NCBI RefSeq assembly: GCF_000411255.1 | Contig: NZ_KE150413.1 | Location: 734,794-798,793, forward strand | Source: Paenibacillus sp. HGH0039 | Lineage (GTDB): Bacteria > Bacillota > Bacilli > Paenibacillales > NBRC-103111 | Direction of reading: 5' to 3' | Length of the DNA stretch: 64,000 bases | Shown here: in pieces, positions 1-64,000 of the stretch | How positions within the stretch are numbered: the stretch's first letter is position 1 | How the letters are laid out: every line of letters begins with the position of its first letter | The notes under the pieces: generated by a model | Database searches by the model: none | The model's input: only the letters and a program-made list of their open reading frames with translations | What the model was told of the DNA's origin: nothing | Program-made: the position numbers and the translations under genes

Positions 1-81
1 TCCGCCGTCCTTTTCCTTCTCTCGGATGCGGCTTCTTATATGAACGGCGCCGTGCTGGTTGTGGACGGAGGATTACTTTGA
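1..81 (+). CDS. Short-chain dehydrogenase/reductase, C-terminal end (partial)
   Basis: The window opens inside a reading frame that ends at a TGA at 79-81. The 26 visible residues end in MNGAVLVVDGGLL. This matches the usual C-terminus of FabG-like SDR enzymes, where a T/MG..L.VDGG segment closes the Rossmann domain. Only the tail is present, so substrate and cofactor cannot be judged. The acyl carrier protein starts 14 bases downstream on the same strand, which suggests a ketoreductase acting on an ACP-bound chain; that role is inference. It could be any SDR. Confidence 0.7.
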   Translation, partial: SAVLFLLSDAASYMNGAVLVVDGGLL

Positions 82-95
82 AAAGGAGAACTGTC

Positions 96-359
96 ATGAA
101 CGTTAAAGCTGTGAAATCCCGCATTATCGAAGTAACGGTGAGTCTTCTGGATTCTACGGAGCCGATGGAAGAACTGGACGCCGACGCTTTCCTGCGGAAA
201 CCCCTGCCCGAAATCGGAATTGATTCTCTGGCTGTCCTGGAACTCGTGGTTACCCTGGAAAGAGAATTCGGCGTGAGAATGACGGAGGACGATCTCGGCG
301 GCATCGCTACACTGGAGGATATTCTGACCTTTATTACAGGCAGGGCGGGACAAAGCTAA
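96..359 (+). CDS. Acyl carrier protein
   Basis: The product is an 87-residue protein with the phosphopantetheine attachment motif IGIDSLAVLELV; the Ser of DSL should carry the prosthetic group. The flanking helices (LEREFGVRMTEDDL) fit the PP-binding fold. The ATG at 96 is preceded by AAAAGGAGAA; a TTG at 78 in frame would overlap the preceding stop and is less likely. The gene sits between an SDR and an ASPIC/UnbV protein. It is therefore more likely a pathway-specific carrier protein than the housekeeping AcpP, which normally lies next to fabF or rnc. Confidence 0.85.
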   Translation: MNVKAVKSRIIEVTVSLLDSTEPMEELDADAFLRKPLPEIGIDSLAVLELVVTLEREFGVRMTEDDLGGIATLEDILTFITGRAGQS

Positions 360-399
360 GCCGGATCTCATTATGAACGGATGGGGAGATGGAGAGTAC

Positions 400-2130
400 A
401 TGCAGGTTAAACCTTTGAGCAAAATGCTGCTTGCCGTGTCGGCGCTGCTTCTAACGGCCACCGGCTGCGGCGCCGGGCAGAACCGGACGGATTTCGGCTT
501 TTCGTTGAAGGAGACCACACAGGCTTCCGGTGTCAAATTCACCCACAGCAAACCGACATTCGACTCCAAAGTGGCGAACATTATGCCTTGGATGGCTTCG
601 ACCGGAGCGGGCGTGTTTACGGCGGACTATGATGGGGACGGTTTTATGGACCTTTACTTCGTAAACTCCGCCAAAGGCTCCAAGAACGCTCTGTTCCACA
701 ACAATGGAGACGGCACCTTTACCGAAACGGCCGAATCCGCCGGGCTTGCGGATGTAAACAAGGACGGAATCTCGGAAGCGGCCGTGTGGTTCGATTACGA
801 CAACAGTGGGTATCCCAGCCTGTTCGTCGGTTCTTGGGGCAAAAGCCGCCTGTTTCACAATAACGGGAACGGGACTTTTACGGAAGTCACGGATCAGGCG
901 GGGGTTGGATACAAGGGCTATGTCAACAAGGCGATCGTCCTCGATTACAACAAAGACGGCAATCTGGATCTGTACCTGTCTTGTTATTTTCATGAAAAGA
1001 ACGACCTGTGGAATTTGACGACGACAAAGATTATGCATAACGATTTCGAGAGGGCGCGCAACGGCGGCCGTAACGTGCTGTACCGCAATAACGGGGACGG
1101 TACATTCACGGACGTCACCGCGGAGCTCGGGGTGGGCGATACAGGCTGGACCCTCGCTTCCGGGACATGGGACGTGAACAACGACGGCTGGCCGGATATC
1201 TACAATGCCAACGATTTCGGTCCCGATACCCTGTATTTGAACGAAGAGGGCAAGAAGTTTACGGCTGTGGTTCAACCGAGGGGAATCGGAGATGATACCT
1301 TCAAAGGAATGAACGTCGATTTCGCGGATATTTTCCATGACGGCAAGCCGGCCATGTACGTCAGCAACGTCAGCAAATCCCAGTATATTCTGGAAGGCAA
1401 TCAGCTGTGGCACGAGAAGGACGGCCAGTTTATCGACCGCGGGAAAGAAATGGGCGTCAATTTGGCCGGCTTCTCCTGGGGCGCCCGTTTTATGGATCTG
1501 GACAACAGCGGCAAGTCGAGTCTGGTCGTACAGACGGGGTTTGTTTCCGCCAGCAAGAAGAAAGATTACTGGTTCGATCTCGGGACACTCGCAACGACAC
1601 CGGGCAATATCGTCGAGGATACGAAGAATTGGCCGGCTTTCGCGGACAAGAGTCTTTCCGGCTATGAGAACAAGTTTCTTTTTTACCCGCAGGGAAATAA
1701 ATTTACGGATATAGCGGGGCAGGTCGGGCTTGACTTCGTGGAAGACGGACGCGGCATCTCGGCGGTAGACATCCGCAACCAAGGCAAGCTCGACCTTGTG
1801 TTCGCCAATCAGGGCGGGCCGGCCAGAGTTTACGAGAATACCGTCACCAATCAGAACAATTGGATCAAGCTGGATTTGATCGGCACGGCGCCGAGCAGCC
1901 GGGACGCGATAGGGGCGAGGGTGACTTTTGAAGTGAACGGAGTCGAAACGGTCATGGAAAAAGACGGAGCCAACAGCTTCGGCGGCCAGAGCGATCCGCG
2001 CCTGCACTTCGGCCTCGGCAAGGCGGATAAAGCGGACAAGATCACGGTGCGCTGGCCCAGCGGAAGAGTGGAGCAGTTCCGGGACGTTCCCAAAAACCAG
2101 ATTTTGCGGCTGACCGAAAAGAAGGACTAG
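400..2130 (+). CDS. CRTAC1-type FG-GAP repeat lipoprotein with C-terminal ASPIC/UnbV domain (UnbV-like)
   Basis: A signal peptide of about 20 residues ends in a weak lipobox (LTATGC), so the protein is probably exported and lipid-anchored. At least six calcium-binding repeats follow, visible as DYDGDGFMDLYF, DYDNSGYPSLFV, DYNKDGNLDLYL, DVNNDGWPDIYN, DLDNSGKSSLVV and DIRNQGKLDLVF; they suggest a beta-propeller. The last 90 or so residues carry the ASPIC/UnbV domain (IGARVTFEV, RLHFGLG, VRWPSG). The ATG at 400 has GGGGAGATGGAG upstream; the ATG at 373 lacks a good site. The next gene starts directly after the stop codon, so the pair is cotranscribed. In enediyne clusters UnbV is adjacent to UnbU. 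Its biochemical role is not established. Confidence 0.85.
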   Translation: MQVKPLSKMLLAVSALLLTATGCGAGQNRTDFGFSLKETTQASGVKFTHSKPTFDSKVANIMPWMASTGAGVFTADYDGDGFMDLYFVNSAKGSKNALFHNNGDGTFTETAESAGLADVNKDGISEAAVWFDYDNSGYPSLFVGSWGKSRLFHNNGNGTFTEVTDQAGVGYKGYVNKAIVLDYNKDGNLDLYLSCYFHEKNDLWNLTTTKIMHNDFERARNGGRNVLYRNNGDGTFTDVTAELGVGDTGWTLASGTWDVNNDGWPDIYNANDFGPDTLYLNEEGKKFTAVVQPRGIGDDTFKGMNVDFADIFHDGKPAMYVSNVSKSQYILEGNQLWHEKDGQFIDRGKEMGVNLAGFSWGARFMDLDNSGKSSLVVQTGFVSASKKKDYWFDLGTLATTPGNIVEDTKNWPAFADKSLSGYENKFLFYPQGNKFTDIAGQVGLDFVEDGRGISAVDIRNQGKLDLVFANQGGPARVYENTVTNQNNWIKLDLIGTAPSSRDAIGARVTFEVNGVETVMEKDGANSFGGQSDPRLHFGLGKADKADKITVRWPSGRVEQFRDVPKNQILRLTEKKD

Positions 2131-2916
2131 ATGAGCAAAGATCCGAGACTGTATATTTTGGCGTTTTTGTTGTCCTTTGTTGCCGCAGGCCAGTTGTTTC
2201 TCGGTTTTTTTCAGAGATGGGACTCTTTTTTCGCGTCTGTGCTTACAGCGGTCACTCTTGAGTTTATTCTGGTCGGCTGGCTGAAGAAAAAGTGGGCGTT
2301 CCCCTTGAGCGCCCTGATTACGGGTATCGGCATCAGTCTGCTGCTTAGCTCCTATGCCGTATGGCCTTATGTCCTGACAGCCGTCCTGGCTGTCACGATC
2401 AAGCAGTTCGTAAGGCTGCGGGGCGCCCACATTTTCAACCCGAACAATGTCGCGATGGTGATCATGCTGATCGCTCTGCCCGCCTATGCCGTGAGTACTC
2501 CGAAACAATGGACCAACGGGATCGAGGTCATGAGCCTCATTATGATTCTCGGTCTCTTCGCGGCCTATAAAGCGAAACGGCTGGACTCCGTCCTGGCTTT
2601 TATCGGGGGTTTTTCCTTCTTTGCTTCTATAAGAGTCGGATTTTTCGGAGAACCGGCCTTGTACGCCTTCGGTCCGATGATGGGGGCATCCTTTCAGCTT
2701 TTTTCCTTCTTTATGATCACGGATCCCAAAACGACTCCGCCCACCCGGAAAGCGAGGATTCTGTTCGCCTTTCTGATCGCGTTTACGGATGCCTGGCTGC
2801 GTGTGAATCAAATAACGAATTCGCAATTTTACGCTTCATTTCTGGTCACGCTCCTGCTCGGGGTGCCTTACAGGCTGCTGGCCAATAAAACGGGGAAAAC
2901 GGGCATTCCCGTCTAA
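2131..2916 (+). CDS. RnfD/NqrB-like multi-pass membrane protein (UnbU-like), copy 1
   Basis: This 261-residue, very hydrophobic protein appears to have about eight membrane spans. Motifs PLSALITGIGISLLLSS, HIFNPNNVAMV and MITDPKTTPPTRKAR belong to the NQR2/RnfD/RnfE family. The SGAT-type motif that carries covalent FMN in NqrB/RnfD was not found, so classical flavinylation is unlikely. No other Rnf/Nqr subunit lies nearby, so this is not part of an ion-pumping Rnf complex. The start ATG abuts the stop of the UnbV-like gene. UnbU of enediyne clusters is a membrane protein of this kind. A close paralogue lies at 7277-8125. Confidence 0.8.
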   Translation: MSKDPRLYILAFLLSFVAAGQLFLGFFQRWDSFFASVLTAVTLEFILVGWLKKKWAFPLSALITGIGISLLLSSYAVWPYVLTAVLAVTIKQFVRLRGAHIFNPNNVAMVIMLIALPAYAVSTPKQWTNGIEVMSLIMILGLFAAYKAKRLDSVLAFIGGFSFFASIRVGFFGEPALYAFGPMMGASFQLFSFFMITDPKTTPPTRKARILFAFLIAFTDAWLRVNQITNSQFYASFLVTLLLGVPYRLLANKTGKTGIPV

Positions 2917-2921
2917 AGACG

Positions 2922-2970
2922 CAGCGGCAAGGCAGAGGATTTTCCTCTGGAAGAGGAGAGCCGCTGTTTT
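2922..2970 (+). terminator. Branched terminator after the UnbU-like gene
   Basis: The arms CAGCGGC and GCCGCTG pair around an inner CAGAGG/CCTCTG hairpin and are followed by TTTTG, six bases after the stop of the upstream gene. Confidence 0.65.
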
Positions 2971-2988
2971 GCCGGCTGTTTGAACGCC

Positions 2989-3044
2989 AAAAAGTCCGGG
3001 GGAGGCGGCTCCGTTTGGAGCTTCCGTTGTCCCCCGGACTTTTT
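2989..3044. terminator. Bidirectional terminator between convergent genes
   Basis: AAAAAGTCCGGGGG pairs with CCCCCGGACTTTTT about 30 bases later. A/T tracts lie on both sides, so it can serve the + strand operon and the - strand gene ending at 3053. Confidence 0.8.
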
Positions 3045-3052
3045 CTGGGTGG

Positions 3053-3271
3053 CTATTCCACATAGCGTTTCTCGGCGCCCAAATGCCTGGCGATACAGGC
3101 TGCGCTGCAGAACCAGTCCCGGTCGAAGTCCCAATTCTTCTCTCCGGCGTAAATCGGGCTGCGGCATCTGTCGAATGCGCACTCCGTAACTTGACTGGGT
3201 TCCTCTGCCTGACGGTCCGGCAGTCCGACTTCAAATCGATCCAACGACGGCAAGTCGAGCCCTCCATTCAT
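3053..3271 (-). CDS. Small cysteine-rich (zinc-ribbon-like) protein
   Basis: This 72-residue protein has the pattern CAFDRCRSPI, then a spacer rich in D and W (GEKNWDFDRDWF), then CSAACIARHLG. The paired CxxxxC and CxxxC clusters suggest a small zinc-binding fold like those of many phage and Bacillales proteins of unknown role. The upstream ribosome site is weak, so the start is uncertain. It lies between the UnbU-like gene and a phage-type repressor, on the repressor's strand. Confidence 0.55.
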   Translation of the reverse strand: MNGGLDLPSLDRFEVGLPDRQAEEPSQVTECAFDRCRSPIYAGEKNWDFDRDWFCSAACIARHLGAEKRYVE

Positions 3272-3359
3272 CCGTTATGAAACTAGGATACGATGACGGA
3301 GGTCGGCGGGACTCCTCGTTTGTTGCCGGCTGTACGGCGTTTGTTGACGTCCGGCCGGT

Positions 3360-4193
3360 TTATTCGGCGTCCCGCAGCACGCTCACGACTTTACCCAGTA
3401 TGCTGACGTTAACCGGATAGAGAGGCTGAAAGCGGTCGTTGGCGGGTTGAAGCCTGACCCGGTTGGATTCTTTGAAGAAGGTTTTCACCGTCGCTTCTTC
3501 ACCGTCGATCAACGCGACGATCACTTCCCCGTTGTCCGCCGATGACTGTTGACGGACGAGCACCAGATCGCCGTTCTCGATTCCTTTGTTGATCATGCTT
3601 TCCCCTTGAATCCGCAGGATAAAATGTTTTCCCTGGCCCACCAGATTTTTGGGAACGCTGAAATACTCTTCGATATTCTCCGCAGCCAGGATCGGACTGC
3701 CCGCCGTAACTTTACCGATCAGGGGAAGCCGGACGTAATACTCCGCGGAGAGCGAAGCTTCACGGAGTTCGCTGCCCGGTTGGATGGAAGCGGCTCGCAC
3801 CTTCCCGGACCGGTACAGCTCACCCGGCGTCTGAGCCCGGTTCTTGTTGGCAAGATGAGCGGCCATCGTCTGCAGGAGGACAAAATCTTCCTCCTCAAGC
3901 TGCTCGGCGACATCATACAAGGCATCTATGTGTGGATGGCTTTTCTCGGAAGGAGGGAAGGGGATAAAGGTTGAAGGAAAATCAGGAATCCTACCTGTCA
4001 TTAGCCAATCAAGAGAAACGTTGAATTGTTTGGAAATGGAGATCAATGCTCTAGCAGTAGGGGTCGATTTTTTTTTGCCATTTTCCCAATCACTGATGTT
4101 TCCCGGAGAAACTCCGATCATAGCGGCCATCTTGGCCATGGTCAAGTTGTGCTTTAACCGCAGCTCCTTAATGCGATGATTAATTTCATTCAT
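3360..4193 (-). CDS. XRE-family LexA-like repressor with S24 autoprotease domain
   Basis: The 277-residue protein has an N-terminal XRE helix-turn-helix (about residues 3-60; MAKMAAMIGVSPGNISDWEN) and a C-terminal LexA/CI-type S24 domain. Visible there are the Ala-Gly cleavage region (VTAGSP), the catalytic Ser in GESM and the Lys in EATVKTFF, so RecA-stimulated self-cleavage is plausible. The ATG at 4193 follows GGGGGCT; the longer frame upstream has no support. A GAAC-N4-GTTT half-palindrome lies in its upstream region. The gene is divergent from the AraC-type regulator and sits between the two halves of the UnbLVU-like locus. It may control that locus or be a prophage remnant. Confidence 0.85.
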   Translation of the reverse strand: MNEINHRIKELRLKHNLTMAKMAAMIGVSPGNISDWENGKKKSTPTARALISISKQFNVSLDWLMTGRIPDFPSTFIPFPPSEKSHPHIDALYDVAEQLEEEDFVLLQTMAAHLANKNRAQTPGELYRSGKVRAASIQPGSELREASLSAEYYVRLPLIGKVTAGSPILAAENIEEYFSVPKNLVGQGKHFILRIQGESMINKGIENGDLVLVRQQSSADNGEVIVALIDGEEATVKTFFKESNRVRLQPANDRFQPLYPVNVSILGKVVSVLRDAE

Positions 4194-4232
4194 TTGCAAG
4201 CCCCCAATTCGGCATATTCCAGAACAATCAAC

Positions 4233-4244
4233 AAACATATGTTC
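4233..4244. promoter_or_regulatory. Putative LexA/DinR-like operator
   Basis: On the minus strand the site reads GAACATATGTTT, one base from the inverted repeat GAACATATGTTC. The Gram-positive LexA/DinR box is CGAAC-N4-GTTCG. It lies 40-51 bases before the repressor start codon, suggesting autoregulation. Confidence 0.5.
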
Positions 4245-4583
4245 TAATAGTATATCAAACATTAGTTTTAGAAAATAGCTATTTATTCCTGTATTACAAA
4301 TACTCAAAATACGCATTTTCGAATTTTTCCCTTGTTTTCACACGCATAAGCGTATATAATTTGTTTTACCAGTTTCATCCAAAACAAATTTAAATATTTA
4401 TGTCTAACTTTTTCTAGGGATGTGAAACTTCATGACAAAAAAAGACGGATAGGTGACAATTCAAGCAGATCAACGACAAAGTTTTATTGGTAAAATTTAT
4501 TTCAGAAGCACTTAATCATCTAATTTATCATTTTCGACTAATTTATGAAAAATTCACCAACTATCAAGAGGGGGACGAACGAA

Positions 4584-5222
4584 GTGGATTTGCTGGTCTT
4601 TGTACATAAAGCCGAGAAATGTAAAGATTACCTGGCGGATTTGCTGCTTCTTTCCAAAAAAGTGAAGTTGACCGAGTTTGTCGATTTTAACTCCGCTCTC
4701 CAACTGGTCAAGCAGGCGCACTATAAACTGATCGTGTTTCTTACATTCGAGCCGTCTTTTCCGAAAACCTGGAATGTGAACGAGCTGAGAATCAACAGTC
4801 CTCTGCTCGCGTTAGCAGGAGCCGATAAAATCAGCTTATCTTCCTTGATATCTCTGATTGATATGGTGGCCCAGAATGAAGAAGTTTCTCATGATAACCG
4901 GCTTTTCGCGGAATCGCTGGCCTACATCGACGAAAACATATGCGAGAACGATCTGAATCTCGAGAAAGTCGCTTCGCAAATTTATGTCAGCCGATGCCAC
5001 TATTCCCGGATGTTTCAGAAGTATGTGGGTACGGGCTTCAAAGAATATGTGATGAATAAGCGCATCCAGAAAGCGAAGCTTCTTTTGAAAAGAGGAGAGC
5101 CCGTAACAGACGTCTGTTTCTCGGTAGGTTATAACGATTTGACTCATTTCGGCAGAATTTTCAAAAGGAAGGTGGGGGTAAACCCGTCCGTCTATAGATT
5201 GAGCAAAGCCGCTTCGCAATAA
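4584..5222 (+). CDS. AraC-family transcriptional regulator with receiver-like N-terminus
   Basis: The C-terminal 100 residues form an AraC/XylS double helix-turn-helix (VASQIYVSRCHYSRMFQKYVG, then VCFSVGYNDLTHFGRIFKRKVG). The N-terminal ~110 residues have the alternating strands of a receiver fold, but the strand that should end in the phospho-acceptor reads YKLIVFLTFEP with no Asp. The GTG at 4584 has AGAGGGGG at a nine-base spacing and is preferred over the ATG at 4545. The gene faces away from the LexA-like repressor and precedes the UnbL-like gene, so it is the likely local activator. Confidence 0.8.
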   Translation: MDLLVFVHKAEKCKDYLADLLLLSKKVKLTEFVDFNSALQLVKQAHYKLIVFLTFEPSFPKTWNVNELRINSPLLALAGADKISLSSLISLIDMVAQNEEVSHDNRLFAESLAYIDENICENDLNLEKVASQIYVSRCHYSRMFQKYVGTGFKEYVMNKRIQKAKLLLKRGEPVTDVCFSVGYNDLTHFGRIFKRKVGVNPSVYRLSKAASQ

Positions 5223-5239
5223 GAAGAAAAAGGAGGGAA

Positions 5240-5350
5240 ATGAAAAAAACAAGCAAGACGCTGCCTTTTACAGACGCGTCAACCGTTTCAGCCACAAGGA
5301 AAGCGGAGGAGATGGATTCATGCAGGTCATTGCAGTCGCAGCCGGAATAG
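5240..5350 (+). CDS. Possible small leader ORF overlapping the UnbL-like gene
   Basis: An ATG at 5240 follows the strong site AAAGGAGGGAA. It opens a 36-codon frame starting MKKTSKTLPF that ends at 5350, overlapping the first 31 bases of the next gene in another frame. No family is recognised. The strong ribosome site and overlap suggest translational coupling rather than a functional peptide. Confidence 0.4.
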   Translation: MKKTSKTLPFTDASTVSATRKAEEMDSCRSLQSQPE

Positions 5351-6324
5351 GGGCATGCCTAGCCGTTCTTGCTCCCTTCATTTATCTGAAAGCTTTTCAC
5401 CGCAGCATCCCGAAAATGGTCGCCAAATTTCCTCTCACGGGCAATGTCCATTACGACCGCAAATTTCCGCAGATTCTAAGAGCGTTCTTGTCCGGCAGCA
5501 ACTGGGCTTTGAAACCGGTATTGGTGATGCCCAAGCTGCGTGCCAGGCTGGAAAACCGTTTCGAGCCGTTCTACAAAGGGTTCGCTTACGAAGGGGCCGG
5601 CATGGGACTTGGGGTAAAATCCGCTTTATTCCTGTCCGGAGGCAGACGTTTCGAAGCTTACATTCATCAGCTGTCGCCGGGATATCTGTATCAGTATTAC
5701 GTGGGACTCGGATGGTACCTCACTATCCGGTACGGTTTCCGGTACCGGGCATACAAGCGCTGGATAAAGCAACTGGACCCAAGATACGCGCCCATTGTGT
5801 TCGATGGAGCCGGATTTATGACGGCGTTGTTTCACTATAAGAAAAATAAACAGATTATTCAGAAATTTCGACATTTCCCGTTTCCCTACCAGCGCGTCTG
5901 CTACCAGGGTTTCGGCCGTTGTTTATGGTTTTTAACGGAATTCGATTTGCAAAAAACAGCTGCCGAACTGGAAAATTTGCCTGCTGAATTCAGACATGAT
6001 GCATATAGTGGAGTAGGGTTAGCCGCAGCTTACAGTTTTTTCGATCAGCTTGCGTTTGCGGCCCATGCGGATAAACAGATTCCGGAGCAATACCGGCCTT
6101 CTTTCCGGCAGGGGCTTGCTTTCGGCTGGGAGGCGCGCCGTTTGCAGGACACCGTTTACTGGGACGAACAATTGGAGAGATACACCTATCCCGTCATTCT
6201 CAAAGTCACCGGATTTGTGGACCGTGTTCACGAGGCCGTGCAGCTGTTGGGGAAGGACGATACGGAAGCGGATTATTACTTGAGATGGATGGATACGGTG
6301 CGGAGTCTGCTTAAGGAAGAATAG
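5320..6324 (+). CDS. DUF1702-family protein (UnbL-like)
   Basis: The 334-residue protein begins with one hydrophobic segment (AVAAGIGACLAVLAPFIYL). The glycine- and aromatic-rich patterns FYKGFAYEGAGMG, LGWYLTIRYGF, VFDGAGFMTALF, CYQGFGRCLWF and YSGVGLAAAY repeat roughly every 60-70 residues. This repeated F-x-G-x-G layout is characteristic of DUF1702 proteins, to which UnbL of enediyne clusters belongs as far as I recall. GGAGGAG lies seven bases before the ATG. Its molecular function is unknown. UnbV- and UnbU-like genes on both sides support the assignment. Confidence 0.75.
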   Translation: MQVIAVAAGIGACLAVLAPFIYLKAFHRSIPKMVAKFPLTGNVHYDRKFPQILRAFLSGSNWALKPVLVMPKLRARLENRFEPFYKGFAYEGAGMGLGVKSALFLSGGRRFEAYIHQLSPGYLYQYYVGLGWYLTIRYGFRYRAYKRWIKQLDPRYAPIVFDGAGFMTALFHYKKNKQIIQKFRHFPFPYQRVCYQGFGRCLWFLTEFDLQKTAAELENLPAEFRHDAYSGVGLAAAYSFFDQLAFAAHADKQIPEQYRPSFRQGLAFGWEARRLQDTVYWDEQLERYTYPVILKVTGFVDRVHEAVQLLGKDDTEADYYLRWMDTVRSLLKEE

Positions 6325-6367
6325 CTCGTAACCGCAGCAGGAGCTGCCAGTGTAAAGGAGAGATGGT

Positions 6368-7264
6368 ATGTGTGCGAAGAAGCTTGTGAATACCCGAGAT
6401 CTTTCTTACGAGGAATGGCTCGCCTGGCGGAGACAAGGAATCGGCGGCAGCGATGCGGGAGCCGTCTACGGAGCGGACAAATGGAAAACCGCGCTGGAAG
6501 TTTACCTGGATAAAACCGGAGAACTGCCTCCTTCGGAAGAGAAGGAAGCGATGAAGCTCGGCAGCAAGCTCAAAGATTTTATCGCACGGGAATTTACGGA
6601 TCGGACCGGACACAGGGTGATGAGAAGAAACTGGATTTTTCAGCACCCGGAGCATTCTTTTATGCTGGCCGGCTTGGACCGCTGGGTGATTGGCTCTCAT
6701 GCGGGTCTTTTATGCAAATCAACCGGCGAATTCAGCAAAGAAGAATGGGAGAACGGCCGGGTTCCCGCGAAGATTGATTTTCAGTGCCAGCACTATATGG
6801 CCGTTACGGGCGCGGATCACTGGTGGGTAGCCGTTCTGATCGGCGGCAACAAGTTCCGTACCGTGCGTCTGGAGCGCAGCGAAGAGCGGATCAAACGGCT
6901 TATCGACCGGGAAGCCGTATTTTGGAACGAGCATGTCCTGAGAAGAAGACCGCCGTCCTTCGACGGAACGGATGCTTCGTCCGATCTGCTGAACCGGCTG
7001 TATCCCCCGCCGACGAGCCGGAACTCGTCCGTGCGTCTGACGGAAGAAGCGGAAGGGTGGATTGGGCAGTACCGGCAGGGGGCCGAGGAAGAAAGGGCGG
7101 CGACGCTGCGCAAAACGGAGGCGGAAAATAAGCTCAAGGGACTGCTGGGTGAACATGAGCAGGGCACGGTAGGCAACTACAAAGTGGAATGGAAAAGCAT
7201 CAACCGGAAGTCGGACCGGTTCACCCCCTACAGGCGGTTTCAGATTTCAACCATTTCGAAATAA
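6368..7264 (+). CDS. YqaJ-like viral recombinase/exonuclease homologue, probably catalytically altered
   Basis: The 298-residue protein has the YqaJ N-terminal signature WLAWRRQGIGGSDAGAVYG, the central LAGLDRWV with the conserved Asp, and the QCQHYMAVTGADHWWVAVLIGG segment typical of lambda-exonuclease/YqaJ nucleases. Family members usually have a Glu after the G..L motif and an E-x-K pair after GLL. Here the matching stretches read LGSKLKDF and AGLLCKSTGEF, so both acidic positions look lost. AAAGGAGAG precedes the ATG. It is placed between UnbL- and UnbU-like genes. YqaJ proteins normally work with a single-strand annealing protein in phages; no partner is seen here. Confidence 0.75.
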   Translation: MCAKKLVNTRDLSYEEWLAWRRQGIGGSDAGAVYGADKWKTALEVYLDKTGELPPSEEKEAMKLGSKLKDFIAREFTDRTGHRVMRRNWIFQHPEHSFMLAGLDRWVIGSHAGLLCKSTGEFSKEEWENGRVPAKIDFQCQHYMAVTGADHWWVAVLIGGNKFRTVRLERSEERIKRLIDREAVFWNEHVLRRRPPSFDGTDASSDLLNRLYPPPTSRNSSVRLTEEAEGWIGQYRQGAEEERAATLRKTEAENKLKGLLGEHEQGTVGNYKVEWKSINRKSDRFTPYRRFQISTISK

Positions 7265-7276
7265 CGGAGGAATTTC

Positions 7277-8125
7277 ATGCGCAACGAAATGAATACGCAT
7301 CTGCGTTCGGTCGTATCCTGGCGGGATTACCGGATTGACCCGAGATACTTTATTCTGGCGTTCCTGAGCAGCTTTGCGATAGCCGGGCAAGTGTACCTGG
7401 GCTTTTTCCAGAAATGGGATGCGGTTTTTGCGGCAGTCGTTTGTACCACGGGGACGGAAATCATTTTGAACCGGCTGAAAAATAAAACGTGGGTGTTTCC
7501 GCTCAGCGCCCTGATCACGGGGATCGGCATCTCTCTGCTGCTCAGCTCCAATCAGCTGTGGCCTTACGCGCTCACCGCCGTTATCGCGATCGCGCTGAAA
7601 TATGCCATCCGTTTCAAAGGCGGGCATATTTTCAACCCCAACAACGTGGCGATGGTCATCATGCTCTACTCCCTGCCCCAGTATGCGGTGAGTACTCCCA
7701 AACAGTGGACGAACGGCATCGGCGTTATGATTCTGATCTTGTGCCTGGGCATCGTGGTGTGCTACATCGCCAACCGGCTGGATGCGGTGCTGGCTTTCCT
7801 CGGGAGCTTTACGCTGTTTGCGTTCGTGCGGCATTTCTTCTTCGGAGCGCCTTTGTTTGCGGCCCTTGGGCCCCTCATGGGCGCCTCCCTTCAACTGTTT
7901 GCCTTCTTCATGATCACGGACCCCAAATCCACGCCTGCGACAAGGAGCGCCCGTATCGCGTTTGCCTTTTTCGTGGCTCTGCTGGATGCCGTTTTCCGGA
8001 TCAACCGGATTCCGAATCCGCAGTTCTACGCGCTGTTTCTTGTGTGTCTCGCTCTGATCATCCCATACCGGCTGTGGGCTTCCCGCAAAACGGCGCCGGA
8101 GCCGGGACTGACGGCAAGCTCTTAG
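7277..8125 (+). CDS. RnfD/NqrB-like membrane protein (UnbU-like), copy 2
   Basis: This 282-residue paralogue of the protein at 2131-2916 shares the blocks PLSALITGIGISLLLSS, HIFNPNNVAMVIML, YAVSTPKQWTNGI and FFMITDPKSTPATR. It has about eight predicted membrane spans and again no SGAT flavinylation motif. It differs mainly at its 20-residue N-terminal extension and its C-terminus. CGGAGGAA precedes the ATG. It lies 12 bases after the YqaJ-like gene in the same operon. Two copies flanking the regulators suggest local duplication, perhaps with distinct partners. Confidence 0.8.
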   Translation: MRNEMNTHLRSVVSWRDYRIDPRYFILAFLSSFAIAGQVYLGFFQKWDAVFAAVVCTTGTEIILNRLKNKTWVFPLSALITGIGISLLLSSNQLWPYALTAVIAIALKYAIRFKGGHIFNPNNVAMVIMLYSLPQYAVSTPKQWTNGIGVMILILCLGIVVCYIANRLDAVLAFLGSFTLFAFVRHFFFGAPLFAALGPLMGASLQLFAFFMITDPKSTPATRSARIAFAFFVALLDAVFRINRIPNPQFYALFLVCLALIIPYRLWASRKTAPEPGLTASS

Positions 8126-8185
8126 ACAGAGGAAGTAAGACGGAATGGAAATCCGGCGATTAATTTTACAAAAGAGGTGAGCGCC

Positions 8186-8518
8186 ATGTGCCGGAACGGG
8201 ACATGCAGGGGGGCTTTCAACGGCGGAGAGGGGACAGGCTGCGGCAGACACTGCGCCAACCTCCCGACGGAAGCCCATTCTAATGAAGGAACGGATGGTA
8301 CAGAAGCAAAGCCGGCAAGACGGTCCGCAAATCAGGTTGAAAAGCAGCCGGAAAATCGGATGCCAAGCCGTACGGAAACTCAGCCGCAGCACAGAGAACG
8401 AAGCGATGAAAAGAAGCTGGAGAAGCGCGACCGTCTCCCGGCCGACCATTTGCCGTCGAGGTACTTTCTGCGCACCAAGTATTTCAAGTATTGGGACTTC
8501 TGGGACCATTTCCGCTAA
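8186..8518 (+). CDS. Small Cys-rich hypothetical protein at operon end
   Basis: A 110-residue frame begins at the ATG at 8186, preceded by AAGAGGTGAG; an in-frame GTG at 8177 is an alternative. The first 25 residues hold four cysteines (MCRNGTCRGAF, then GCGRHCANL). The middle is charged and low in complexity, and the C-terminus is aromatic (RYFLRTKYFKYWDFWDHF). No family is recognised. The conserved-looking tail and ribosome site favour a real gene; the charged middle argues for caution. Confidence 0.45.
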   Translation: MCRNGTCRGAFNGGEGTGCGRHCANLPTEAHSNEGTDGTEAKPARRSANQVEKQPENRMPSRTETQPQHRERSDEKKLEKRDRLPADHLPSRYFLRTKYFKYWDFWDHFR

Positions 8519-8561
8519 ACCGCAGGCCAAAGCCCGATAAGCATACAGACAACCCCATAAG

Positions 8562-8607
8562 AAAAAGACAAGGACAGGACGGACCCTCCCGTTTTTGTCT
8601 TTTTTTA
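8562..8607 (+). terminator. Terminator ending the accessory operon
   Basis: AAAGACAA pairs with TTGTCTTT and is followed by a T-run, just after the small ORF that ends at 8518. Confidence 0.6.
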
Positions 8608-8620
8608 TTTACTCAAAGAA

Positions 8621-8659
8621 AAACAAACATAAAAATAAACATTCAAAAATAAATAAAGA
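8621..8659 (+). promoter_or_regulatory. A-rich direct repeats upstream of the aldolase gene, possible DeoR operator
   Basis: The stretch contains spaced copies of AAACAT/TAAACATT/TAAATAAA. DeoR-family repressors often bind A/T-rich repeated elements of this kind, and a DeoR gene lies downstream at 11224. The link is inference from position and composition. Confidence 0.3.
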
Positions 8660-8738
8660 TATGATATGATAAAACAAAATAAAACAAATGAAAATAAAGC
8701 AAAACAATACTCGTTCAATTCCTGAGGAGGAGCACAAA

Positions 8739-10808
8739 ATGACGGCAAATTTATGGGATGCGGAAATCGCGGTAGGCGTTAAGAAAGGTTTGGATGAACT
8801 GGTGTATCGTTCGAACCTGCTCGGGTTTGACCGTACGGTCGCCAACTGGGGCGGAGGCAACACCTCGGCCAAAACGACAGTCACCGATTTTCGCGGGCGG
8901 GAAATCGAGGTCATGTGGGTAAAAGGCAGCGGCTCGGACCTTGCGTCCATGAAAGCGGAAAATTTCACGGGCCTGCGCCTGGACGATATTCGTCCGCTTA
9001 TGGAGCGGGAAGAGATGACCGACGAAGAAATGGTCGCCTATCTGGGACACTGCATGGTGGACAGCCGGCACCCGCGGGCTTCGATCGAAACGCTGCTGCA
9101 TGCGTTTCTTCCTTTTAAGCATGTGGATCATACGCATCCCGATGCCATCATCGCCCTCTGCTGCGCGGATAACGGCAAAGAGCTGGCGCGCGAAATATAC
9201 GGCGACCGGTTTGTCTGGGTGCCCTATGTGCGTCCCGGTTTCACCCTTTCGAAAATGATCGCCGAAGGCGTACGCGGCAACCCGGCCGCTGAGCTTGTCC
9301 TGATGGAAAAGCACGGACTGGTCACCTGGGGGGAGACGTCGGCGGCCTGCTACAAGAAGACGATCGAAATTATCTCGGAGGCGGAAAATTTCATCGAATC
9401 GCGCATGAACCGCGCTGCGCTGTTCGGCGGCGCGAAGTACGAAACGCTGGCGGATTCCGCACGCAGAGAGATCCTCGCGCAGGTGCTGCCGGTCATCCGC
9501 GGAGCTGTCGGCGGAGAACGGAAGATGCTGCTGACGGCCGATGCCGGAGAAGATGTGCTGGCTTTCGTGAACAGCCGCGAGGCGCAGGCGCTTTCCCAGG
9601 TGGGGGCCGCCTGTCCGGATCATCTCGTTCATACGAAGATGAAGCCGCTCTACGTGGATTGGAATCCCGCCGAAGCTGATGTTCCGGCCCTTATCGAAGC
9701 GCTGAAGTCCGGCATCGCCGCTTACAAGGAAGCGTACGAGGCTTACTTCGAACGCAACAGGAACGAGGGTGACGCGATGTTCGAGGCGGCGCCGAGAGTG
9801 ATTCTGATTCCCGGTCTCGGGATGGTGAATACGGGCAAAAGCCGGGCAATGGCCCAAGTGAGCGGCGCCCTTTATCATCGTGCCATCGCCGTGATGAGGG
9901 GGGCGACGGCGCTCGGAAACTTCGTTTCGCTGAGTGAAAACGAGTCCTATAACGTTGAATATTGGCCGCTGGAGCTGTACAAGCTGACACTCGCCCCGGC
10001 GGAAGCCGAATTCTCCCGGAAAGTGGCGTTCATTACCGGCGGAGCGGGGGGCATAGGCGGCGCGGCCGCCCGCGAGCTGCTGAAGGGCGGCGCCCACGTC
10101 GTGCTGGCCGACCTGAATCTGGAGGGGGCGCAGACGCTGGCGGCGGAGCTTAACCGACAGTACGGGCAAGGACGCGTCATAGCCGCCGCAGTGGACGTTA
10201 CACGCGAAGAACAGGTCGCGGAAGCATACAAGGAAACCGTCCTTGCCTTCGGCGGGGTGGACATTATCGTGAACAACGCCGGCCTGGCGACATCGAGTCC
10301 GTTTGAAGATACGACACTGAAAGAATGGAACCTGAACATGAACGTGCTGGGAACGGGCTATTTCCTCGTAGCGAGGGAAGCGTTCAAGATTATGAAGGTT
10401 CAGGGAACCGGCGGCAGCATGGTATTCGTCGGCTCGAAAAATTCCGTCTACGCGGGCAAAAACGCTTCCGCCTACAGCACCGCCAAAGCCGCCGAAATTC
10501 ACCTGGCGCGCTGCGTTGCCGCCGAGGGAGGCGCCTACGGCATCCGCGTCAATTCGGTGCTTCCGGACGCCGTCCTCCAGGGCTCGGCTATCTGGAATTC
10601 CGGCTGGCGCAGCGAACGCGCCGCGGCTTACGGCATCGAGCCGGATCAGCTGGAGGAGTATTACCGCAAGCGGACGACGCTGCTCGTGAACGTCTATCCG
10701 CAGGATATCGCGGAAGCGATCGCCTACTTCGCCTCGTCGAAATCGGAGAAGACGACCGGCTGCATGCTGACCGTGGACGGCGGCGTTCCGGCGGCGTTTA
10801 CGCGATAG
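8739..10808 (+). CDS. rhaEW: Bifunctional rhamnulose-1-phosphate aldolase/short-chain dehydrogenase (YuxG/RhaEW type)
   Basis: The 689-residue fusion has an N-terminal class II aldolase domain (about 20-400; GGGNTSAKT, HVDHTHPDAIIAL with metal-binding His, LMEKHGLVTWG). Its C-terminal SDR domain (about 430-689) has the nucleotide loop ITGGAGGIGG, the NNAG motif, the YSTAKAA catalytic Tyr/Lys and the terminal VDGGVPAAF. The family splits L-rhamnulose-1-phosphate to dihydroxyacetone phosphate and L-lactaldehyde and oxidises the aldehyde to L-lactate. The ATG at 8739 follows CTGAGGAGG. lutABC and a DeoR regulator downstream fit disposal of the resulting lactate. Rhamnose isomerase and kinase are not in view. 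Confidence 0.9.
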   Translation: MTANLWDAEIAVGVKKGLDELVYRSNLLGFDRTVANWGGGNTSAKTTVTDFRGREIEVMWVKGSGSDLASMKAENFTGLRLDDIRPLMEREEMTDEEMVAYLGHCMVDSRHPRASIETLLHAFLPFKHVDHTHPDAIIALCCADNGKELAREIYGDRFVWVPYVRPGFTLSKMIAEGVRGNPAAELVLMEKHGLVTWGETSAACYKKTIEIISEAENFIESRMNRAALFGGAKYETLADSARREILAQVLPVIRGAVGGERKMLLTADAGEDVLAFVNSREAQALSQVGAACPDHLVHTKMKPLYVDWNPAEADVPALIEALKSGIAAYKEAYEAYFERNRNEGDAMFEAAPRVILIPGLGMVNTGKSRAMAQVSGALYHRAIAVMRGATALGNFVSLSENESYNVEYWPLELYKLTLAPAEAEFSRKVAFITGGAGGIGGAAARELLKGGAHVVLADLNLEGAQTLAAELNRQYGQGRVIAAAVDVTREEQVAEAYKETVLAFGGVDIIVNNAGLATSSPFEDTTLKEWNLNMNVLGTGYFLVAREAFKIMKVQGTGGSMVFVGSKNSVYAGKNASAYSTAKAAEIHLARCVAAEGGAYGIRVNSVLPDAVLQGSAIWNSGWRSERAAAYGIEPDQLEEYYRKRTTLLVNVYPQDIAEAIAYFASSKSEKTTGCMLTVDGGVPAAFTR

Positions 10809-10887
10809 CCGGAGGAGGGCGTCGTGCCCGGCTATGCCGCCTCGTGGCGGAGGGACGGAACGTTATGCGGGGTGATGCAGGCTCGTC

Positions 10888-11010
10888 GCATACGGTCGTG
10901 CCGCCGCATCGTTGAGACCGCTTGACTGCATACGGTTGGGACGTCGCCCCGGTTGATGCCGCCTCGCTGCATTCGGCTGGGACGCCGCACCGGTTAATGC
11001 CGATTCGTTT
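10888..11010 (+). repeat. Three imperfect ~41-bp tandem repeats in the intergenic gap
   Basis: The 415-base gap between the aldolase and DeoR genes contains units beginning GCATACGGTCGTG (10888), GCATACGGTTGGGACG (10928) and GCATTCGGCTGGGACG (10969). The second and third also share CCGGTT(G/A)ATGCCG. The GC-rich sequence keeps no open frame of note. The rest of the gap shows no clear RNA gene. Confidence 0.6.
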
Positions 11011-11223
11011 GCAGACGGCAATCGTCGTGCCCGCCCCGTCTGTGCCGCGCGGCCTTCGAGCGGATTAGGCGGCCGTCCGAAGGCCGTTCGTCTAGTCCCG
11101 TCCCGCCCGATATTGTACAATAAAAGAAACAGAGGCGAAGCCCGGACCATGTTTGCATCCGTGCGTACGGCAGAAGAACAGGCCCGCCTCGGCAAGAATG
11201 GAACCATGAAATGAGGATGCACG

Positions 11224-11985
11224 ATGCTTGTAGCGGAAAGATGGCAGAAAATACTCGCGCTGGTCAATGAAAGAGGAAGCATACGGGTGACGGAGCTCAG
11301 TGAGCTGTGCGGAGTCACCGAGGAAACGATCCGGCGCGATCTCGACAAGCTGGAGAGCGAAGGCCGGCTGATGCGCAGTCACGGCGGAGCGGTCCGCGTG
11401 GGAGAATCCCAGCCCGAGATTCCGTTCAAGGAACGGGAAACGGTGCACGCGGACCTCAAGCGGAGCATCGCCCGGGAAGCCGTTAAACATATCCGGGAGA
11501 ACGACCGGATCATACTCGATGCGAGCACGACGGCGTGGTATATGGCGCAAATTTTGCCGGACGAACCGCTCACCGTGCTGACCAACTCGATTCAAGTCGC
11601 CGTGGAGCTCAGCTCCAAGGAGAAAATACAGGTCGTTTCCACCGGAGGCCGTCTTCTTCCGCAATCGCTTTCCTACGCCGGTCCGCTGGCCGAACGCTCC
11701 CTGGATACGTACCATGTCGATAAAGCGTTCCTGTCGTGCAAAGGCGTGCATACGGCGCGCGGCATTTCCGAATCAAGCGAGCTGCAGGCGCTGGTCAAAG
11801 CCAAAATGGTCGCCATTTCCGACGAAGTTTTTTTGCTGGCGGACCACAGCAAGTTCGGTCTGCAGTCGTTTGCCCACGTCGCTTCATGGGAGCGGATCGG
11901 GCATGTCATCACCGATTCGGCGACGAGCGCGGACAGCTTGGAAGTCCTACGCGAGAAAGGCGTAAAGGTTACCCGGCTTTCCTGA
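11224..11985 (+). CDS. DeoR-family transcriptional repressor
   Basis: The 253-residue protein has the DeoR winged helix at residues 3-57 (ILALVNERGSIRVTELSELCGVTEETIRRDLDKLE). A C-terminal sugar-phosphate-sensing domain follows (LDASTTAWYMAQILP, TVLTNSIQVAVEL, FLSCKGVH, LADHSKFG). It lies between the aldolase fusion and lutABC, as in B. subtilis, where a DeoR protein (YulB/RhaR) controls rhamnose genes. The likely inducer is a pathway phosphosugar; this is inference. Confidence 0.87.
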   Translation: MLVAERWQKILALVNERGSIRVTELSELCGVTEETIRRDLDKLESEGRLMRSHGGAVRVGESQPEIPFKERETVHADLKRSIAREAVKHIRENDRIILDASTTAWYMAQILPDEPLTVLTNSIQVAVELSSKEKIQVVSTGGRLLPQSLSYAGPLAERSLDTYHVDKAFLSCKGVHTARGISESSELQALVKAKMVAISDEVFLLADHSKFGLQSFAHVASWERIGHVITDSATSADSLEVLREKGVKVTRLS

Positions 11986-12079
11986 ACCGCCGCCGTATCC
12001 GCCCTGCCCGTTCCCCCATCTTATTCGCGGAGCGGAAAGGGCTTTTTTCAATCATCGCGACGTATTTCTTCTATTTAAA

Positions 12080-12093
12080 AGAGAGCGCTTTCA
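12080..12093 (+). promoter_or_regulatory. Putative cre site (CcpA) upstream of lutA
   Basis: AGAGAGCGCTTTCA matches 12 of 14 positions of the palindrome TGAAAGCGCTTTCA and lies about 20 bases before the lutA start. Carbon catabolite repression of lactate use would be expected. Confidence 0.6.
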
Positions 12094-12113
12094 ACCGAAA
12101 GGGGCGATTCATC

Positions 12114-12857
12114 TTGAAGGTTTCCTTATTTATCACCTGTTTGAGCGACCTCGTGTATCCCCGGGTCGGGCAGGCGATGGTGCGGCTGCTCGCCCGGTAC
12201 GGCATCCGGGTCCATTTTCCGGAGGTGCAGACCTGCTGTGGACAGCCGGCTTTTAACAGCGGCTACTGGGACGATGCGCGCAAGTCGGCCCGGACTCTGC
12301 TGGAAGCGTTTGACGACAGCGACTTTGTCTTGTCGCCTTCCGGCTCGTGCACGGGCATGGTTCAGCATTATTATCCGAAGCTGTTTCAGGACGATCCGGA
12401 GCTGCTGGCCAAGGCGGAAGCCCTCCGGGAGAAAACGTACGAGTTTACGCAATTTCTCGTCGGCGTGCTGGGCGTTACGGATCTCGGTGCGGTGTTTCCC
12501 CACAGAGTCACCTACCATCCGTCCTGCCACGGCACGCGGCTGCTTGGCATCAAGGACGAACCGGCCTCCCTGCTGGAGCATGTGCGCGGCCTTGAACTTG
12601 TTCCGCTGCCTCATGCGGAGGACTGCTGCGGGTTCGGAGGCACGTTTGCCGTCAAAATGAGCGACATATCGGGCGCGATGGTCGCAGAGAAATCCGATCA
12701 TGTCCTGGAAACGGAAGCGGAGGTGCTCGTCGGTCTCGATATGGGCTGCCTCATGAATATATCGGGGAATCTGCTGCACAGAGGCAGACCGGTTAAGGTC
12801 ATGCATCTGGCGGAACTTTTGGAGGAAGGAGTGAGACGGGCCGATGAGCATGTCTAG
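12114..12857 (+). CDS. lutA: L-lactate utilization protein LutA, (Fe-S)-binding
   Basis: The 247-residue protein has two CCG-type cysteine-rich domains, seen as QTCCGQPAFN and EDCCGFGGTF. These are the hallmark of LutA/GlcF-type iron-sulfur oxidoreductases. The TTG at 12114 is chosen because GAAAGGGGCG lies seven bases upstream; the longer frame runs back through the DeoR gene. LutA acts with LutB and LutC in oxidising L-lactate to pyruvate. It overlaps lutB by 14 bases, pointing to coupled translation. A near-consensus cre box sits just before it. Confidence 0.9.
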   Translation: MKVSLFITCLSDLVYPRVGQAMVRLLARYGIRVHFPEVQTCCGQPAFNSGYWDDARKSARTLLEAFDDSDFVLSPSGSCTGMVQHYYPKLFQDDPELLAKAEALREKTYEFTQFLVGVLGVTDLGAVFPHRVTYHPSCHGTRLLGIKDEPASLLEHVRGLELVPLPHAEDCCGFGGTFAVKMSDISGAMVAEKSDHVLETEAEVLVGLDMGCLMNISGNLLHRGRPVKVMHLAELLEEGVRRADEHV

Positions 12858-14355
12858 CGGTGGAGGCAGTGTAAAAGACCGGGCGAAAATCGCGCTTAAC
12901 AACGATTTCCTGCGGAAAGCCGTCAAGTTCACGACCGAGCGTCTGAAAACCGGCAAATTGAACGCGGCCGCCGAGCAGGGAAACTGGGAAGAATGGCGGG
13001 AGCGGGGACGGCAGATCCGCCTGCATACGATCGCTCATCTCGATTATTACCTCGGCGCCTTCGTTGAAAATGCGCGGGCGCAGGGCGTCCATGTCCACTT
13101 CGCGGAAACGGCGGAAGAGGCGGTCTCGATTACGATGGAGATCGCCCGGCACCAAGAAGCGAAGAGCGTCGTGAAATCCAAATCCATGGTATCCGAAGAG
13201 ATTCACATCAATCGCGCGCTCGAAGAGCTCGGCATTGAAGCCGTGGAGACGGACCTCGGCGAGTACATCATCCAGCTTGCGGGGGAAGCGCCGTCTCACA
13301 TCATCATTCCCGCGATCCACAAAAACCGCTACCAGATCGCGGAGCTGCTGTCCGAAGAGGCGGGCGAAACGCTCCCGCCCGATACGGGCGTGCTCGCCGG
13401 CTTCGTGCGCCGGAAGCTGCGGGAGAAGTTCCTGGAAGCGGACATCGGAATGACCGGCTGCAATTTCGCCGTCGCCGAGACCGGCTCCATCGTTCTCTTC
13501 GAGAACGAAGGCAACGGCCGGATGGTCAGCACCGTCCCCAAGACGCAGATCACCTTTATGGGAATGGAGCGGATCATTCCCACGCTGGATGATCTGGAGG
13601 TCATGGCGACGCTGCTGCCGCGCTCGGCCACCGGACAGAAGCTGACCGTGTACATGTCGGTCATCTCCGGGCCGAGAAGAGAACCGGACGGAGACGGCCC
13701 GGAGGAGATGCACGTCATCATCCTGGACAACGGGCGCTCGCTTCAGCTCGGAGACCCGGATTTCCAGGAGCTGCTGAACTGCATCCGCTGCGGCGCCTGT
13801 CTCAATGCCTGCCCGGTCTACCGGCACATCGGCGGGCATGCGTACGGCGGCACTTACAGCGGCCCGATTGGGGCCGTCCTCACCCCGGCGCTTAACCGGA
13901 ACACGGCCGAGTGGGACGATATCGCCGGTGCTTCGACCTTGTGCGGCGCCTGCTACGAGGCTTGTCCGGTCAAAATCCCGCTGCACGACATGCTGGTCTA
14001 TTTACGCGGCCGCAAGGTCGAGAAGGGCCATGGGGATGCGGCGGAGAAGGCGGGAATGTCCGCTTTCGGTTATATCATGGCCGATGCCAAGCGCTTGAGG
14101 CGGGTTGCGGCGCTGGGCAGATTCGGCCAGCGGTTCGTGGCTCGCGGCGGCGTGATCAAAGCGAGAATCGGTCCGCTCAAGGGCTGGAACACGCACCGCT
14201 ACGCCCCGGCGCTTCCGCCGAAGACATTCCGCGAGGAATGGAAAAGCCTCGCCGAAGAAGCCGCGGGAAGCCTGCCGGAGATGGACGCGGACGTGAAGAG
14301 CCGCATGGAGCGGATTATAGACGCCCGCCGGAAAGGGGACGGCCGTCATGAGTAA
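12844..14355 (+). CDS. lutB: L-lactate utilization iron-sulfur protein LutB
   Basis: The 503-residue protein has an N-terminal LUD domain (MTGCNFAVAETGSIVLFENEGN). Two [4Fe-4S] motifs follow, CIRCGACLNACPVY and CGACYEACPVKIP, at about residues 310-385, and then a C-terminal helical region. Length and order match LutB (about 480 residues). It is expected to carry electrons from lactate oxidation. Both ends overlap neighbours (lutA by 14 bases, lutC by 8), the standard lutABC layout. Confidence 0.92.
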   Translation: MSMSSGGGSVKDRAKIALNNDFLRKAVKFTTERLKTGKLNAAAEQGNWEEWRERGRQIRLHTIAHLDYYLGAFVENARAQGVHVHFAETAEEAVSITMEIARHQEAKSVVKSKSMVSEEIHINRALEELGIEAVETDLGEYIIQLAGEAPSHIIIPAIHKNRYQIAELLSEEAGETLPPDTGVLAGFVRRKLREKFLEADIGMTGCNFAVAETGSIVLFENEGNGRMVSTVPKTQITFMGMERIIPTLDDLEVMATLLPRSATGQKLTVYMSVISGPRREPDGDGPEEMHVIILDNGRSLQLGDPDFQELLNCIRCGACLNACPVYRHIGGHAYGGTYSGPIGAVLTPALNRNTAEWDDIAGASTLCGACYEACPVKIPLHDMLVYLRGRKVEKGHGDAAEKAGMSAFGYIMADAKRLRRVAALGRFGQRFVARGGVIKARIGPLKGWNTHRYAPALPPKTFREEWKSLAEEAAGSLPEMDADVKSRMERIIDARRKGDGRHE

Positions 14356-15100
14356 ATCCGCTGCCGATTTCCTGAACAGGCTGGAAGCGGAGTCCAGGCG
14401 GAAGCAGGAGGCGTTCTTGGGCGGCATCGCCTCCCGGCTGGGGCGTCCCCGGATAACGGAGCGCCCGGCAAGACCGTTCCGGGGAGCGCCTGACTTCTGG
14501 AACGCCGTAGATTTGGACGAAGAGGCGCGCATCCGCCTCTTTATGGATAACTGGCGCAAGGCGGGCGGTCATGCCGAGAAGTTGGCCTCCATGGAGGAAG
14601 CGGCCGCTTTCGTGCGGCAGTTGATCCGCGACCTGGAGGCGAGGCGGGTCATCCGCCAGGACCAGCCGGAGCTGGAGGCGATAGCGGCCGTGCTAAAGAC
14701 GGCAGAGGGACTCGACCGCCTGACCGTCTGGAACGCGGAGCATGTCTCGGACGCGGAGAAGGAGGCCGGGCTGGCAGACGCTGCCGGAGCCGACATCGGG
14801 CTTGTGGCGGCCGACTGCGCCGCGGCTCATACCGGCACGGTCGTGCTGATGTCCTCGCCCCGCAAAGGCAGGAGCGTCAGCCTGCTTCCGGCGGTCCTCG
14901 TCGCGGTGGTTCCCGCCAGCCGGATGAAGATGCGTCTCGGCGAGGTGCTCCGTCCGCTCGACGGGTTGGCGGCCGGAGTGAGGCCGGCCGGGATTCATTT
15001 CATATCGGGCCCGAGCCGTTCGGCGGATATTGAGAACGACCTTACCATCGGCGTGCACGGTCCCGGTATTGTCTATGCGCTTGTGGTGGAAGACTGCTAG
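14348..15100 (+). CDS. lutC: Lactate utilization protein LutC
   Basis: The 250-residue protein belongs to the LUD (DUF162) family. The C-terminal half carries the recognisable DIGLVAADCAAAHTGTVVLMS segment and SGPSRSADIENDLTIGVHGP. The ATG at 14348 lies inside the end of lutB. It completes the operon; a T-rich hairpin lies about 200 bases downstream. The N-terminal half is more variable, as in other LutC proteins. Confidence 0.92.
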   Translation: MSKSAADFLNRLEAESRRKQEAFLGGIASRLGRPRITERPARPFRGAPDFWNAVDLDEEARIRLFMDNWRKAGGHAEKLASMEEAAAFVRQLIRDLEARRVIRQDQPELEAIAAVLKTAEGLDRLTVWNAEHVSDAEKEAGLADAAGADIGLVAADCAAAHTGTVVLMSSPRKGRSVSLLPAVLVAVVPASRMKMRLGEVLRPLDGLAAGVRPAGIHFISGPSRSADIENDLTIGVHGPGIVYALVVEDC

Positions 15101-15293
15101 CCGTCCCTGCCGGGAGGGGCCGGTGGCTTGCCTGCGGGAGCAACCGAAAATTGGAATGTAAATCAACTGCCGTTTCCGAGCGGCAGTTCCTAAACGGTTC
15201 TTTCTTTTTATGCTAATACGCGCCAAAGGCCGGAGGCGTTTCAACTTCGCGCCAAGTCCGGCGTCGTCAGGCCGCAGCAGCCTGCCCGGCCGC

Positions 15294-15333
15294 AAAAAAA
15301 ATGCCGCCCCTCAAAACAAGGGGCGGCATTTTC
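15294..15333. terminator. Bidirectional terminator
   Basis: AATGCCGCCCC pairs with GGGGCGGCATT, with an A-run before and a T-run after. It separates lutC from the convergent carboxypeptidase gene. Confidence 0.85.
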
Positions 15334-15379
15334 TCGTTATGACTCGGCAGGCTCCATTGCCCGTTCGTTGATTCCGGCG

Positions 15380-16228
15380 TTACTTCGCTACCGGTACGGC
15401 ATTCAGATACTCTTCCATCGTCGTGTTCTTCGTCTTGATGTCTTTGGCCATCTGGGTGCCGACATAGCGCAGGTGCCACGGCTCGTACTGATAGCCGGTG
15501 ACGGATTCCTTGCCCTTCGGATAGCGGATGATAAACCCGTATTCGTGGGCGTGGTCTTCCAGCCACTTGGCTTCGGGCGTTCCGCCGAAGCAGTCTTCGG
15601 CCGCACATTTGCCTGTGCTGCCCGCAACGTCTATGGCCAGTCCCGTTTCATGCTCGCTGTGTCCCGGTACGGCGCTGTATTTCTTGGCCGCGGCCTCGCC
15701 GTCCTTTTGTACGTAACGGTTGAACAGGGTCGTCTGCGTGGAATGGGAGCGGTAAGCGGACACGCCGGCCAGCGGTGTCCCGTCTTTCTTGGCCGCGGCG
15801 AACATGTTTTCCAGCGCGCCTGCCGCTTCTTTGCGCATCATGCGCTTTTCGATTTTTTCGGCGAATACAAAATTCACATCCGGGTACACCAGATCGGAAG
15901 GTTTGTACGTGTCCGGAAGTTTGAATTGTTTGTTAACCAGCACGGTCATGCTTTCCGGCTTGGCGGCCACCTGCTCCGCGCCATCCGTTCCTTTGCCCGT
16001 TCCGGTTCCTTTCGAAGTAGAAGCCGGTGTCGGCGAAGTCGTCGGCTTGCTCGTGCTTCCCGGTGCCGCGGACGGACTTGCGGAAGGCGAAGTTACCGCT
16101 GACGTACCCGGAGTCGACGTGGCGGCCGGGGAGTTCCCGCCCGTTTCCTTGCTGTTCTCGCAGCCGGCGAAGAGCGCAATGGCGGAAGCCAGGATCAGAA
16201 GCCGGGTGATTCTTTTTTTCGGGGTCAT
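15380..16228 (-). CDS. D-alanyl-D-alanine carboxypeptidase lipoprotein (VanY/DdcY family, M15B)
   Basis: A signal peptide with lipobox LFAGC is followed by a ~70-residue Ser/Thr/Pro-rich linker and a VanY peptidase domain. Metal ligands appear in GHSEHETGLAIDV and EPWHLRYVG, and the substrate-side SAYRSHSTQ segment is present. It should trim the terminal D-Ala of peptidoglycan stem peptides outside the membrane. The ATG at 16228 follows AAGGAGGAACT; the longer frame upstream is not supported. It is a single-gene unit convergent to lutABC. Confidence 0.9.
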   Translation of the reverse strand: MTPKKRITRLLILASAIALFAGCENSKETGGNSPAATSTPGTSAVTSPSASPSAAPGSTSKPTTSPTPASTSKGTGTGKGTDGAEQVAAKPESMTVLVNKQFKLPDTYKPSDLVYPDVNFVFAEKIEKRMMRKEAAGALENMFAAAKKDGTPLAGVSAYRSHSTQTTLFNRYVQKDGEAAAKKYSAVPGHSEHETGLAIDVAGSTGKCAAEDCFGGTPEAKWLEDHAHEYGFIIRYPKGKESVTGYQYEPWHLRYVGTQMAKDIKTKNTTMEEYLNAVPVAK

Positions 16229-16416
16229 GGTAGTTCCTCCTTGAATTAAAAAAGGCGCATCCTTTTGCGGGACAGGCCCGAAATACAACACGTTTTATTA
16301 TACCTTACGCGGGTTGAAAAACCCAACGCGGGGCAATTGTGACTAAGCGGTGAAAACACTATCATCTTGCCATTTCATTCGCTACAATGGGGGTAACAAG
16401 AAGGGAGGCAGCAGCT

Positions 16417-16533
16417 ATGATGATCGCATCTCTGATTATCGGCCTGGCTTTGGCGGGTCTGATTTTATGGGCGACGATTTGGATCACCAATAAGGCATAC
16501 TCCAGAAAATGGGAAAATCCCGACGAGGATTGA
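16417..16533 (+). CDS. Small single-span membrane protein
   Basis: A 38-codon frame with one membrane span (IIGLALAGLILWATIWI) ends in a charged tail (KWENPDED). AGAAGGGAGG lies about eight bases before the ATG at 16417; a second ATG follows directly. No family is recognised. The ribosome site and span-plus-charged-tail layout resemble other Bacillales microproteins. Confidence 0.55.
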   Translation: MMIASLIIGLALAGLILWATIWITNKAYSRKWENPDED

Positions 16534-16972
16534 ATCCGGGATACCCGGCGGTTCCTGCCTGGGGCCCGACTCCGCCGTCCGGGGTAAGGGCATTTTCGTT
16601 TCATGCGTTATCCGTAAGAGAGAGAAGGCCATCAGCAATTGTCGGGGATAAGCATAAGCCGCATGTGACGGAGCGGACGCCTTCTTGCTCTTTTCTATTC
16701 TTCCGTTTTGCAACCATCGGTTCTACCTCCTCCATAAAGCGTTATGCTCTATATTCGCTCTTTTTGCGGAAAAGGTTCGGTTTATTCCGGGCCGAGTATG
16801 TCCATACACCGTAAAAAACCATGTGACCCGGATATTCATCCGGTTCTAACCTCCGCATAGGGCGCCAATTTCCAAAATAAACCGTTCCTGGCGTTTCACA
16901 CCTTCCCCATTCGGGTTAACTCCAAATAGGGCAGGATTTCTTCAATTTCCTCCTTTATACAAATTTTTGTCT
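16534..16972. other. Gene-free stretch
   Basis: No convincing frame with a ribosome site is present, and no RNA family is recognised. Only the promoter at its right end is evident. Confidence 0.5.
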
Positions 16973-17000
16973 TTGCTTCCTGTGGAAGCTGTATTATAAT
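16973..17000 (+). promoter_or_regulatory. Putative sigma-A promoter for the lipoprotein gene
   Basis: TTGCTT, a 16-base spacer and TATAAT lie about 48 bases before the start codon. Confidence 0.55.
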
Positions 17001-17047
17001 CGTTCATGTTCTTAATTATCGTGAGGGATAGAGAGAGGAGAAATCGT

Positions 17048-18118
17048 GTGAACAAGAAAATTTGGATGTCTGTACTCGTATTACTGTTGACTTTTACTGT
17101 TGTATTAGCGGGTTGCGGCAAAAAAGAATCACCGAAAACGGCTTTGGAGGAATCCTATACCGCTGCTTCTACCATGAACAGTGCGGATTTCAACATGAAT
17201 ATGACCTTGAACCTGGATTTCCCGGAATCCGCGCTTAAAGCGGATCCGAGCTTGGCGATGGGAGCTAACTTCCTGAAAAACCTGGATGTTACTGCTAAAG
17301 GTGTTTACCAGGCCGATCCTATGCAGCTGGAAATGACGCTGGAAGCCAACCTCAAAGGCGACATGCCGATGAAGATTTCCCTGCCTATGGTCATGACCAA
17401 AGACAAGATGTATGTGAAAGTTCCGAACATTCCGCTTCTGCCTATTCCGAAAGACACCGTCGGTAAATACATCGTCGTGGATGTCAACGAGCTGAATCAG
17501 ACGACGGACGGCAAAGTGAACGTAAATGCCATCGACGTGAAGAAACAGCAGCAGTTCGGTCAAGACGCGATGAAAATCTTTACGACCAACTTCGACGAAA
17601 AAACGTACTTTGTCGATGTCGATAAGAAAAACGCGGGACTGCCCGAGAGCGTAGACGCGAAACAAGTCGTGAAATTCCAGATTACCAACGAGAACCTGGA
17701 ACCTACCATCAAAACGATTGTCGAGAAGGTAGCTCCGCAGCTTCTGGATCTCGTATCCAGCGACAAGTATAAAGACATGCTTCAAGTCGATCCGGCCGAA
17801 ATCGAGAAGGCAAAGAAAGAACTTGCCGCCGGTTCGAGTAAGGAAGATACCCAGAAGGCGATCGACGAGCTGAAAAAAGTACTGAAAATCAACGAATTCA
17901 ACATTTTGACAGCTATCAATAAAGATAAATTCCCGGCTTATCAGGAAATTAACGCGAACCTGGACGTCACCGATGAAAAGCAGGGTACGTTCAAAGTCGG
18001 TACGAAAATCAAAACGGAGTACAGCAATATCAACAAGAAGGCTAACCTTCAGCCTCTTCCTACCGATACGCTGACGATCGAACAATTTTCGCAAAAAATG
18101 CAAGCTTCCGGCATGTAA
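17048..18118 (+). CDS. Lipoprotein of unknown function
   Basis: The 356-residue protein starts at GTG (17048), just after AGAGAGGAGAAATC. A signal peptide ends in the lipobox VVLAGC. The mature part is rich in Lys, Asp and Met. It has paired patterns such as MNMTLNLDFPES, MTLEANLKGDMPMKISLP and VGTKIKTEYSN, suggesting repeated beta-strands of a LolA/LppX-like hydrophobic-carrier fold. That fold suggestion is weak. It has its own promoter and terminator, so it is a monocistronic, probably well expressed surface protein. Confidence 0.75.
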   Translation: MNKKIWMSVLVLLLTFTVVLAGCGKKESPKTALEESYTAASTMNSADFNMNMTLNLDFPESALKADPSLAMGANFLKNLDVTAKGVYQADPMQLEMTLEANLKGDMPMKISLPMVMTKDKMYVKVPNIPLLPIPKDTVGKYIVVDVNELNQTTDGKVNVNAIDVKKQQQFGQDAMKIFTTNFDEKTYFVDVDKKNAGLPESVDAKQVVKFQITNENLEPTIKTIVEKVAPQLLDLVSSDKYKDMLQVDPAEIEKAKKELAAGSSKEDTQKAIDELKKVLKINEFNILTAINKDKFPAYQEINANLDVTDEKQGTFKVGTKIKTEYSNINKKANLQPLPTDTLTIEQFSQKMQASGM

Positions 18119-18143
18119 TAATCGCTCCGGTCGCGCGCAAGAC

Positions 18144-18181
18144 AAATCCCCGGTTTCCTTGATGGAAGCCGGGGATTTTTT
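18144..18181 (+). terminator. Terminator of the lipoprotein gene
   Basis: AATCCCCGGTTTCC pairs with GGAAGCCGGGGATT and is followed by a T-run, 26 bases after the stop codon. Confidence 0.88.
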
Positions 18182-18252
18182 GCCGTTGTCCGCCGTTAAC
18201 GGCATGGAAAAACCGGCCGGACGGGAGGGGGATGCCCGGGTCAGCCGGTTTA

Positions 18253-18501
18253 TTATGAGGATGTAGAGCCGCGATTAAACAGCTTATACGAATAGTTCAT
18301 AACGAGGATCATGGCGGCGCGCTGCTCGTCCGTTTTGGCCAGCAGGCAGTGGCGTCTCCAGTCCAGGAAGCGGATGGCGGCCTCACGGCTGCCGTCCTGG
18401 GCCCTCTGCCAGGTGTCTTCGATCTCTTCAATCGACGGAATGACCTGATGCCTCCGGTAAAAGCCGACCGTCCGGGAAATGGAGGACCAGTCATATTGCA
18501 T
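18253..18501 (-). CDS. Small hypothetical protein
   Basis: The 82-residue product is soluble and helical in appearance, with notable W, R and Q content (WQRAQDGSREAAIRFLDWRRH). No domain is recognised. Its start lies nine bases after the stop of the small membrane protein gene at 18511-18726, so the two form an operon. Confidence 0.55.
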   Translation of the reverse strand: MQYDWSSISRTVGFYRRHQVIPSIEEIEDTWQRAQDGSREAAIRFLDWRRHCLLAKTDEQRAAMILVMNYSYKLFNRGSTSS

Positions 18502-18510
18502 AGGACGTCC

Positions 18511-18726
18511 TCAAAATGTTTCTTCTTCCGCCTGCCGCTCGAACCCGGTCCAGAACAGGAAGGTGGCGCTGAAGAGAAGCATCACGCTTCCCCACCACAT
18601 GTAAGGATTCCAGAGCGTCGCTGCTTGGCTGAACAGGCCGCAGAGGCACAGGATGATACCGTGCGGCAAAAAAATGAATCCGGCCAGGCGGCGCAGGTCG
18701 TATTCTTTTTTGGGCCCGTTATTCAT
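18511..18726 (-). CDS. Small two-span membrane protein
   Basis: From the ATG at 18726, preceded by GGAGGAAGACACG, the 71-residue product has two hydrophobic segments (LAGFIFLPHGIILCLCGLF and MWWGSVMLLFSATFLFWTG). The N-terminus is charged. The longer frame upstream lacks a ribosome site. No function can be assigned. Confidence 0.6.
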   Translation of the reverse strand: MNNGPKKEYDLRRLAGFIFLPHGIILCLCGLFSQAATLWNPYMWWGSVMLLFSATFLFWTGFERQAEEETF

Positions 18727-18948
18727 CGTGTCTTCCTCCTTCGCCTCATTGCCGGATTGTACGCAGAGTACGGACGACTTTTTACCGTACCCTGTATTAC
18801 CTCCGTCTCTTTTAAAGGAAACAGCGAAATCGGTCACAAGGTATCCGTACGGAGCCGATTTTGGAAGGAAGAGGGATTATGGGGGGCTATTTTTACGAAA
18901 AAGGGGGGCTGGGCGCCGATTACGCTCCTATATGAAGAAGAAGAGAGC

Positions 18949-18977
18949 TTGCTTCTTGCGGAACGGTTTTCTATGAT
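18949..18977 (+). promoter_or_regulatory. Putative sigma-A promoter
   Basis: TTGCTT and TATGAT with an exact 17-base spacer lie about 45 bases before the TTG start of the TIM-barrel gene. Confidence 0.6.
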
Positions 18978-19021
18978 ACAGGTGTACTTATAACCCTTAC
19001 AGAGAAACGAGGCGGCCCATT

Positions 19022-19879
19022 TTGAAAATCGGATTAAGCTCTTACAGTTTGTACCGTGCCATCAGAGCCGGGGAGTTGGACTATGTCAGTGCGTTGGATT
19101 GGATTGCGGCTAACGGCGGCGAACATATGGAAGTCGTTCCGCTGGAAATTGATTTTACCCGGGAACCCCAGCTTGTGCAAAGCATCAAGGAAAAAGCGAA
19201 GTCCACAGGCATCGAGCTTTCCAATTATGCGGTCGGAGCCAACTTCCTGACGGAAAATGAGGGCGCTTACCAGGATGAAATTTCCCGGGTGAAGCGGGAA
19301 GTCGATGTAGCGGCCGAGCTGGGCGTTAAGCTGATGCGCCATGATGTGGCCCGCCATGAAGACGTTTCCATCCGTACGTTCAACGCGAATCTGGGCCGCA
19401 TGATCGAAGCGTGCCGGACGATTGCGGATTACGCCGCTCAGTACGGGATTACGACCAGCATCGAAAATCACGGCTATCTGGTGCAGGCGAGCGACCGGGT
19501 GCTTACCGTCGTTCAAGGCGTGGCCCGCCCGAACTTCAAGACGACGCTGGATATCGGCAACTTTATGTGTGCGGATGAAAATCCGGTCGCTTCCGTGCAG
19601 AAAAATCTGCCGTTTGCCTCCATTGTACATATCAAAGATTTCTATCTCCGCCCTTCTTACCGGAATCCGGGTGAAGGCTGGTTTAAGACCACGGCAGGCA
19701 ACTACCTACGGGGAGCTATTGCCGGGCAGGGCGATATCGACATGTGGGAAGTGCTGCGTCTGGTGAAGCGTTCCGGCTTCGACGGCTATCTGTCCATCGA
19801 ATTCGAAGGCATGGAAGAGTGCAGACAAGGCTCCAAAATCGCCATGGACAACGTGAGACGGATCTGGGCCGAAGTCTAG
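19022..19879 (+). CDS. Sugar phosphate isomerase/epimerase (xylose-isomerase-like TIM barrel)
   Basis: The 285-residue protein fits the AP_endonuc_2/IolE-type TIM barrel. Characteristic pieces are ITTSIENHGY (metal-ligand Glu), TTLDIGNF (Asp), ASIVHIKDFY (His) and GYLSIEFEGME (Glu) at the ends of successive strands. It starts at TTG 19022 behind GAGGCGG. Substrate is not deducible; neighbours (thyA downstream behind a terminator) give no pathway clue. Related proteins interconvert inosose or ketohexose derivatives. Confidence 0.85.
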   Translation: MKIGLSSYSLYRAIRAGELDYVSALDWIAANGGEHMEVVPLEIDFTREPQLVQSIKEKAKSTGIELSNYAVGANFLTENEGAYQDEISRVKREVDVAAELGVKLMRHDVARHEDVSIRTFNANLGRMIEACRTIADYAAQYGITTSIENHGYLVQASDRVLTVVQGVARPNFKTTLDIGNFMCADENPVASVQKNLPFASIVHIKDFYLRPSYRNPGEGWFKTTAGNYLRGAIAGQGDIDMWEVLRLVKRSGFDGYLSIEFEGMEECRQGSKIAMDNVRRIWAEV

Positions 19880-19913
19880 ACGATTCTGCCTCTGCAGAGC
19901 CGTTCGGGGTCTA

Positions 19914-19955
19914 TAAAAGAAGCGTTCTCCTCCTAAGAAAGGGAACGCTTCTTTC
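19914..19955 (+). terminator. Terminator of the TIM-barrel gene
   Basis: AAGAAGCGTTCTCC pairs with GGGAACGCTTCTT across a short loop, followed by TTTCC. Confidence 0.8.
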
Positions 19956-20102
19956 CGGCTGCCGGAAGGGAACGGGGAACAGGGAACTTTTTCTGAATAA
20001 GGAGAAGTTCTTTTTCATTTTCCGGGGAGGAGGAAACTGATATACTAAGGACAGACTTTATCCGGAAAAAAGGAAAACCGATGATTCGAGGTGCGCTTGG
20101 AA

Positions 20103-20897
20103 ATGAATAAGTATTTGGAACTGCTTAAGGATATCAAGGAAAACGGAACCCGCAAAGAAGATCGCACGGGAACCGGAACCATTTCCGTGTTCGGGCGTCA
20201 GATGCGGATGAATCTGGCGGAAGGCTTTCCGCTTTTGACGACTAAAAAACTTCATATGCGCTCGATTATCCACGAGCTTTTATGGTTTTTGAAAGGTGAA
20301 ACCAACATTCACTATTTACACGACAATGGCGTCACCATTTGGGACGAGTGGGCCGATGAGGACGGCAACTTGGGCCGTGTGTACGGTGCCCAGTGGCGCA
20401 CTTGGCAGGCGCCGGACGGACGGACTATCGACCAGATTACCCGAGTGATCGACCAGATTAAAACCAACCCGGATTCTCGCAGGCATCTCGTAAGCGCCTG
20501 GAATGTCGCAGAGGTAGATGAGATGGCGCTGCCGCCCTGCCATTACGCGTTCCAGTTCTATGTGGCGGACGGCAAGCTGTCGTGCATGTTCCAGATGCGT
20601 TCGGTCGATACGTTCCTCGGTCTGCCGTTCAATCTGGCCTCGTATGCGCTTCTCACGCACATGGTCGCGCAGCAGTGCGATCTCGAAGTCGGGGACCTGG
20701 TATGGACCGGCGGGGACGTGCATATTTACCTGAACCATCTGGAACAGGTGGAGAAACAGCTTGCGAGAGAGCCGTTTCCGCTGCCCAAGCTTGAAATCAA
20801 GCGCAAGCCGGATTCTATTTTCGATTACGCTTATGAAGACTTCGAGTTTGTCGGCTACCAGTCGCATCCCGGTATTAAGGCTCCGATCGCGATCTGA
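20103..20897 (+). CDS. thyA: Thymidylate synthase
   Basis: The 264-residue length is that of the E. coli-type ThyA. Motifs include the N-terminal [11 protein letters not shown], the catalytic Cys in [12 protein letters not shown], and [17 protein letters not shown] with [12 protein letters not shown] for dUMP and folate binding. It methylates dUMP to dTMP, producing dihydrofolate. ATG 20103 has GAGGTG nine bases upstream; a nine-codon frame from ATG 20081 overlaps this start and might couple translation. DHFR follows about 110 bases later, the classical recycling pair. Confidence 0.97.
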
Positions 20898-21007
20898 TTG
20901 CGCAGGGTGTCAGCAGAGCACGTTTCGGACCGAATTAGGACGGAAAATAGGATGATCCATGAACGGCCGCAAGGTTCGCATGGGTCGCGGGAAGAGGTGT
21001 TGGCCAG

Positions 21008-21493
21008 GTGGGTATTTCTTTTATTTTTGCGATGGACCGCAACAATGCGATCGGGATCGACAACAAGCTGCCATGGCATCTGCCGGCGGATTTGAAATAT
21101 TTTAAAAAAATGACGACCGGTCATCCGATTCTGATGGGGCGGAAAACATACGATTCAATCGGACGCCCGCTGCCGAATCGTGAAAATATTGTCCTGACCC
21201 GGCAAAGCGGCTTTAAAGCTGAAGGGTGCACGGTCGTCCATACGGTGGAAGAAGTGCTGGAACGTTACACGGAAGGGGAGGTTTTCGTGATCGGCGGAAC
21301 GGAAGTGTTCCTGCTGTTCTGGCCTCACGTTGACAAGCTGTACGTGACGTTTATCGACGATACTTTCGAAGCCGATACGTTCTTTCCGGAGATTGATCCC
21401 GGCGAATGGACGCTTGTTTCCGACGAGCCCGGTATTCGGGATGAGAAAAATCCGTATGATTATACATTCCGGGTGTACGAGCGGGCGCAGTGA
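21008..21493 (+). CDS. dfrA: Dihydrofolate reductase
   Basis: The 161-residue chromosomal-type DHFR shows AIGIDNKLPWHLPADLKYFK (active-site loop with Trp and the catalytic Asp), the NADPH-binding MGRKTYDSIGRPLP, and FVIGGTEVF. It reduces dihydrofolate made by ThyA just upstream. The start is GTG 21008, after GAAGAGGTG. It is the trimethoprim target. Confidence 0.97.
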   Translation: MGISFIFAMDRNNAIGIDNKLPWHLPADLKYFKKMTTGHPILMGRKTYDSIGRPLPNRENIVLTRQSGFKAEGCTVVHTVEEVLERYTEGEVFVIGGTEVFLLFWPHVDKLYVTFIDDTFEADTFFPEIDPGEWTLVSDEPGIRDEKNPYDYTFRVYERAQ

Positions 21494-21748
21494 CGCCGAA
21501 AATGCCGGTGCCGGAATCGAAATCACAAGCGGATACATATACGTCAGAATAGTATCGGGAGTCCGGCACGGTAACGGGGGATCCGGCTGCGCAGGGCATT
21601 CTTAAGGACGGTAAACAAGACGGGACGCAGGCCGGTTATTCATGCGCCTGCGGCTGCCCGGTCTTCTTGCCGGAGTTTTTTCTAAAAACCGCTACACAAC
21701 TAACCCGGGGCTTACATAAGCCGGGAAAGCTGAACGGGGGCGTTAAGG

Positions 21749-22657
21749 GTGCAGCAACCAAGTTTACGAATCGGCATGATCGGATTGGACACATCCCATG
21801 CCGTCGAATTTACGAAACTGCTCAACGACCCGGGGCATCCCTGGCATGTGCCGGGCGGCCGGGTTGTGATCGCCTATCCGGGCGGATCGGAAGATTTCGA
21901 GCTGAGCCGTTCACGCGTGGGAGGGTTCACCGAGAAACTCCGCGGCGAATACGGCGTGGAAATCGCCGATTCTCCCGCGGCCGTTGCGGCGGCATGCGAC
22001 GCCATCCTGCTTGAATCGGCGGACGGCCGGGTACACGCCGAACAGTTCCGGCAGATCGCCCCGTACGGCAAGCCGGTGTTCGTCGACAAGCCGCTGGCCG
22101 TCAGCTCGCGGGATGCCGGCGAGATCGCCGCTCTGGCCGTACGGCACGGCGTTCCGCTCCTGAGCAGCTCGTCCCTCCGTTTCGCCGAAGGCTTAACGGA
22201 AGCGCTTGGCGGCTCGGAGAAGGGAGCGGTCACCGGAGCCGACTGCTTCGGCCCGCTGGCGCTGGAGCCGACGCAGCCCGGCCTGTTCTGGTACGGCATC
22301 CACATGGTGGAGATGCTGTACGCCGCGCTTGGCCCGGGCTGCGTGCACGTCACGGCGGCAGCCGGGGAGTCGCACGAGGTGGTCGTCGGCGTCTGGGCCG
22401 ACGGCCGCATCGGGACCGTGCGCGGCAGCCGCCAGGGCAGTCCCGCGTTCGGCGCGGTGGTGCACCGCGAAGGGGGGAGCCGCGCGGTCGATATCTCCGC
22501 GGACGCGAAGCCCTTCTACGCGAGCCTGCTTGAGCGCGTCATGGAGCTGTTCCGCGGCGGCGAGCCGGCGGTCGGCATACGGGAGACGCTCGAAGTGATC
22601 CGCTTCATCGAAGCGGCGAACGAGAGCCGTGAGACGGGCCGGCGGGTGCGTCTTTAG
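21749..22657 (+). CDS. Gfo/Idh/MocA-family oxidoreductase
   Basis: The 302-residue protein has an N-terminal Rossmann domain (RIGMIGLDTSHAVEFTKLL). The conserved EKP-type motif appears as VFVDKPLAVSS, where Lys is the usual catalytic/cofactor residue. The GTG start follows GGGGGCGTTAAGG. The second half (after about 22200) is much richer in G and C than the first. The substrate, presumably a sugar or cyclitol, cannot be told, and no catabolic partner lies next to it. Confidence 0.82.
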   Translation: MQQPSLRIGMIGLDTSHAVEFTKLLNDPGHPWHVPGGRVVIAYPGGSEDFELSRSRVGGFTEKLRGEYGVEIADSPAAVAAACDAILLESADGRVHAEQFRQIAPYGKPVFVDKPLAVSSRDAGEIAALAVRHGVPLLSSSSLRFAEGLTEALGGSEKGAVTGADCFGPLALEPTQPGLFWYGIHMVEMLYAALGPGCVHVTAAAGESHEVVVGVWADGRIGTVRGSRQGSPAFGAVVHREGGSRAVDISADAKPFYASLLERVMELFRGGEPAVGIRETLEVIRFIEAANESRETGRRVRL

Positions 22658-22806
22658 GCGGCGGCTTGGTTCGCCTCGTGCGGTGCCCCGCCGTTCCCCG
22701 TAGCGCCCAGGGCCGCTTCGCGCCGTCTCCAGCGTCTCGGAGCGTCTCGCCTCGCCTCAGGCCGCTCGCGCTGTATCGCATCGCATACGCATCGCCTCAG
22801 GCGCAC

Positions 22807-22846
22807 AAAAAGACCTGAACCGCCGTAAAGAGCGGTTCAGGTCTTT
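22807..22846. terminator. Bidirectional terminator 1
   Basis: AAAAGACCTGAACCGC pairs with GCGGTTCAGGTCTTTT. It is the first of two tandem hairpins between convergent genes. Confidence 0.88.
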
Positions 22847-22857
22847 TCAAGTGAACA

Positions 22858-22898
22858 AAAAAAAGCTGCGGAATCGTCATTCCCGCAGCTTTTTTTTG
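22858..22898. terminator. Bidirectional terminator 2
   Basis: AAAAGCTGCGGGA-type arms (AAAAGCTGCGGAAT and TCCCGCAGCTTTT) flank a short loop, with A and T runs on both sides. Confidence 0.85.
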
Positions 22899-22945
22899 TT
22901 TCCGTCCCGCCGTTCTAGCAGGAGGGAAACGGAACATAACTTTGC

Positions 22946-23590
22946 TTAGGCGCGTTTTCTGAACAGGCTGAGCAGCAGGGAAGCCGCGCTCAGTACTACA
23001 GCGGCAATCGACAGATACAGCGGCGTATTGCTCGCGGAAGCGCCTGCCTGCTGGGCGGGTGCCGCAGTGGCACTGCCCGGCGCCGTGCTTGTATGGCCGT
23101 GGCTGTCCGTGCCTGCGCCGGTCGGTTTAGCGGCAACCTTCGTTACGGAAGCGGGCTTGTCCGAGCCTTCGGCGCCGGTCCACTCCACTACGCTGCCGTC
23201 CTGGTAAGTCTGATAAGCCTTCCAGACGATGGAAGTGGCGTTGTCGGCCACTTTGCCTTGCATGTTGAATTCGCCGAATTCGGTTTTGGTCAGGCCGCCG
23301 TTCTCCGCGGTCCAGGTCACACCCGTGATTTTATCCGCTCCGTCTTTGGCAATTTCGTATTTCCAGCCCGGTTTCGGCTCGAAACGCGAGATGGATACGG
23401 CGTCTACCGGGAATTTCACTTCGATTTTGGTAGTCGGCACATCTTTTTCCGTCGGTACGCGAACTGTAAATTTCTGATAGGAACCCGCCGTCGCTTCGGC
23501 AGGATTAACGGTAACGTGGGCGCTGGCCACGCCGGCAAAGAGCATCAAACCGGCTACAACGGCGGCCGCTTGTATTTTAAGCTTGTTCAT
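22946..23590 (-). CDS. ycnI: YcnI-like DUF1775 exported copper-associated protein
   Basis: The 214-residue protein has a signal peptide ending at VASA, so the mature protein begins with His (HVTVNPAEA). That N-terminal His binds Cu(II) in YcnI. The DUF1775 domain follows (KFTVRVPTEKDVPTTKIEVKFP, GVTWTAENGGL). A His/Thr/Ala-rich linker and a C-terminal membrane span with an RKR tail anchor it. In B. subtilis ycnI and the copper importer gene ycnJ are adjacent; here the ycnJ homologue lies 13 kb away at 36729. Confidence 0.88.
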   Translation of the reverse strand: MNKLKIQAAAVVAGLMLFAGVASAHVTVNPAEATAGSYQKFTVRVPTEKDVPTTKIEVKFPVDAVSISRFEPKPGWKYEIAKDGADKITGVTWTAENGGLTKTEFGEFNMQGKVADNATSIVWKAYQTYQDGSVVEWTGAEGSDKPASVTKVAAKPTGAGTDSHGHTSTAPGSATAAPAQQAGASASNTPLYLSIAAVVLSAASLLLSLFRKRA

Positions 23591-23683
23591 GAGTAACTCC
23601 CTTTCTCTCGCAATCTTGTAGTACTTCTACTGTACCCAAAGCGGGTGGGAGAAAGTATGACTCAACTGGGCTATTTTTGCCCC

Positions 23684-24352
23684 CTAGTTATGATCTTTTC
23701 GTGACATACCGTGTTTCACGGCATAGGCGGTAAGCTGGACGCGGTTATCCATGCCGAGTTTTTCGAAAATATTTTTCATATGGTTTTTAACGGTGTTTTC
23801 CGAAATGAGCAGCTTTTCCGCGATTTGCCGGTTGTTGTATCCTTCGGCGACATAGAGGACGATTTCATGTTCGCGGGCCGTAAGCTGAGGCAGAGGCTGA
23901 CCGGAGGCGGCCGGTGTTCCCGATTGACGGAAGCGCCGCATAAGCCGGTCCGCCATCTGGCGGGCCACCTGGGAATTGTCGTCGAGCAGGGCGTGCAGGT
24001 AGTTGAGCCACTCGTCGGGGTCCATATTTTTGAGCAGATAGCCTTGTGCTCCGAACTGGACGGCCGTGAACAGATCGGCTACATCGTCCGACACCGTCAG
24101 GATTACGATGCGGATGTGAGGGTAGCGCTGTTTGATTTGGCGGGTCGCCTCCAGGCCGTTCACGGGGCTCATATGGATATCCATGAGCACCACATCCGGC
24201 TGCAGGTTGCCGCAGAGGGCGATCGCTTCCTCGCCGTTGTAGGCTTCGCCGACGACGGTGAATGAAGAATCGTCTTCCAGCAAGCTCTGGATTGCCTGGC
24301 GGGCAAGGGGATGATCATCCGCGATGAGAACGCGATAGCAGGTCTCTGACAT
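23684..24352 (-). CDS. NarL/FixJ-type response regulator
   Basis: The 222-residue protein has an N-terminal receiver (acidic pair in LIADDHP, phospho-Asp in VVLMDIHMS, Lys in YLLKNMD). Its C-terminal LuxR helix-turn-helix reads LTAREHEIVLYVAEGYNNRQIAEKLLISENTVKNH. It resembles LiaR/DegU/YvfU regulators. It overlaps the kinase gene by 38 bases in another frame, so it is translated as a pair with it. The target genes are unknown; ycnI just downstream on the same strand is one candidate. Confidence 0.92.
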   Translation of the reverse strand: MSETCYRVLIADDHPLARQAIQSLLEDDSSFTVVGEAYNGEEAIALCGNLQPDVVLMDIHMSPVNGLEATRQIKQRYPHIRIVILTVSDDVADLFTAVQFGAQGYLLKNMDPDEWLNYLHALLDDNSQVARQMADRLMRRFRQSGTPAASGQPLPQLTAREHEIVLYVAEGYNNRQIAEKLLISENTVKNHMKNIFEKLGMDNRVQLTAYAVKHGMSRKDHN

Positions 24353-25151
24353 AGGGTTTCCTCCTTGATGAAGTGACGGACAGCTCCGTACCGTTTTCGG
24401 GCGAAGACTGAAGTTCCCACGAGGCTCCGAGCTCGGCGGCCCGCTTGCGCATCATGGTCAGGCCGTAGCGGTGCCGCTGGGATTCGTCCTCTGCGAATCC
24501 GACTCCGTTGTCGGCGATTTTGAGCGACCATTCCGGGCCGCTCGTTTCCAGGTCGATGGAAGCCTGGGTCGCGCGGGAATGCTTGCGGATATTGGTGAAA
24601 GCTTCCTGGATGATGGCGAAAATCTGCACTTCTTCGGCAGCTGTGAGAACTTTGTCGGTCGCCCGCAGATTTTGGACGGTTTCAATGCCGGTCAGCACTT
24701 CCCAGTCCTGCAGCCACTTGCCGATGCGCAGGGTGAAGGAGGTCCCTTCCTCGGGCAGGGTCCGGAGATTGAAAATCGCCTGACGGAGATGATGGTCGAT
24801 TTCGGAGACGGCGGCTTTGGCTTCCTCGGTCTTCCCCTGCTTCAGCTTCACGTTGATAAAAAACAGCGTCTGGGCGAGATTGTCGTGCAGCTCCCGGGCC
24901 AGCCGTTCGCGTTCTTCATAGACGGCGCGTTTGGACGTTTCGCGGGCCAGCCGGTTATTGGTACGCTCGATACTGCGGAACATCCAGGTGGCGAAGACAT
25001 AGGAGACGAGGAGAGTGAGGAACGTAATGTACCAGTTTCCGGTTTCCATGGACATATAGCTCAGCATGAATTCATGCCGGATAAACTCGAATCCTCCGAT
25101 AAACAGGGCAGGGGTCAAAGCGGCCAGCCATTTGAGGGTTTTAAGCGACAT
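24315..25151 (-). CDS. NarL-system sensor histidine kinase (HisKA_3)
   Basis: From the ATG at 25151, behind AAGGACGGG, the 278-residue kinase has two N-terminal membrane spans (about 8-28 and 43-62), a short coiled linker, the HisKA_3 motif RERLARELHDNLAQTLFF with the phospho-His, and a HATPase domain (IADNGVGF, YGLTMMRKRA). It lacks a large sensor domain, like DesK- or LiaS-type intramembrane sensors. Its C-terminus overlaps the regulator gene. Confidence 0.9.
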   Translation of the reverse strand: MSLKTLKWLAALTPALFIGGFEFIRHEFMLSYMSMETGNWYITFLTLLVSYVFATWMFRSIERTNNRLARETSKRAVYEERERLARELHDNLAQTLFFINVKLKQGKTEEAKAAVSEIDHHLRQAIFNLRTLPEEGTSFTLRIGKWLQDWEVLTGIETVQNLRATDKVLTAAEEVQIFAIIQEAFTNIRKHSRATQASIDLETSGPEWSLKIADNGVGFAEDESQRHRYGLTMMRKRAAELGASWELQSSPENGTELSVTSSRRKPYVRDLLSRSHRG

Positions 25152-25335
25152 AACAGCCCGTCCTTTGCATAGATTAATGATTCTTGTCTTAACGGATGTA
25201 CCCAATATACCGTAACGCGTCCGGAGCAACAAGGCGAGAGAAATTTTCCTCTTCGCAGACCGCGACTTTTTGGAGAAACTTTCGTCTAATGGATTTAGTG
25301 TCCTATTTCGGACGAAAAAAAGCCTTCGGGCATAG

Positions 25336-25366
25336 CAAAACCGGCCCCTCGGGTCAAAGGGCCGGC
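25336..25366 (-). terminator. Terminator of the small Lsm-like gene
   Basis: On the minus strand CCGGCCC and GGGCCGG-like arms are followed by TTTTGC, 11 bases beyond the stop at 25377. Confidence 0.6.
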
Positions 25367-25376
25367 TGCGGGTCAC

Positions 25377-25622
25377 TCAATAGAGCATTTCCCGTAAGGA
25401 AGCTCCTTTATTAATCGATTGAGCGGGCAGGTCCGCATAACAGAACGGATCGCCCTCTTCCTCCACAACTTCAATCATGAGAATGTGTTCGATCGGCAGA
25501 AGGACGTTATCCATCTTAATCAGACCAAACTGTTCGTAGTGATTGGAAATGACACCGGTAATGGTATCTTTGCCGCAGCTGACTTTAACTTTCTGCTTCT
25601 GGTATATGAGTATATCAAACAT
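25377..25622 (-). CDS. Small beta-rich conserved protein (YuzF-like)
   Basis: The ATG at 25622 follows GAGAGGTGAG and gives 81 residues. The pattern KVKVSCGKDTITGVISNHYEQ, then GLIKMDNVLLPIEHILMIEVV, is a run of short beta strands like an Lsm/coat-type barrel. It resembles the YuzF/DUF2642 small proteins of Bacillales, some of which are spore-associated. That family link is from recall. The gene is divergent from the GGDEF-like regulator. Confidence 0.6.
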   Translation of the reverse strand: MFDILIYQKQKVKVSCGKDTITGVISNHYEQFGLIKMDNVLLPIEHILMIEVVEEEGDPFCYADLPAQSINKGASLREMLY

Positions 25623-25852
25623 AAATAAACTCACCTCTCTATTAAGATATGACAAGTCCTCTGTGATATTCGTCACACCTTTTTTAAAAAAGAAAGAACA
25701 TTAAATTTATTTAAAGACAATTTAAAGATTTGTCTTTAAATAAAGTCATTCTTTAGAATAGAGTAAGAATGTAAACGCCTACAACACGCGGATTGCCGAG
25801 GTATGTGCTTATCGCAGCGGAAATCCGGCCAGGGACAAGGAGGATGTGCAGC

Positions 25853-27193
25853 TTGGAAATAAAACGACCCCCCAGCCGGGACGAAATCGTGATCGGACTG
25901 ATCGGTCCGGAAGAACTTCTCGATAAAGCGGAGGAGACGATCAAAGCTTTTCCTTCTTTTCATCCATTGTCTTTAAAATGGGAAGGGGAGCCGCACCGGC
26001 TTCCGGACGTTCAGCGTCTCGGCGAGCAGGCCGAGGTGCTGCTTTTTACGGACCCGGACACATTCCGCCTCGCTAAGCAGAGCGTTGCGTTCCGGATTCC
26101 GGCGCATTATGTGCCGCTGACGGGCACGGGCTTATACCGTGCGCTCTATCTGGCCGGTCATACCGGCTCCCCCGGGAAACTGACCGTAGACGGACTGACG
26201 GAGCCTGTCGTAGCCAAGGCGCTGAGGGAACTCGGGGAGAACGGCATGGACGTGGTCTGTTACGGCGGACAGAGCGACGGCAGCTTGCAGGAGCTGGTTG
26301 ACTTCCACCGGGCAGGGGCATCAAGGGACACAGTCGCCCTAACGGGAATGAAGGCGGTTGCGGAGGCTCTGACGAAGGAAGGACTGCGCAGCGAATGGAT
26401 CGCCCCGACCGAGCACGATATGACGATTTCGCTGCAGCGCGCGCTGCTCTCCACGGAGACGCGCCGGAGCAAAGAGGGCCAGATCGTCATCGGGTTCATC
26501 AACATCGACGGATTCGAACGGCTGGCCGCCAGGTCGGGCTCCGAGCACGAAGTGCAGCGGATGAAGCTGGACCTTCACCGGATCGTGCTGGACTACGTCG
26601 AACATCTCGACGGGTATCTGAACACGCTCGGCGGGGACGAGTTTCTGTTCATGACGACGAGAGGGATATTCGAGCGGGAGACGGGCGGCTACAAATCGAT
26701 CCCGCTGGCCAAAGATTTGTCGCTCATGCACGACCTCACGCTGAGCATCGGCATCGGCTTCGGCCGTTCCGCCAACGAAGCGGGTACGCATGCCCGCCTT
26801 GCCCTGCGGCGCTCCAAAGATGCGGGCGGCAACATCACGTTCATCGTGCGCGAGGACCGCAGTGTCATCGGTCCGCTGGAGATGACGGAGCCGAACCGCT
26901 TTGACCTGTCCCTGCTCGATGCCGAGCTGATCAAGGAAGCGGGGAGGGCGGGAATGACGCCCGCTTACCTGAGCCGGCTGGTCGCGTACGTAACCCGCTT
27001 CGGGAAGCTGGATTACACGGCGCAGGAGCTTGCGGGCGTCCTCGACGTGACGGTGCGCAGCACCCACCGCTTCCTGCTGGCTTGGCAGGATGCCGGGCTT
27101 GTCGACGTTATCGGCGAAGAACGCGGCGTTTCCAAAGGACGCCCCAAGCAAATATTCCGTTTGGCCTTTCTGGAGGAGAGAATCCGTTCGTGA
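25853..27193 (+). CDS. GGDEF-like nucleotide-sensing regulator with C-terminal helix-turn-helix
   Basis: The 447-residue protein starts at TTG 25853, nine bases after AAGGAGG. Residues 1-190 look like a ligand-binding domain (IVIGLIGPEELLDKA, VLLFTDPDTFR). Residues ~210-350 form a cyclase-like domain with LGGDEFLFM and LSIGIGFGRSANEAG. The RxxD inhibitory site before GGDEF is absent. The last 90 residues carry a winged helix (AQELAGVLDVTVRSTHRFLLAWQDAGLVD). The layout points to a transcription factor using a GTP-binding GGDEF/GTP-cyclohydrolase-III-like domain as a sensor rather than a c-di-GMP synthase. No target is evident. Confidence 0.65.
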   Translation: MEIKRPPSRDEIVIGLIGPEELLDKAEETIKAFPSFHPLSLKWEGEPHRLPDVQRLGEQAEVLLFTDPDTFRLAKQSVAFRIPAHYVPLTGTGLYRALYLAGHTGSPGKLTVDGLTEPVVAKALRELGENGMDVVCYGGQSDGSLQELVDFHRAGASRDTVALTGMKAVAEALTKEGLRSEWIAPTEHDMTISLQRALLSTETRRSKEGQIVIGFINIDGFERLAARSGSEHEVQRMKLDLHRIVLDYVEHLDGYLNTLGGDEFLFMTTRGIFERETGGYKSIPLAKDLSLMHDLTLSIGIGFGRSANEAGTHARLALRRSKDAGGNITFIVREDRSVIGPLEMTEPNRFDLSLLDAELIKEAGRAGMTPAYLSRLVAYVTRFGKLDYTAQELAGVLDVTVRSTHRFLLAWQDAGLVDVIGEERGVSKGRPKQIFRLAFLEERIRS

Positions 27194-27378
27194 CGGTGAC
27201 CGGTGACCGGAGGTCCTGCCGGACGCTCGCGGATTGCGTGGAACGGACCGTTCCTTCACGGCAGCGGGAATAAAGACCGGGCAGGCGGAGCAAACTGTCA
27301 ATGATTTACTCCATGCCCGCCCGCTTCCAAGCCTTGATGCTTTTTTTTGAAGCCGTGCCCGAACAGCACGGTTTACAA

Positions 27379-27406
27379 ATAAAAAAGCCCCTCGACAAGG
27401 AGCTTC
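27379..27406 (-). terminator. Probable terminator of the VTT-domain gene
   Basis: On the minus strand AAGCTCC pairs with GGGGCTT and is followed by TTTTATTT. Confidence 0.55.
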
Positions 27407-27449
27407 AAAGCAGCACTGCGGAACGGGTCTCTTCCTGGCGGAGGGTTTT

Positions 27450-28043
27450 TTAAGCCCGATGCATGCGGGTCTCGAATTTTTTGCCGAGCAGCCAAAGCAG
27501 GCCGATCACGACCAGGACGATGAGGAACTTCCAGGGCTGGCGGATAAAAGACATGATGTCGTACCCGACGAACGCCATGGTAAACACCATAACCGCCTTT
27601 CCGGCTACGATAGCCGGCAGAAAAATCATTTTCTCGACCCGGGACAGAGCCGCCGCCACCACAACCAGCGAAGAAGGCGTGAACGGGAAGCAGCTCAGCA
27701 GGAAGATCGTGCCGAACCCGTGGTTATGAATCCAATTCATCCCGTTGCGCAATTTGGGCGAGCGGGTCAGCTTTTGCATAAACGCCGTATTGGACAGTCT
27801 GCGGAACAGCAGGAACAGGCAGGTCGCGCCCAGACTCGTGCCGAGCCAGGAGTACAGGAAGCCGAAGCCGAGCCCGTAGGACGCGGCGTTTCCCATGACA
27901 ATCACGAACAGCGGAAGAACGGGAATGAAAGCTTCGATAAACGTCAGCAAAATACCGGGCAATGGACCGAGAGAATTATAATGAGACAAAAGCTGCGCAA
28001 TATTTTCTTCGGTCAGCACATTTTTTATAGATTCCCAAGTCAC
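27450..28043 (-). CDS. TVP38/TMEM64-family (VTT domain) membrane protein
   Basis: The 197-residue protein has about five or six membrane segments. The VTT/DedA-like core shows as FIEAFIPVLPLFVIVMGNAASYG, then the re-entrant-loop motif FLLSCFPFTPSSLVVVAAALS with F/Y-x-P. B. subtilis YtxB is similar. These proteins are linked to membrane lipid movement; substrate here is unknown. It stands alone and is divergent from the MazF-like gene. Confidence 0.85.
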   Translation of the reverse strand: MTWESIKNVLTEENIAQLLSHYNSLGPLPGILLTFIEAFIPVLPLFVIVMGNAASYGLGFGFLYSWLGTSLGATCLFLLFRRLSNTAFMQKLTRSPKLRNGMNWIHNHGFGTIFLLSCFPFTPSSLVVVAAALSRVEKMIFLPAIVAGKAVMVFTMAFVGYDIMSFIRQPWKFLIVLVVIGLLWLLGKKFETRMHRA

Positions 28044-28253
28044 GGCGTTTCAGGAGCTCCTTTTTCGGGTAGTGAAAGATCAACTGGACTGTTTTAATGT
28101 TTCGTAAAAAAGGGTTTGTACATTAGTATAACGAATGAAATCCGGAATGGTTTCTCGGGCAGAGGCGGCATCCGTGTCCGGCAGATTCATCCGTTACCCA
28201 GTTTACCTTAAAACAGAATATTTCTTACACAGCACGAAAGGGGAATTTTGTTC

Positions 28254-28868
28254 ATGGCAAACCGCAATCACAACGGAGGTGGCCCTTTGAAAACGGATCT
28301 TACCCGCATTCAGGATTACTTGGAGTGGCTTAAAACGAAAATCTATCTGGACTCCCTGTCCGACAAAGCGAAAACGCGTGCCCTGCGCCGCGGAGAAGTC
28401 TACAAATGCAATTTGGGAAAAGGCATCGGAAGCGAAGAAGAGAAAGAGCGTCCGTGCATCATTTTACAAAACGACGTCGGCAATAAACATTCCGGGAACA
28501 CGATCATCGCGCCTATTACGCATACCGCGGGCATTCCGAGCGTATCCGTAGAACTCAAGGGAAACTATACGTATTTGGAAGCGGGCAAAGAAAAGCAGCT
28601 TACCGGTTACGTACTGCTGGCCAATATTATGACTGTCAGCAAGTCGCGCATTACGGGGAGCTGCCTGGCGAACATCCGCGGAGAGATGGACGAGATCGAA
28701 GAAAAAGTGATGGTCTCTCTGGGCATGTTCAAAAAATATAAAGATCTTCTCGACAAAAAAGAGAGGGACAAAGCGTTTATCAAACGCCTGCTGCAGGAAA
28801 ATTACGCGCTCAAAGAGAAGCTGGATTTGTATGAGCGTCCGGACAGCGCCTCGGAAATACATGGTTGA
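28254..28868 (+). CDS. PemK/MazF-like protein with N- and C-terminal extensions, no antitoxin seen
   Basis: The 204-residue protein has a MazF core at about 42-155 (RRGEVYKCNLGKGIGSEEEKERPCIILQN, TIIAPIT, LLANIMTVSKSRI). Before it lie about 40 residues and after it a ~50-residue charged coiled coil (KYKDLLDKKERDKAFIKRL). MazF toxins are usually ~110-120 residues and follow an antitoxin gene. No antitoxin-like frame was found on either side. AAAGGGG sits about nine bases before ATG 28254. It may be an RNase or a non-toxic relative with a regulatory role. Confidence 0.75.
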   Translation: MANRNHNGGGPLKTDLTRIQDYLEWLKTKIYLDSLSDKAKTRALRRGEVYKCNLGKGIGSEEEKERPCIILQNDVGNKHSGNTIIAPITHTAGIPSVSVELKGNYTYLEAGKEKQLTGYVLLANIMTVSKSRITGSCLANIRGEMDEIEEKVMVSLGMFKKYKDLLDKKERDKAFIKRLLQENYALKEKLDLYERPDSASEIHG

Positions 28869-28996
28869 CAAAGCTTATTTGGTGTGGTTTAATTGTTTTA
28901 GCGACTTACAAATATGTTTGATCGGTTGATCGAATCGTATCCCAAAGGTCCATTACAATTCAAATATAAGGAGTCCGTTGATTCCTTCGTCTTTCG

Positions 28997-29027
28997 AAAA
29001 AAGATCTCCCGCCAGAGGTCTTTTTTT
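28997..29027 (+). terminator. Terminator between mazF-like gene and pxpB
   Basis: AAAAAAGATCTC pairs with GAGGTCTTTTTT (one G-U pair) across a short loop. Confidence 0.75.
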
Positions 29028-29083
29028 CATGTCTACTAAATAATACACGGCAGGGGATATTTTGAAACGGGGAGACGCAAAAA

Positions 29084-29905
29084 GTGGAGCCTAAATGCAG
29101 TTCTGCAATCGTTTTCGAGCCGCTTGGAGACCAGGCCGTCGTGCTTCGTCTGGGTGAAAGCATATCCGAGGAAGTACACCGGCGTGTTCTGGAGGCGGCG
29201 GAGACGATCAGCCGCAGCCCGTTTCCGGGACTGGTCGAGATCGTACCTACATATACGACAGTCACGGTCTGGTACTCCGTCGTAGAAGCGGCGGTGGCCG
29301 CCGGCAGGCATTTCTCTGCTTCGGAGCTGGAAGAAACCGAGGCCATGCTGGCAGGCGGGGAGCCTGTCGTTTACACCTGGGTTCGCCGGCATCTGGAGCG
29401 TGTTCTAGAAACCGGTGCCGCGGAGCATTCGGTTCTTCCAGCTTCTCCGTCGCGGGAAATATTTATTCCGGTATGTTATGGAGGCTCCTTCGGTCCGGAT
29501 TTGGAAGATGCCGCACGTATTCTCGGGATGAGCCCGGAAGAAGTTGTGAGGCTGCACAGCGGAGGCGTATACCGGGTCTATATGATCGGCTTTGTACCCG
29601 GATTTCCTTATTTGGGAGGACTTCCTTCTTCTCTGGCTCTTGCGCGGAGATCTAATCCCAGGGTTGCCATTCCGGCCGGATCGGTGGGAATCGGAGGCAG
29701 CCAGACCGGGATCTATCCTCTGCCTTCGCCGGGAGGCTGGCATATTATCGGCCGTACGCCGCTTGATCTGCTGCGGACGCGCGAAAATCCTCCGGTGCTG
29801 CTGCAGGCGGGGGACACGGTCCGCTTCGTGCCTGTAGACGAAGAGGATTACGAGCGGCTCTGCCGCGCAGAAACGGAGATGGCTAAGGAGGGGAACCGCC
29901 GATGA
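29084..29905 (+). CDS. pxpB: 5-oxoprolinase subunit PxpB (KipI family)
   Basis: The 273-residue protein belongs to the carboxyltransferase subdomain C/D (KipI) family: IFEPLGDQAVVLRLGESI at the N-terminus, then YMIGFVPGFPYLGGLP and IPAGSVGIGGSQTGIYPLPSPGGWHIIGRTP. With PxpA and PxpC it hydrolyses 5-oxoproline to glutamate using ATP. KipI of B. subtilis also inhibits kinase KinA. GTG 29084 follows GGGGAGACG. It overlaps pxpC by four bases (ATGA). Confidence 0.92.
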   Translation: MEPKCSSAIVFEPLGDQAVVLRLGESISEEVHRRVLEAAETISRSPFPGLVEIVPTYTTVTVWYSVVEAAVAAGRHFSASELEETEAMLAGGEPVVYTWVRRHLERVLETGAAEHSVLPASPSREIFIPVCYGGSFGPDLEDAARILGMSPEEVVRLHSGGVYRVYMIGFVPGFPYLGGLPSSLALARRSNPRVAIPAGSVGIGGSQTGIYPLPSPGGWHIIGRTPLDLLRTRENPPVLLQAGDTVRFVPVDEEDYERLCRAETEMAKEGNRR

Positions 29906-30918
29906 GCCTGCTTGTCGAAAATCCGGGGTTGTACACGACCGTGCAGGATACGGGGCGCTTCGGCTTCCGCCGCTTCGGATTTGTCTCCGGAGGGGCAATG
30001 GACGTCCTGTCGATGCAGGCGGCCAATATCCTCACGGGCAATCCCCGGCATGCGGCCGTTCTGGAATGGACGCTGCAGGGTCCGCGGCTGCTGCTGCGTC
30101 AAGACACGCTGGCCGCATGGTGCGGCCCGGAGTTTGCGGTATACGCCGGAGGGACACCCGTTCCCGGCTGGCGCCCCGTATATATCCGGGCGGGGACGAC
30201 GCTCACGCTCGGAAGCGGACGCAACGGATGCCGGGGCTATCTTGCCCTCGCGGGCGGCGTCGACGTTCCGCTTGCGCTCGGCAGCCGGAGCACGTACACC
30301 CGCGCCGGGCTGGGCGGGTTGGAAGGACGGCCGCTTCAGGCGGGCGACGAGCTGCTGCCGGGCAGGCCGTCACCGGCCGCCGAGCGGATGATGGCAGAGC
30401 TCCGGCTTCAGGCTTCCGCTGAAGACATCGATGTCCGGGCGACCGCGTGGGAGGCCTCCTGGGCCGTCAGACCTGGCGGGACGGCGGGGAACCCCGCGGT
30501 GCTTCGTGTCGTCCGCGGCAGTGAGACCGGCCGGTTCAAGGGAGGTCTGGACGCCTTGACCGCGAGTGTTTACCGCGTGCAGCCCCAATCGGACCGCATG
30601 GGCTGCCGGCTGCAAGGCTCCGCCCTGGAACTGTCCGTTCCGGGCGAACTCGTATCGGAGAGCACGGCGCCCGGGACGATCCAGGTTCCGCCGGACGGAC
30701 AGCCGATCGTGCTGGCCGCCGACAGCCAGACGACAGGCGGGTATCCGCGAATCGGGCATGTCATCAGCGCGGATCTGCCGGTTCTGGGCCAGCTTGCTCC
30801 CGGGGCGTCCGTGCGTTTCGCGGAAGTGACGCTGCATGAGGCGCAGGCGGAGCTGATGCGCCAGGAAATGAACCTGAGGCTGCTCCAGACCGGAGTACGC
30901 GCAAGGATGGGGAGATAA
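29902..30918 (+). CDS. pxpC: 5-oxoprolinase subunit PxpC (KipA, biotin-dependent carboxyltransferase-like)
   Basis: The 338-residue protein shows the carboxyltransferase A/B subdomain pattern: GLYTTVQDTGRFGFRRFG, GSRSTYTRAGLGGLEGRPL and the late IVLAADSQTTGGYPRIGHV. It forms the large 5-oxoprolinase subunit pair with PxpB. Translation is coupled to pxpB through the ATGA overlap, and pxpA starts three bases after its stop. Composition becomes very GC-rich toward pxpA. Confidence 0.92.
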   Translation: MSLLVENPGLYTTVQDTGRFGFRRFGFVSGGAMDVLSMQAANILTGNPRHAAVLEWTLQGPRLLLRQDTLAAWCGPEFAVYAGGTPVPGWRPVYIRAGTTLTLGSGRNGCRGYLALAGGVDVPLALGSRSTYTRAGLGGLEGRPLQAGDELLPGRPSPAAERMMAELRLQASAEDIDVRATAWEASWAVRPGGTAGNPAVLRVVRGSETGRFKGGLDALTASVYRVQPQSDRMGCRLQGSALELSVPGELVSESTAPGTIQVPPDGQPIVLAADSQTTGGYPRIGHVISADLPVLGQLAPGASVRFAEVTLHEAQAELMRQEMNLRLLQTGVRARMGR

Positions 30919-30921
30919 GGC

Positions 30922-31689
30922 ATGGTATCGATCGATTTGAACTGCGATATGGGCGAAAGCTACGGCGCTTACCGGTTCGGCCGGGACGAGGAGCTGCTGG
31001 AGAGCATTTCATCGGCGAATATCGCCTGCGGGTTCCACGCCGGAGATCCCGGCGTCATGCGCCGGACAGTGGCGCTCTGCCTGGAGAAAGGCGTCGCCGT
31101 AGGCGCGCATCCCGGGCTGCCCGACCTGGCCGGCTTCGGCCGCCGGGAGATGGCAGTCGGCGCCGAAGAAGTCTATGAGCTGACTTTGTATCAGCTCGGA
31201 GCCCTTCAAGCCTTCGTACAGGCCGAAGGCGGCAATCTCCGCCATGTGAAGCCCCATGGCGCTCTGTACCACATGGCGACCGCACGCGGCGATCTGGCCG
31301 ATGCGGTCGCCCGGGCGGCGCTGCGCGTCAGCGGCGGCGCTCTCGTGCTGCTCGGACCGCCGGGCAGCGAGCTGCTCCGCGCCGGGAAGGCGCACGGGCT
31401 GCGCACGGCGGCGGAGGCGTTCGCCGACCGGACGTACCGGCCGGACGGCACCCTGACGCCCCGGACGGAGCCGGGAGCGCTGCTGAGCGATCCGGCGCAG
31501 GCGGCCGCGCAGGTGCTGCGCCTCGTGCGCGACGGCGCCGTGACCGGCGCGCGCGGCGAGACCGTGCCGCTGACCGCGGAGACGGTCTGCGTGCACGGGG
31601 ACGGCCCGCACGCGGCCGTCATCGCCCGCTCGGTCCGGGCGGCGCTGGACGAGGCGGGCGTTGCGGTCCGCCCGCCTTGGAGCGCGTGA
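30922..31689 (+). CDS. pxpA: 5-oxoprolinase subunit PxpA (LamB/YcsF family)
   Basis: The 255-residue length and motifs SIDLNCDMGESYGAYRFG, ANIACGFHAGDPGVM, VGAHPGLPDLAGFGRR and VKPHGALYH are those of the LamB/YcsF family. PxpA completes the ATP-dependent 5-oxoprolinase. It is the last gene of the operon. GC content in its 3' half is clearly above the surroundings. Confidence 0.94.
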   Translation: MVSIDLNCDMGESYGAYRFGRDEELLESISSANIACGFHAGDPGVMRRTVALCLEKGVAVGAHPGLPDLAGFGRREMAVGAEEVYELTLYQLGALQAFVQAEGGNLRHVKPHGALYHMATARGDLADAVARAALRVSGGALVLLGPPGSELLRAGKAHGLRTAAEAFADRTYRPDGTLTPRTEPGALLSDPAQAAAQVLRLVRDGAVTGARGETVPLTAETVCVHGDGPHAAVIARSVRAALDEAGVAVRPPWSA

Positions 31690-31976
31690 GGGGCCTCGCG
31701 CGGGCTGGGGCGGTGTGGCGCCGCAGGACGGCCGGCCATCGGAGCCGGGTGCACAGCCCGCGGTACGGCGCGTTCACGTCCTGCTTCAGGTGACGCAGGA
31801 CGGCTGACGGCGAGAGCCGAATCCGGCCTGGATCTGCGGAGCTGCTCCGGTTTTCAGGAATATCTGGAAAGAACGACTATAACGAATCTCCCCCTTGAGA
31901 ACGGGCCCGCAAATATGCGTTAATAGAGATGCAGCCGGCCGGCTCCACTCTATCAGGAAAGGAGTGATTCGGAACA

Positions 31977-32009
31977 ATGAACACGACAATGGAGGTGGCT
32001 TCTGCGTAA
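31977..32009 (+). CDS. Possible 10-codon leader ORF
   Basis: ATG 31977 starts a frame reading MNTTMEVASA and a stop. AAAGGAG lies about 12 bases upstream, slightly far. A small hairpin (GCTTCTGC/GCGGAAGC) overlaps its end and a strong terminator follows, as in an attenuator. It could equally be chance. Confidence 0.3.
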   Translation: MNTTMEVASA

Positions 32010-32025
32010 GCGGAAGCCCGTGTCG

Positions 32026-32057
32026 AACCGGGGGCGGCAGCGCCCCCGGTTTTTATT
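32026..32057 (+). terminator. Strong terminator in the gene-free region
   Basis: ACCGGGGGCG pairs perfectly with CGCCCCCGGT over a four-base loop, then TTTTATTTT. No gene of normal size precedes it within 300 bases. Confidence 0.85.
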
Positions 32058-32082
32058 TTCCTGAAGATTATGTGAAATGTGC

Positions 32083-32111
32083 GTGACAAAAACAGGCCGA
32101 CTCCATATAAT
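32083..32111 (+). promoter_or_regulatory. Promoter for the leader ORF/HTH gene transcript
   Basis: GTGACA and TATAAT are separated by exactly 17 bases, placing a transcript start near 32118, about 40 bases before the 18-codon ORF. Confidence 0.65.
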
Positions 32112-32157
32112 TGGAAATAGTAAACCCAAAAAAATTAGGTGAAAGGAGATGGTTTCC

Positions 32158-32214
32158 ATGAAATTTGTTCAAACAGTAAGAGTGAAAGTCACCGTAGAGG
32201 TGCTCATTTTCTAA
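32158..32214 (+). CDS. 18-residue peptide ORF with strong ribosome site
   Basis: The frame encodes MKFVQTVRVKVTVEVLIF. AAAGGAG lies nine bases before the ATG and a good promoter lies 47 bases upstream. Residues alternate valine with charged or polar side chains (VRVKVTVEV), an amphipathic beta-strand pattern. A long inverted repeat begins at the base after the stop codon. It may be a leader peptide governing the HTH gene at 32391, or a functional micropeptide. Confidence 0.5.
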   Translation: MKFVQTVRVKVTVEVLIF

Positions 32215-32312
32215 CTGCTATCATCATGGAAGTACCGTTCACCTGTTTGTATATACATACAAGCTGCGGCACGATACCTATCGTGTATATCTTTCCTTAT
32301 GAATGATAGCAG
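32215..32312 (+). repeat. Large inverted repeat in the 5' leader
   Basis: CTGCTATCAT (32215-32224) pairs exactly with ATGATAGCAG (32303-32312). Inside lies the perfect small hairpin CACGATA-CC-TATCGTG and A/T-rich palindromic pieces (TGTATATACATAC). There is no T-run, so a structured mRNA leader is more likely than a terminator. Confidence 0.65.
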
Positions 32313-32390
32313 GTGCGGAAGATGAAGACCCTCTACGTTTGACGATGCGGTACGGATCATACACGACCAATTCGAGGAGGTTTTCATCCG

Positions 32391-32687
32391 ATGAGTTACA
32401 AGAACGGCAAGGATATTCTTCCGGCCAGCTTGCTTAAAGAGCTGCAGAATTACATTCAGGGAGAGATCATTTACGTTCCGAAGAAAGAGAAGAAACGCGC
32501 AGGCTGGGGAGAAAATAACGGAACCCGCCTCATCATAGAACGGCGCAACCGCGAAATATTCCGGTTATACCAAAACGGTTCAACCGTGCTGGAGCTGATT
32601 CAGACGTTTCATCTATCGGAAGACAGCATACGCAAGATCATTGGAAAAACACGCGAGCGGCTCAAAGAAGCTGCCGCGACACCATAA
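32391..32687 (+). CDS. Small HTH-type regulator-like protein (CD3324-like)
   Basis: The 98-residue protein begins MSYKNGKDILPASLLKELQNY and has IQGEIIYVPKKE. Its C-terminal helix-turn-helix-like part reads LYQNGSTVLELIQTFHLSEDSIRKIIGK. It resembles the short CD3324-type proteins of Firmicutes, whose C-terminus is Mor/resolvase-like. CGAGGAGG precedes the ATG. It has an unusually long, structured upstream leader, suggesting post-transcriptional control. Confidence 0.65.
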   Translation: MSYKNGKDILPASLLKELQNYIQGEIIYVPKKEKKRAGWGENNGTRLIIERRNREIFRLYQNGSTVLELIQTFHLSEDSIRKIIGKTRERLKEAAATP

Positions 32688-32715
32688 AACGGCGACCTCT
32701 TAGGCCGCCGTTTTT
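32687..32715 (+). terminator. Terminator of the small HTH gene
   Basis: AAACGGCG pairs with CGCCGTTT-type arm and T-run directly after the stop codon. Confidence 0.75.
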
Positions 32716-32886
32716 CTATGTCTTCCGGCAGTCTCCCCCAGAGGCTGGAAATTTTTTTACCCGGATCGGGCTCGTGTGCTATCATAGATAAAAAGTTGCG
32801 GTGGATAGTTTATGGAAGGATTTCGGAAATATTAATCGAACCCTATCGGTGTAGAGACAGACCGCAGACGAACAGGAGGAATGGAG

Positions 32887-33264
32887 TTGAATCCATACCG
32901 CATTTTGCTCGCAGACGACGAAGCCGCACTCCGATTTTTGTTGACCGAGACGCTTTCGGACGAAGGATACGCCATCACGGAGGTTATGGACGGTAAAGAA
33001 GCGGTTGCCGAGCTTGTTAGAGAGCGTTACGATCTGGTTATTCTGGATTATATGATGCCGGAGAAAACCGGGGTCGAGGTGTGCGAATGGCTGCGTTCGG
33101 AAGGCGGGATCAACCGCGAAGTGCCCGTTATCCTGCTGACCGCCAAGGCTCTGGACAAGGATCGCGAGAAAGCGACTGCGGCCGGTGTCAGCACTTATAT
33201 TGTCAAACCGTTTAGCCCTCTTCAGCTGGTCGATACCGTGGAGGCTCTTATAGGCGGCGCATGA
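32887..33264 (+). CDS. Single-domain response regulator
   Basis: A stand-alone CheY-like receiver of 125 residues shows the acidic pair in ILLADDEAA, phospho-Asp in LVILDYMMPEKTG, Thr in VILLTAK and Lys in YIVKPFSP. TTG 32887 is chosen because AGGAGG is seven bases upstream; ATG 32881 would lie one base from that site. It has no output domain. It is followed 38 bases later by the Hpt-REC-GGDEF-REC gene and probably shares a phosphorelay with it. Confidence 0.87.
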   Translation: MNPYRILLADDEAALRFLLTETLSDEGYAITEVMDGKEAVAELVRERYDLVILDYMMPEKTGVEVCEWLRSEGGINREVPVILLTAKALDKDREKATAAGVSTYIVKPFSPLQLVDTVEALIGGA

Positions 33265-33302
33265 CAGCGATTACGCGATTACGAACGGAGTGAATCTCAA
33301 CC

Positions 33303-35036
33303 ATGAATCAACCGAGCTCCCGGGGGCATGGCGCAGATGCCGAGGGAAGAGACGAACGGCTGCTGAAGCAGGGGCGCAGGCTGTTCATTAAGGAATTGGC
33401 CCATCAAGTCGCACAGATGGACGACCTGCTGGTGATCATAGCTTCCTCGCCCGAGGTGAAGGATCTTCAGGATATGTACCGGATCGTTCACATGTTGAAA
33501 GGGAGCGCCCCCATGTTCCAGTTCGGGAGGATCGGCAAAATCGCCGAGGAACTCGTCCGCGTGTGGGAATGGACGCAGTCCCTTCATCCATCTGCGGCGT
33601 TAACGGCGGATTTCACCCCTCTGGTCAATGAAAGCGTCACGCATACGAGCGAATATATCCGTCATCTGCTGATGGAACACGATGTTTCGGTGATCGAGCT
33701 CGAGGTGGACGAACAGAAGGAAAACGGGATCGTACACACAATGGGCGGCAAAAGGCGCTTGTTGATCATAGACGATGACGATGTGCTGCGCACGTATCTG
33801 GTACGGCGGCTCGAACTGGACGGCTACAAAGTGGACGAAGCGAGCGACGTCCCGTCCGCCAAGCTGCTTTTGCGGCAGCAGGCCTACGATTTGATTACGC
33901 TGGATCTTATGATGTACCCGCAGTCGGGTTATGAACTTTTCGATTTTCTCAAGGAAGATCCGACTTTGAAATGGGTGCCTCTGATCGTGTTGTCCGGCCG
34001 TGACGATTTAAGTGATAAAGTTCGCTGTTTTCATCTGGGCGCGGATGATTACGTGACGAAGCCTTTTCAATATGAAGAGCTGGCCGCACGCATTTACGGG
34101 ATTGTGAAAAGAACCAAAAATTTCGAAGAGCTGGCCTTCCGCGATCCCTTAACGGCGGTGTTCAACCGGAGGTACTTCGATCACCAGATTCAGCTGGAAC
34201 TGGAGAGGGTGCAGCGCTATCCGTCCGCCATCTCGCTCGCCTTTATCGATATCGATAATTTCAAACGGATCAACGACCGGCACGGTCACCATACGGGAGA
34301 TCTGGTTCTTCAAGGTCTCGCGCATTTGCTGCAGACCCGGATGCGCTCGACGGACCTTGTTTTCCGCTTCGGAGGAGAAGAGTTTGTCGTGGTCATGCCG
34401 GGGACGGGAGCGGAAGCGGCGGCGGAATCGCTGCGCGCTCTGCTTGAGGTGGCGCACCTTCAGCCGATCGTGTCCGACGAGGGGGAGGACTACTGGATTA
34501 CGTTCTCCGCGGGCGTGTCGGCCTGGCACCCGGATCTGTCCATAGACGAGTGGATTCTGAGGGCCGACCAGGCGATGTACCGGGCGAAGCAGGACGGCAA
34601 AGACCGGATCTATATCGAGGAGGAGACGGAAGCCGCTCCGGCCGGTTCCGAGGGAAGCCTCCGGCATCGTCCCAAGCTGCTCGTCGTGGACGACGATAAG
34701 ATTTTGCGCGCCATTGTGGTCTCGGGTCTTCAGCACCTGCCTCTTGATATCGAAGAGGCGGCGGACGGAGAAGCCGCCTACGAGCGTATCCGCGAAGGCG
34801 GCATAGATTTGTGCATTTTGGACGGCATTATGCCCAAAATGAGCGGAATCGAGCTGCTGGAACGTCTTAACACCGAGCCTCCCGTGACGGGAACCATGTG
34901 CAAGGTGATCATGCTTTCCGGTCGGAAAAAAGAAGAAAGCATGGACACGCTTCAAAAGCTCGGCGTTCACGAGTACATGACCAAGCCGTTCTCGATGGTC
35001 GAGCTGGAAATGAACGTGAAGCGGCTTCTGGATTAA
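33303..35036 (+). CDS. Hpt-REC-GGDEF-REC diguanylate cyclase
   Basis: The 577-residue protein has, in order, an Hpt domain (~20-115; phospho-His in IVHMLKGSAP), a receiver (~150-270; LLIIDDDD, phospho-Asp in ITLDLMM, Lys in YVTKPFQ), a GGDEF domain (~275-440; DPLTAVFNRRYFD, active site RFGGEEFVVVMPG) and a second receiver (~460-577; LLVVDDDK, ILDGIMPKMSG, Lys in MTKPFS). The GGEEF site looks intact, so c-di-GMP synthesis is expected under phosphorylation control. With the upstream lone receiver it makes a compact phosphorelay whose kinase is not in view. Confidence 0.9.
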   Translation: MNQPSSRGHGADAEGRDERLLKQGRRLFIKELAHQVAQMDDLLVIIASSPEVKDLQDMYRIVHMLKGSAPMFQFGRIGKIAEELVRVWEWTQSLHPSAALTADFTPLVNESVTHTSEYIRHLLMEHDVSVIELEVDEQKENGIVHTMGGKRRLLIIDDDDVLRTYLVRRLELDGYKVDEASDVPSAKLLLRQQAYDLITLDLMMYPQSGYELFDFLKEDPTLKWVPLIVLSGRDDLSDKVRCFHLGADDYVTKPFQYEELAARIYGIVKRTKNFEELAFRDPLTAVFNRRYFDHQIQLELERVQRYPSAISLAFIDIDNFKRINDRHGHHTGDLVLQGLAHLLQTRMRSTDLVFRFGGEEFVVVMPGTGAEAAAESLRALLEVAHLQPIVSDEGEDYWITFSAGVSAWHPDLSIDEWILRADQAMYRAKQDGKDRIYIEEETEAAPAGSEGSLRHRPKLLVVDDDKILRAIVVSGLQHLPLDIEEAADGEAAYERIREGGIDLCILDGIMPKMSGIELLERLNTEPPVTGTMCKVIMLSGRKKEESMDTLQKLGVHEYMTKPFSMVELEMNVKRLLD

Positions 35037-35062
35037 GAGGCGTGCGTCCGCTTCATCCAATT

Positions 35063-35107
35063 AAAAAACCATTTCAGCCTGGGGCAGGCCGGAAATGGTT
35101 TTTTTTA
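35063..35107 (+). terminator. Terminator after the diguanylate cyclase gene
   Basis: AAAAAACCATTTC pairs with GAAATGGTTTTTT around a GC-rich loop. Confidence 0.85.
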
Positions 35108-35163
35108 ATGGAAGGTAAGCCGGGGACCGAATTGCCCGGTCGGACATCGGCAGCAAGAGCGCT

Positions 35164-36039
35164 TTACACGAGCTGCCCCTGCGCCGTAAAAAATACGCGT
35201 CCGCCGACATGGATGGCGAATCGGCCGTTCATTTCGCTTGCCCGCAGATATAGCAGCGACGGTCGGCCGATCTCATAGCCCTGCTCGACAGCCGTTTCGA
35301 CGGACGGGCCGCCGAAATAGCGGTAGCGCGCCAGGTAAGCGGCCAGGCAGCCGTTAGCGCTGCCCGTAGCCGGATCTTCCGGCACTCCGAGTTCGTCCAC
35401 GAACACGCGGGCGTTGATCCCGTTCGCGGTATCGTAAGTCTCCGGGCAGAACGGCATAACGGGGACGGCGGCCTCGGCAGGCAGCGCCGCCGCCGCTTCG
35501 GACCGGTAAACCGCGCTGCGCACCGAGGCGAGGGTTTTCACGGGAATGAGGAGGAAAGGGATGCCGGTCGATACCACTTGAGCGGGGTAGCGTTCGTCGA
35601 TTTCCTCCGTTTCCAGTCCGATTACCGCTGCGGCGGCGGAAGCGGAAATAGGGCTTCCGAAAGAAGGCTGAAGCTGCTCCATCCAGAGCACGCCGTCGCT
35701 GCCGAAGGTGACCGGAATGTTTCCGGCGGGAACTTTCAGGGTAATTTCCTGTGCATCGGGACTGTAAAGGTGACGGATGATCCAGGCGGTCCCCAGACAA
35801 GGGTGACCGGCGAACGGCAGCTCGCTGTTCGGCGTAAAGATACGGACCCGGTAGCTCCCGTCCGCATCCGGTTCCGGCTGGAGGAACGTAGTCTCCGAAT
35901 AATTCATTTCGCGGGCAATGCTCTGCATATCCGGGTTGGGCAGCGGCTCGGGACAAATGACGACGGCGAGAGGATTTCCCGCATATTTCTTTTCGGCGAA
36001 TACATCGACGATATAAAAATCCTGCTTGGACAAGCTCAT
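35164..36039 (-). CDS. PhzF-family isomerase/epimerase-like protein
   Basis: The 291-residue protein has the PhzF signature: FYIVDVFAEKKYAGNPLAVV, the catalytic Glu region EMNYSETTFLQP, the paired-fold turn ELPFAGHPCLGTAWI and the late EDPATGSANGCLAAYL. PhzF proper isomerises a phenazine precursor, but most family members have no known substrate. No phenazine genes are nearby. It is a single gene on the minus strand. Confidence 0.88.
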   Translation of the reverse strand: MSLSKQDFYIVDVFAEKKYAGNPLAVVICPEPLPNPDMQSIAREMNYSETTFLQPEPDADGSYRVRIFTPNSELPFAGHPCLGTAWIIRHLYSPDAQEITLKVPAGNIPVTFGSDGVLWMEQLQPSFGSPISASAAAAVIGLETEEIDERYPAQVVSTGIPFLLIPVKTLASVRSAVYRSEAAAALPAEAAVPVMPFCPETYDTANGINARVFVDELGVPEDPATGSANGCLAAYLARYRYFGGPSVETAVEQGYEIGRPSLLYLRASEMNGRFAIHVGGRVFFTAQGQLV

Positions 36040-36270
36040 GGGGGCACCGCCTTTTTTTTCGGAAAATAGGATTTGAAATGATTTTAATGAAATTTTTTGT
36101 GAAAGTACAGCACAGAAACAGAAGCAGGACTTCTCCCTTCTTTCATGGAATTGTCATCTGAGCTTTCTTTCTCCGCCTTTTTCATCGCGTATACTGGAGG
36201 AGGCCGACCGCTCAAGACATTCGATTCGAGGAACCTGTTTCTGGTACACTGATCTTAGGGGGTGGAGTAA

Positions 36271-36678
36271 ATGGCCAAAAGGTATTTTACGGTAGAGGAA
36301 GCCAACGGCCTGCTGCCTGCGGTACAGGATCAGATCTCCGGTCTCAAAGAAATCAAGAAGAAGTTTGAGGACAAGTATGCGGAGCTGCGTGAAAAAAGAC
36401 AGGCGGTCCGCAGGCTGGGCGGAAAAGAAGCATACGATCCGCTCTTCGAGCTGGAATGCGATCTTGAATTTCTGCAGATCGAAGCCCGCGGAATGATTCA
36501 GCACTTTTATCATCAAGGTATCGAGCTAAAGGACATTGATTCCGGCCTTGTGGATTTTCCGTCCATTCTGGGCGGCGAAGAAGTCCTCCTCTGCTGGCGC
36601 AGCGGAGAGGAACGCATCGGTTATTATCATAGCCGGCAGGACGGGTACACAGGCCGCAAACCGCTCCCCGGGGATTAA
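36271..36678 (+). CDS. DUF2203 family protein
   Basis: The 135-residue protein starts KRYFTVEEANGLLPAVQDQI and continues through a helical stretch to KDIDSGLVDFPSILGGEEVLLCWRSGEERIGYYH, the DUF2203 pattern in which the last segment resembles a small beta sheet. Function is unknown. GGGGGTGGAG precedes the ATG. It is followed 50 bases later by ycnJ and may share its transcript. Confidence 0.8.
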   Translation: MAKRYFTVEEANGLLPAVQDQISGLKEIKKKFEDKYAELREKRQAVRRLGGKEAYDPLFELECDLEFLQIEARGMIQHFYHQGIELKDIDSGLVDFPSILGGEEVLLCWRSGEERIGYYHSRQDGYTGRKPLPGD

Positions 36679-36728
36679 AGGTCCGGGAAGCGTGACTTAC
36701 AAAGACACTGGAGGCGGATGGACTGAAC

Positions 36729-38381
36729 ATGAAAGGAAAGGTAGTGAAGACGGCACGGCGGGCCCTTTTTACGGCCGGTCTGCTGTGCCTGCTCGTCATC
36801 CTGGGAGGATTGTTTCCCCGGGAGGCGTTTGCGCATGCAATTCTGACCGGGACCGACCCCGCTCCGAACAGTACGCTGGCGCAGGCGCCGGAACAGATCC
36901 AACTGACCTTTAACGAGCCGCTGGAAGAAGGCGTCTACTATATACGTGTTCTTGACCAGTCGGGCGCGAAGGTTACGGACAATGCGGCGACGATGACGAA
37001 AGACCGGACGGGGATCGTTTTGCAGCTGCCGAAGTTGGACGACGGGCTGTACGTGGTGTCCTACCACGTCATCTCGGGTGACGGTCACCCGGTGGGCGGG
37101 AGTTATCCGCTCACGGTCGGCAATGCGGCGCCCGCCGCGCAGAACGGGAACACGGGCGGCACGACCGCCGGACACAACCATAATCTCGGCAGCTCGGGCG
37201 TAGACGGGCTGATCCAGTATGCGGCGCGCGGTCTGTGGTACGCGGCGATGCTCGCGCTGACCGGCTGGCTTCTCTGGAGGCGCTCGGAATTCGGCCGCAA
37301 GCTGCCGCAGGAAGTTTCCGCGAAATGGACGCTGAATCTGCAGCGGTTTTACTTGGTTGCTTTGCTTTTTGTCATTCTTACACATGTGGAGGCTCTCCTC
37401 GGCGACGGAGGACTTTCCCAGCTCGGCAGTCTGCTGACGGGTACGGGAATCGGTATTTCCTGGCTCGCAGCGCTTGGCTTGTCTCTGTCGGGCTTCGTCC
37501 TGCTCGGACGAGCCGCCTGGCTGGACTATGCCTGGGCGGCCGCGCTGCTGGCGGTTAAAGCCCTGTCCGGGCATGCGGTAACGTTCCCGCCCGTCTCGGC
37601 GAGCGTAGCCGCCGATTTTATCCATCTGGGAGCGGCGGCTGTCTGGGTAGGCGGCTTGACGGCGGCAGCCGCGGTGTACCGGAACAGAAGGGAGGAGTTT
37701 ACCTCCTTCCTGGGCCGCTTCTCAGGAGCGGCGCTAGGGTCGATTATCGCGCTTACCGTGAGCGGCGTCGTGCTGACGCTGTTATTCCTGCCCAGTCTGG
37801 ATATGATCATTTATACCCAGTGGGGTATTCTTATGCTCGTTAAGGTCGGCGTCGTCGTGCTTGTCGTAGGGACGGCCGCCTTCTTGCGCTATACGATGAA
37901 GAACAAGCGGGACAAGGCGACAGCGAAGCTCTACAAGGTGGATTTCAGCTTTATGCTGATTATCCTTGCGGTGGTCGGCGTCCTCACTTACTTGTCTCCG
38001 GCTCCCCCGAATGAGCCGCTGAACTGGCACGAGATGGGCAAAAGCGTGCATATGACGGCCGAAGTGTCTCCGAAAGCACCGGGCACCAACACGTTCAAGG
38101 TGACGGTCTGGGTGCTGGATACGATGGGACCGCCCAAGCATGTGCAGATGAACGCCCAGTACGAGCCTAAGGAAGAAGAGGAGGCCACGCTGGCTCCCAT
38201 CCAGATTCCGCTGGAGCTTCAGGAGAATCAGGAAGAAAACTGGCTGGAGGGGTACAACATGTACACCTATTACACCCAGGGACCTTACCTGCCGCTTCCC
38301 GGCAAGTGTACGCTGGAAGTCCGGATTATGGACTCCAACGACGACGAGGCGGTTTACAAGAAAGAATTCAGGCTTTATTAG
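36729..38381 (+). CDS. ycnJ: YcnJ-like copper transport protein (CopC-CopD fusion)
   Basis: The 550-residue protein has a signal peptide ending AFA, giving a mature N-terminal His (HAILTGTDPAPNS), and the ~100-residue CopC domain (IQLTFNEPLEEGVYY, VVSYHVISGDGHPVGGSY). A CopD domain with about eight membrane spans follows, and then a ~110-residue extracytoplasmic domain. B. subtilis YcnJ imports copper and has this layout. The YcnI homologue lies at 22946-23590 instead of next door. No copper repressor gene (ycnK/csoR) is in view. Confidence 0.88.
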   Translation: MKGKVVKTARRALFTAGLLCLLVILGGLFPREAFAHAILTGTDPAPNSTLAQAPEQIQLTFNEPLEEGVYYIRVLDQSGAKVTDNAATMTKDRTGIVLQLPKLDDGLYVVSYHVISGDGHPVGGSYPLTVGNAAPAAQNGNTGGTTAGHNHNLGSSGVDGLIQYAARGLWYAAMLALTGWLLWRRSEFGRKLPQEVSAKWTLNLQRFYLVALLFVILTHVEALLGDGGLSQLGSLLTGTGIGISWLAALGLSLSGFVLLGRAAWLDYAWAAALLAVKALSGHAVTFPPVSASVAADFIHLGAAAVWVGGLTAAAAVYRNRREEFTSFLGRFSGAALGSIIALTVSGVVLTLLFLPSLDMIIYTQWGILMLVKVGVVVLVVGTAAFLRYTMKNKRDKATAKLYKVDFSFMLIILAVVGVLTYLSPAPPNEPLNWHEMGKSVHMTAEVSPKAPGTNTFKVTVWVLDTMGPPKHVQMNAQYEPKEEEEATLAPIQIPLELQENQEENWLEGYNMYTYYTQGPYLPLPGKCTLEVRIMDSNDDEAVYKKEFRLY

Positions 38382-38389
38382 CTAGCGAA

Positions 38390-38430
38390 AACAGCCCCTC
38401 ATGCTTGCCTGCATAAGGGGCTGTTTTTTT
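38390..38430 (+). terminator. Terminator of ycnJ
   Basis: AACAGCCCCT pairs with AGGGGCTGTT and is followed by a long T-run. Confidence 0.87.
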
Positions 38431-38634
38431 TGTGCGGCCGCGGAGTTCCGGGAAGAGTGGGCCGGAGCGGGAACGCGTGACCGGGCGGGAATATCGGCGG
38501 GATGATGAAGGCTGCACGCCGTTGACGTCCTAAAACGCTCCGGCCGTGTGTGGTTTCCGTTGGACCGGACCGGGGCCCGCAAAATTTAGCCGCAAGCGCC
38601 GCAGTACGGCCCCCTCGAGATTCCGAAGATTTAT

Positions 38635-39828
38635 TTACCGGCTTTGCCCGCGTCCCGGCGACAGGCGGCCGTAGGTCCATTTTCTCCAGAGCCACTCGGC
38701 GGGCCCGTAGCGGAATCTTTTCAGCCAGAATGCCGAAAAGGCGATCTGCAGCGGGTACACGACGAGGCAGAGCAGGGTGCCCTGCCACAGACTGACTTGA
38801 CCGTATAAGCGGAAGCCGAGAAACAGAACGACGCAGAGGACCGTCTGCGACAAGTAATTGGTCAGCGCCATCCGGCCGTAAGGCTGGAGAAACCGGAGCC
38901 GCCGCTGCCAGACCGGATTTTCGAGAAGCAGGGCAAGGCCGGCGATGTAGACAAACGCCAGCGTGAACCCGCTTGTGTAGACGAGGAAGAACGTCACGAG
39001 GCTGAGATCGGTTTCCGCCCCGATCGCGTAAATGGCCGCGATGGCCGCCAAAAGCGGGAGGCTGAGCGCAAGATACCGGCTGCGGATCTTGCGCCACCGC
39101 TCCCGGTGGGCGCTTACGTCATGAAGCAGGCCGCTTCTTCCCGCCGCCAGTCCCAGCAAGAACATGCCCAGGACGACGGGCAGCATGGAGAGCTGGCTGG
39201 ACAGCGAGTCCCACACTTCGCTGCGCCAGTGCCACGCCAGCCAGTCGGGCCAGGAGAGCGTCCGGAACGCGTGAAGGCTTGCGGCGGCTTCGGCTTCCGT
39301 GTATAAGGGGCCTCCCAGGGAGGGATCGATCCCTCCCCTCGCGTAGGCGACCAGCGCGATGATCAGGGCGGGCAGGCCGAGAATCAGCAGCAGGTAGCCG
39401 AGCACAAGGAGGAGGCCCCACTTGCGGACGGTTTCCGTCTTCATCCGGTAAAAAACGGGAAGCAGGAAGCCTGTGATGGCGTAAAGAGTCAGAATATCTC
39501 CTCTCCAGAAGAGCGCCAAATGCAGGAAGCCGATCAGCAGCAGCACGAGCAGGCGCCTGCGGAACAGGCCGGGCCCGTATCCCTTCTGTTCGGCTCGCGA
39601 CATGAAGATATAGAAGCCCAGCCCGAACAAGAAGGAAAAAATCAGGTAAAATTTTCCCTGGACGAACAAATCGAACAGCAGCCGGAGCCACCTGTCCGCG
39701 CCGTGGTAGACCGCAAATTCGCTTCCGCTGAAGGTCGGCATATTGACCAGGAAAATACCGAGCAGAGCAAAGCCGCGGATGATATCGAGCGCGATGATGC
39801 GTTCAGTCCCTGCGGAGGGGCCGATCAT
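38635..39828 (-). CDS. DUF418 (YeiB-family) membrane protein
   Basis: The 397-residue protein has about ten membrane spans. It shows the family signature ALDIIRGFALLGIFLVNMPTF near the N-terminus, FSFLFGLGFYIF, and the DUF418 C-terminal region (LQPYGRMALTNYLSQTVLC, FSAFWLKRFRYGPAEWLWRKWTYG). Function is unknown; relatives in Bacillus include YxaH and YrkO. The ribosome site at the ATG is weak. It is monocistronic. Confidence 0.88.
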   Translation of the reverse strand: MIGPSAGTERIIALDIIRGFALLGIFLVNMPTFSGSEFAVYHGADRWLRLLFDLFVQGKFYLIFSFLFGLGFYIFMSRAEQKGYGPGLFRRRLLVLLLIGFLHLALFWRGDILTLYAITGFLLPVFYRMKTETVRKWGLLLVLGYLLLILGLPALIIALVAYARGGIDPSLGGPLYTEAEAAASLHAFRTLSWPDWLAWHWRSEVWDSLSSQLSMLPVVLGMFLLGLAAGRSGLLHDVSAHRERWRKIRSRYLALSLPLLAAIAAIYAIGAETDLSLVTFFLVYTSGFTLAFVYIAGLALLLENPVWQRRLRFLQPYGRMALTNYLSQTVLCVVLFLGFRLYGQVSLWQGTLLCLVVYPLQIAFSAFWLKRFRYGPAEWLWRKWTYGRLSPGRGQSR

Positions 39829-40131
39829 AGGAGTAACACCGTCCCGTCATAGCCCTGAAAGGCGATTTTTTCCTCATCATACGTGAAAGAGCCCCCGGTA
39901 GCAAATCGGGGGCTTGCAGACGGAAGAGAGGCGATACGGGCAAGCCCCGAAGCTCTTATCGGAAGCCGTTACGGTCCGGGCGACGGTCGGTCCGGTCTGT
40001 CCGGTTGCGCTGTCGGCGGGCGGGTTCGTTCTCCCGCACACAGCGCGCTTCCGACACGGCTGACAGCTTGCCTGGCCGTCCGTTTCCGGCAGTCGGTATT
40101 CAGTTCCGCGGCCGCGCACCCGGTCTCCCGC
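39829..40131. other. Gene-free stretch with one hairpin
   Basis: A perfect AGCCCCCG/CGGGGGCT hairpin (39890-39914) lacks a T-run on the plus strand and may be a weak terminator for the Amj gene on the minus strand. Nothing else is recognised. Confidence 0.4.
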
Positions 40132-40926
40132 TCAGAACAGTGTGAGCGCCCACAGAATGAACGAGGTGGCGGGGACGAGCAGCACCTGGGCCAGAATCGT
40201 TCCGGCGAGACGGGACAGCATGAGGAGGCCGAACATTTTGTTTACGGCCTCCTGGCTGGCTTTGCCGTGCATGGCTCGGTCCGTCAGCAGCCCGACTTTC
40301 GGGTCGATCAGCAGCGTCATAATAATGGTGGCGATGCCGTTGATGAGGGCGGAGGACATGGTGGCCTGCGACTTGTTGTCCGGGCTGAAGGCCGACGCGT
40401 ACAGGGCCGCCAGGACGCCGACCGTGTAGATGGCCGTGACGACGACATTGAGCAGCACGAGGCGTTTGGGCACCCCGCCGATCCGCAGGCGGGAGAGCAT
40501 CTGCAGGCGGGGCGGGCGCAGGTGCTTGCGGGCCTGCTTGATGCCGTGCACGTTGGCCGTGGCCTTCAGCAGGGACGGAATGGAGCCCGTGACTTCGAAA
40601 TGGGCGATCATCCGCGCCGACAAGGAGACGAGCGTCGGAAACAGCACGATCGCTACTGCCGTTCCGACCGATGCCGACATCAGGACGAAGCGGAACGGGG
40701 CCAGCGCCAGATGGGGGTCGGTTTGTCCGGCCTTATCGGCAATGCCGGAGATCATCAGGCCCTGCACCATGTTCGAAGTCCGGGAGATCAGGACGATCAT
40801 ACCCGCCAGCGAAAGGGCGACAGCCAGTTTGGCGGTCCGGATTCCGGCCAGACGGAAGGCGTAGGCGGACGTTTCGGCCGCGTGAATAATCAGGGTGAAC
40901 AGACAGGCGAGGAGAAGCATGGTCAA
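40132..40926 (-). CDS. amj: Amj-family lipid II flippase
   Basis: The ~264-residue membrane protein of the Amj (YdaH, DUF2837) family has recognisable stretches HAAETSAYAFRLAGIRT, ISRTSNMVQGLMI, RLRIGGVPKRLVLLN and DPKVGLLTDRAMHGKA. Amj flips lipid II as an alternative to MurJ. TTG 40926 is chosen because AAAGGAGAG lies ten bases upstream; ATG 40920 is an alternative. The much longer frame running back to 41088 has no support. It is monocistronic. Confidence 0.87.
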   Translation of the reverse strand: MTMLLLACLFTLIIHAAETSAYAFRLAGIRTAKLAVALSLAGMIVLISRTSNMVQGLMISGIADKAGQTDPHLALAPFRFVLMSASVGTAVAIVLFPTLVSLSARMIAHFEVTGSIPSLLKATANVHGIKQARKHLRPPRLQMLSRLRIGGVPKRLVLLNVVVTAIYTVGVLAALYASAFSPDNKSQATMSSALINGIATIIMTLLIDPKVGLLTDRAMHGKASQEAVNKMFGLLMLSRLAGTILAQVLLVPATSFILWALTLF

Positions 40927-41217
40927 GAGATATCGACTCTCCTTTTGAAGGAATGGAATCGCGCCCCCGTCGGGTCCGGTTCTTGAGGGACTCGTACCTT
41001 GGCAAGGGTCATAGGAAGGACGGCACGATATGCCGCGCGGCATTGCCGCTCCGTCCGTTTTTTTGTGCGTTATTGCCGGCGTGTTCATTTTGCCGTCCGG
41101 TCTTTCTAGTGGAATTATACAAGGAACCTTTCCTATAAGCGAGAGAACCCGGCAGGCAGAGGAAGATTTTTACATGGGGAAACGAATCGTTTTGGCGGAA
41201 AAACGAGAGGTTTCAGG

Positions 41218-41246
41218 TTGACAACCTCACTGTAAAAAGGTATCAT
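41218..41246 (+). promoter_or_regulatory. Sigma-A promoter of the iron-binding lipoprotein gene
   Basis: TTGACA and TATCAT with an exact 17-base spacer. The Fur box begins 11 bases after the -10, over the transcription start. Confidence 0.8.
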
Positions 41247-41256
41247 TCCTTGTGAA

Positions 41257-41271
41257 TGATAATCATTATCA
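41257..41271. promoter_or_regulatory. Fur box
   Basis: TGATAAT-C-ATTATCA is a perfect 7-1-7 inverted repeat, the Bacillus Fur consensus, placed between promoter and start codon. Confidence 0.88.
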
Positions 41272-41300
41272 CCAAGAACGGACAGGGGAGAATACAACGA

Positions 41301-42281
41301 ATGAAATCAGCAGCACGCAAATCTTACGTACTATGTCTGATCGTCCTTGCGATGGCGCTTGCTCTGGCAGGCTGCGGCAAAGGCAACCAGGCTTCGGATG
41401 GGGGAGCGGCATCGCCCGCACCCGGAGATACAGCGAAACAAACGATCAAGGTTAAACATGCCATGGGCGAGACCGAAGTGCCGGCTGCGCCGAAACGCGT
41501 CGTCATTCTGACGAATGAAGGAACGGAAGCCTTGCTGGCTCTGGGCATCAAGCCGGTCGGAGCGGTTAAATCGTTCACCGGTAACCCTTGGTACGATCAC
41601 ATCAAGGCTGATATGGATGGCGTAACCGTCGTGGGCGACGAGCATCAGCCGAACATGGAAGCGATCATCAGCCTGAAACCGGATCTGATCATCGGCAACA
41701 AAATGCGCCAGGAGAAGGTTTACGCCCAGCTCAGCGCGATTGCGCCGACCGTATTCTCCGAAACGCTGCGCGGCGAGTGGAAGAACAACTTCAGCCTCTA
41801 TGCCGAGGCGGTGAACAAAAAAGCGGACGGCGAGAAATTGATCGCCGACTTCGACAAGCGCATTGAAGACTTCAAATCCAAAGCGGGCGACAAGCTGAAA
41901 GAGAAAGTTTCCGTCGTGCGTTTTATGGCCGGCAAAACCCGCATCTATCTCGACGATACGTTTACCGGCATTATTTTCAAACAGATCGGCATTGCCCGTA
42001 CGCCTGTAAAAGCCAAGGATACGTTCGTGGAGGAAATTACGAAAGAGCGCGTGCCGGAAGTGGATTCCGACCGTCTGTTCTACTTCACGTATGAAACGGG
42101 CGACGGCAACGGTACGAAGCAGGAAGAAGCGATTACTAAGGATCCGCTCTGGCAGAACCTGAACGTGGTGAAGAACGGCAAGGCCCAGAAGGTGAACGAC
42201 GTAACCTGGAACACGGCAGGCGGCGTTAAAGCGGCTAATCTGCTTCTCGACGATTTGTACAAGTTCTACGACATCAAGTAA
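41301..42281 (+). CDS. Iron-siderophore ABC transporter substrate-binding lipoprotein
   Basis: The 326-residue protein has a signal peptide with lipobox LALAGC and a FecB/BtuF-like binding fold: PKRVVILTNEGTEALLALGIKPVGAV, ISLKPDLIIGNKMRQEKVYAQLSAIAPTV, and a C-terminal VNDVTWNTAGGVKAANLLLDDLYK. AGGGGAG precedes ATG 41301. A strong promoter and a perfect Fur box show iron repression. No permease or ATPase gene adjoins; a terminator follows, so it must use a transporter encoded elsewhere. Confidence 0.9.
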   Translation: MKSAARKSYVLCLIVLAMALALAGCGKGNQASDGGAASPAPGDTAKQTIKVKHAMGETEVPAAPKRVVILTNEGTEALLALGIKPVGAVKSFTGNPWYDHIKADMDGVTVVGDEHQPNMEAIISLKPDLIIGNKMRQEKVYAQLSAIAPTVFSETLRGEWKNNFSLYAEAVNKKADGEKLIADFDKRIEDFKSKAGDKLKEKVSVVRFMAGKTRIYLDDTFTGIIFKQIGIARTPVKAKDTFVEEITKERVPEVDSDRLFYFTYETGDGNGTKQEEAITKDPLWQNLNVVKNGKAQKVNDVTWNTAGGVKAANLLLDDLYKFYDIK

Positions 42282-42315
42282 ACATAACTGGCGAAGCTCC
42301 GGCGGCGCCAAGCGA

Positions 42316-42343
42316 AAACTCCGTCCTTCGGGCGGGGTTTTTT
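42316..42343 (+). terminator. Terminator of the binding-protein gene
   Basis: AAAACTCCG and CGGGGTTTT-type arms flank a TTCG-like loop, followed by a T-run. Confidence 0.8.
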
Positions 42344-42473
42344 ACTATGTTACGGGCGCTTATCTTAAAATAGTTTAAGGAATCCCACAAAATAGGATAT
42401 GGTATCATTAAGGACAAAGACAGAAAACGGGCGGTTATTCAAGCAAACCGTTAGCCGTGTTGGAGGTGCAGAT

Positions 42474-43166
42474 ATGTACGGGGGAACGATTCTACTTGTC
42501 GACGACGAGACCGAAATCACCAATCTTCTGGAGATTTACTTGAAAAATGAAGGCTACCGGCTGTTGAAAGCATCCGACGGCGCCGAGGCTCTCGAGCTTT
42601 TGAATGAAAACGAAGTCGATCTGATCATTCTGGACGTCATGATGCCCCGGATGGACGGAATCGAGGCGTGCATGAAAATACGGGAAGAAAAGCATATGCC
42701 GATCATCATGCTGTCGGCCAAAAGTCAGGAGATCGACAAGATCACGGGGCTGAGCATCGGGGCCGACGATTACGTGATCAAGCCGTTCAGCCCGCTGGAG
42801 ATGCTGGCACGGGTCAAATCGCAGCTCCGCAGGTACCGGCAGCTCAACAGCCGTCCCGCCAAAAACGAGAATGAAATTCTTATCGAGGACCTGCTCATTA
42901 ATTTGGGAACCCATAAAGTATATGTGGAGGGCAGCGAGGTCAGACTGACGCCCAGAGAGTTTGCGATTCTTCAGGTGCTGGCCCGCAGCAGAGGGCAGGT
43001 GCTGAGCATGGAGCAGATTTACGAAGCCGTATGGGACGAGCCTTTTTTCGAATCGAACAATACCGTCATGGTTCATATCCGCAAAATCCGTGAAAAAATC
43101 GAAAAGGACCCAAGCCGTCCGCAAATGATCAAGACGGTCTGGGGAATCGGCTACACCATCGAATAA
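42474..43166 (+). CDS. OmpR-family response regulator
   Basis: From ATG 42474, behind GGAGGTG, the 230-residue protein has a receiver (ILLVDDETE, phospho-Asp in IILDVMMPRMDG, Lys in YVIKPFSP) and a winged-helix DNA-binding domain (VRLTPREFAILQVLARSRGQVLS, HIRKIREKIEKDP, IKTVWGIGYTIE). It is close in type to VanR. The partner kinase gene starts 36 bases downstream. Confidence 0.92.
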   Translation: MYGGTILLVDDETEITNLLEIYLKNEGYRLLKASDGAEALELLNENEVDLIILDVMMPRMDGIEACMKIREEKHMPIIMLSAKSQEIDKITGLSIGADDYVIKPFSPLEMLARVKSQLRRYRQLNSRPAKNENEILIEDLLINLGTHKVYVEGSEVRLTPREFAILQVLARSRGQVLSMEQIYEAVWDEPFFESNNTVMVHIRKIREKIEKDPSRPQMIKTVWGIGYTIE

Positions 43167-43202
43167 GTTCGGCTCGGAGGGGCAAGACTGGAGTGAACAA
43201 AC

Positions 43203-44315
43203 TTGAAAAACAAATTTATCCACACCGTGCGCTGGCAGTTTATTTTCGTCTTTATTCTCAGCATTGTGTTCGCTGCGGGAACCGTGCTTCTCGCCTACCG
43301 GGTAGTCAAATCGATCATCGGCCTCAGCTATTACTCGGGACCCCTCCGCTGGGTCGTTAACAACATCGGCTCTACGCCCGTAATGGTCGTGGTCGGGGGC
43401 GGGCTGTTTCTTGTTTATTTTTTTATTTTCAGCCGCAAGATTATCGGGTATTTGGAAGAGATCACACAGGGCGTGCAGGAAATCGCGAAAGGCAATCTCG
43501 ACTATGAAATCGTGGCCCGTTCTACCGACGAGCTGGGCGAGGTTGCGGAAACGATCAACGTGATGACCCGGAAGCTGAAAAAGTCCATCGAAGAGGAAAG
43601 AAAAGCGGAACGGACGAAAAACGAGCTGATCACGGGCGTTTCGCACGATCTCCGTACCCCTCTGACGTCGATTTTGGGCTATCTGGAACTGATTGAGACG
43701 GATCGGTACAAGGATGAAGTCGAACTCCGGTATTATACGCGCATCGCTTTTGAGAAAACGAAAAATTTGAACAAGCTCATTGACTACTTGTTCGAATACA
43801 CGTCGCTGCCCGGCGAAGGCATCGAGCTTGAAATGAAGAAAGTGAACATCTACGGCTTTCTGAAGCAGTTGGCGGAGGAGTTCGTCCCGATTTTAACGAA
43901 AGCGGGCATGACGTGCCGGGTGACTGCGGAGGACGACACGCTTTATATCCGGGCGGACGGCAGGCAGCTGGTTCGGGCCTACGAGAATCTGATCTCCAAC
44001 GCGATCCGGTACGGCAGCGCAGGCAAGGTTGTCGATATCAAAATCAGCCGCAGCGGGCAAGAGGTTGTCGTGGAGATTGTCAATTACGGAGAGCCCATTC
44101 CGGAATCGGACCTGCCGTACATCTTCGAACGGTTTTACCGGGCGGAGAAGTCAAGATCGTCCCGCACGGGCGGAACCGGCCTCGGACTGGCTATCGCCAA
44201 GAGCATTATCGAGATGCACGGCGGGGTAATAGCGGCGCGCAGCCACCGGAAGCAGACGGTTTTCGAAACGCGGCTCCCTCTGCAGCCTTCACGACAACCC
44301 GGAACAGACAGCTAA
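43203..44315 (+). CDS. VanS-type sensor histidine kinase
   Basis: The 370-residue kinase has two membrane spans (about 10-33 and 56-78) with a short extracytoplasmic loop, a HAMP-like segment (RKIIGYLEEITQGVQEIAKGNL), the HisKA motif GVSHDLRTPLTSILGYLEL and HATPase motifs (ENLISNAIRYG, FYRAEKSRSSRTGGTGLGLAIAKS). It starts at TTG 43203 after TGGAGTG. The small sensory loop suggests envelope or membrane stress sensing. It is paired with the regulator just upstream. Confidence 0.91.
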   Translation: MKNKFIHTVRWQFIFVFILSIVFAAGTVLLAYRVVKSIIGLSYYSGPLRWVVNNIGSTPVMVVVGGGLFLVYFFIFSRKIIGYLEEITQGVQEIAKGNLDYEIVARSTDELGEVAETINVMTRKLKKSIEEERKAERTKNELITGVSHDLRTPLTSILGYLELIETDRYKDEVELRYYTRIAFEKTKNLNKLIDYLFEYTSLPGEGIELEMKKVNIYGFLKQLAEEFVPILTKAGMTCRVTAEDDTLYIRADGRQLVRAYENLISNAIRYGSAGKVVDIKISRSGQEVVVEIVNYGEPIPESDLPYIFERFYRAEKSRSSRTGGTGLGLAIAKSIIEMHGGVIAARSHRKQTVFETRLPLQPSRQPGTDS

Positions 44316-44347
44316 GGAAGGCCGATCGTCAGCGGCCTTCTTTTTTT
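44316..44347 (+). terminator. Terminator of the two-component operon
   Basis: GAAGGCCG pairs with CGGCCTTC and is followed by a T-run, right after the kinase stop. Confidence 0.8.
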
Positions 44348-44473
44348 CTATCGGCAGGGAAATCCTTAAGTTTTCTTAAGAATGCTTTAAGCGGGCGGTA
44401 AGCGGTCCTAAACCGCGCCTTAAACTCTCTCTTGTATACTAGAAATCACGGGAAGGCCGAAAGGAGCAGAATT

Positions 44474-45697
44474 ATGAACCGTAAAAAACGGGTATGGGCC
44501 GCATTGGCGGTAATTTTTCTGCTGGCGGCCTATGTGAGGATCGATTTTCTCCGTTCGGTCGATCACGAGATGCCCCATGACTCGCTGAATTACGATAAGA
44601 TGGTCAGACAACTGCTGGAGACGGGAGTATACGCCTATAACGGCGAGACCCCGAACGCGCTCGTGACCCCCGGTTATCCGCTTTTTTTAGCGGCGGTATA
44701 TGAGATGGCGGATTATAAGGAGCACGACCCGCTTCCTTGGGTCCGGTACATACAGGCGCTGCTGAGTCTGGCCGCTTTGGGGTTCGTCTACCGGATTGCG
44801 AGGAGGTTTTCCGGCGAACTGACGGCACTCATTGCGCTTCTGATCGCGGCCGTATATCCGCCGTTCGTCTGGGCCAACGGGGCCATTCTGACCGAGGTGC
44901 TGGCCATTTTCCTCTTGATGGGATATCTGCTTGCTCAGATCCGGGTTTTCGAAACGCCTTCTTACGGCCGGGCTGCCGCCGCGGGAATCTGGCTCGGCCT
45001 GACCGTGCTTGTACGCCCGGAATTTCTGCCGCTGATTGCCGTGGCCTTCGCGTTCCAGTGGCTGCGGGACAAAGAAGCGAGGAAGCGGACGATCCGGCTG
45101 TTTGCCTGCTCCGCCGCGGCCGTTGTGCTGCTGCTTGCGCCCTGGTGGATTCGCAATGCCGTCACGCTGCATCAGTGGGTCGCGACGGCGACTCAGGAAA
45201 ACCCGTTCCGGGCGGGAACGTATCCGTACAATACGTTTAACGACGAGAGCCTGGTGGACCCCGCGGGCAAAACGGAGAAAGAGCTGGCCATAGCCCGGTT
45301 GAAAGCCGGTTTTACGACCCAGCCGGGGCTGTTTATTAAGTGGTATACGATCGGAAAAATGCAGTACGTGTACCAGAGCGTCTACCGCGGCGGCGGCCAT
45401 CAGCCTTATTATCCGGTGATCCCGTTCAACGCGAACCTGCTTCACCGCACACTTGTGCTGTCCGGCGCCATAGCCGTTCTGGCCGCACTGAGGCGCTGGA
45501 GGGAGACCGTTACGCTGCTGGCTCTCGCGGTCATCGCGATGAGCCTGATCCGTCTCGGCTTCGTGGCGGATTACCGCTACAACGTCACGATGATGCCCCT
45601 GATCATCATTCTGGATTGTGTCCTGGGCTGGCGTGCGGTTATGTGGTGGAAGGGCAGACGGACACAGAAAACCGCCGTTTTGAACCCGATTAAATAA
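44474..45697 (+). CDS. Integral membrane glycosyltransferase (GT39/ArnT/PMT-like)
   Basis: The 407-residue protein has roughly ten membrane spans. The family hallmark is the first extracytoplasmic loop after span 1 (HEMPHDSLNYDKMVRQLLETG, acidic catalytic residues) and TPGYPLFLAAVY. Such enzymes move sugars from polyprenyl-phosphate carriers to lipid, polymer or protein. AAAGGAGCAG precedes ATG 44474. It is followed by a TGAAAA repeat tract and the anchored FAD protein, probably in one transcript. It could be reached by the two-component system just upstream. Confidence 0.8.
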   Translation: MNRKKRVWAALAVIFLLAAYVRIDFLRSVDHEMPHDSLNYDKMVRQLLETGVYAYNGETPNALVTPGYPLFLAAVYEMADYKEHDPLPWVRYIQALLSLAALGFVYRIARRFSGELTALIALLIAAVYPPFVWANGAILTEVLAIFLLMGYLLAQIRVFETPSYGRAAAAGIWLGLTVLVRPEFLPLIAVAFAFQWLRDKEARKRTIRLFACSAAAVVLLLAPWWIRNAVTLHQWVATATQENPFRAGTYPYNTFNDESLVDPAGKTEKELAIARLKAGFTTQPGLFIKWYTIGKMQYVYQSVYRGGGHQPYYPVIPFNANLLHRTLVLSGAIAVLAALRRWRETVTLLALAVIAMSLIRLGFVADYRYNVTMMPLIIILDCVLGWRAVMWWKGRRTQKTAVLNPIK

Positions 45698-45738
45698 CGA
45701 AATGAAGCATGAAAAGAATGAAATGAAATTGAAATGAA

Positions 45739-45768
45739 TGAAAATGAAAATGAAAATGAAAATGAAAG
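45739..45768 (+). repeat. Hexanucleotide microsatellite (TGAAAA)n
   Basis: Four exact TGAAAA units and one TGAAAG form the end of a wider TGAA-rich tract (from about 45700). It ends a few bases before the GAGGTG ribosome site of the next gene. Confidence 0.9.
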
Positions 45769-45783
45769 TTACGAGGTGCGCCA

Positions 45784-47742
45784 ATGTCCGGTTCTTTTTT
45801 TACAGGTAAAAAAGGTTTTTTACTCGTTCTGGTTCTAGTCCTTCTGGCGGGTGCCGGAGGGGGCTGGTATTATTACTCTTCTAAATGGAAGGCCGCTGTC
45901 GGGGGGCCGCTTCCGGCCAAGCAGGAATTGACGAAAGTCGCCACGGCCGACAAGCTGCAAGACAGCTATGACGTTATTGTAGTCGGCACGGATCCCGAAG
46001 GCGTCAGCGCGGCCGTGTCCGCGTCCCGCAGCGGGCTGAAGACTCTTTTGATCGAACCCCGCAAGCGTACGGTTCTGGGCGGCCTTATGACGGAAGGCTG
46101 GTTGAACAGCATCGACATGAACTGGGACAAAACCGTGTCGACTCTGCCCGGCAAAGAGCCTGCGTATTTCAACCAGGGTATTTTCAAAGAATGGTACGAG
46201 AAAATCGAAGGTCATTCCTTTGACGTAACGACGGCGGCCAATGCGTTCAACAAGCTCGTTGCCGATGAGAAAAACATAGATGTCTCGATGGACGGGTACA
46301 GTGTGGAGCCGGTTCTCAAGCAAGAAGGAGCGGCTCAAAGCGTAACCGGAATCACCGTAACCAAACAGGATGGGACGAAACAGACCATCGGCACCAAAAC
46401 CGTTATCGACGCGACGCAGGATGCGGATTTCGCCGCGGCTGCGGGAGTGCCTTTTACTATCGGCCGGGAAGATATCGGGGATAAAAAAGCCCGGATGGCC
46501 GTTACGGCCGTGTTCCGGCTCAAAAATGTCACGGACGATGTGTGGAGCAAGGTGGCCAAAAGGTTGAACGGCGACAATGATAAGGATACGGGCCTGGACA
46601 AAATGTCCGCCTGGGGATACGGCAAAGAGATGGCGGGCTACGTGCCGCTGAACAAGCAGCGCATGAAGATGCGCGGGCTCAATATCGGCAGACAGCTTGA
46701 CGGTACGGTGCTGATCAATGCGCTGCATATTTTCGATATCGATGGCTTGAACGCGAAATCCCAGCAGGAAGGGCTGGAGATCGCAGCCAAGGAAATTCCG
46801 AATGTCGTCAAGTATTTGAAGACGTTCGATGAATTCAAGAACGTGGAGCTGGACAGTATCGCTCCCGAGCTGTATGTGCGTGAAACCCGCCACATGGAGG
46901 GGCTGTACAGGCTCAGCGTCGTGGATTTGCTGGAAAACCGCGACCAGTGGGACCGGATCGCCTTCGGATCTTATCCGGCGGATATCCAAAGAACGTCGCC
47001 TAACGATAACGGCGCGGTCGTCGTTCATCCGACGAAGTACGCGGTTCCGTTCCGCAGCATCGTGCCGCAGAACGTAGACGGCCTTCTCGTCGTCGGCCGG
47101 AGCGCCAGCTACGACACGCTGGCGCACGGCAGCGCCCGCGTCATCCCGGTCGGCATGGCCGAGGGCGAAGCGGCCGGAGCGGCGGCCAAGCTGGCCGCGG
47201 AGAAGGGCACGACCTTCCGCGCCATGGCGGAATCCAAATCCCTGATCGCCGAACTACAGAAGCGTCTGAACGATCAGGGGATGGACCTCAAGCCTTACAA
47301 GCTGGACGAAGCGACGTTTATGAAGCATAAGGCGTATCCCGGCCTGAAAGCGGCGGTGTCTATGGGCATTGCTTACGGCTCTTATGCCAACGCAGGTTTT
47401 AAGGAGCTGGATAATCCGTCGAACGCGCAGCGGATGGTGAACCAGATGAACAGCGTAAGACGGATGTACGCCGCTTCTTTCCAAGGAGATCCTTCCGCCG
47501 CCGTGAAAGGGATGGAAGAGCCTGCGAAGAAAACGCTGACTCTGCAGCAGGCGAGCTACACGATCGCGCTGGCCGCGGGGCTGAAGGTTGAAGCCGCGGA
47601 GGCGCAGGCCGCGCTGGAAAACGGCGGGCTGCTCAGCAAAGCGACCCTCGGCATCATCGCCAATAAAGAGAAGTTAAGCGACGGCGATGTGTACATGATG
47701 CTCAAAGACGCGGTAGAAAAGCAGGCAGGAGTAAAGTTTTAG
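45784..47742 (+). CDS. Membrane-anchored FAD-dependent oxidoreductase
   Basis: The 652-residue protein has an N-terminal membrane span (GFLLVLVLVLLAGAGGGWYYY) and an FAD/NAD-binding domain (DVIVVGTDPEGVSAAVSASRSGLKTLLIEPR). A thiamine-like FAD_oxidored segment follows (VIDATQDADFAAAAGVPFTIGRED, LLVVGRSASYDTLAHGSARVIPVGMAEGEAAG). The dinucleotide loop is GTDPEG instead of GxGxxG. The last ~100 residues (LTLQQASYTIALAAGL, KLSDGDVYMMLKDAV) vaguely resemble S-layer homology repeats. The catalytic part probably faces outward. Substrate is unknown. Confidence 0.78.
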   Translation: MSGSFFTGKKGFLLVLVLVLLAGAGGGWYYYSSKWKAAVGGPLPAKQELTKVATADKLQDSYDVIVVGTDPEGVSAAVSASRSGLKTLLIEPRKRTVLGGLMTEGWLNSIDMNWDKTVSTLPGKEPAYFNQGIFKEWYEKIEGHSFDVTTAANAFNKLVADEKNIDVSMDGYSVEPVLKQEGAAQSVTGITVTKQDGTKQTIGTKTVIDATQDADFAAAAGVPFTIGREDIGDKKARMAVTAVFRLKNVTDDVWSKVAKRLNGDNDKDTGLDKMSAWGYGKEMAGYVPLNKQRMKMRGLNIGRQLDGTVLINALHIFDIDGLNAKSQQEGLEIAAKEIPNVVKYLKTFDEFKNVELDSIAPELYVRETRHMEGLYRLSVVDLLENRDQWDRIAFGSYPADIQRTSPNDNGAVVVHPTKYAVPFRSIVPQNVDGLLVVGRSASYDTLAHGSARVIPVGMAEGEAAGAAAKLAAEKGTTFRAMAESKSLIAELQKRLNDQGMDLKPYKLDEATFMKHKAYPGLKAAVSMGIAYGSYANAGFKELDNPSNAQRMVNQMNSVRRMYAASFQGDPSAAVKGMEEPAKKTLTLQQASYTIALAAGLKVEAAEAQAALENGGLLSKATLGIIANKEKLSDGDVYMMLKDAVEKQAGVKF

Positions 47743-47901
47743 AAAACCGAAGACTGTACAGGCGGGAATTGAGCGCTATAAAGGCCAGGTGCATTTGAAG
47801 TCCAGTCCTGGTTGTCCTGAAGAGCCCCAGTCCCCCTGCGCAAGAGGTGCTTGCTAAGGACAGGCTTGCAGAAAACGAAATGAAGCCGGTCATGAAAAAA
47901 T

Positions 47902-47937
47902 AAATGTCCTGTTCCGTCGGCGGAACAGGACATTTTT
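47902..47937. terminator. Bidirectional terminator
   Basis: AAATGTCCTGTTCCG pairs with CGGAACAGGACATTT over a TCGG loop, with T-runs on either strand, between convergent genes. Confidence 0.9.
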
Positions 47938-47962
47938 CATTGTTCGAGCTTTTATCGCACAT

Positions 47963-48505
47963 TTATTGCAGATTGATTTTTACCGCTTTGTCCGGCCGGA
48001 CGTCTTCTTTGTGAAGAAGCTGGAGCTTGGGATCGCCCTTGGGCTGCTCGAACACCAGAGTGCCCGAAACTTTGCCGCCCGGAGCCAGTTCGCCGTATTT
48101 GAGACCGGTTTCCCCGGAGAAGGAAGCGAGCACTTTATCGCTGGTCATCCCGCTGCTGTTGGCCATTTCAAAGCTGTACGGGTTGTAAGGGAGCTCTTTG
48201 GTTCCCGAATTTTCGATATTCAGCGTCACCACGACAAATTCGCCGTCCGGCAGGTTGGGCGTTTCTGGCCCCTGCTCCGTAAATTTTTCCACTTTGCTTA
48301 CTTTTATTTTCGCATCGCCGATTTGAACGGTATCTTCTTTGGAGTATTCCTGAGCGAGGGACGCGGCAAAGCGCGGCGCTTCGGCGGCGGAAGAACGGTC
48401 TGCGCCGCCGCCCTGTTTGAGCGGGGATGCTTGCTCCTTATAATCTCCGCATGCGGTCAAGGCCAGACACGAAACAGCGGCAAGCAGGCCGAGTTTTGTT
48501 TTCAA
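47963..48505 (-). CDS. DUF4352-type lipoprotein
   Basis: The ~180-residue lipoprotein has lipobox LTACG and an immunoglobulin/telokin-like domain with the DUF4352 pattern: VQIGDAKIKVSKVEKF, EFVVVTLNIENSGTKELPYNPYSFEM, GELAPGGKVSGTLVFEQPKG. TTG 48505 is chosen because GGGGGAGAG lies four to five bases upstream; TTG 48520 is the alternative. Function is unknown; such domains are common extracytoplasmic binding modules. It is divergent from the trpS leader. Confidence 0.78.
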   Translation of the reverse strand: MKTKLGLLAAVSCLALTACGDYKEQASPLKQGGGADRSSAAEAPRFAASLAQEYSKEDTVQIGDAKIKVSKVEKFTEQGPETPNLPDGEFVVVTLNIENSGTKELPYNPYSFEMANSSGMTSDKVLASFSGETGLKYGELAPGGKVSGTLVFEQPKGDPKLQLLHKEDVRPDKAVKINLQ

Positions 48506-48608
48506 AAGACTCTCCCCCAATCTGAATGTTATTCGTTAAGACTTATAACCCGCAAACGAAACCCGGTAAACAATTCCGGCGCAAACAATTGCCTTCCTCC
48601 CCCGTATC

Positions 48609-48713
48609 GAAAGCGGACCGCTTTCCGTACGTTAGAGCGCGTTTGTCCAGGCAAACGAACAAAGGTGGTACCGCGAAGTGAAACTTCGTCCTTTTTAAGG
48701 ACGGAGTTTTTTT
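48609..48713 (+). promoter_or_regulatory. T-box-like leader lacking a recognisable stem I
   Basis: The T-box sequence AAAGGTGGTACCGCG at 48661-48675 is followed by the terminator ACTTCGTCC/GGACGGAGT plus T-run. Before it are two clean hairpins: GAAAGC/GCTTTC (48609-48625) and CGTTTG/CAAACG (stem-III-like). No AGTA or GGGAG stem I signatures appear, and the + strand has no TGG specifier triplet between 48521 and 48660. The antiterminator/terminator half looks intact; the tRNA-anticodon reading half does not. Confidence 0.7.
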
Positions 48714-48776
48714 GTTGTCCGGTTTACGTTACGGACCTTAATCTTCGCAAACATTTTATTTCACATAAAGGGGGTG

Positions 48777-49031
48777 ATGGCCGTGGAAGACGGTTGGTGG
48801 TGGCGTCTGGAAAACAGAACGGACAAAGATTTGAAACATTTGCGAAAAGGGATTGAAACCTACATTCAAAGGAGAAATGAATATGGAACGGATATTAACG
48901 GGAGACCGCGTCACCGGGAAGCTGCACCTCGGCCATTACGCCGGAAGTTTGAAAAAGCGGGTGGAGCTGCAGCATCAGATGGAAACGTTTCTGCTGCTGG
49001 CGGATGTGCAGGCGCTGACGACGCATTTTGA
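48777..49031 (+). CDS. Leader ORF with three tandem Trp codons, overlapping the trpS start
   Basis: An 84-codon frame begins MAVEDGWWWRLEN, with TGG-TGG-TGG at 48795-48803. AAAGGGGGTG lies upstream; GTG 48783 has the better eight-base spacing and ATG 48777 is an alternative. It runs in another frame through the trpS ribosome site and start (48883) and stops 149 bases inside trpS. This resembles the B. subtilis at operon, where a T-box is joined to a leader peptide with three Trp codons. The peptide itself is unlikely to be functional; ribosome position would matter. Confidence 0.6.
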   Translation: MAVEDGWWWRLENRTDKDLKHLRKGIETYIQRRNEYGTDINGRPRHREAAPRPLRRKFEKAGGAAASDGNVSAAGGCAGADDAF

Positions 49032-49872
49032 GGACCCGGATCTGGTAAGAAAACATCTGCGGCTTGTCGCGCTGGACTACTTGGCGGCCGGAATCGACCC
49101 GGAGAAGGCTGTGCTGTGCGTGCAGTCGCTCATTCCGGAAATCGCCGAACTGACGGTGTTTTACTCGATGTTCGTCACAGTCAGCTCGCTGAGGCATAAC
49201 CCGACGACCAAAAGCGAGGCGGAGCAGCGGGGGTACGACGATTTGTACTACGGCTTCCTCGGTTATCCGGTCAGCCAGGCGGCGGACATCACGTTCTGCA
49301 AGGCAACGCTCGTCCCGGTGGGCGACGACCAGATTCCTCATATCGAGCAGACCCGCAAAATCGTCCGCAGATTCAACTCGCTCTACCAGCCGGTGTTTGA
49401 AGAGCCCCGGGCGCTGGTCGGCCATACGCCGCGCCTGATCGGTCTGGACGGGAACGGCAAAATGAGCAAGAGTCTGGGCAACGGCATTGAGCTCGATGCC
49501 TCTGCGGAAGAGATAAGAGATAAACTGAAGAAGGCCAAGACGGACCCTTCCAGAATCCGCAAAGACGATCCGGGACATCCCGGGATTTGCCCGGTCTTCT
49601 CCTACCATGAAGCATTTCTGGCCGAGGAGGCCCCGGAAATAAGGGAGAGCTGCGAACGGGGGAGCATTGGCTGCACAGCCTGCAAGGAGAAGCTGGCGGA
49701 AGGGCTGAACGCCCTGCTGGAACCGATGAGGGGGCGCAGGGCTTACTACGAGGCGAAGCCTGCCGAAGTGGACGAAATTCTCCAATCCGGCACAGCCAAA
49801 GCGCGCGGCATCGGCCGCGAAACGATGCGGGAAGTGCGGGAAGCGATGCGGATTGATTATTTCGGACGCTGA
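48883..49872 (+). CDS. trpS: Tryptophanyl-tRNA synthetase
   Basis: The 329-residue length is typical of bacterial TrpS. The class I signatures are visible: the HIGH-type GKLHLGHYAGSL near residue 15 and KMSKS in GNGKMSKSLGNGI near 190. It charges tRNA-Trp in the cytoplasm. ATG 48883 is preferred because AAAGGAG lies eight bases upstream; ATG 48877 would be too close. It is preceded by a T-box-like terminator and the WWW leader ORF, implying response to Trp-tRNA charging at two levels. It is followed by a 350-base gap ending in a terminator. Confidence 0.96.
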   Translation: MERILTGDRVTGKLHLGHYAGSLKKRVELQHQMETFLLLADVQALTTHFEDPDLVRKHLRLVALDYLAAGIDPEKAVLCVQSLIPEIAELTVFYSMFVTVSSLRHNPTTKSEAEQRGYDDLYYGFLGYPVSQAADITFCKATLVPVGDDQIPHIEQTRKIVRRFNSLYQPVFEEPRALVGHTPRLIGLDGNGKMSKSLGNGIELDASAEEIRDKLKKAKTDPSRIRKDDPGHPGICPVFSYHEAFLAEEAPEIRESCERGSIGCTACKEKLAEGLNALLEPMRGRRAYYEAKPAEVDEILQSGTAKARGIGRETMREVREAMRIDYFGR

Positions 49873-50172
49873 CGGGCCAGTGCGGCAGTACCGTGCTTTG
49901 CTGCCTTGGCACGGGTCGGGTCCCGGTCGAGCACTTCCCGCATCAGCGGAAGCTTCGGGTGTTCCGGACATCGGAGCGTCCAGGGGGCCTTGCGCAGCCG
50001 AATGCGCATGCGCCTAGGCGGGAGCCGGGAGATGCCTCGGGCAGCCGGTAGGGGCTCTCCTCTGCTTCGCTGTGCGGCAGTGTGCCTGTGCTGCACCGCA
50101 AGGCTCCATAGGGCCCGGCCATGCCGCAAGGGCAGCCCCGCAGCCGCGACGCACTTGTGCCGCACGGCAACG
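49873..50172. other. GC-rich gene-free stretch after trpS
   Basis: No frame with a ribosome site and no recognised RNA is present. The terminator lies at its right end. Confidence 0.5.
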
Positions 50173-50210
50173 CAAAAAAGCCTATCCGTTAAAACCGGAT
50201 AGGCCTTTTC
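50173..50210. terminator. Bidirectional terminator
   Basis: AAAAAAGCCTATCCG pairs with CGGATAGGCCTTTT between trpS and the convergent aldo/keto reductase gene. Confidence 0.85.
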
Positions 50211-50220
50211 GCGTGCGCAA

Positions 50221-51162
50221 TCATGCGCCGGAAGCTTCCGCTTCTTCCGTCCATGCTTGCGGGTGGTTGTCGCTCAGATACGCCGCCGCTTTCGCGTTGC
50301 TTTCGACTTGAGCGACGTTTTTGCAGCCCGGGATGACGGCGCTGACCGCGTCATGCTTCAAGCACCACGCGAGGGCCCACGTCGCCATGTCCATCGCTTC
50401 CGGCACTTCGTGCTCGCGGATGCGCTGCACCTCCTCGAGCTTGCGCTGCGTCTCGGCGGGGTCGTGCCGGTGGCGCGTGTCCGTGGCGGCGAAAGTGGCG
50501 CCCGGCTTGTACTTGCCGCTGAGATAGCCGCTCGCGAGGGGAACGCGGGCAAGCACGCCGAGGTTCTGCTGCAGGCACGACTGGAACACGCTCTCTTCGG
50601 GAGCGCGGTCGAGCCGGTTGTACACGACCTGGATCGCTTCCGAGCCGACCTGTGTGGAGGCGGCTACCTGATGAAGGTTGTCGTTCTTCGCGATCGAAGT
50701 GCCGATGTGAAGAATTTTGCCCGCCTGCTTCTGCTTGTCCAGCGCCGTCCAGAGGGCGTCGTTGTCGAACACGGAATCCGTTCCCGAATGGAACTGGTAC
50801 AAGTCGACGTAGTCCACTCCCAGCGCTTTCAGAGAGGCGTCGAGCTGCCCGATCATATCTTCCGCCGAAAAACGCTCGTCGCGTTTAAACCGGTCATGAT
50901 AATGATGGCCGAACTTGGTCGCTACGACCCAGCCTTCACGGCCCCGGCGGCTCAAATAGTTGCCGATAAACGATTCCGATAAATGATCGCCGTAGCATTC
51001 CGCGGTATCGATAAGGTTGATTCCGAGTTCCTTTGCCTTGTCCAGGACAGCGTCCACTTCGTCCTGCGTAAAGTCCTGTCCCCATTCGCCGCCGAACTGC
51101 CATGTGCCGACGCCGATTACGGACACTTTTAATCCCGTCTTGCCGAGTGTGCGGTATTTCAT
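50221..51162 (-). CDS. Aldo/keto reductase
   Basis: The 313-residue TIM-barrel reductase has the AKR catalytic residues: Asp and Tyr in LIDTAECYGDHLSE, Lys in VVATKFGHH and His in YQFHSGTD. The NADPH-binding end AVIPGCKNVAQVESNAKAA is present. The N-terminus MKYRTLGKTGLKVSVIGVGTW is typical of the YccK/IolS-like group. Substrate is unknown. It is divergent from the TetR gene, whose operator region lies between them. Confidence 0.92.
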   Translation of the reverse strand: MKYRTLGKTGLKVSVIGVGTWQFGGEWGQDFTQDEVDAVLDKAKELGINLIDTAECYGDHLSESFIGNYLSRRGREGWVVATKFGHHYHDRFKRDERFSAEDMIGQLDASLKALGVDYVDLYQFHSGTDSVFDNDALWTALDKQKQAGKILHIGTSIAKNDNLHQVAASTQVGSEAIQVVYNRLDRAPEESVFQSCLQQNLGVLARVPLASGYLSGKYKPGATFAATDTRHRHDPAETQRKLEEVQRIREHEVPEAMDMATWALAWCLKHDAVSAVIPGCKNVAQVESNAKAAAYLSDNHPQAWTEEAEASGA

Positions 51163-51267
51163 CGTTTCAGCCTCCCGCGTGCGTATTTGACCGTGTCGGA
51201 CCCGGAATCCGTAACGGTATATTCTCTTTCATTTAACGGGAAAATGAAGGCAAAGTCAAAATGCCGC

Positions 51268-51298
51268 TTGATCCCAAAGCGGAAATGTGACATACTAT
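51268..51298 (+). promoter_or_regulatory. Putative promoter of the tetR-ykkCD operon
   Basis: TTGATC is followed after 17 bases by CATACT (or 19 bases by TACTAT), just before the operator palindrome. Confidence 0.45.
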
Positions 51299-51299
51299 A

Positions 51300-51319
51300 C
51301 CTAACTAATGTTAGTTAGG
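51300..51319. promoter_or_regulatory. Perfect palindromic operator, likely for the adjacent TetR protein
   Basis: CCTAACTAA-TG-TTAGTTAGG is a perfect 9-2-9 inverted repeat located between the promoter and the tetR start codon, as expected for an autoregulated TetR-controlled efflux operon. Confidence 0.75.
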
Positions 51320-51331
51320 AGAGTGGGGCTC

Positions 51332-51901
51332 ATGAATACTCCCGAGCGGATCAAGGCCGCGGCACTCGATTTGTTTGCGTCACAAGGCTACGAAGGCACC
51401 TCCATGGCGAACATCGCCGAAGCCGTAGGGATAAAAACACCTTCCATCTACGCACACTTTAAAGGCAAAGAGGAATTGTTTCTCAGTGTGCTGCAGGATG
51501 CGTCCCGCGGCGAGCTGGAATTTGCCTCCTCGCATCTGGAAGCGGGCGGCGAGGCGCTCGACCGCAAGCTGTATAAGCTGTTGTCCCATACGCGCGGCAA
51601 GTACGAGCACAACGGTTCGACGAAGTTTTGGATTCGGATGATGTACTTTCCGCCGGCCTCGGTGTACCGGGAAACGATAGAGCTCTCTTATGCGTACTTG
51701 TCCCGGATGGAGGAGCGGCTTACGTCCGTGTTTACCGAGGACTGCTCGGCTATCGGCGTCGATCCGGATAAAGCCGCGGCGGCTTTTCTTTGTCTGATGG
51801 ACGGGATCATTGTGGAACTGCTGTACGGTACGGCCGAAAGCTACGATAAAAGGCTGGAGGCTTCGTGGGACGTCTACTGGCGGGGAATCTCTCATTCATG
51901 A
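51332..51901 (+). CDS. TetR-family transcriptional repressor
   Basis: The 189-residue protein has the TetR helix-turn-helix at residues 5-50 (IKAAALDLFASQGYEGTSMANIAEAVGIKTPSIYAHFKGKEELFL) and a variable ligand-binding C-terminal part. ATG 51332 follows TTAGGAGAG, which is partly inside the operator palindrome. The SMR exporter pair starts 43 bases after its stop, so it very likely represses its own operon until an exported compound binds. Confidence 0.9.
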   Translation: MNTPERIKAAALDLFASQGYEGTSMANIAEAVGIKTPSIYAHFKGKEELFLSVLQDASRGELEFASSHLEAGGEALDRKLYKLLSHTRGKYEHNGSTKFWIRMMYFPPASVYRETIELSYAYLSRMEERLTSVFTEDCSAIGVDPDKAAAAFLCLMDGIIVELLYGTAESYDKRLEASWDVYWRGISHS

Positions 51902-51944
51902 GCCTTCATGAGCATACGGGGAAAGAAGGAGGCATAATTCGATT

Positions 51945-52292
51945 ATGAATCGGAACTGGTTTTATGTACTGGCGGCGGGATTGCTGGAAATCGGCTGGGT
52001 TTCGGGTCTGAAACATGCGCATGACGCGTTTACCTGGATATTGACCGGAGCCGCGATCCTGCTCAGCTTCTGGGTGCTGCTGATGGCGACAAGCCGTCTG
52101 CCCGTTGGAACGGTGTACGCGGTATTTACGGGGATCGGCACGGCGGGAACGGTTCTTACGGAAACGATCGTGTTCGGGGAGCCGATCAGCTGGCTGAAGA
52201 TTGTCTTTATCCTGATTCTGCTCGGCGGTGTGATCGGGCTTAAAATCACGACGAAAGAACCGGAAGAACCGGCGAAAGGAGCGAATTCCTGA
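51945..52292 (+). CDS. ykkC: Paired SMR-family exporter subunit, YkkC-like
   Basis: The 115-residue, four-span protein has the SMR family's membrane Glu in LLEIGWV near residue 14 and the closely YkkC-like PVGTVYAVFTGIGTAGTVLTE. In paired SMRs two different subunits with opposite orientation form the antiporter. Its stop codon overlaps the start of ykkD by one base. YkkCD-type proteins export guanidinium or cationic drugs; which one here is not shown by sequence. Confidence 0.9.
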   Translation: MNRNWFYVLAAGLLEIGWVSGLKHAHDAFTWILTGAAILLSFWVLLMATSRLPVGTVYAVFTGIGTAGTVLTETIVFGEPISWLKIVFILILLGGVIGLKITTKEPEEPAKGANS

Positions 52293-52606
52293 TGGCATGG
52301 GCCGCACTGATATTGGCGGGATGTTCGGAAATTTTCGGCGTACTCGCCATGAACAAAATCGCGCGGAAGAAGACGATTGGGGCTTACGCGCTGCTTTTCT
52401 TCGGCTTCGGCATCAGCTTTTCGCTGTTGTCCTATGCCATGGAATCCATCCCGATGGGCACGGCTTACGCCGTGTGGACCGGAATCGGTACGTGCGGGGG
52501 CACATTGCTGGGCATGTTTATGTTCGGCGAGTCCAAAGACTGGCGCCGCATCCTGTTTATCGCCATGATTATTTCGGCGGCCGTAGGACTCAAGCTTCTT
52601 ACGTAA
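52292..52606 (+). CDS. ykkD: Paired SMR-family exporter subunit, YkkD-like
   Basis: The 104-residue partner has four membrane spans, the membrane Glu in CSEIFGVLAMNKIA, and SYAMESIPMGTAYAVWTGIGTCGG, very close to YkkD. It is translationally coupled to ykkC. No guanidine (ykkC) riboswitch motif was noticed before ykkC; a TetR repressor controls the operon instead. Confidence 0.9.
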   Translation: MAWAALILAGCSEIFGVLAMNKIARKKTIGAYALLFFGFGISFSLLSYAMESIPMGTAYAVWTGIGTCGGTLLGMFMFGESKDWRRILFIAMIISAAVGLKLLT

Positions 52607-52652
52607 CCGCCGCCTGTTCTTTTTTTGCAAGGGAAGCGGGCTTTGAATGGGC

Positions 52653-52681
52653 TTGCAACCCCGCGCCGATTTTCATATAAT
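52653..52681 (+). promoter_or_regulatory. Sigma-A promoter of the pheST transcript
   Basis: TTGCAA and TATAAT with a 17-base spacer place the transcript start at about 52688, the beginning of the T-box leader. Confidence 0.7.
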
Positions 52682-52687
52682 AGGTGG

Positions 52688-52999
52688 CATAGTTAAACGC
52701 AGCAACCAATTCCATAGCAAATGCAATGAAGGAGAAAAGTACGCAGTGCTTCCTGACAGGGAGGAGACGCCGGAGATTGAGAGCGTCCCCGTGGAACCAG
52801 GCTGCCGAAGTTCGCTCCCGAGCAGTTTCTTGAACAGTGGCCTGGGGCCAGTCAGTAGAGAGTACCGGCTACGAACCGTTATTTCGAAGAGTGAGACACG
52901 TCAGAGGCGGATGACCTTCCAGGAAGGCATTTTGCGCAGCAGGCGGTCTAACAAGGGTGGTACCACGGCTTTTTCGTCCCTTACCGGGCGGAGAAGCTT
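52688..52999 (+). promoter_or_regulatory. T-box riboswitch upstream of pheS
   Basis: The ~310-base leader has canonical T-box features in order: AAAGTA near 52738, AGGGAG, GAGATTGAGAG, a probable specifier TTC within GCAGTTTCTTGAAC, CAGTAGAGAG, the T-box AAGGGTGGTACCACGG near 52951-52966 and a terminator stem with GCTTTTTTTG. Uncharged tRNA-Phe should stabilise the antiterminator and let transcription reach pheST. The specifier position is read by eye. Confidence 0.88.
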
Positions 53000-53053
53000 T
53001 TTTTGTTGTCCGGAAACCGTCAAGGGTTGCCAGATCTAAAGGAGGGATTACAC

Positions 53054-54088
53054 ATGAGAGAACGTTTGGAAGCGTTAAAAGTACAAGCGCTGCAGGAATT
53101 GGCCGCTGTCGGCAGCCAGCAGGAGCTGAATGATCTCAGAGTCAAGTATTTGGGCAAAAAAGGGCCGCTGACCGAAATTTTGCGCGGCATGGGCGCGTTA
53201 AGCGCGGAGGAGCGTCCGGTTATCGGCCAGGTGGCCAATGACGTCCGCGGTGCGATTGAAGAAGTGATCGCGGCGAAGCAGGAAGAATACGACCGCCAGG
53301 AGACGGAAAACCGCCTCCGCGCCGAAACGATCGACGTTTCCCTGCCGGGCCGTCCGTCCGTACAGGGAGCCGTTCATCCGCTGAACAAGATCGTCGAAGA
53401 GATCGAGGACATTTTCATCGGGATGGGATTCACCGTCGTGGAAGGGCCCGAAGTGGAGCGCGATTACTACAACTTCGAAGCGCTGAATCTGCCGAAGGAC
53501 CACCCGGCCCGCGATATGCAGGATTCGTTCTACATCACCGAGGAGCTCCTGCTCCGCACCCAAACGTCGCCTGTCCAGGTCCGGACGATGGAAGGCCGCA
53601 AAGGAGCCGTGCCGATCAAAATCATTTCTCCGGGCAAAGTGTACCGGCGCGATGACGACGACGCGACCCACTCCCACCAGTTCACGCAAATCGAGGGGCT
53701 TGTCATCGACAAGAACATCCGGATGAGCGATCTGAAAGGGACGCTGCTCCAGTTCGTACGCGAGCTGTACGGCCCGCAGACGCAAATCCGTCTGCGTCCG
53801 AGCTTCTTCCCGTTCACCGAGCCGAGCGCGGAAGTCGACGTGTCCTGCATGATGTGCGGCGGCGAAGGCTGCCGGACCTGCAAGCAGACCGGCTGGATCG
53901 AAATTCTGGGCTCCGGCATGGTTCACCCGAAGGTGCTCGAAATGTCCGGCTACGATCCGAACGAATACAGCGGGTTCGCTTTCGGCCTGGGGGCTGAACG
54001 GGTCGCGATGCTGAAGTACGGGGTAGAAGATATCCGCAATTTCTATACGAACGACCTGCGCTTCCTGAAGCAGTTCGTCCACCTATAA
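53054..54088 (+). CDS. pheS: Phenylalanyl-tRNA synthetase alpha subunit
   Basis: The 344-residue protein has the N-terminal coiled-coil arm (about 1-85) that contacts tRNA, then the class II catalytic core: motif 1 region [14 protein letters not shown], motif 2 [19 protein letters not shown] and motif 3 [25 protein letters not shown] precedes ATG 53054. It forms the alpha2-beta2 enzyme with PheT, encoded 24 bases downstream. It is controlled by the upstream T-box. Confidence 0.97.
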
Positions 54089-54112
54089 ACCGGAGAGAAG
54101 GAGGAGAAGACG

Positions 54113-56563
54113 ATGAAAGTTTCTTATCAATGGCTGTCGGAATATGTAGACGTACAGGGCTTCACGGCTGAAGACCTTGCAGATAAATTGACACGGAGCG
54201 GTATCGAAGTCGACATTGTCGAATCGCTGAACAAAGGCGTGTCGGGCGTTGTCGTCGGCTTTGTCAAATCGAAGACGAAACACCCCGATGCGGACAAACT
54301 CAACGTTTGTACGGTCGATGTGGGAACGGGTGAGGACCTGCAGATCGTCTGCGGAGCCAAAAATGTGGATGCCGGACAAAAGGTCCCGGTTGCCGTAATC
54401 GGCGCCGTACTTCCCGGAGATTTCAAAATCAAGCGCGCCAAGCTTCGCGGCGTGGAATCCCAGGGCATGATCTGCTCCGCCAAAGAGCTGGGCATGAACG
54501 ATAAACTGCTGCCGAAGGAAATTCAGGAAGGCATTCTGGTTCTTCCGGAAAATACCGAGATCGGCAAGCCGGTCGTGGACGTGCTGGCTCTAAGCGACAA
54601 CATTCTGGAACTTGAGCTGACGCCGAACCGATCGGACTGTCTCAGCATGATCGGCACCGCTTACGAAATCGGCGCGATTCTCGGGCGTCCGGTGAAGCTG
54701 CCGGAAGAGGGACGCAACGTTAATGTGGATTTCAGTACCGTCAAAGCGGAAGACAAAATCTCCGTTTCCATCGCCGCTCCCGAGCAGTGCACGCATTATG
54801 CGGCACGCCTCATTGAAGGCGTCCGTGTCGGCACGTCTCCGCTGTGGCTCCAGAACCGTCTGATGGCGGCGGGCATCCGCCCCATCAATAACATCGTAGA
54901 CGTTACGAATTACGTGATGCTGGAATACGGCCAGCCTCTTCACGCGTTTGACGCGGATCAGGTCGCGGGCGGCAGAATCGAAGTCCGCCTTGCGGCGGAA
55001 GGAGAGAAGCTGGTGACGCTTGACGATGTGGAGCGTACCCTGGAGCCGCACATGCTGCTCGTAACCGATGGCATCAAGCCTATCGCGGTTGCGGGAGTTA
55101 TGGGCGGCGCGAATTCCGAAGTGACGGAGAGCACGACTTCGATTTTGCTCGAGTCGGCTCGGTTTGCCGGCCCGTCCGTCCGTAAAACGTCCCGCCAGCT
55201 CGGTCTGCGTTCGGAGGCGAGCCTCCGTTTCGAGAAGGAAGTCAATCGGGAAGCGGTCATTCCTGCGCTTGACCGTGCGGCGGCTCTCCTTGTGCTTTGC
55301 GCCGGAGGCCAGGTCGCCCAAGGCATCGTGCAGGAGACCGTTCAAACCTTCTCCGGCGTCAAGATTCCGTTGAAGCTGGAACGTGTCAATACGTACCTTG
55401 GAACGGATCTTTCGCTGCAGCAGGTCAAAGAAATTTTCGACCGTCTCGGTCTGGAATACGGACTGCTCGAAGAGGGCTCTCTCCTCGTTCACGTGCCGGG
55501 TCGCCGTGGGGATATTACCCGTGACGTCGAACTCATTGAAGAAGTGGCGCGCCTGTACGGCTACGACAACATCCCGACGACGCTGATGACCGGCGTAACG
55601 ACTCCCGGCTCCCTGACGCGCGAGCAGTCCCTTCGCCGGACTATCCGCCGTCTGCTGACGGGCAGCGGCCTGCATGAAGTGATCACGTACACGCTGGGAC
55701 AGCGGGAGAACGCCGCCGACTATCCGGGTCTATATCCGGAATACGCGCCGATCCCGCTTGCGATGCCGATGAGCGAGGACCGCAGCGCGCTGCGCACGTC
55801 CCTTGTTCCTCATCTGCTTGAGGTTGTGAGCTATAACCGCAACCGCAACAACGATGATATCGCGATTTTCGAAACGGGCACGGTATTCCTGTCCAAGGAG
55901 ACGGCCTTGACCGCACAGCCGCAGGAAAAGCGTCTGCTTAGCATCGCGATGACCGGTAACTGGAGCGGCGCTCACTGGGGACAGAAAGCCCGCAAAGCCG
56001 ACTTCTACGACTTGAAGGGCGTGTTGGAACGGGTGATTTCTTACCTGGGCGTAACGATCGAATTCAGGTCCGCACAGAAAGAAGGCTTCCACCCGGGACG
56101 CACGGCAGAACTGTTCCTGCTCACTCCGGATGGAGAGCGCCGGTCCATCGGCTACATGGGGCAGCTGCACCCGACGCTTCAGAAGAAGCGGGACCTCGAG
56201 GACACCTACGTGCTGGAAGCCGAGCTTGATCCGCTTCTCCAGCAGGCCGACTTCGAAGTGGACTACCGCATACTTCCCCGCTATCCGGCGGTAGGGCGCG
56301 ATATGGCGCTCGTCGTGGATACGGCTGTACCGGTAGGCGATCTGGAACGCCTGGCGGCGGAAACGGCGGCGGAGCTGCTGGAATCCATCCGCGTGTTCGA
56401 TATTTATACGGGAGAACGTCTGGGCGAAGGCAAGAAGAGCGTCGCTCTGGCGCTGGTCTATCGTCATCCCGAGCGCACGCTTCAGGACGAAGAAGTCACA
56501 GAAACGCATGCGCGTGTCGTGACGGCATTGGAATCGGCTTTCGGAGCCGAGCTCCGCAAGTGA
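54113..56563 (+). CDS. pheT: Phenylalanyl-tRNA synthetase beta subunit
   Basis: The 816-residue protein shows the expected domain order: an EMAP-II-type tRNA-binding domain (~40-150; KHPDADKLNVCTVDVG), B3/B4 editing region (RPINNIVDVTNYVMLEYGQPLHAFD split in the text), B5 domain (RRGDITRDVELIEEVARLYGYDNIP region) and the C-terminal FDX-ACB anticodon-binding domain (PRYPAVGRDMALVVD). It completes PheRS. GGAGAAGGAGGAG precedes the ATG. A terminator follows. Confidence 0.97.
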   Translation: MKVSYQWLSEYVDVQGFTAEDLADKLTRSGIEVDIVESLNKGVSGVVVGFVKSKTKHPDADKLNVCTVDVGTGEDLQIVCGAKNVDAGQKVPVAVIGAVLPGDFKIKRAKLRGVESQGMICSAKELGMNDKLLPKEIQEGILVLPENTEIGKPVVDVLALSDNILELELTPNRSDCLSMIGTAYEIGAILGRPVKLPEEGRNVNVDFSTVKAEDKISVSIAAPEQCTHYAARLIEGVRVGTSPLWLQNRLMAAGIRPINNIVDVTNYVMLEYGQPLHAFDADQVAGGRIEVRLAAEGEKLVTLDDVERTLEPHMLLVTDGIKPIAVAGVMGGANSEVTESTTSILLESARFAGPSVRKTSRQLGLRSEASLRFEKEVNREAVIPALDRAAALLVLCAGGQVAQGIVQETVQTFSGVKIPLKLERVNTYLGTDLSLQQVKEIFDRLGLEYGLLEEGSLLVHVPGRRGDITRDVELIEEVARLYGYDNIPTTLMTGVTTPGSLTREQSLRRTIRRLLTGSGLHEVITYTLGQRENAADYPGLYPEYAPIPLAMPMSEDRSALRTSLVPHLLEVVSYNRNRNNDDIAIFETGTVFLSKETALTAQPQEKRLLSIAMTGNWSGAHWGQKARKADFYDLKGVLERVISYLGVTIEFRSAQKEGFHPGRTAELFLLTPDGERRSIGYMGQLHPTLQKKRDLEDTYVLEAELDPLLQQADFEVDYRILPRYPAVGRDMALVVDTAVPVGDLERLAAETAAELLESIRVFDIYTGERLGEGKKSVALALVYRHPERTLQDEEVTETHARVVTALESAFGAELRK

Positions 56564-56601
56564 TCTTTCGCTGAAATATCAAGGCTACGGAAGGAAATAG
56601 G

Positions 56602-56644
56602 GCCGGTCGCATCGAATTCTTTTTCGATGGACCGGCTTTTTTCT
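56602..56644 (+). terminator. Terminator after pheT
   Basis: GCCGGTC pairs with GACCGGC around an inner ATCGAA/TTCGAT hairpin, followed by a T-run. Confidence 0.8.
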
Positions 56645-56742
56645 ATAAAACAAGGAAACATATGGAAAATTCCGATGTCTTCAACCGGAACCGCCATGCA
56701 GGCGGCCGGATTTCGAGTGTTTAAACCGAAGGAGGATATCTC

Positions 56743-59700
56743 ATGAATTCGGAAGAAAAAACGAAAATCATCGTTGATATATATGGAAATGAATATAAAC
56801 TGAAAGCCCATAACAGCCCTGGCTACGTGCGCAAAGTGGCGGCGGAAGTCAATGACCAGATGGTCCAGATCGCCGAAAGCTATCCGAGACTCGATACCTA
56901 CAAAATCGCAGTGCTGGCGGCCGTCAATCTGACGGATGAGAAAGCCAAAGTCGAACAGAGATTCAGCGAGACGGAAAACCGGCTGAACGATTTGCAGCGG
57001 GCGCTTTCCAAGGCCGACGCCGCCGTGGAATCGGCCCGCGGGCAGCTCGAAAGAGCCCAGCAGGAGGAGCAGCTGCGCAAAGCCGAGCTGGCGGAAGCCC
57101 GGGAGCAGGGAGCCAAGGCGGCCAAGCGTCAGCAGGAGCTTACGGCATCCCTGGAGCAGACGAAGCAGCGGGCGGAACAGAATCTGCGGGAGTTGAACGC
57201 AGCGAAGGAAAAGGCCCAGCAGGGAGCGAAGCGGGAAGAGCAGCTCAAGGCCGAGCTTCAGCAGACCAGACAAAATACGGAGAAGCTTCAGCGGGAACAG
57301 GCATCTCTTAAGCAGCAGATGGAAAAAGACGCTCGCCAGGCCGATCAATGGAAAAAGGAGCTGGAGCAGGCGGCGGGGCAAATCAAGACGCTCGAAAGCA
57401 AAATCGGGCAAGCGGAGCGCGATGCCGAATCGCTGCTTGAGCAGCTGGAACAGGAAAAAACGGCGGCCGGTCAGGCAAGAGAGGAATCGGCGGCCGCTCT
57501 TCTACAAATCCAGGAAGCCGCGGAGAAGGAACAGACCCTGCGGGCCGAGCTTCAACTGGTCAAACAGCGCAGCGAGCAAGTCCAGCGCGATCTGCAGGCG
57601 TCCAAAGAGCGTGAGCGGCAGCAGAACGGGCAGATGGAGCAATTGCGGCAGGAGCTTGCGGAAGCGGCCCAAAGAGAAGCCGCGGTCCGGAGCGAAGCGG
57701 ATCAGGCGAAGCAGGATGCCGAAGCGCTCTTGGAGGAGCTGGAGCTTGAAAAAGCCGCCGCCGAAGAGAATCGGCTGCAGGCTGCGGCCGAGCTGGAGAG
57801 GCTGGCGCGTGAGCAGAAGCACACGGACGAACAGCTCCGACAGCTGAAGGACGAGCTCGAGCTGGCGAAGCTGGAGGCGGATGAAAGTCGCGAAAGAGAA
57901 GAGCGGCTGAATGCCGACGCGCAGCAGGCCGCTGAACGCGAGGAAATGCTGCGCAGCGAGCTCCAGCAGGCCCAGAGAGACGCCGAAGCGCTTCTGGAGG
58001 AAGCCGAGCTTGAAAAAGCCGCGGCGGAGAGCTTGAAGGAGCAGCTCCGCGAAGCCGGGGAGCGCGAGCAGACGCAGCGCACCGAACTTGCGCTGATGAA
58101 ACAGCGCGGGGAACACATGCAGCGCGAGCTGGCCGAAAGTAAAGAACAAACCGCACAGCGCGAGCAGAATCTGCGGGAAGCGGCCGATCAGCTGGAAGAA
58201 ATCCGCGACGAGCTGGAAAAATCCCGTAAAGACGCGGAGGCGCTTCTGGAAGAGCTGGAGGCGAACAAGGCTTCGGCGGAAGAAGAGCTGCGCGAATCTA
58301 CGGAAGCGCTCAAAGCGGCGCGTCTGGAATCCAAAGCGGTGCGAGAAGCGGCGGAGAATGAGAAAGCGGCAGCGGAAACGAGGCTGCGGAATGCCGAAGA
58401 AGCGCTGGTAACGGCTCGGCGGGAAGCGGAGGAAAGCCTGGCCGCAGCCCGTCTGGAAGCTGCGGAGAAGCTTGAGGCTTTGCAGAAAGAGTCTGCCGAG
58501 CGGTTGGAACTGGCGCAGCTTGAAGCTGAAGAGCAGCTTGAAGCATTGCGCAGGGAAGCGGCCGATCTGGAAACGGCCCGGAATGCGGCCGATGCGCAGC
58601 TGGAAGCTCTGAAACGGCAAAGCGCCGAAGAGCTGGAACTGGCCCAGATGGAAGCCGAGGAGAAGCTGGAGGCCGCACGGCGTGAAGCGTCGGCGAAGCT
58701 GACGGCGGCCGAGAACGAAGCGGCTTCCAGGCTTCTGGCGGCCGTACGCGAGGCCGAAGAGATAGAGGCCGCCCGCAAGGAAGCGGCAGCCAAGCTTGAA
58801 GAAGCACAGCGTGAAGCGGCAGCCGCGCGCGAGGCGTTCCGGCAGGAGCTGGAGGCGGCGCGTGAACGGGCCGAGCAAGAGCTCCTGGAAGCGATGGAAG
58901 CGGCGGAACAGGAAAGCGAGGCGCGCAAGGAGGCCCAACAGAGCCAAGAGGCCGCTGAGGCTAAACTGCGCGAAGCGTCCGAGGCTCTGCGGGCATTGGA
59001 CCTGAAAGCGTCCGGCCTGGAAGCGGAGAAGGAAGAAGCTGCCGCGCGGCTGGAAGCGCTGGAGCGGGAAACCTCCGAGCGAATGGAAGCTTTGAAGCGT
59101 GAAGGAGCCGAAGAACTGGAGCTGGCTCAGCTGGAAGCGGAAGAACAGCTCGACGCCGCAAGACGGGAGGCGGCAGCGGAGCTGGAGGAATCGCGGCGCG
59201 AAGCCGCAGCAAAATTACAAGCCGCTGTACGCGAAGCGCAGGAGCTGGAATCGGCCCGCAAGGAAGCGGCGGATAAGCTGGCGGAAGCGCAGCGTGAAGC
59301 CGAGGCCGCGCGTGTAGCGTTCCGGCAGGAATTGGCGGCAGAGCGCGTGAAGGCCGAGCAGGAGCTGCTGGAAGCGATGGAAGCGGCAGAGCGGGAGACC
59401 GAGGCGCGTGCAGAGGTCCAGCGCGAGAAAGACAACGCCGAGGCCAAGCTGCGCGAAACGTCCGAAGCGCTGCAAGCCGCTGAGCGTAAAGCGGCCGAGC
59501 TGGAAGCAGAGAAGGAAGCTTCCTTGGCGCAGCTGGAAGCTCTGAAGCGGGAAAGCGCGGATGAGCTGGAACTGGCTCAACTGGAGGCGGAAGAGCGCCT
59601 GGAAGCCGTGCGCAGAGAAGCGGCGGCCGAACTGAAAGCCGCGGAGAACGCTGCCGCGGAGAAACTTCTGGCGGCGGAGCGCAGGGCCGAAGAGCTGCAG

Positions 59701-61965
59701 GCCGCCCGCAAGGAGACAGCGGACAAGCTTGAAGGGGTACGCCGTGAGGCCGAGGCTGCGCAGGAAGCGCTTCGTCTGGAGCTGGCCGAAGAGCGCGAGA
59801 GAGCGGAGCTGGCTCAGCTTGAAGCGGAAGAGCGCCTGGAAGCCCTGCGCAAGGAAGCGGCGGCTGAGCGGGAGGCCGCGGAGAACACTGCCGCAGAGAA
59901 ACTTCTGGCGGCGGAGCGCAAGGCGGAAGAGCTGGAATCCGCCCGCAAAGAGACGGCGGTGCAGTTGGAAGCGGCACGCCGCGAGGCGGAAGCCGCACAG
60001 GAAGCGCTCCGCCGGGAACTGGCCGAAGAGCGCGAGAGAGCGGAGCAGGATCTGCTGGAAGCGATGGAAGCGGCCGAACGGGAGACCGAGGCGCGTCTGG
60101 CGGTCCAGCGTGAGAAGGAAGCCGCGGAAGCGCGCATTCGCGAGACGGAGCAGGCGCTTGCGGCCGTCCGGCAGGAAGCCGGAGAACTGGCGGCTTCCCG
60201 CAGCGAAGCGGCGGAGGAATTGGCGGCCGCCCGGAGAGATTTCGCCGAACAGCTCGAGTTTGCGGAGCTGGAGGCGGCGGAGAAGCTGCAGGAGGCTCAG
60301 AGGGAAGCGGCCGAGAAGCTGGCTTCCGCACAGCGGGAAGCCGAAGCCGCCCATCAGCGCGAACTTGCCGCGGAACGCGAACGTGCCGAGCGGGAGCTGC
60401 TGGAGACGGCGGGAGCGGCGGAGCGGGACAGAGCGGCCCGGGAAGCGGCCGAAATGGAGAAGGCCGACGCCCTAGCCAAGCTGCGCGAAACCTCCGAAGC
60501 GCTTGAAGCGGCCCGGCAGGAAGCGGTGCAGATGCGCGAATCGGCCGCGAAGCTTGTCGAAACGCTCCGTGCGGAGCTGACGGGGGCGCGTCAGGATGCG
60601 GAAGCCCTGCTCGAAGACCTCGAGCAGGACAAATCCGCGGCGGACGAGGAGCTGCGGAAAGTGTCCGAAGCTCTGCGCGCCGCACAGGAGGAAGCGGCAG
60701 CCGCCGCAAACGCCGCTAATGCCGCGAAAGCCGCGGAGCGGGATGCGGAAGCCCGCGCAGCCTCCGTAGGGGAGGAAATGGCGGTCCGCCTGAAAGCCGC
60801 CGAAGAGCGCGAAGAAGCGCTCCGCGGCGAGCTGGAGCAGGCGCGCCGGGATGCCGAAGCACTGCTGGAAGACCTGGAGCAGGGGCAGAGCACCGCGGAC
60901 GAGCGGCTCCGTGAAGCGGAGAAGGCGCTGGAAGAAGCGCGCTTGGAAGTGGAACGCGCCCGTGAAGACCGCGCCAAGCTGGAGGTTTCTCTTAAGGAAG
61001 AACTGACCGAAACGCTTAAGCAGGGTGAACTCATGCTTACCCAGGTGGCCGCTGCCCGCGAGAAGGCCGACAAAGAACTTGCGTCGGAACGCGGCCGTTC
61101 GGCCCAAGAGCGGCTTGCGGCGGCTGAACTTGCCGCCCAGTTGGAGGGAGCCCTCAAACGTGAAGAGACACTTCGGGCTGAGTTGAACCAGGCGCGTCAG
61201 GACGCGGAAGCGCTCCTCGAAGATTTGGAGCAAGGCCAGGGCGCGGCGGCGGCTAAGCTGCAGGAAACGGCTGCCGTATTGGAGGCCGCCCGCGAAGCCG
61301 CGGTACGCGAGCTGGCAGCCGAGCGCGACAAGTCCGCCGAAGAACGTCAGAAAGCCGAAGAGCTTGCCGAACAGCTCCATGCGGCGGTTTCCGGCCGGGA
61401 CGAAGCGGCAGCAAGAGAGGCTAAGCTGCGCGAGGAGCTGAGCCAGGCGAAAGCGTCCGGTGAGGCGCTGAATGCCGAGCTGACGGCCGCCCTCCGCGAA
61501 GTTGCCGCAACCCAGCAGATGGCTCACGAGCAGGTGCTTCAGGAGCAGTCCATCCGCCGGGAGCTGGACAGCTCCATGCAGGAGCGCCGGTCGTTGCAGG
61601 AAGAGCTGGACGCATACCGCCAGCTTATGGACGAGCAGGCCGATCAAGAGCGCGCCAGTCTTGGTGAACTCGGCGGCCTGCGCGGAGAAACCGAACAGCT
61701 CCGCCAGGAAGTGGCCCGGATTACCGAAGAACTGGAAACGGAAGCAAAGCGGAGCGGACTGCTCCGGCATCAGCTGGAGGAATTGGAGCAGGCTCACCTT
61801 CAGGCGGAGCAGGGCCTCAAAGAAATGAGCCGTCTGCATGAACAGACGAGCGGGCGATGGGACGAGCTGCAGGAAGAACACCGCAAGCTGCAGGACGAGT
61901 ATGCGAAGCTTCAAACGGAGTATAACGAATGGATTCAGCTTGTGATGGAAGAACCGAAAGGATAA
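56743..61965 (+). CDS. zapA: Giant ZapA-domain coiled-coil protein
   Basis: Residues 1-~85 are a clear ZapA domain (KTKIIVDIYGNEYKLKAHNSPGYVRKV split in text; SYPRLDTYKIAVLAAVNLTDE). ZapA promotes FtsZ bundling and is normally 85-100 residues. Here one uninterrupted frame continues for about 1650 more residues of Glu/Ala/Arg/Leu-rich heptads. Seven copies of a DAEALLE(E/D)LE unit occur (codons at 57421, 57715, 57979, 58231, 60595, 60850, 61201), plus units of ~150-160 residues starting ELELAQ(L/M)EAEE at 58630, 59113, 59563 and, shortened, 59806. There are no membrane spans. AAGGAGG precedes the ATG. Its position between pheT and cvpA is the standard zapA place. Confidence 0.88.
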   Translation: MNSEEKTKIIVDIYGNEYKLKAHNSPGYVRKVAAEVNDQMVQIAESYPRLDTYKIAVLAAVNLTDEKAKVEQRFSETENRLNDLQRALSKADAAVESARGQLERAQQEEQLRKAELAEAREQGAKAAKRQQELTASLEQTKQRAEQNLRELNAAKEKAQQGAKREEQLKAELQQTRQNTEKLQREQASLKQQMEKDARQADQWKKELEQAAGQIKTLESKIGQAERDAESLLEQLEQEKTAAGQAREESAAALLQIQEAAEKEQTLRAELQLVKQRSEQVQRDLQASKERERQQNGQMEQLRQELAEAAQREAAVRSEADQAKQDAEALLEELELEKAAAEENRLQAAAELERLAREQKHTDEQLRQLKDELELAKLEADESREREERLNADAQQAAEREEMLRSELQQAQRDAEALLEEAELEKAAAESLKEQLREAGEREQTQRTELALMKQRGEHMQRELAESKEQTAQREQNLREAADQLEEIRDELEKSRKDAEALLEELEANKASAEEELRESTEALKAARLESKAVREAAENEKAAAETRLRNAEEALVTARREAEESLAAARLEAAEKLEALQKESAERLELAQLEAEEQLEALRREAADLETARNAADAQLEALKRQSAEELELAQMEAEEKLEAARREASAKLTAAENEAASRLLAAVREAEEIEAARKEAAAKLEEAQREAAAAREAFRQELEAARERAEQELLEAMEAAEQESEARKEAQQSQEAAEAKLREASEALRALDLKASGLEAEKEEAAARLEALERETSERMEALKREGAEELELAQLEAEEQLDAARREAAAELEESRREAAAKLQAAVREAQELESARKEAADKLAEAQREAEAARVAFRQELAAERVKAEQELLEAMEAAERETEARAEVQREKDNAEAKLRETSEALQAAERKAAELEAEKEASLAQLEALKRESADELELAQLEAEERLEAVRREAAAELKAAENAAAEKLLAAERRAEELQAARKETADKLEGVRREAEAAQEALRLELAEERERAELAQLEAEERLEALRKEAAAEREAAENTAAEKLLAAERKAEELESARKETAVQLEAARREAEAAQEALRRELAEERERAEQDLLEAMEAAERETEARLAVQREKEAAEARIRETEQALAAVRQEAGELAASRSEAAEELAAARRDFAEQLEFAELEAAEKLQEAQREAAEKLASAQREAEAAHQRELAAERERAERELLETAGAAERDRAAREAAEMEKADALAKLRETSEALEAARQEAVQMRESAAKLVETLRAELTGARQDAEALLEDLEQDKSAADEELRKVSEALRAAQEEAAAAANAANAAKAAERDAEARAASVGEEMAVRLKAAEEREEALRGELEQARRDAEALLEDLEQGQSTADERLREAEKALEEARLEVERAREDRAKLEVSLKEELTETLKQGELMLTQVAAAREKADKELASERGRSAQERLAAAELAAQLEGALKREETLRAELNQARQDAEALLEDLEQGQGAAAAKLQETAAVLEAAREAAVRELAAERDKSAEERQKAEELAEQLHAAVSGRDEAAAREAKLREELSQAKASGEALNAELTAALREVAATQQMAHEQVLQEQSIRRELDSSMQERRSLQEELDAYRQLMDEQADQERASLGELGGLRGETEQLRQEVARITEELETEAKRSGLLRHQLEELEQAHLQAEQGLKEMSRLHEQTSGRWDELQEEHRKLQDEYAKLQTEYNEWIQLVMEEPKG
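58630..60249 (+). repeat. Internal ~0.45-0.48 kb repeats in the giant zapA gene
   Basis: Units begin at 58630, 59113, 59563 and 59806 (spacings 483, 450 and 243 bases). Each carries ELAQ(L/M)EAEE(Q/R/K)L; the full ones also carry LLEAMEAAE. The third unit lacks its second half, as if lost by recombination. Unequal crossing-over could change gene length. Confidence 0.75.
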
Positions 61966-62513
61966 TGACTCTTCCTTCTTGGAATGTACTGGATTGGTCT
62001 ATCCTCGTGCTTGTCGCCGGAGGACTTGTCCTCGGCTACGCGCGGGGATTGATTTCCCAGCTGGTTTCAATTGCCGGATTGTTTATCGCCCTGTACGTCG
62101 CCGTCCGTTTTTACGAGCCCGTTGCCACGTATTTATTGCAATGGCTTTCCCTTTCTTCTTTTTCCGGTTATGATAAATATGAGTTTTTGGTCAAAGGGCT
62201 GAATTTGGAGCGTTATATCGCGAATGCCCTCTCTTTCGCACTGCTGTTCTTTCTGGTGAAGCTTGCCCTTGGAATCGGGGGGAGAACGCTCAACCTGATT
62301 GCCCGGCTGCCTGGTTTGCATACCGTTAACCGGGTGACGGGAGCGCTGCTCGGAGCGCTGGAAGCGTTTGTGATTGCCGCGGTTGCGGTTCATATCATGA
62401 CAATTCTGCCGTCCGACTATGTTCAAGACAGGCTCGGCCAGTCCCGGTTTGCTCCTTATATCCTGAATGACGTTATGGAATGGGCCCGGAAATTGTGGCA
62501 GCGGAGCATGTAA
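61965..62513 (+). CDS. CvpA-family membrane protein
   Basis: The 182-residue protein has four hydrophobic spans and the CvpA pattern NVLDWSILVLVAGGLVLGYARGLISQLVSIAGLFIALYVA (positions 5-43, here abbreviated by its ends) and TVNRVTGALLGALEAFVIAAV. ATG 61965 overlaps the zapA stop (TAATG), so translation is coupled. YshB of B. subtilis occupies the same place after ZapA. Its role in membrane or toxin tolerance is not settled. Confidence 0.87.
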   Translation: MTLPSWNVLDWSILVLVAGGLVLGYARGLISQLVSIAGLFIALYVAVRFYEPVATYLLQWLSLSSFSGYDKYEFLVKGLNLERYIANALSFALLFFLVKLALGIGGRTLNLIARLPGLHTVNRVTGALLGALEAFVIAAVAVHIMTILPSDYVQDRLGQSRFAPYILNDVMEWARKLWQRSM

Positions 62514-62525
62514 GTTCAAGGATAC

Positions 62526-62549
62526 TTCCTCCCGTAAGGGAGGTTTTTT
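62526..62549 (+). terminator. Terminator after the cvpA-like gene
   Basis: CCTCCC-GTAA-GGGAGG followed by six or more T, 13 bases after the stop codon. Confidence 0.88.
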
Positions 62550-62728
62550 ATTCATTTTAATCGGCTCTCCAGCGATCCGGTCGGCGTGAAGCGCGGAGGC
62601 TGGAAGTTGCACCGGTACTCCTCGTACAAGCAAGACTACGCAGATGCGCGCGGCACTCCCGCTTAAGCCTGCTTCCGTCACGGCGAGCGACGACGATGCG
62701 ATTGTGGAGCAAGGGAGGGAGAAACCGT

Positions 62729-63304
62729 ATGGAACAGACGTTAGCCGCCGGCAGCGTTGTGACCACAGCTTGTATCATGGCTGCAGCATGTCTGGGTTGG
62801 TTTTATGTATGGATTCGTAGAAAACAAAAAGCGGAGGGCGCAGCCCTTCTGCAGTCGGTCATAACGGCTTTGGCCGTGACGTTCTTTTTCCTGCTGCCGC
62901 TGCTGATTATGTTCGTGTGCGTCTATGCGGCTCTTCTCAGTGCGGGGACGTTCCTGCCCGACAGTGTCTGGTTCCAGCAGTCGGAAGATTTGCTCAGCCT
63001 GGCTCTGCTGCTCATTTTCGCCCAGACGCTGTTGAGCATTCCGGTGAGGCTGCTGCTGCGGATGGGAGCTTTGAAGGGGCTCGGGGAATTCCGTAAAAAA
63101 ATCGGGATGCCGATCGTTCCGCTGCAGCTCAGCCTGACGATGCTGACTTTCGCTCTCGGCTATCTGGCCGCCAGAGAATGGCACCTCACTTCGGTCGAAC
63201 TGACCGAAAGCGGGCTCTATTACGTGTCGATCTTGCCGCCTCTGGCCGCATTCGGTATTTTTACCCTTCTGCGCAGAAGAAGAGGAAACCATCCCGGCGC
63301 GTAG
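62729..63304 (+). CDS. Hypothetical multi-pass membrane protein
   Basis: The 191-residue protein has about five hydrophobic segments (VTTACIMAAACLGWFYVWI, FFFLLPLLIMFVCVYAALL, LLSLALLLIFAQTLLSIPV, LSLTMLTFALGYLAA, YYVSILPPLAAFGIFTLL) and a basic C-terminal tail. AAGGGAGGGAG precedes ATG 62729. No family is recognised. In B. subtilis polX and mutS2 follow cvpA; this gene stands in that place here. Confidence 0.7.
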   Translation: MEQTLAAGSVVTTACIMAAACLGWFYVWIRRKQKAEGAALLQSVITALAVTFFFLLPLLIMFVCVYAALLSAGTFLPDSVWFQQSEDLLSLALLLIFAQTLLSIPVRLLLRMGALKGLGEFRKKIGMPIVPLQLSLTMLTFALGYLAAREWHLTSVELTESGLYYVSILPPLAAFGIFTLLRRRRGNHPGA

Positions 63305-63428
63305 GCGGAAGATGAACAGACTGTGACAGGTGTGTCGCCCTTGCTGGAAAAGTGATCACGCGCTGCGGCCCCGCATGACGGCGGTCAATCTCGAAGCTTC
63401 TCCGGGGGCAGCTGCGCCCGCTTTGCAA

Positions 63429-63481
63429 AACAAAAAAAGCTTGCGGAACGTATCGAAGATACGTAACCGCAAGCCTTTTTG
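63429..63481. terminator. Bidirectional terminator
   Basis: AAAAAGCTTGCGG and CCGCAAGCCTTTTT pair, enclosing a second hairpin ACGTATC/GATACGT, between convergent genes. Confidence 0.85.
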
Positions 63482-63514
63482 TTAATTCGCCGGAAACTTA
63501 CCGGCGGGCTTATT

Positions 63515-63883
63515 TTATTCTACAACGAGCTTGGCTGTCATCGTGGAGTGGCCGCTTCCGCAAGGAATGCTGCAGAGAATGTTGTAAGTGCCGGCTTTCT
63601 CCGGAGTGACGACTTTGCTCTTGCTGTTGTTGTCGAGACTGACTTTCAAATCCGGAATCGATACGCCGTGAACGCCTTCCTTGATGTCCAGGTTAATTTT
63701 AAGCGGCTCGCCTTTTTTGACTTTATATTCAGCCTGGTCGAATTTCCAGTTGGAAGCTTGAAGCGTAATTTCCTGGCTTGCCGTCGCGTTAGCGTCCGTT
63801 GCCGCCGTATCCGTTTTTTTGCCGCAGGCAGCCAGAGCGAATACAAGGACAAGAGCCATCAGCAGTGCTGCTGTTTTTTTCAT
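63515..63883 (-). CDS. CuA-type cupredoxin lipoprotein (COX2-like)
   Basis: From ATG 63883, behind GGGAGGG, the 122-residue protein has a signal peptide with lipobox LAAC and a single cupredoxin domain. Its ligand set matches the dinuclear CuA site of cytochrome oxidase subunit II: GVHGVSIPDL (first His) and CSIPCGSGHSTM (C-x3-C-x3-H-x2-M). There is no oxidase membrane domain and no oxidase gene near. It may be a free-standing electron carrier or copper-handling protein on the outer face of the membrane. Confidence 0.85.
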   Translation of the reverse strand: MKKTAALLMALVLVFALAACGKKTDTAATDANATASQEITLQASNWKFDQAEYKVKKGEPLKINLDIKEGVHGVSIPDLKVSLDNNSKSKVVTPEKAGTYNILCSIPCGSGHSTMTAKLVVE

Positions 63884-64000
63884 AAATTTCCCTCCCTTTG
63901 TTTCATACACCCTCATCATACACCCGGAAGGCGGGGAAGTCAGCGGCTAACAAGTGAACCCTTTATGACAAATCATCAAATAAGATGTGAAAAATGAAGA

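Follow-up and report, generated by a model that had tools for sequence, protein, structure and literature searches.

The zapA gene of the window (the whole stretch of 64,000 nucleotides that was analysed) encodes a ZapA of 1740 residues, in which a normal ZapA head is followed by a very long helical rod and, at the far end, by a short tip. This tip aligns with the last helix of short ZapAs and recurs in the ZapAs of the order Paenibacillales. Our proposal, to which we give about an even chance, is that this is a ZapA carrying a coiled-coil rod of ~1630 residues inside its last helix and linking FtsZ over long range via the tip. The original prediction, made from the window sequence, is partly borne out: it had described the giant coil, with growth by repeats and a length that varies, and supposed that the coil, if continuous, might bridge the Z-ring to cell poles, nucleoid or far envelope; it overlooked the conserved C-terminal end, the match of this end to the short-ZapA helix and the order-wide spread. 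The features of the locus are as follows.

56743..61965, + strand: giant zapA gene, ATG start, 1740 aa, 1740 codons without an internal stop
56730..56735, + strand: ribosome-binding site AGGAGG (sequence)
56743..56997, + strand: ZapA head, aa 1-85 (Pfam match aa 11-83; PF05164, 64.9 bits; model)
56998..58497, + strand: N-terminal heptad part of the coil, aa 86-585 (period 3.50-3.56; dN/dS 0.08-0.11 in four close pairs)
58498..60492, + strand: middle part of the coil, aa 586-1250, with 11-residue and long repeats; site of large length differences
59554..60063, + strand: 237-bp (79-aa) tandem unit, about 2.1 copies (TRF; relatives' alignment)
60493..61842, + strand: C-terminal heptad part of the coil, aa 1251-1700 (periodicity; relatives' alignment)
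61888..61944, + strand: motif LQDEYAKLQTEYNEWIQLV conserved at the C-terminus, aa 1716-1734; it corresponds to the helix that ends short ZapAs
54113..56563, + strand: pheT, upstream neighbour of zapA (five PheT Pfam domains)
61929..62513, + strand: cvpA, downstream neighbour (PF02674, 102.4 bits; its longest reading overlaps the end of zapA)

The open reading frame was intact from 56743 to 61965 on the plus strand with no internal stop, as the original prediction of a single frame of 1740 residues had it. That its N-terminal 85 residues are a ZapA was confirmed as well: residues 1-86 matched the Pfam ZapA family (PF05164) with 64.9 bits at a cut-off of 23.8, and the sole PDB sequence match of the protein at E <= 0.01 was a ZapA (2MMV). 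The NCBIfam ZapA model NF010724 gave 66.6 bits, under its cut-off of 80, and the whole 1740-aa protein run against Pfam returned no family; a six-frame profile search of the own genome recovered the head with 67.2 bits. The window derives from a relative of P. chitinolyticus: over the first 120 aa the identity is 98% to P. chitinolyticus NBRC 15660 and 97% to Paenibacillus sp. UNC499MF, and the giant genes are presumably annotated in databases as 'cell division protein ZapA'. A predicted model of residues 1-300, built on only five aligned rows, has strands at 9-13 and 16-20, a helix at 26-45 and then a single helix at 52-299, with block pLDDT of 43-68 for residues 1-70 (the head, low confidence) and 77-94 for residues 71-290. 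The model of a 149-aa relative (L034) has a better head (pLDDT about 91-94 over residues 11-70), and the beta-beta-alpha-alpha head fold is present in both models. When the L034 model was searched with Foldseek, ranks 1-9 were chains of 2MMV, 9ISJ, 1W2E, 4P1M and 9ISK and two chains of 1T3U, of which rank 1 only reached E <= 0.001. These top chains are titled ZapA or FtsZ-ZapA, except for 1T3U, titled as an unknown P. aeruginosa protein, which we take to be ZapA. Helix alpha-2 is predicted by the modelling to continue unbroken from the head into the rod.

The gene was expected in the standard zapA place between pheT and cvpA, and the Pfam domains of both neighbours bear this out: pheS and pheT lie upstream and a CvpA protein (PF02674) downstream, a setting found in other Bacilli. 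In B. subtilis, too, zapA presumably lies beside pheT and cvpA. Of 50 zapA loci with a complete frame, 43 have pheT and 30 have cvpA, many of these loci having been fetched with short flanks. Elsewhere in the window there are two adjoining SMR-type small transporters of 115 and 104 aa (51945-52606), for which SugE was nearest in NCBIfam with a score below its cut-off, and a 202-aa protein downstream of cvpA (62696-63304) for which Pfam and NCBIfam gave no match. Open frames of 480-582 codons also run antisense over the coil on the minus strand (57502-58947, 58961-60709 and 60472-61914); they are probably a by-product of the A/E/L/R codon composition.

We read 51 complete proteins, 46 of them distinct, from 50 loci and the window, chosen by head match, length and family variety and not by their tails. 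All 46 distinct proteins, from 138 to 1892 aa, end in the motif L..EY.KLQ.EYNEWI.L, and in all 46 the last Glu-Trp pair starts 6-20 residues before the C-terminus. Anchored on this pair, Leu at -13, Tyr at -9, Leu at -6 and Glu at -3 are invariant (46/46), and Glu at -10, Asn at -1 (each 45/46) and Lys at -7 (43/46) are nearly so. A profile of 21 tails, run against the window's genome at E <= 10, found a single place, the giant zapA. Short ZapAs of other Bacilli usually end in DEYFRLKQEYDELLKLIEE, and EYxEW was absent from all 19 that were read, out of 20 regions fetched. We compared the two kinds of ending by a matrix made from the C-termini of 18 short ZapAs of other Bacilli (L105 was left out for its own expansion), scored on a giant-coil background. 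From residue 75 onwards the tip was the top window in 44 of the 46 proteins (42,740 windows), a count that, like the other tip-match counts, comes from related proteins and not from independent events. The match was in exact register in 44 of 45 proteins, where 300 column permutations averaged 0.6 and never went beyond 22; L076, whose tail is two residues short, was not scorable in the scan from residue 75 and was omitted from the register test. When the scan began at residue 55, with the head site competing, the tip ranked first in 35 of 43 proteins, second in six, and fourth and eleventh in the others; the three further proteins (L070, L077 and L081) were missed by the head pattern, and all rank first from residue 75. 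Across the same 43 proteins the first seven positions of the segment can still be made out next to the head, with a mean of 9.9 out of 22.4 bits, and its last 12 positions fit the tip (+6.1) but not the head site (-6.6).

At 1740 aa the protein exceeds the size of a short ZapA, and the C-terminal segment is present in it, displaced to the far end. Since the tip is in register with the C-terminal helix of short ZapAs, the rod appears to be inserted inside the last helix of ZapA, and the simplest reading of these alignments is such an insertion with head and tail kept. A plain insertion directly after the head was also considered and was refined, as part of the old segment still adjoins the head. 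The tip could also be a duplicated copy of the head-side segment, or could reflect convergence of two coil ends.

The giant-rod architecture is order-wide and therefore not peculiar to one genome. Within the genus of the window, zapA frames of 1609-1746 codons were found in 5/5 genomes, on which ground an assembly artefact was rejected. In the order the frames span 139-1892 codons. A ZapA match was obtained in 98 of the 104 genomes of the family, and the 92 frames that were left after setting aside those at contig edges (G006, G010, G014, G015, G066 and G075) covered 139-1892 codons with a median of 862, 80 being over 500 and 36 over 1000. Length follows genus, with a within-genus variance share of 0.27 against 0.79 when permuted (0/5000 as low), a clustering that shared descent alone would also give. 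In the order sample 388 of 393 genomes had a ZapA match, and in the other families of the order, among the matches listed, 68 of 75 frames were over 300 and 61 over 500 codons. As for the five unmatched order genomes, four of which were also unmatched in the family search, a true absence of ZapA was rejected: the tail profile found an open frame in 5/5 and the head was readable in the tail's frame in 4/5 (the L120 locus stops short of the head), so the first search appears to have overlooked them. The family search left two further genomes without a match, both of them incomplete: in G030 (78%) the tail lies in a frame of 177 codons that is truncated by the contig and shows no head, and in G011 (68%) no tail match was better than E 0.2.

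Outside the order the frames listed are mostly short. Other Bacilli, among the matches listed, have zapA frames of 81-219 codons, and the phylum outside the order, again among the matches listed, has mostly 83-267 codons, with seven frames over 300. None of these seven, which were partly fetched, has a coil after the head. As candidates for a giant ZapA elsewhere in the phylum they were rejected: six (L111-L115 and L117) stop soon after the head, so that their surplus length lies ahead of it, and L116 ends in a Pro/Gly-rich stretch. The ZapA of another order, L105, of 219 codons, carries an independent short RERDEL heptad expansion.

Beyond the head the giant ZapA is made of 23% Ala, 23% Glu, 12.5% Leu and 10.6% Arg; it has no cysteine, and proline is absent between residues 49 and 1737. 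The coils of the 46 proteins contain four prolines among 40,131 residues. The hydrophobic period of the window coil is 3.53 (z = 15 against 60 shuffles). Neither the scarcity of proline nor this periodicity would be expected by chance. Of the 'uninterrupted heptads' initially described, those at residues 90-585 and about 1245-1740 stood, where heptads are clear, but the description fits the middle (aa 585-1245) less well, power near period 3.5 being weaker there; the highest identity lag across the whole coil is 11. Helical periodicity exceeded shuffles in 19 of 23 coils tested, with z < 2 in L083, L052, L055 and L073. Among relatives the coil period varies, about 3.5 in some and about 3.65 (11-residue) in others, and the repeat lags vary by genus (7/28, 11, 18/36 and 52). 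Many tryptophans, often 11 (or 7) residues apart, stand along the coils of L016 (21 of them), L071 and L079. The internal repeats with a half-unit that had been noticed at the outset were recovered in the window DNA as spacings of 483, 450 and 237 bp (161, 150 and 79 aa, 79 being the half unit) and of 294, 264, 255 and 351 bp (98, 88, 85 and 117 aa), and TRF reported the 237-bp unit. Homology of the coils between genera was not shown by BLAST, in which 13 other coils scored just 9-35% higher with the window coil than with one shuffled version of it (L054, 442 bits and 369 shuffled; L074, 278 and 206). As far as these comparisons go, the spacer is free in sequence between genera.

Between close relatives the coil changes by whole blocks. 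The expected length variation was found, with ZapAs of 1740 (window), 1656 and 1672 aa. The window protein is 92.8% identical to that of L048 (P. chitinolyticus; also L068) over 1656 aligned residues and carries extra blocks of 79, 3 and 2 residues; relative to L049 it has 79 extra residues and lacks 11. The 79-residue block has the size of the 237-bp tandem unit, in line with the suggested change by repeat units, and its gap in the two closest relatives is placed at aa 943 or 996. L050 and L051 differ in length by 74 residues, and close strains thus differ by in-frame blocks of 74-79 aa. In four close pairs (window-L048, window-L049, L048-L049 and L050-L051) the head has a dN/dS of 0.02-0.11 and the last 40 residues one of 0-0.12; within the coil it was 0.08-0.11 for both heptad parts and 0.15-0.25 for the middle. 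Values of 0.08-0.25 along the coil indicate that it is under purifying selection, the middle part least. The wider pair of window and L050 (53% identity; coil-part dN/dS 0.18-0.26 where computable) says little, because synonymous change is near saturation.

Judged from sequence, the giant ZapA most likely cross-links FtsZ over long range or serves as a scaffold, and its tip would associate with itself or bind a divisome partner. Head dimers would grip FtsZ as other ZapAs do, and the two helices leaving each dimer would wind into a parallel two-stranded coil, at most about 245 nm long at a rise of 0.1485 nm per residue. The tip, which would derive from the segment that ends the tetramer-forming helix in short ZapAs, may join two dimers tip to tip or attach to another protein of the division machinery. 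As the tetramer segment now sits at the far end of so long a rod, we expect long-range linking: FtsZ filaments, or FtsZ and a partner, would be held together far beyond ordinary ZapA distances, and lineages would set their reach via in-frame gain and loss of repeat units. According to PMC12216130, the ZapA head captures the N-terminal tail of FtsZ, with Phe4 of the tail as the residue pointed to in Gram-positives, and the C-terminal helices make the tetramer; the function of E. coli ZapA requires tetramerisation (PMC12754632). FtsZ was found in 9/9 genomes, and Phe4 was present in 8/8 N-termini read, the window genome included, with the Met of M[FL]EFD taken as start. Against this model stand the 14-fold span of lengths, given which the order as a whole can require no one distance, and the short members of the order (138-250 aa), which retain head and tip without long reach. 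A more specific version, which we regard as tentative and somewhat doubtful, is an order-wide division ruler: an ancient FtsZ cross-linker of 90 residues, divided within its tetramer helix, would have become a rod whose length can be adjusted between a few and 250 nm. FtsZ would then stand at one end and an unchanging tip for docking at the opposite one, and each lineage would set Z-ring spacing or inward reach by its repeat number, close relatives already differing by whole blocks.

A rather unlikely alternative is that the rod serves as a scaffold in the manner of EzrA, with the head on FtsZ and the tip recruiting, instead of another ZapA, a different division protein (FtsA, GpsB or a cell-wall enzyme). 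The layout is the same, as EzrA coils are conserved by structure and not by sequence, with a conserved QNR patch near the C-terminus (PMC4113482); against this, the tip of the giant ZapA resembles ZapA's own C-terminus. None of the 46 ZapAs has a membrane anchor (Kyte-Doolittle > 1.6 over 19 residues), the giant ZapA lacking an N-terminal one with a maximum of 0.58 over 19 residues, and none has NRYR. In favour of the alternative, the best EzrA score in 60 order genomes was 71.9 bits, against 232-673 bits among the class matches listed, and none of the five order EzrA hits read has NRYR near the C-terminus (L139 has one mid-protein); in L142, a strong EzrA match, NRYR (the QNR motif as read) is at 535 of 594. 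These five hits, the TM-coil proteins L137, L138 and L140 and the larger secreted-looking L139 and L141, differ from the full-length 232-673-bit matches listed for other Bacilli. EzrA is not clearly gone, however: 25 of the 60 order genomes keep a match at E <= 0.001 and nine pass the model cut-off, and EzrA loss as the cause of the giant ZapA was not upheld. EzrA-like TM proteins exist in the genus, the one in the window genome being below cut-off; PF06160 was not matched at the zapA locus, and the only match listed for the own genome was C1:2423137-2424330, with 30.9 bits. Families with a short ZapA yet no strong EzrA match exist as well. B. subtilis losing zapA and ezrA was reported to be very sick, but this loss was mild in a strain also without MinC, UgtP and MinJ (both PMC11790237).

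The membrane-anchored EzrA-like coils L138:769-2664 (own genome, C1) and L137:359-2014, without NRYR, have PF06160 scores of 33.2 bits, short of the cut-off, and 69.5 bits, which passes it, and possibly represent diverged EzrA or a separate family. In L139:353-3046 (with a TPM domain, PF04536) and L141, a long coil earns EzrA model scores of 71.9 and 45.8 bits, and coils of this type are a likely source of false EzrA annotation.

That the length is neutral, with repeat slippage lengthening a helical linker of which only the head, the tip and helical continuity matter, we consider unlikely. Such drift would agree with the same ends across 138-1892 aa, with repeat lags that differ by genus, with between-genus coil scores so little above one shuffled coil and with the 74-79 aa block differences between close relatives, but long frames persist throughout the order (80/92 family frames over 500 codons), dN/dS is well below 1 along the coil, the coil is almost without proline, and lengths cluster by genus, with the above reservation on descent. 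We find it quite improbable that the rod consists of one helix on its own, or of an 11-residue amphipathic helix lying on the membrane, and forms no coiled-coil dimer. While 11-residue repeats occur in the window coil and many relatives and heptad power is weak at aa 585-1245, the period of 3.53 is heptad-like (z = 15), opposite-charge i to i+4 pairs reach only 0.12 in the window coil against 0.08 expected, and known ZapA heads are dimers, so two helices would lie side by side. Repeats of 60-80% identity could mislead assembly, but the chance that assembly or annotation has produced an artefact, or that the frame yields two proteins, is negligible in view of the long frames in 5/5 genus genomes and of a head and tail sharing one open frame in 51/51 complete cases.

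We return to the preferred reading, a ZapA with a long-range rod inside its last helix. Among the open-access papers listed in our searches, none mentions a long ZapA, or the ZapA of Paenibacillus, in its title or abstract opening. New here is a known ZapA family apparently enlarged up to twenty-fold from inside, order-wide and with both ends fixed, and the fixed tip is more telling than coil length alone. The finding bears on the spacing of FtsZ filaments and on what ties the ring to other structures. Paenibacillales are soil bacteria that include industrial and plant-associated species; their natural series of 138-1892 residues with the same two ends makes reach testable as a variable without design.

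The ZapAs of Bacilli (G. stearothermophilus 2MMV, B. subtilis type) share with the giant protein the head fold and sequence and the pheT/cvpA setting, and their C-terminal segment DEYxxLxxEYxELLxLLE has its counterpart in the giant tip; they differ in having no long rod, with 81-219 codons among the matches listed against 139-1892 in Paenibacillales. The ZapAs of E. coli, K. pneumoniae and P. aeruginosa (4P1M, 9ISJ and 1W2E) are alike in head fold, but their PDB chains have 91-107 residues and hence a coil of a few tens of residues. We know of no NEWI tip in these three. Their C-terminal helices form an antiparallel tetramer (PMC12216130 and PMC12754632). EzrA resembles the giant ZapA in being associated with FtsZ, with long coils conserved by structure only and a conserved C-terminal-side patch (PMC4113482), and differs in its membrane-anchored N-terminus, its length of about 560 residues and its QNR motif; no sequence relation to the giant ZapA was found, and the parallel is strong in layout and absent in descent. 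The E. coli ZapA-ZapB pair (PMC12754632) is alike in that ZapA cooperates with another coiled-coil protein as part of a larger network, with two proteins there and one chain in the giant ZapA.
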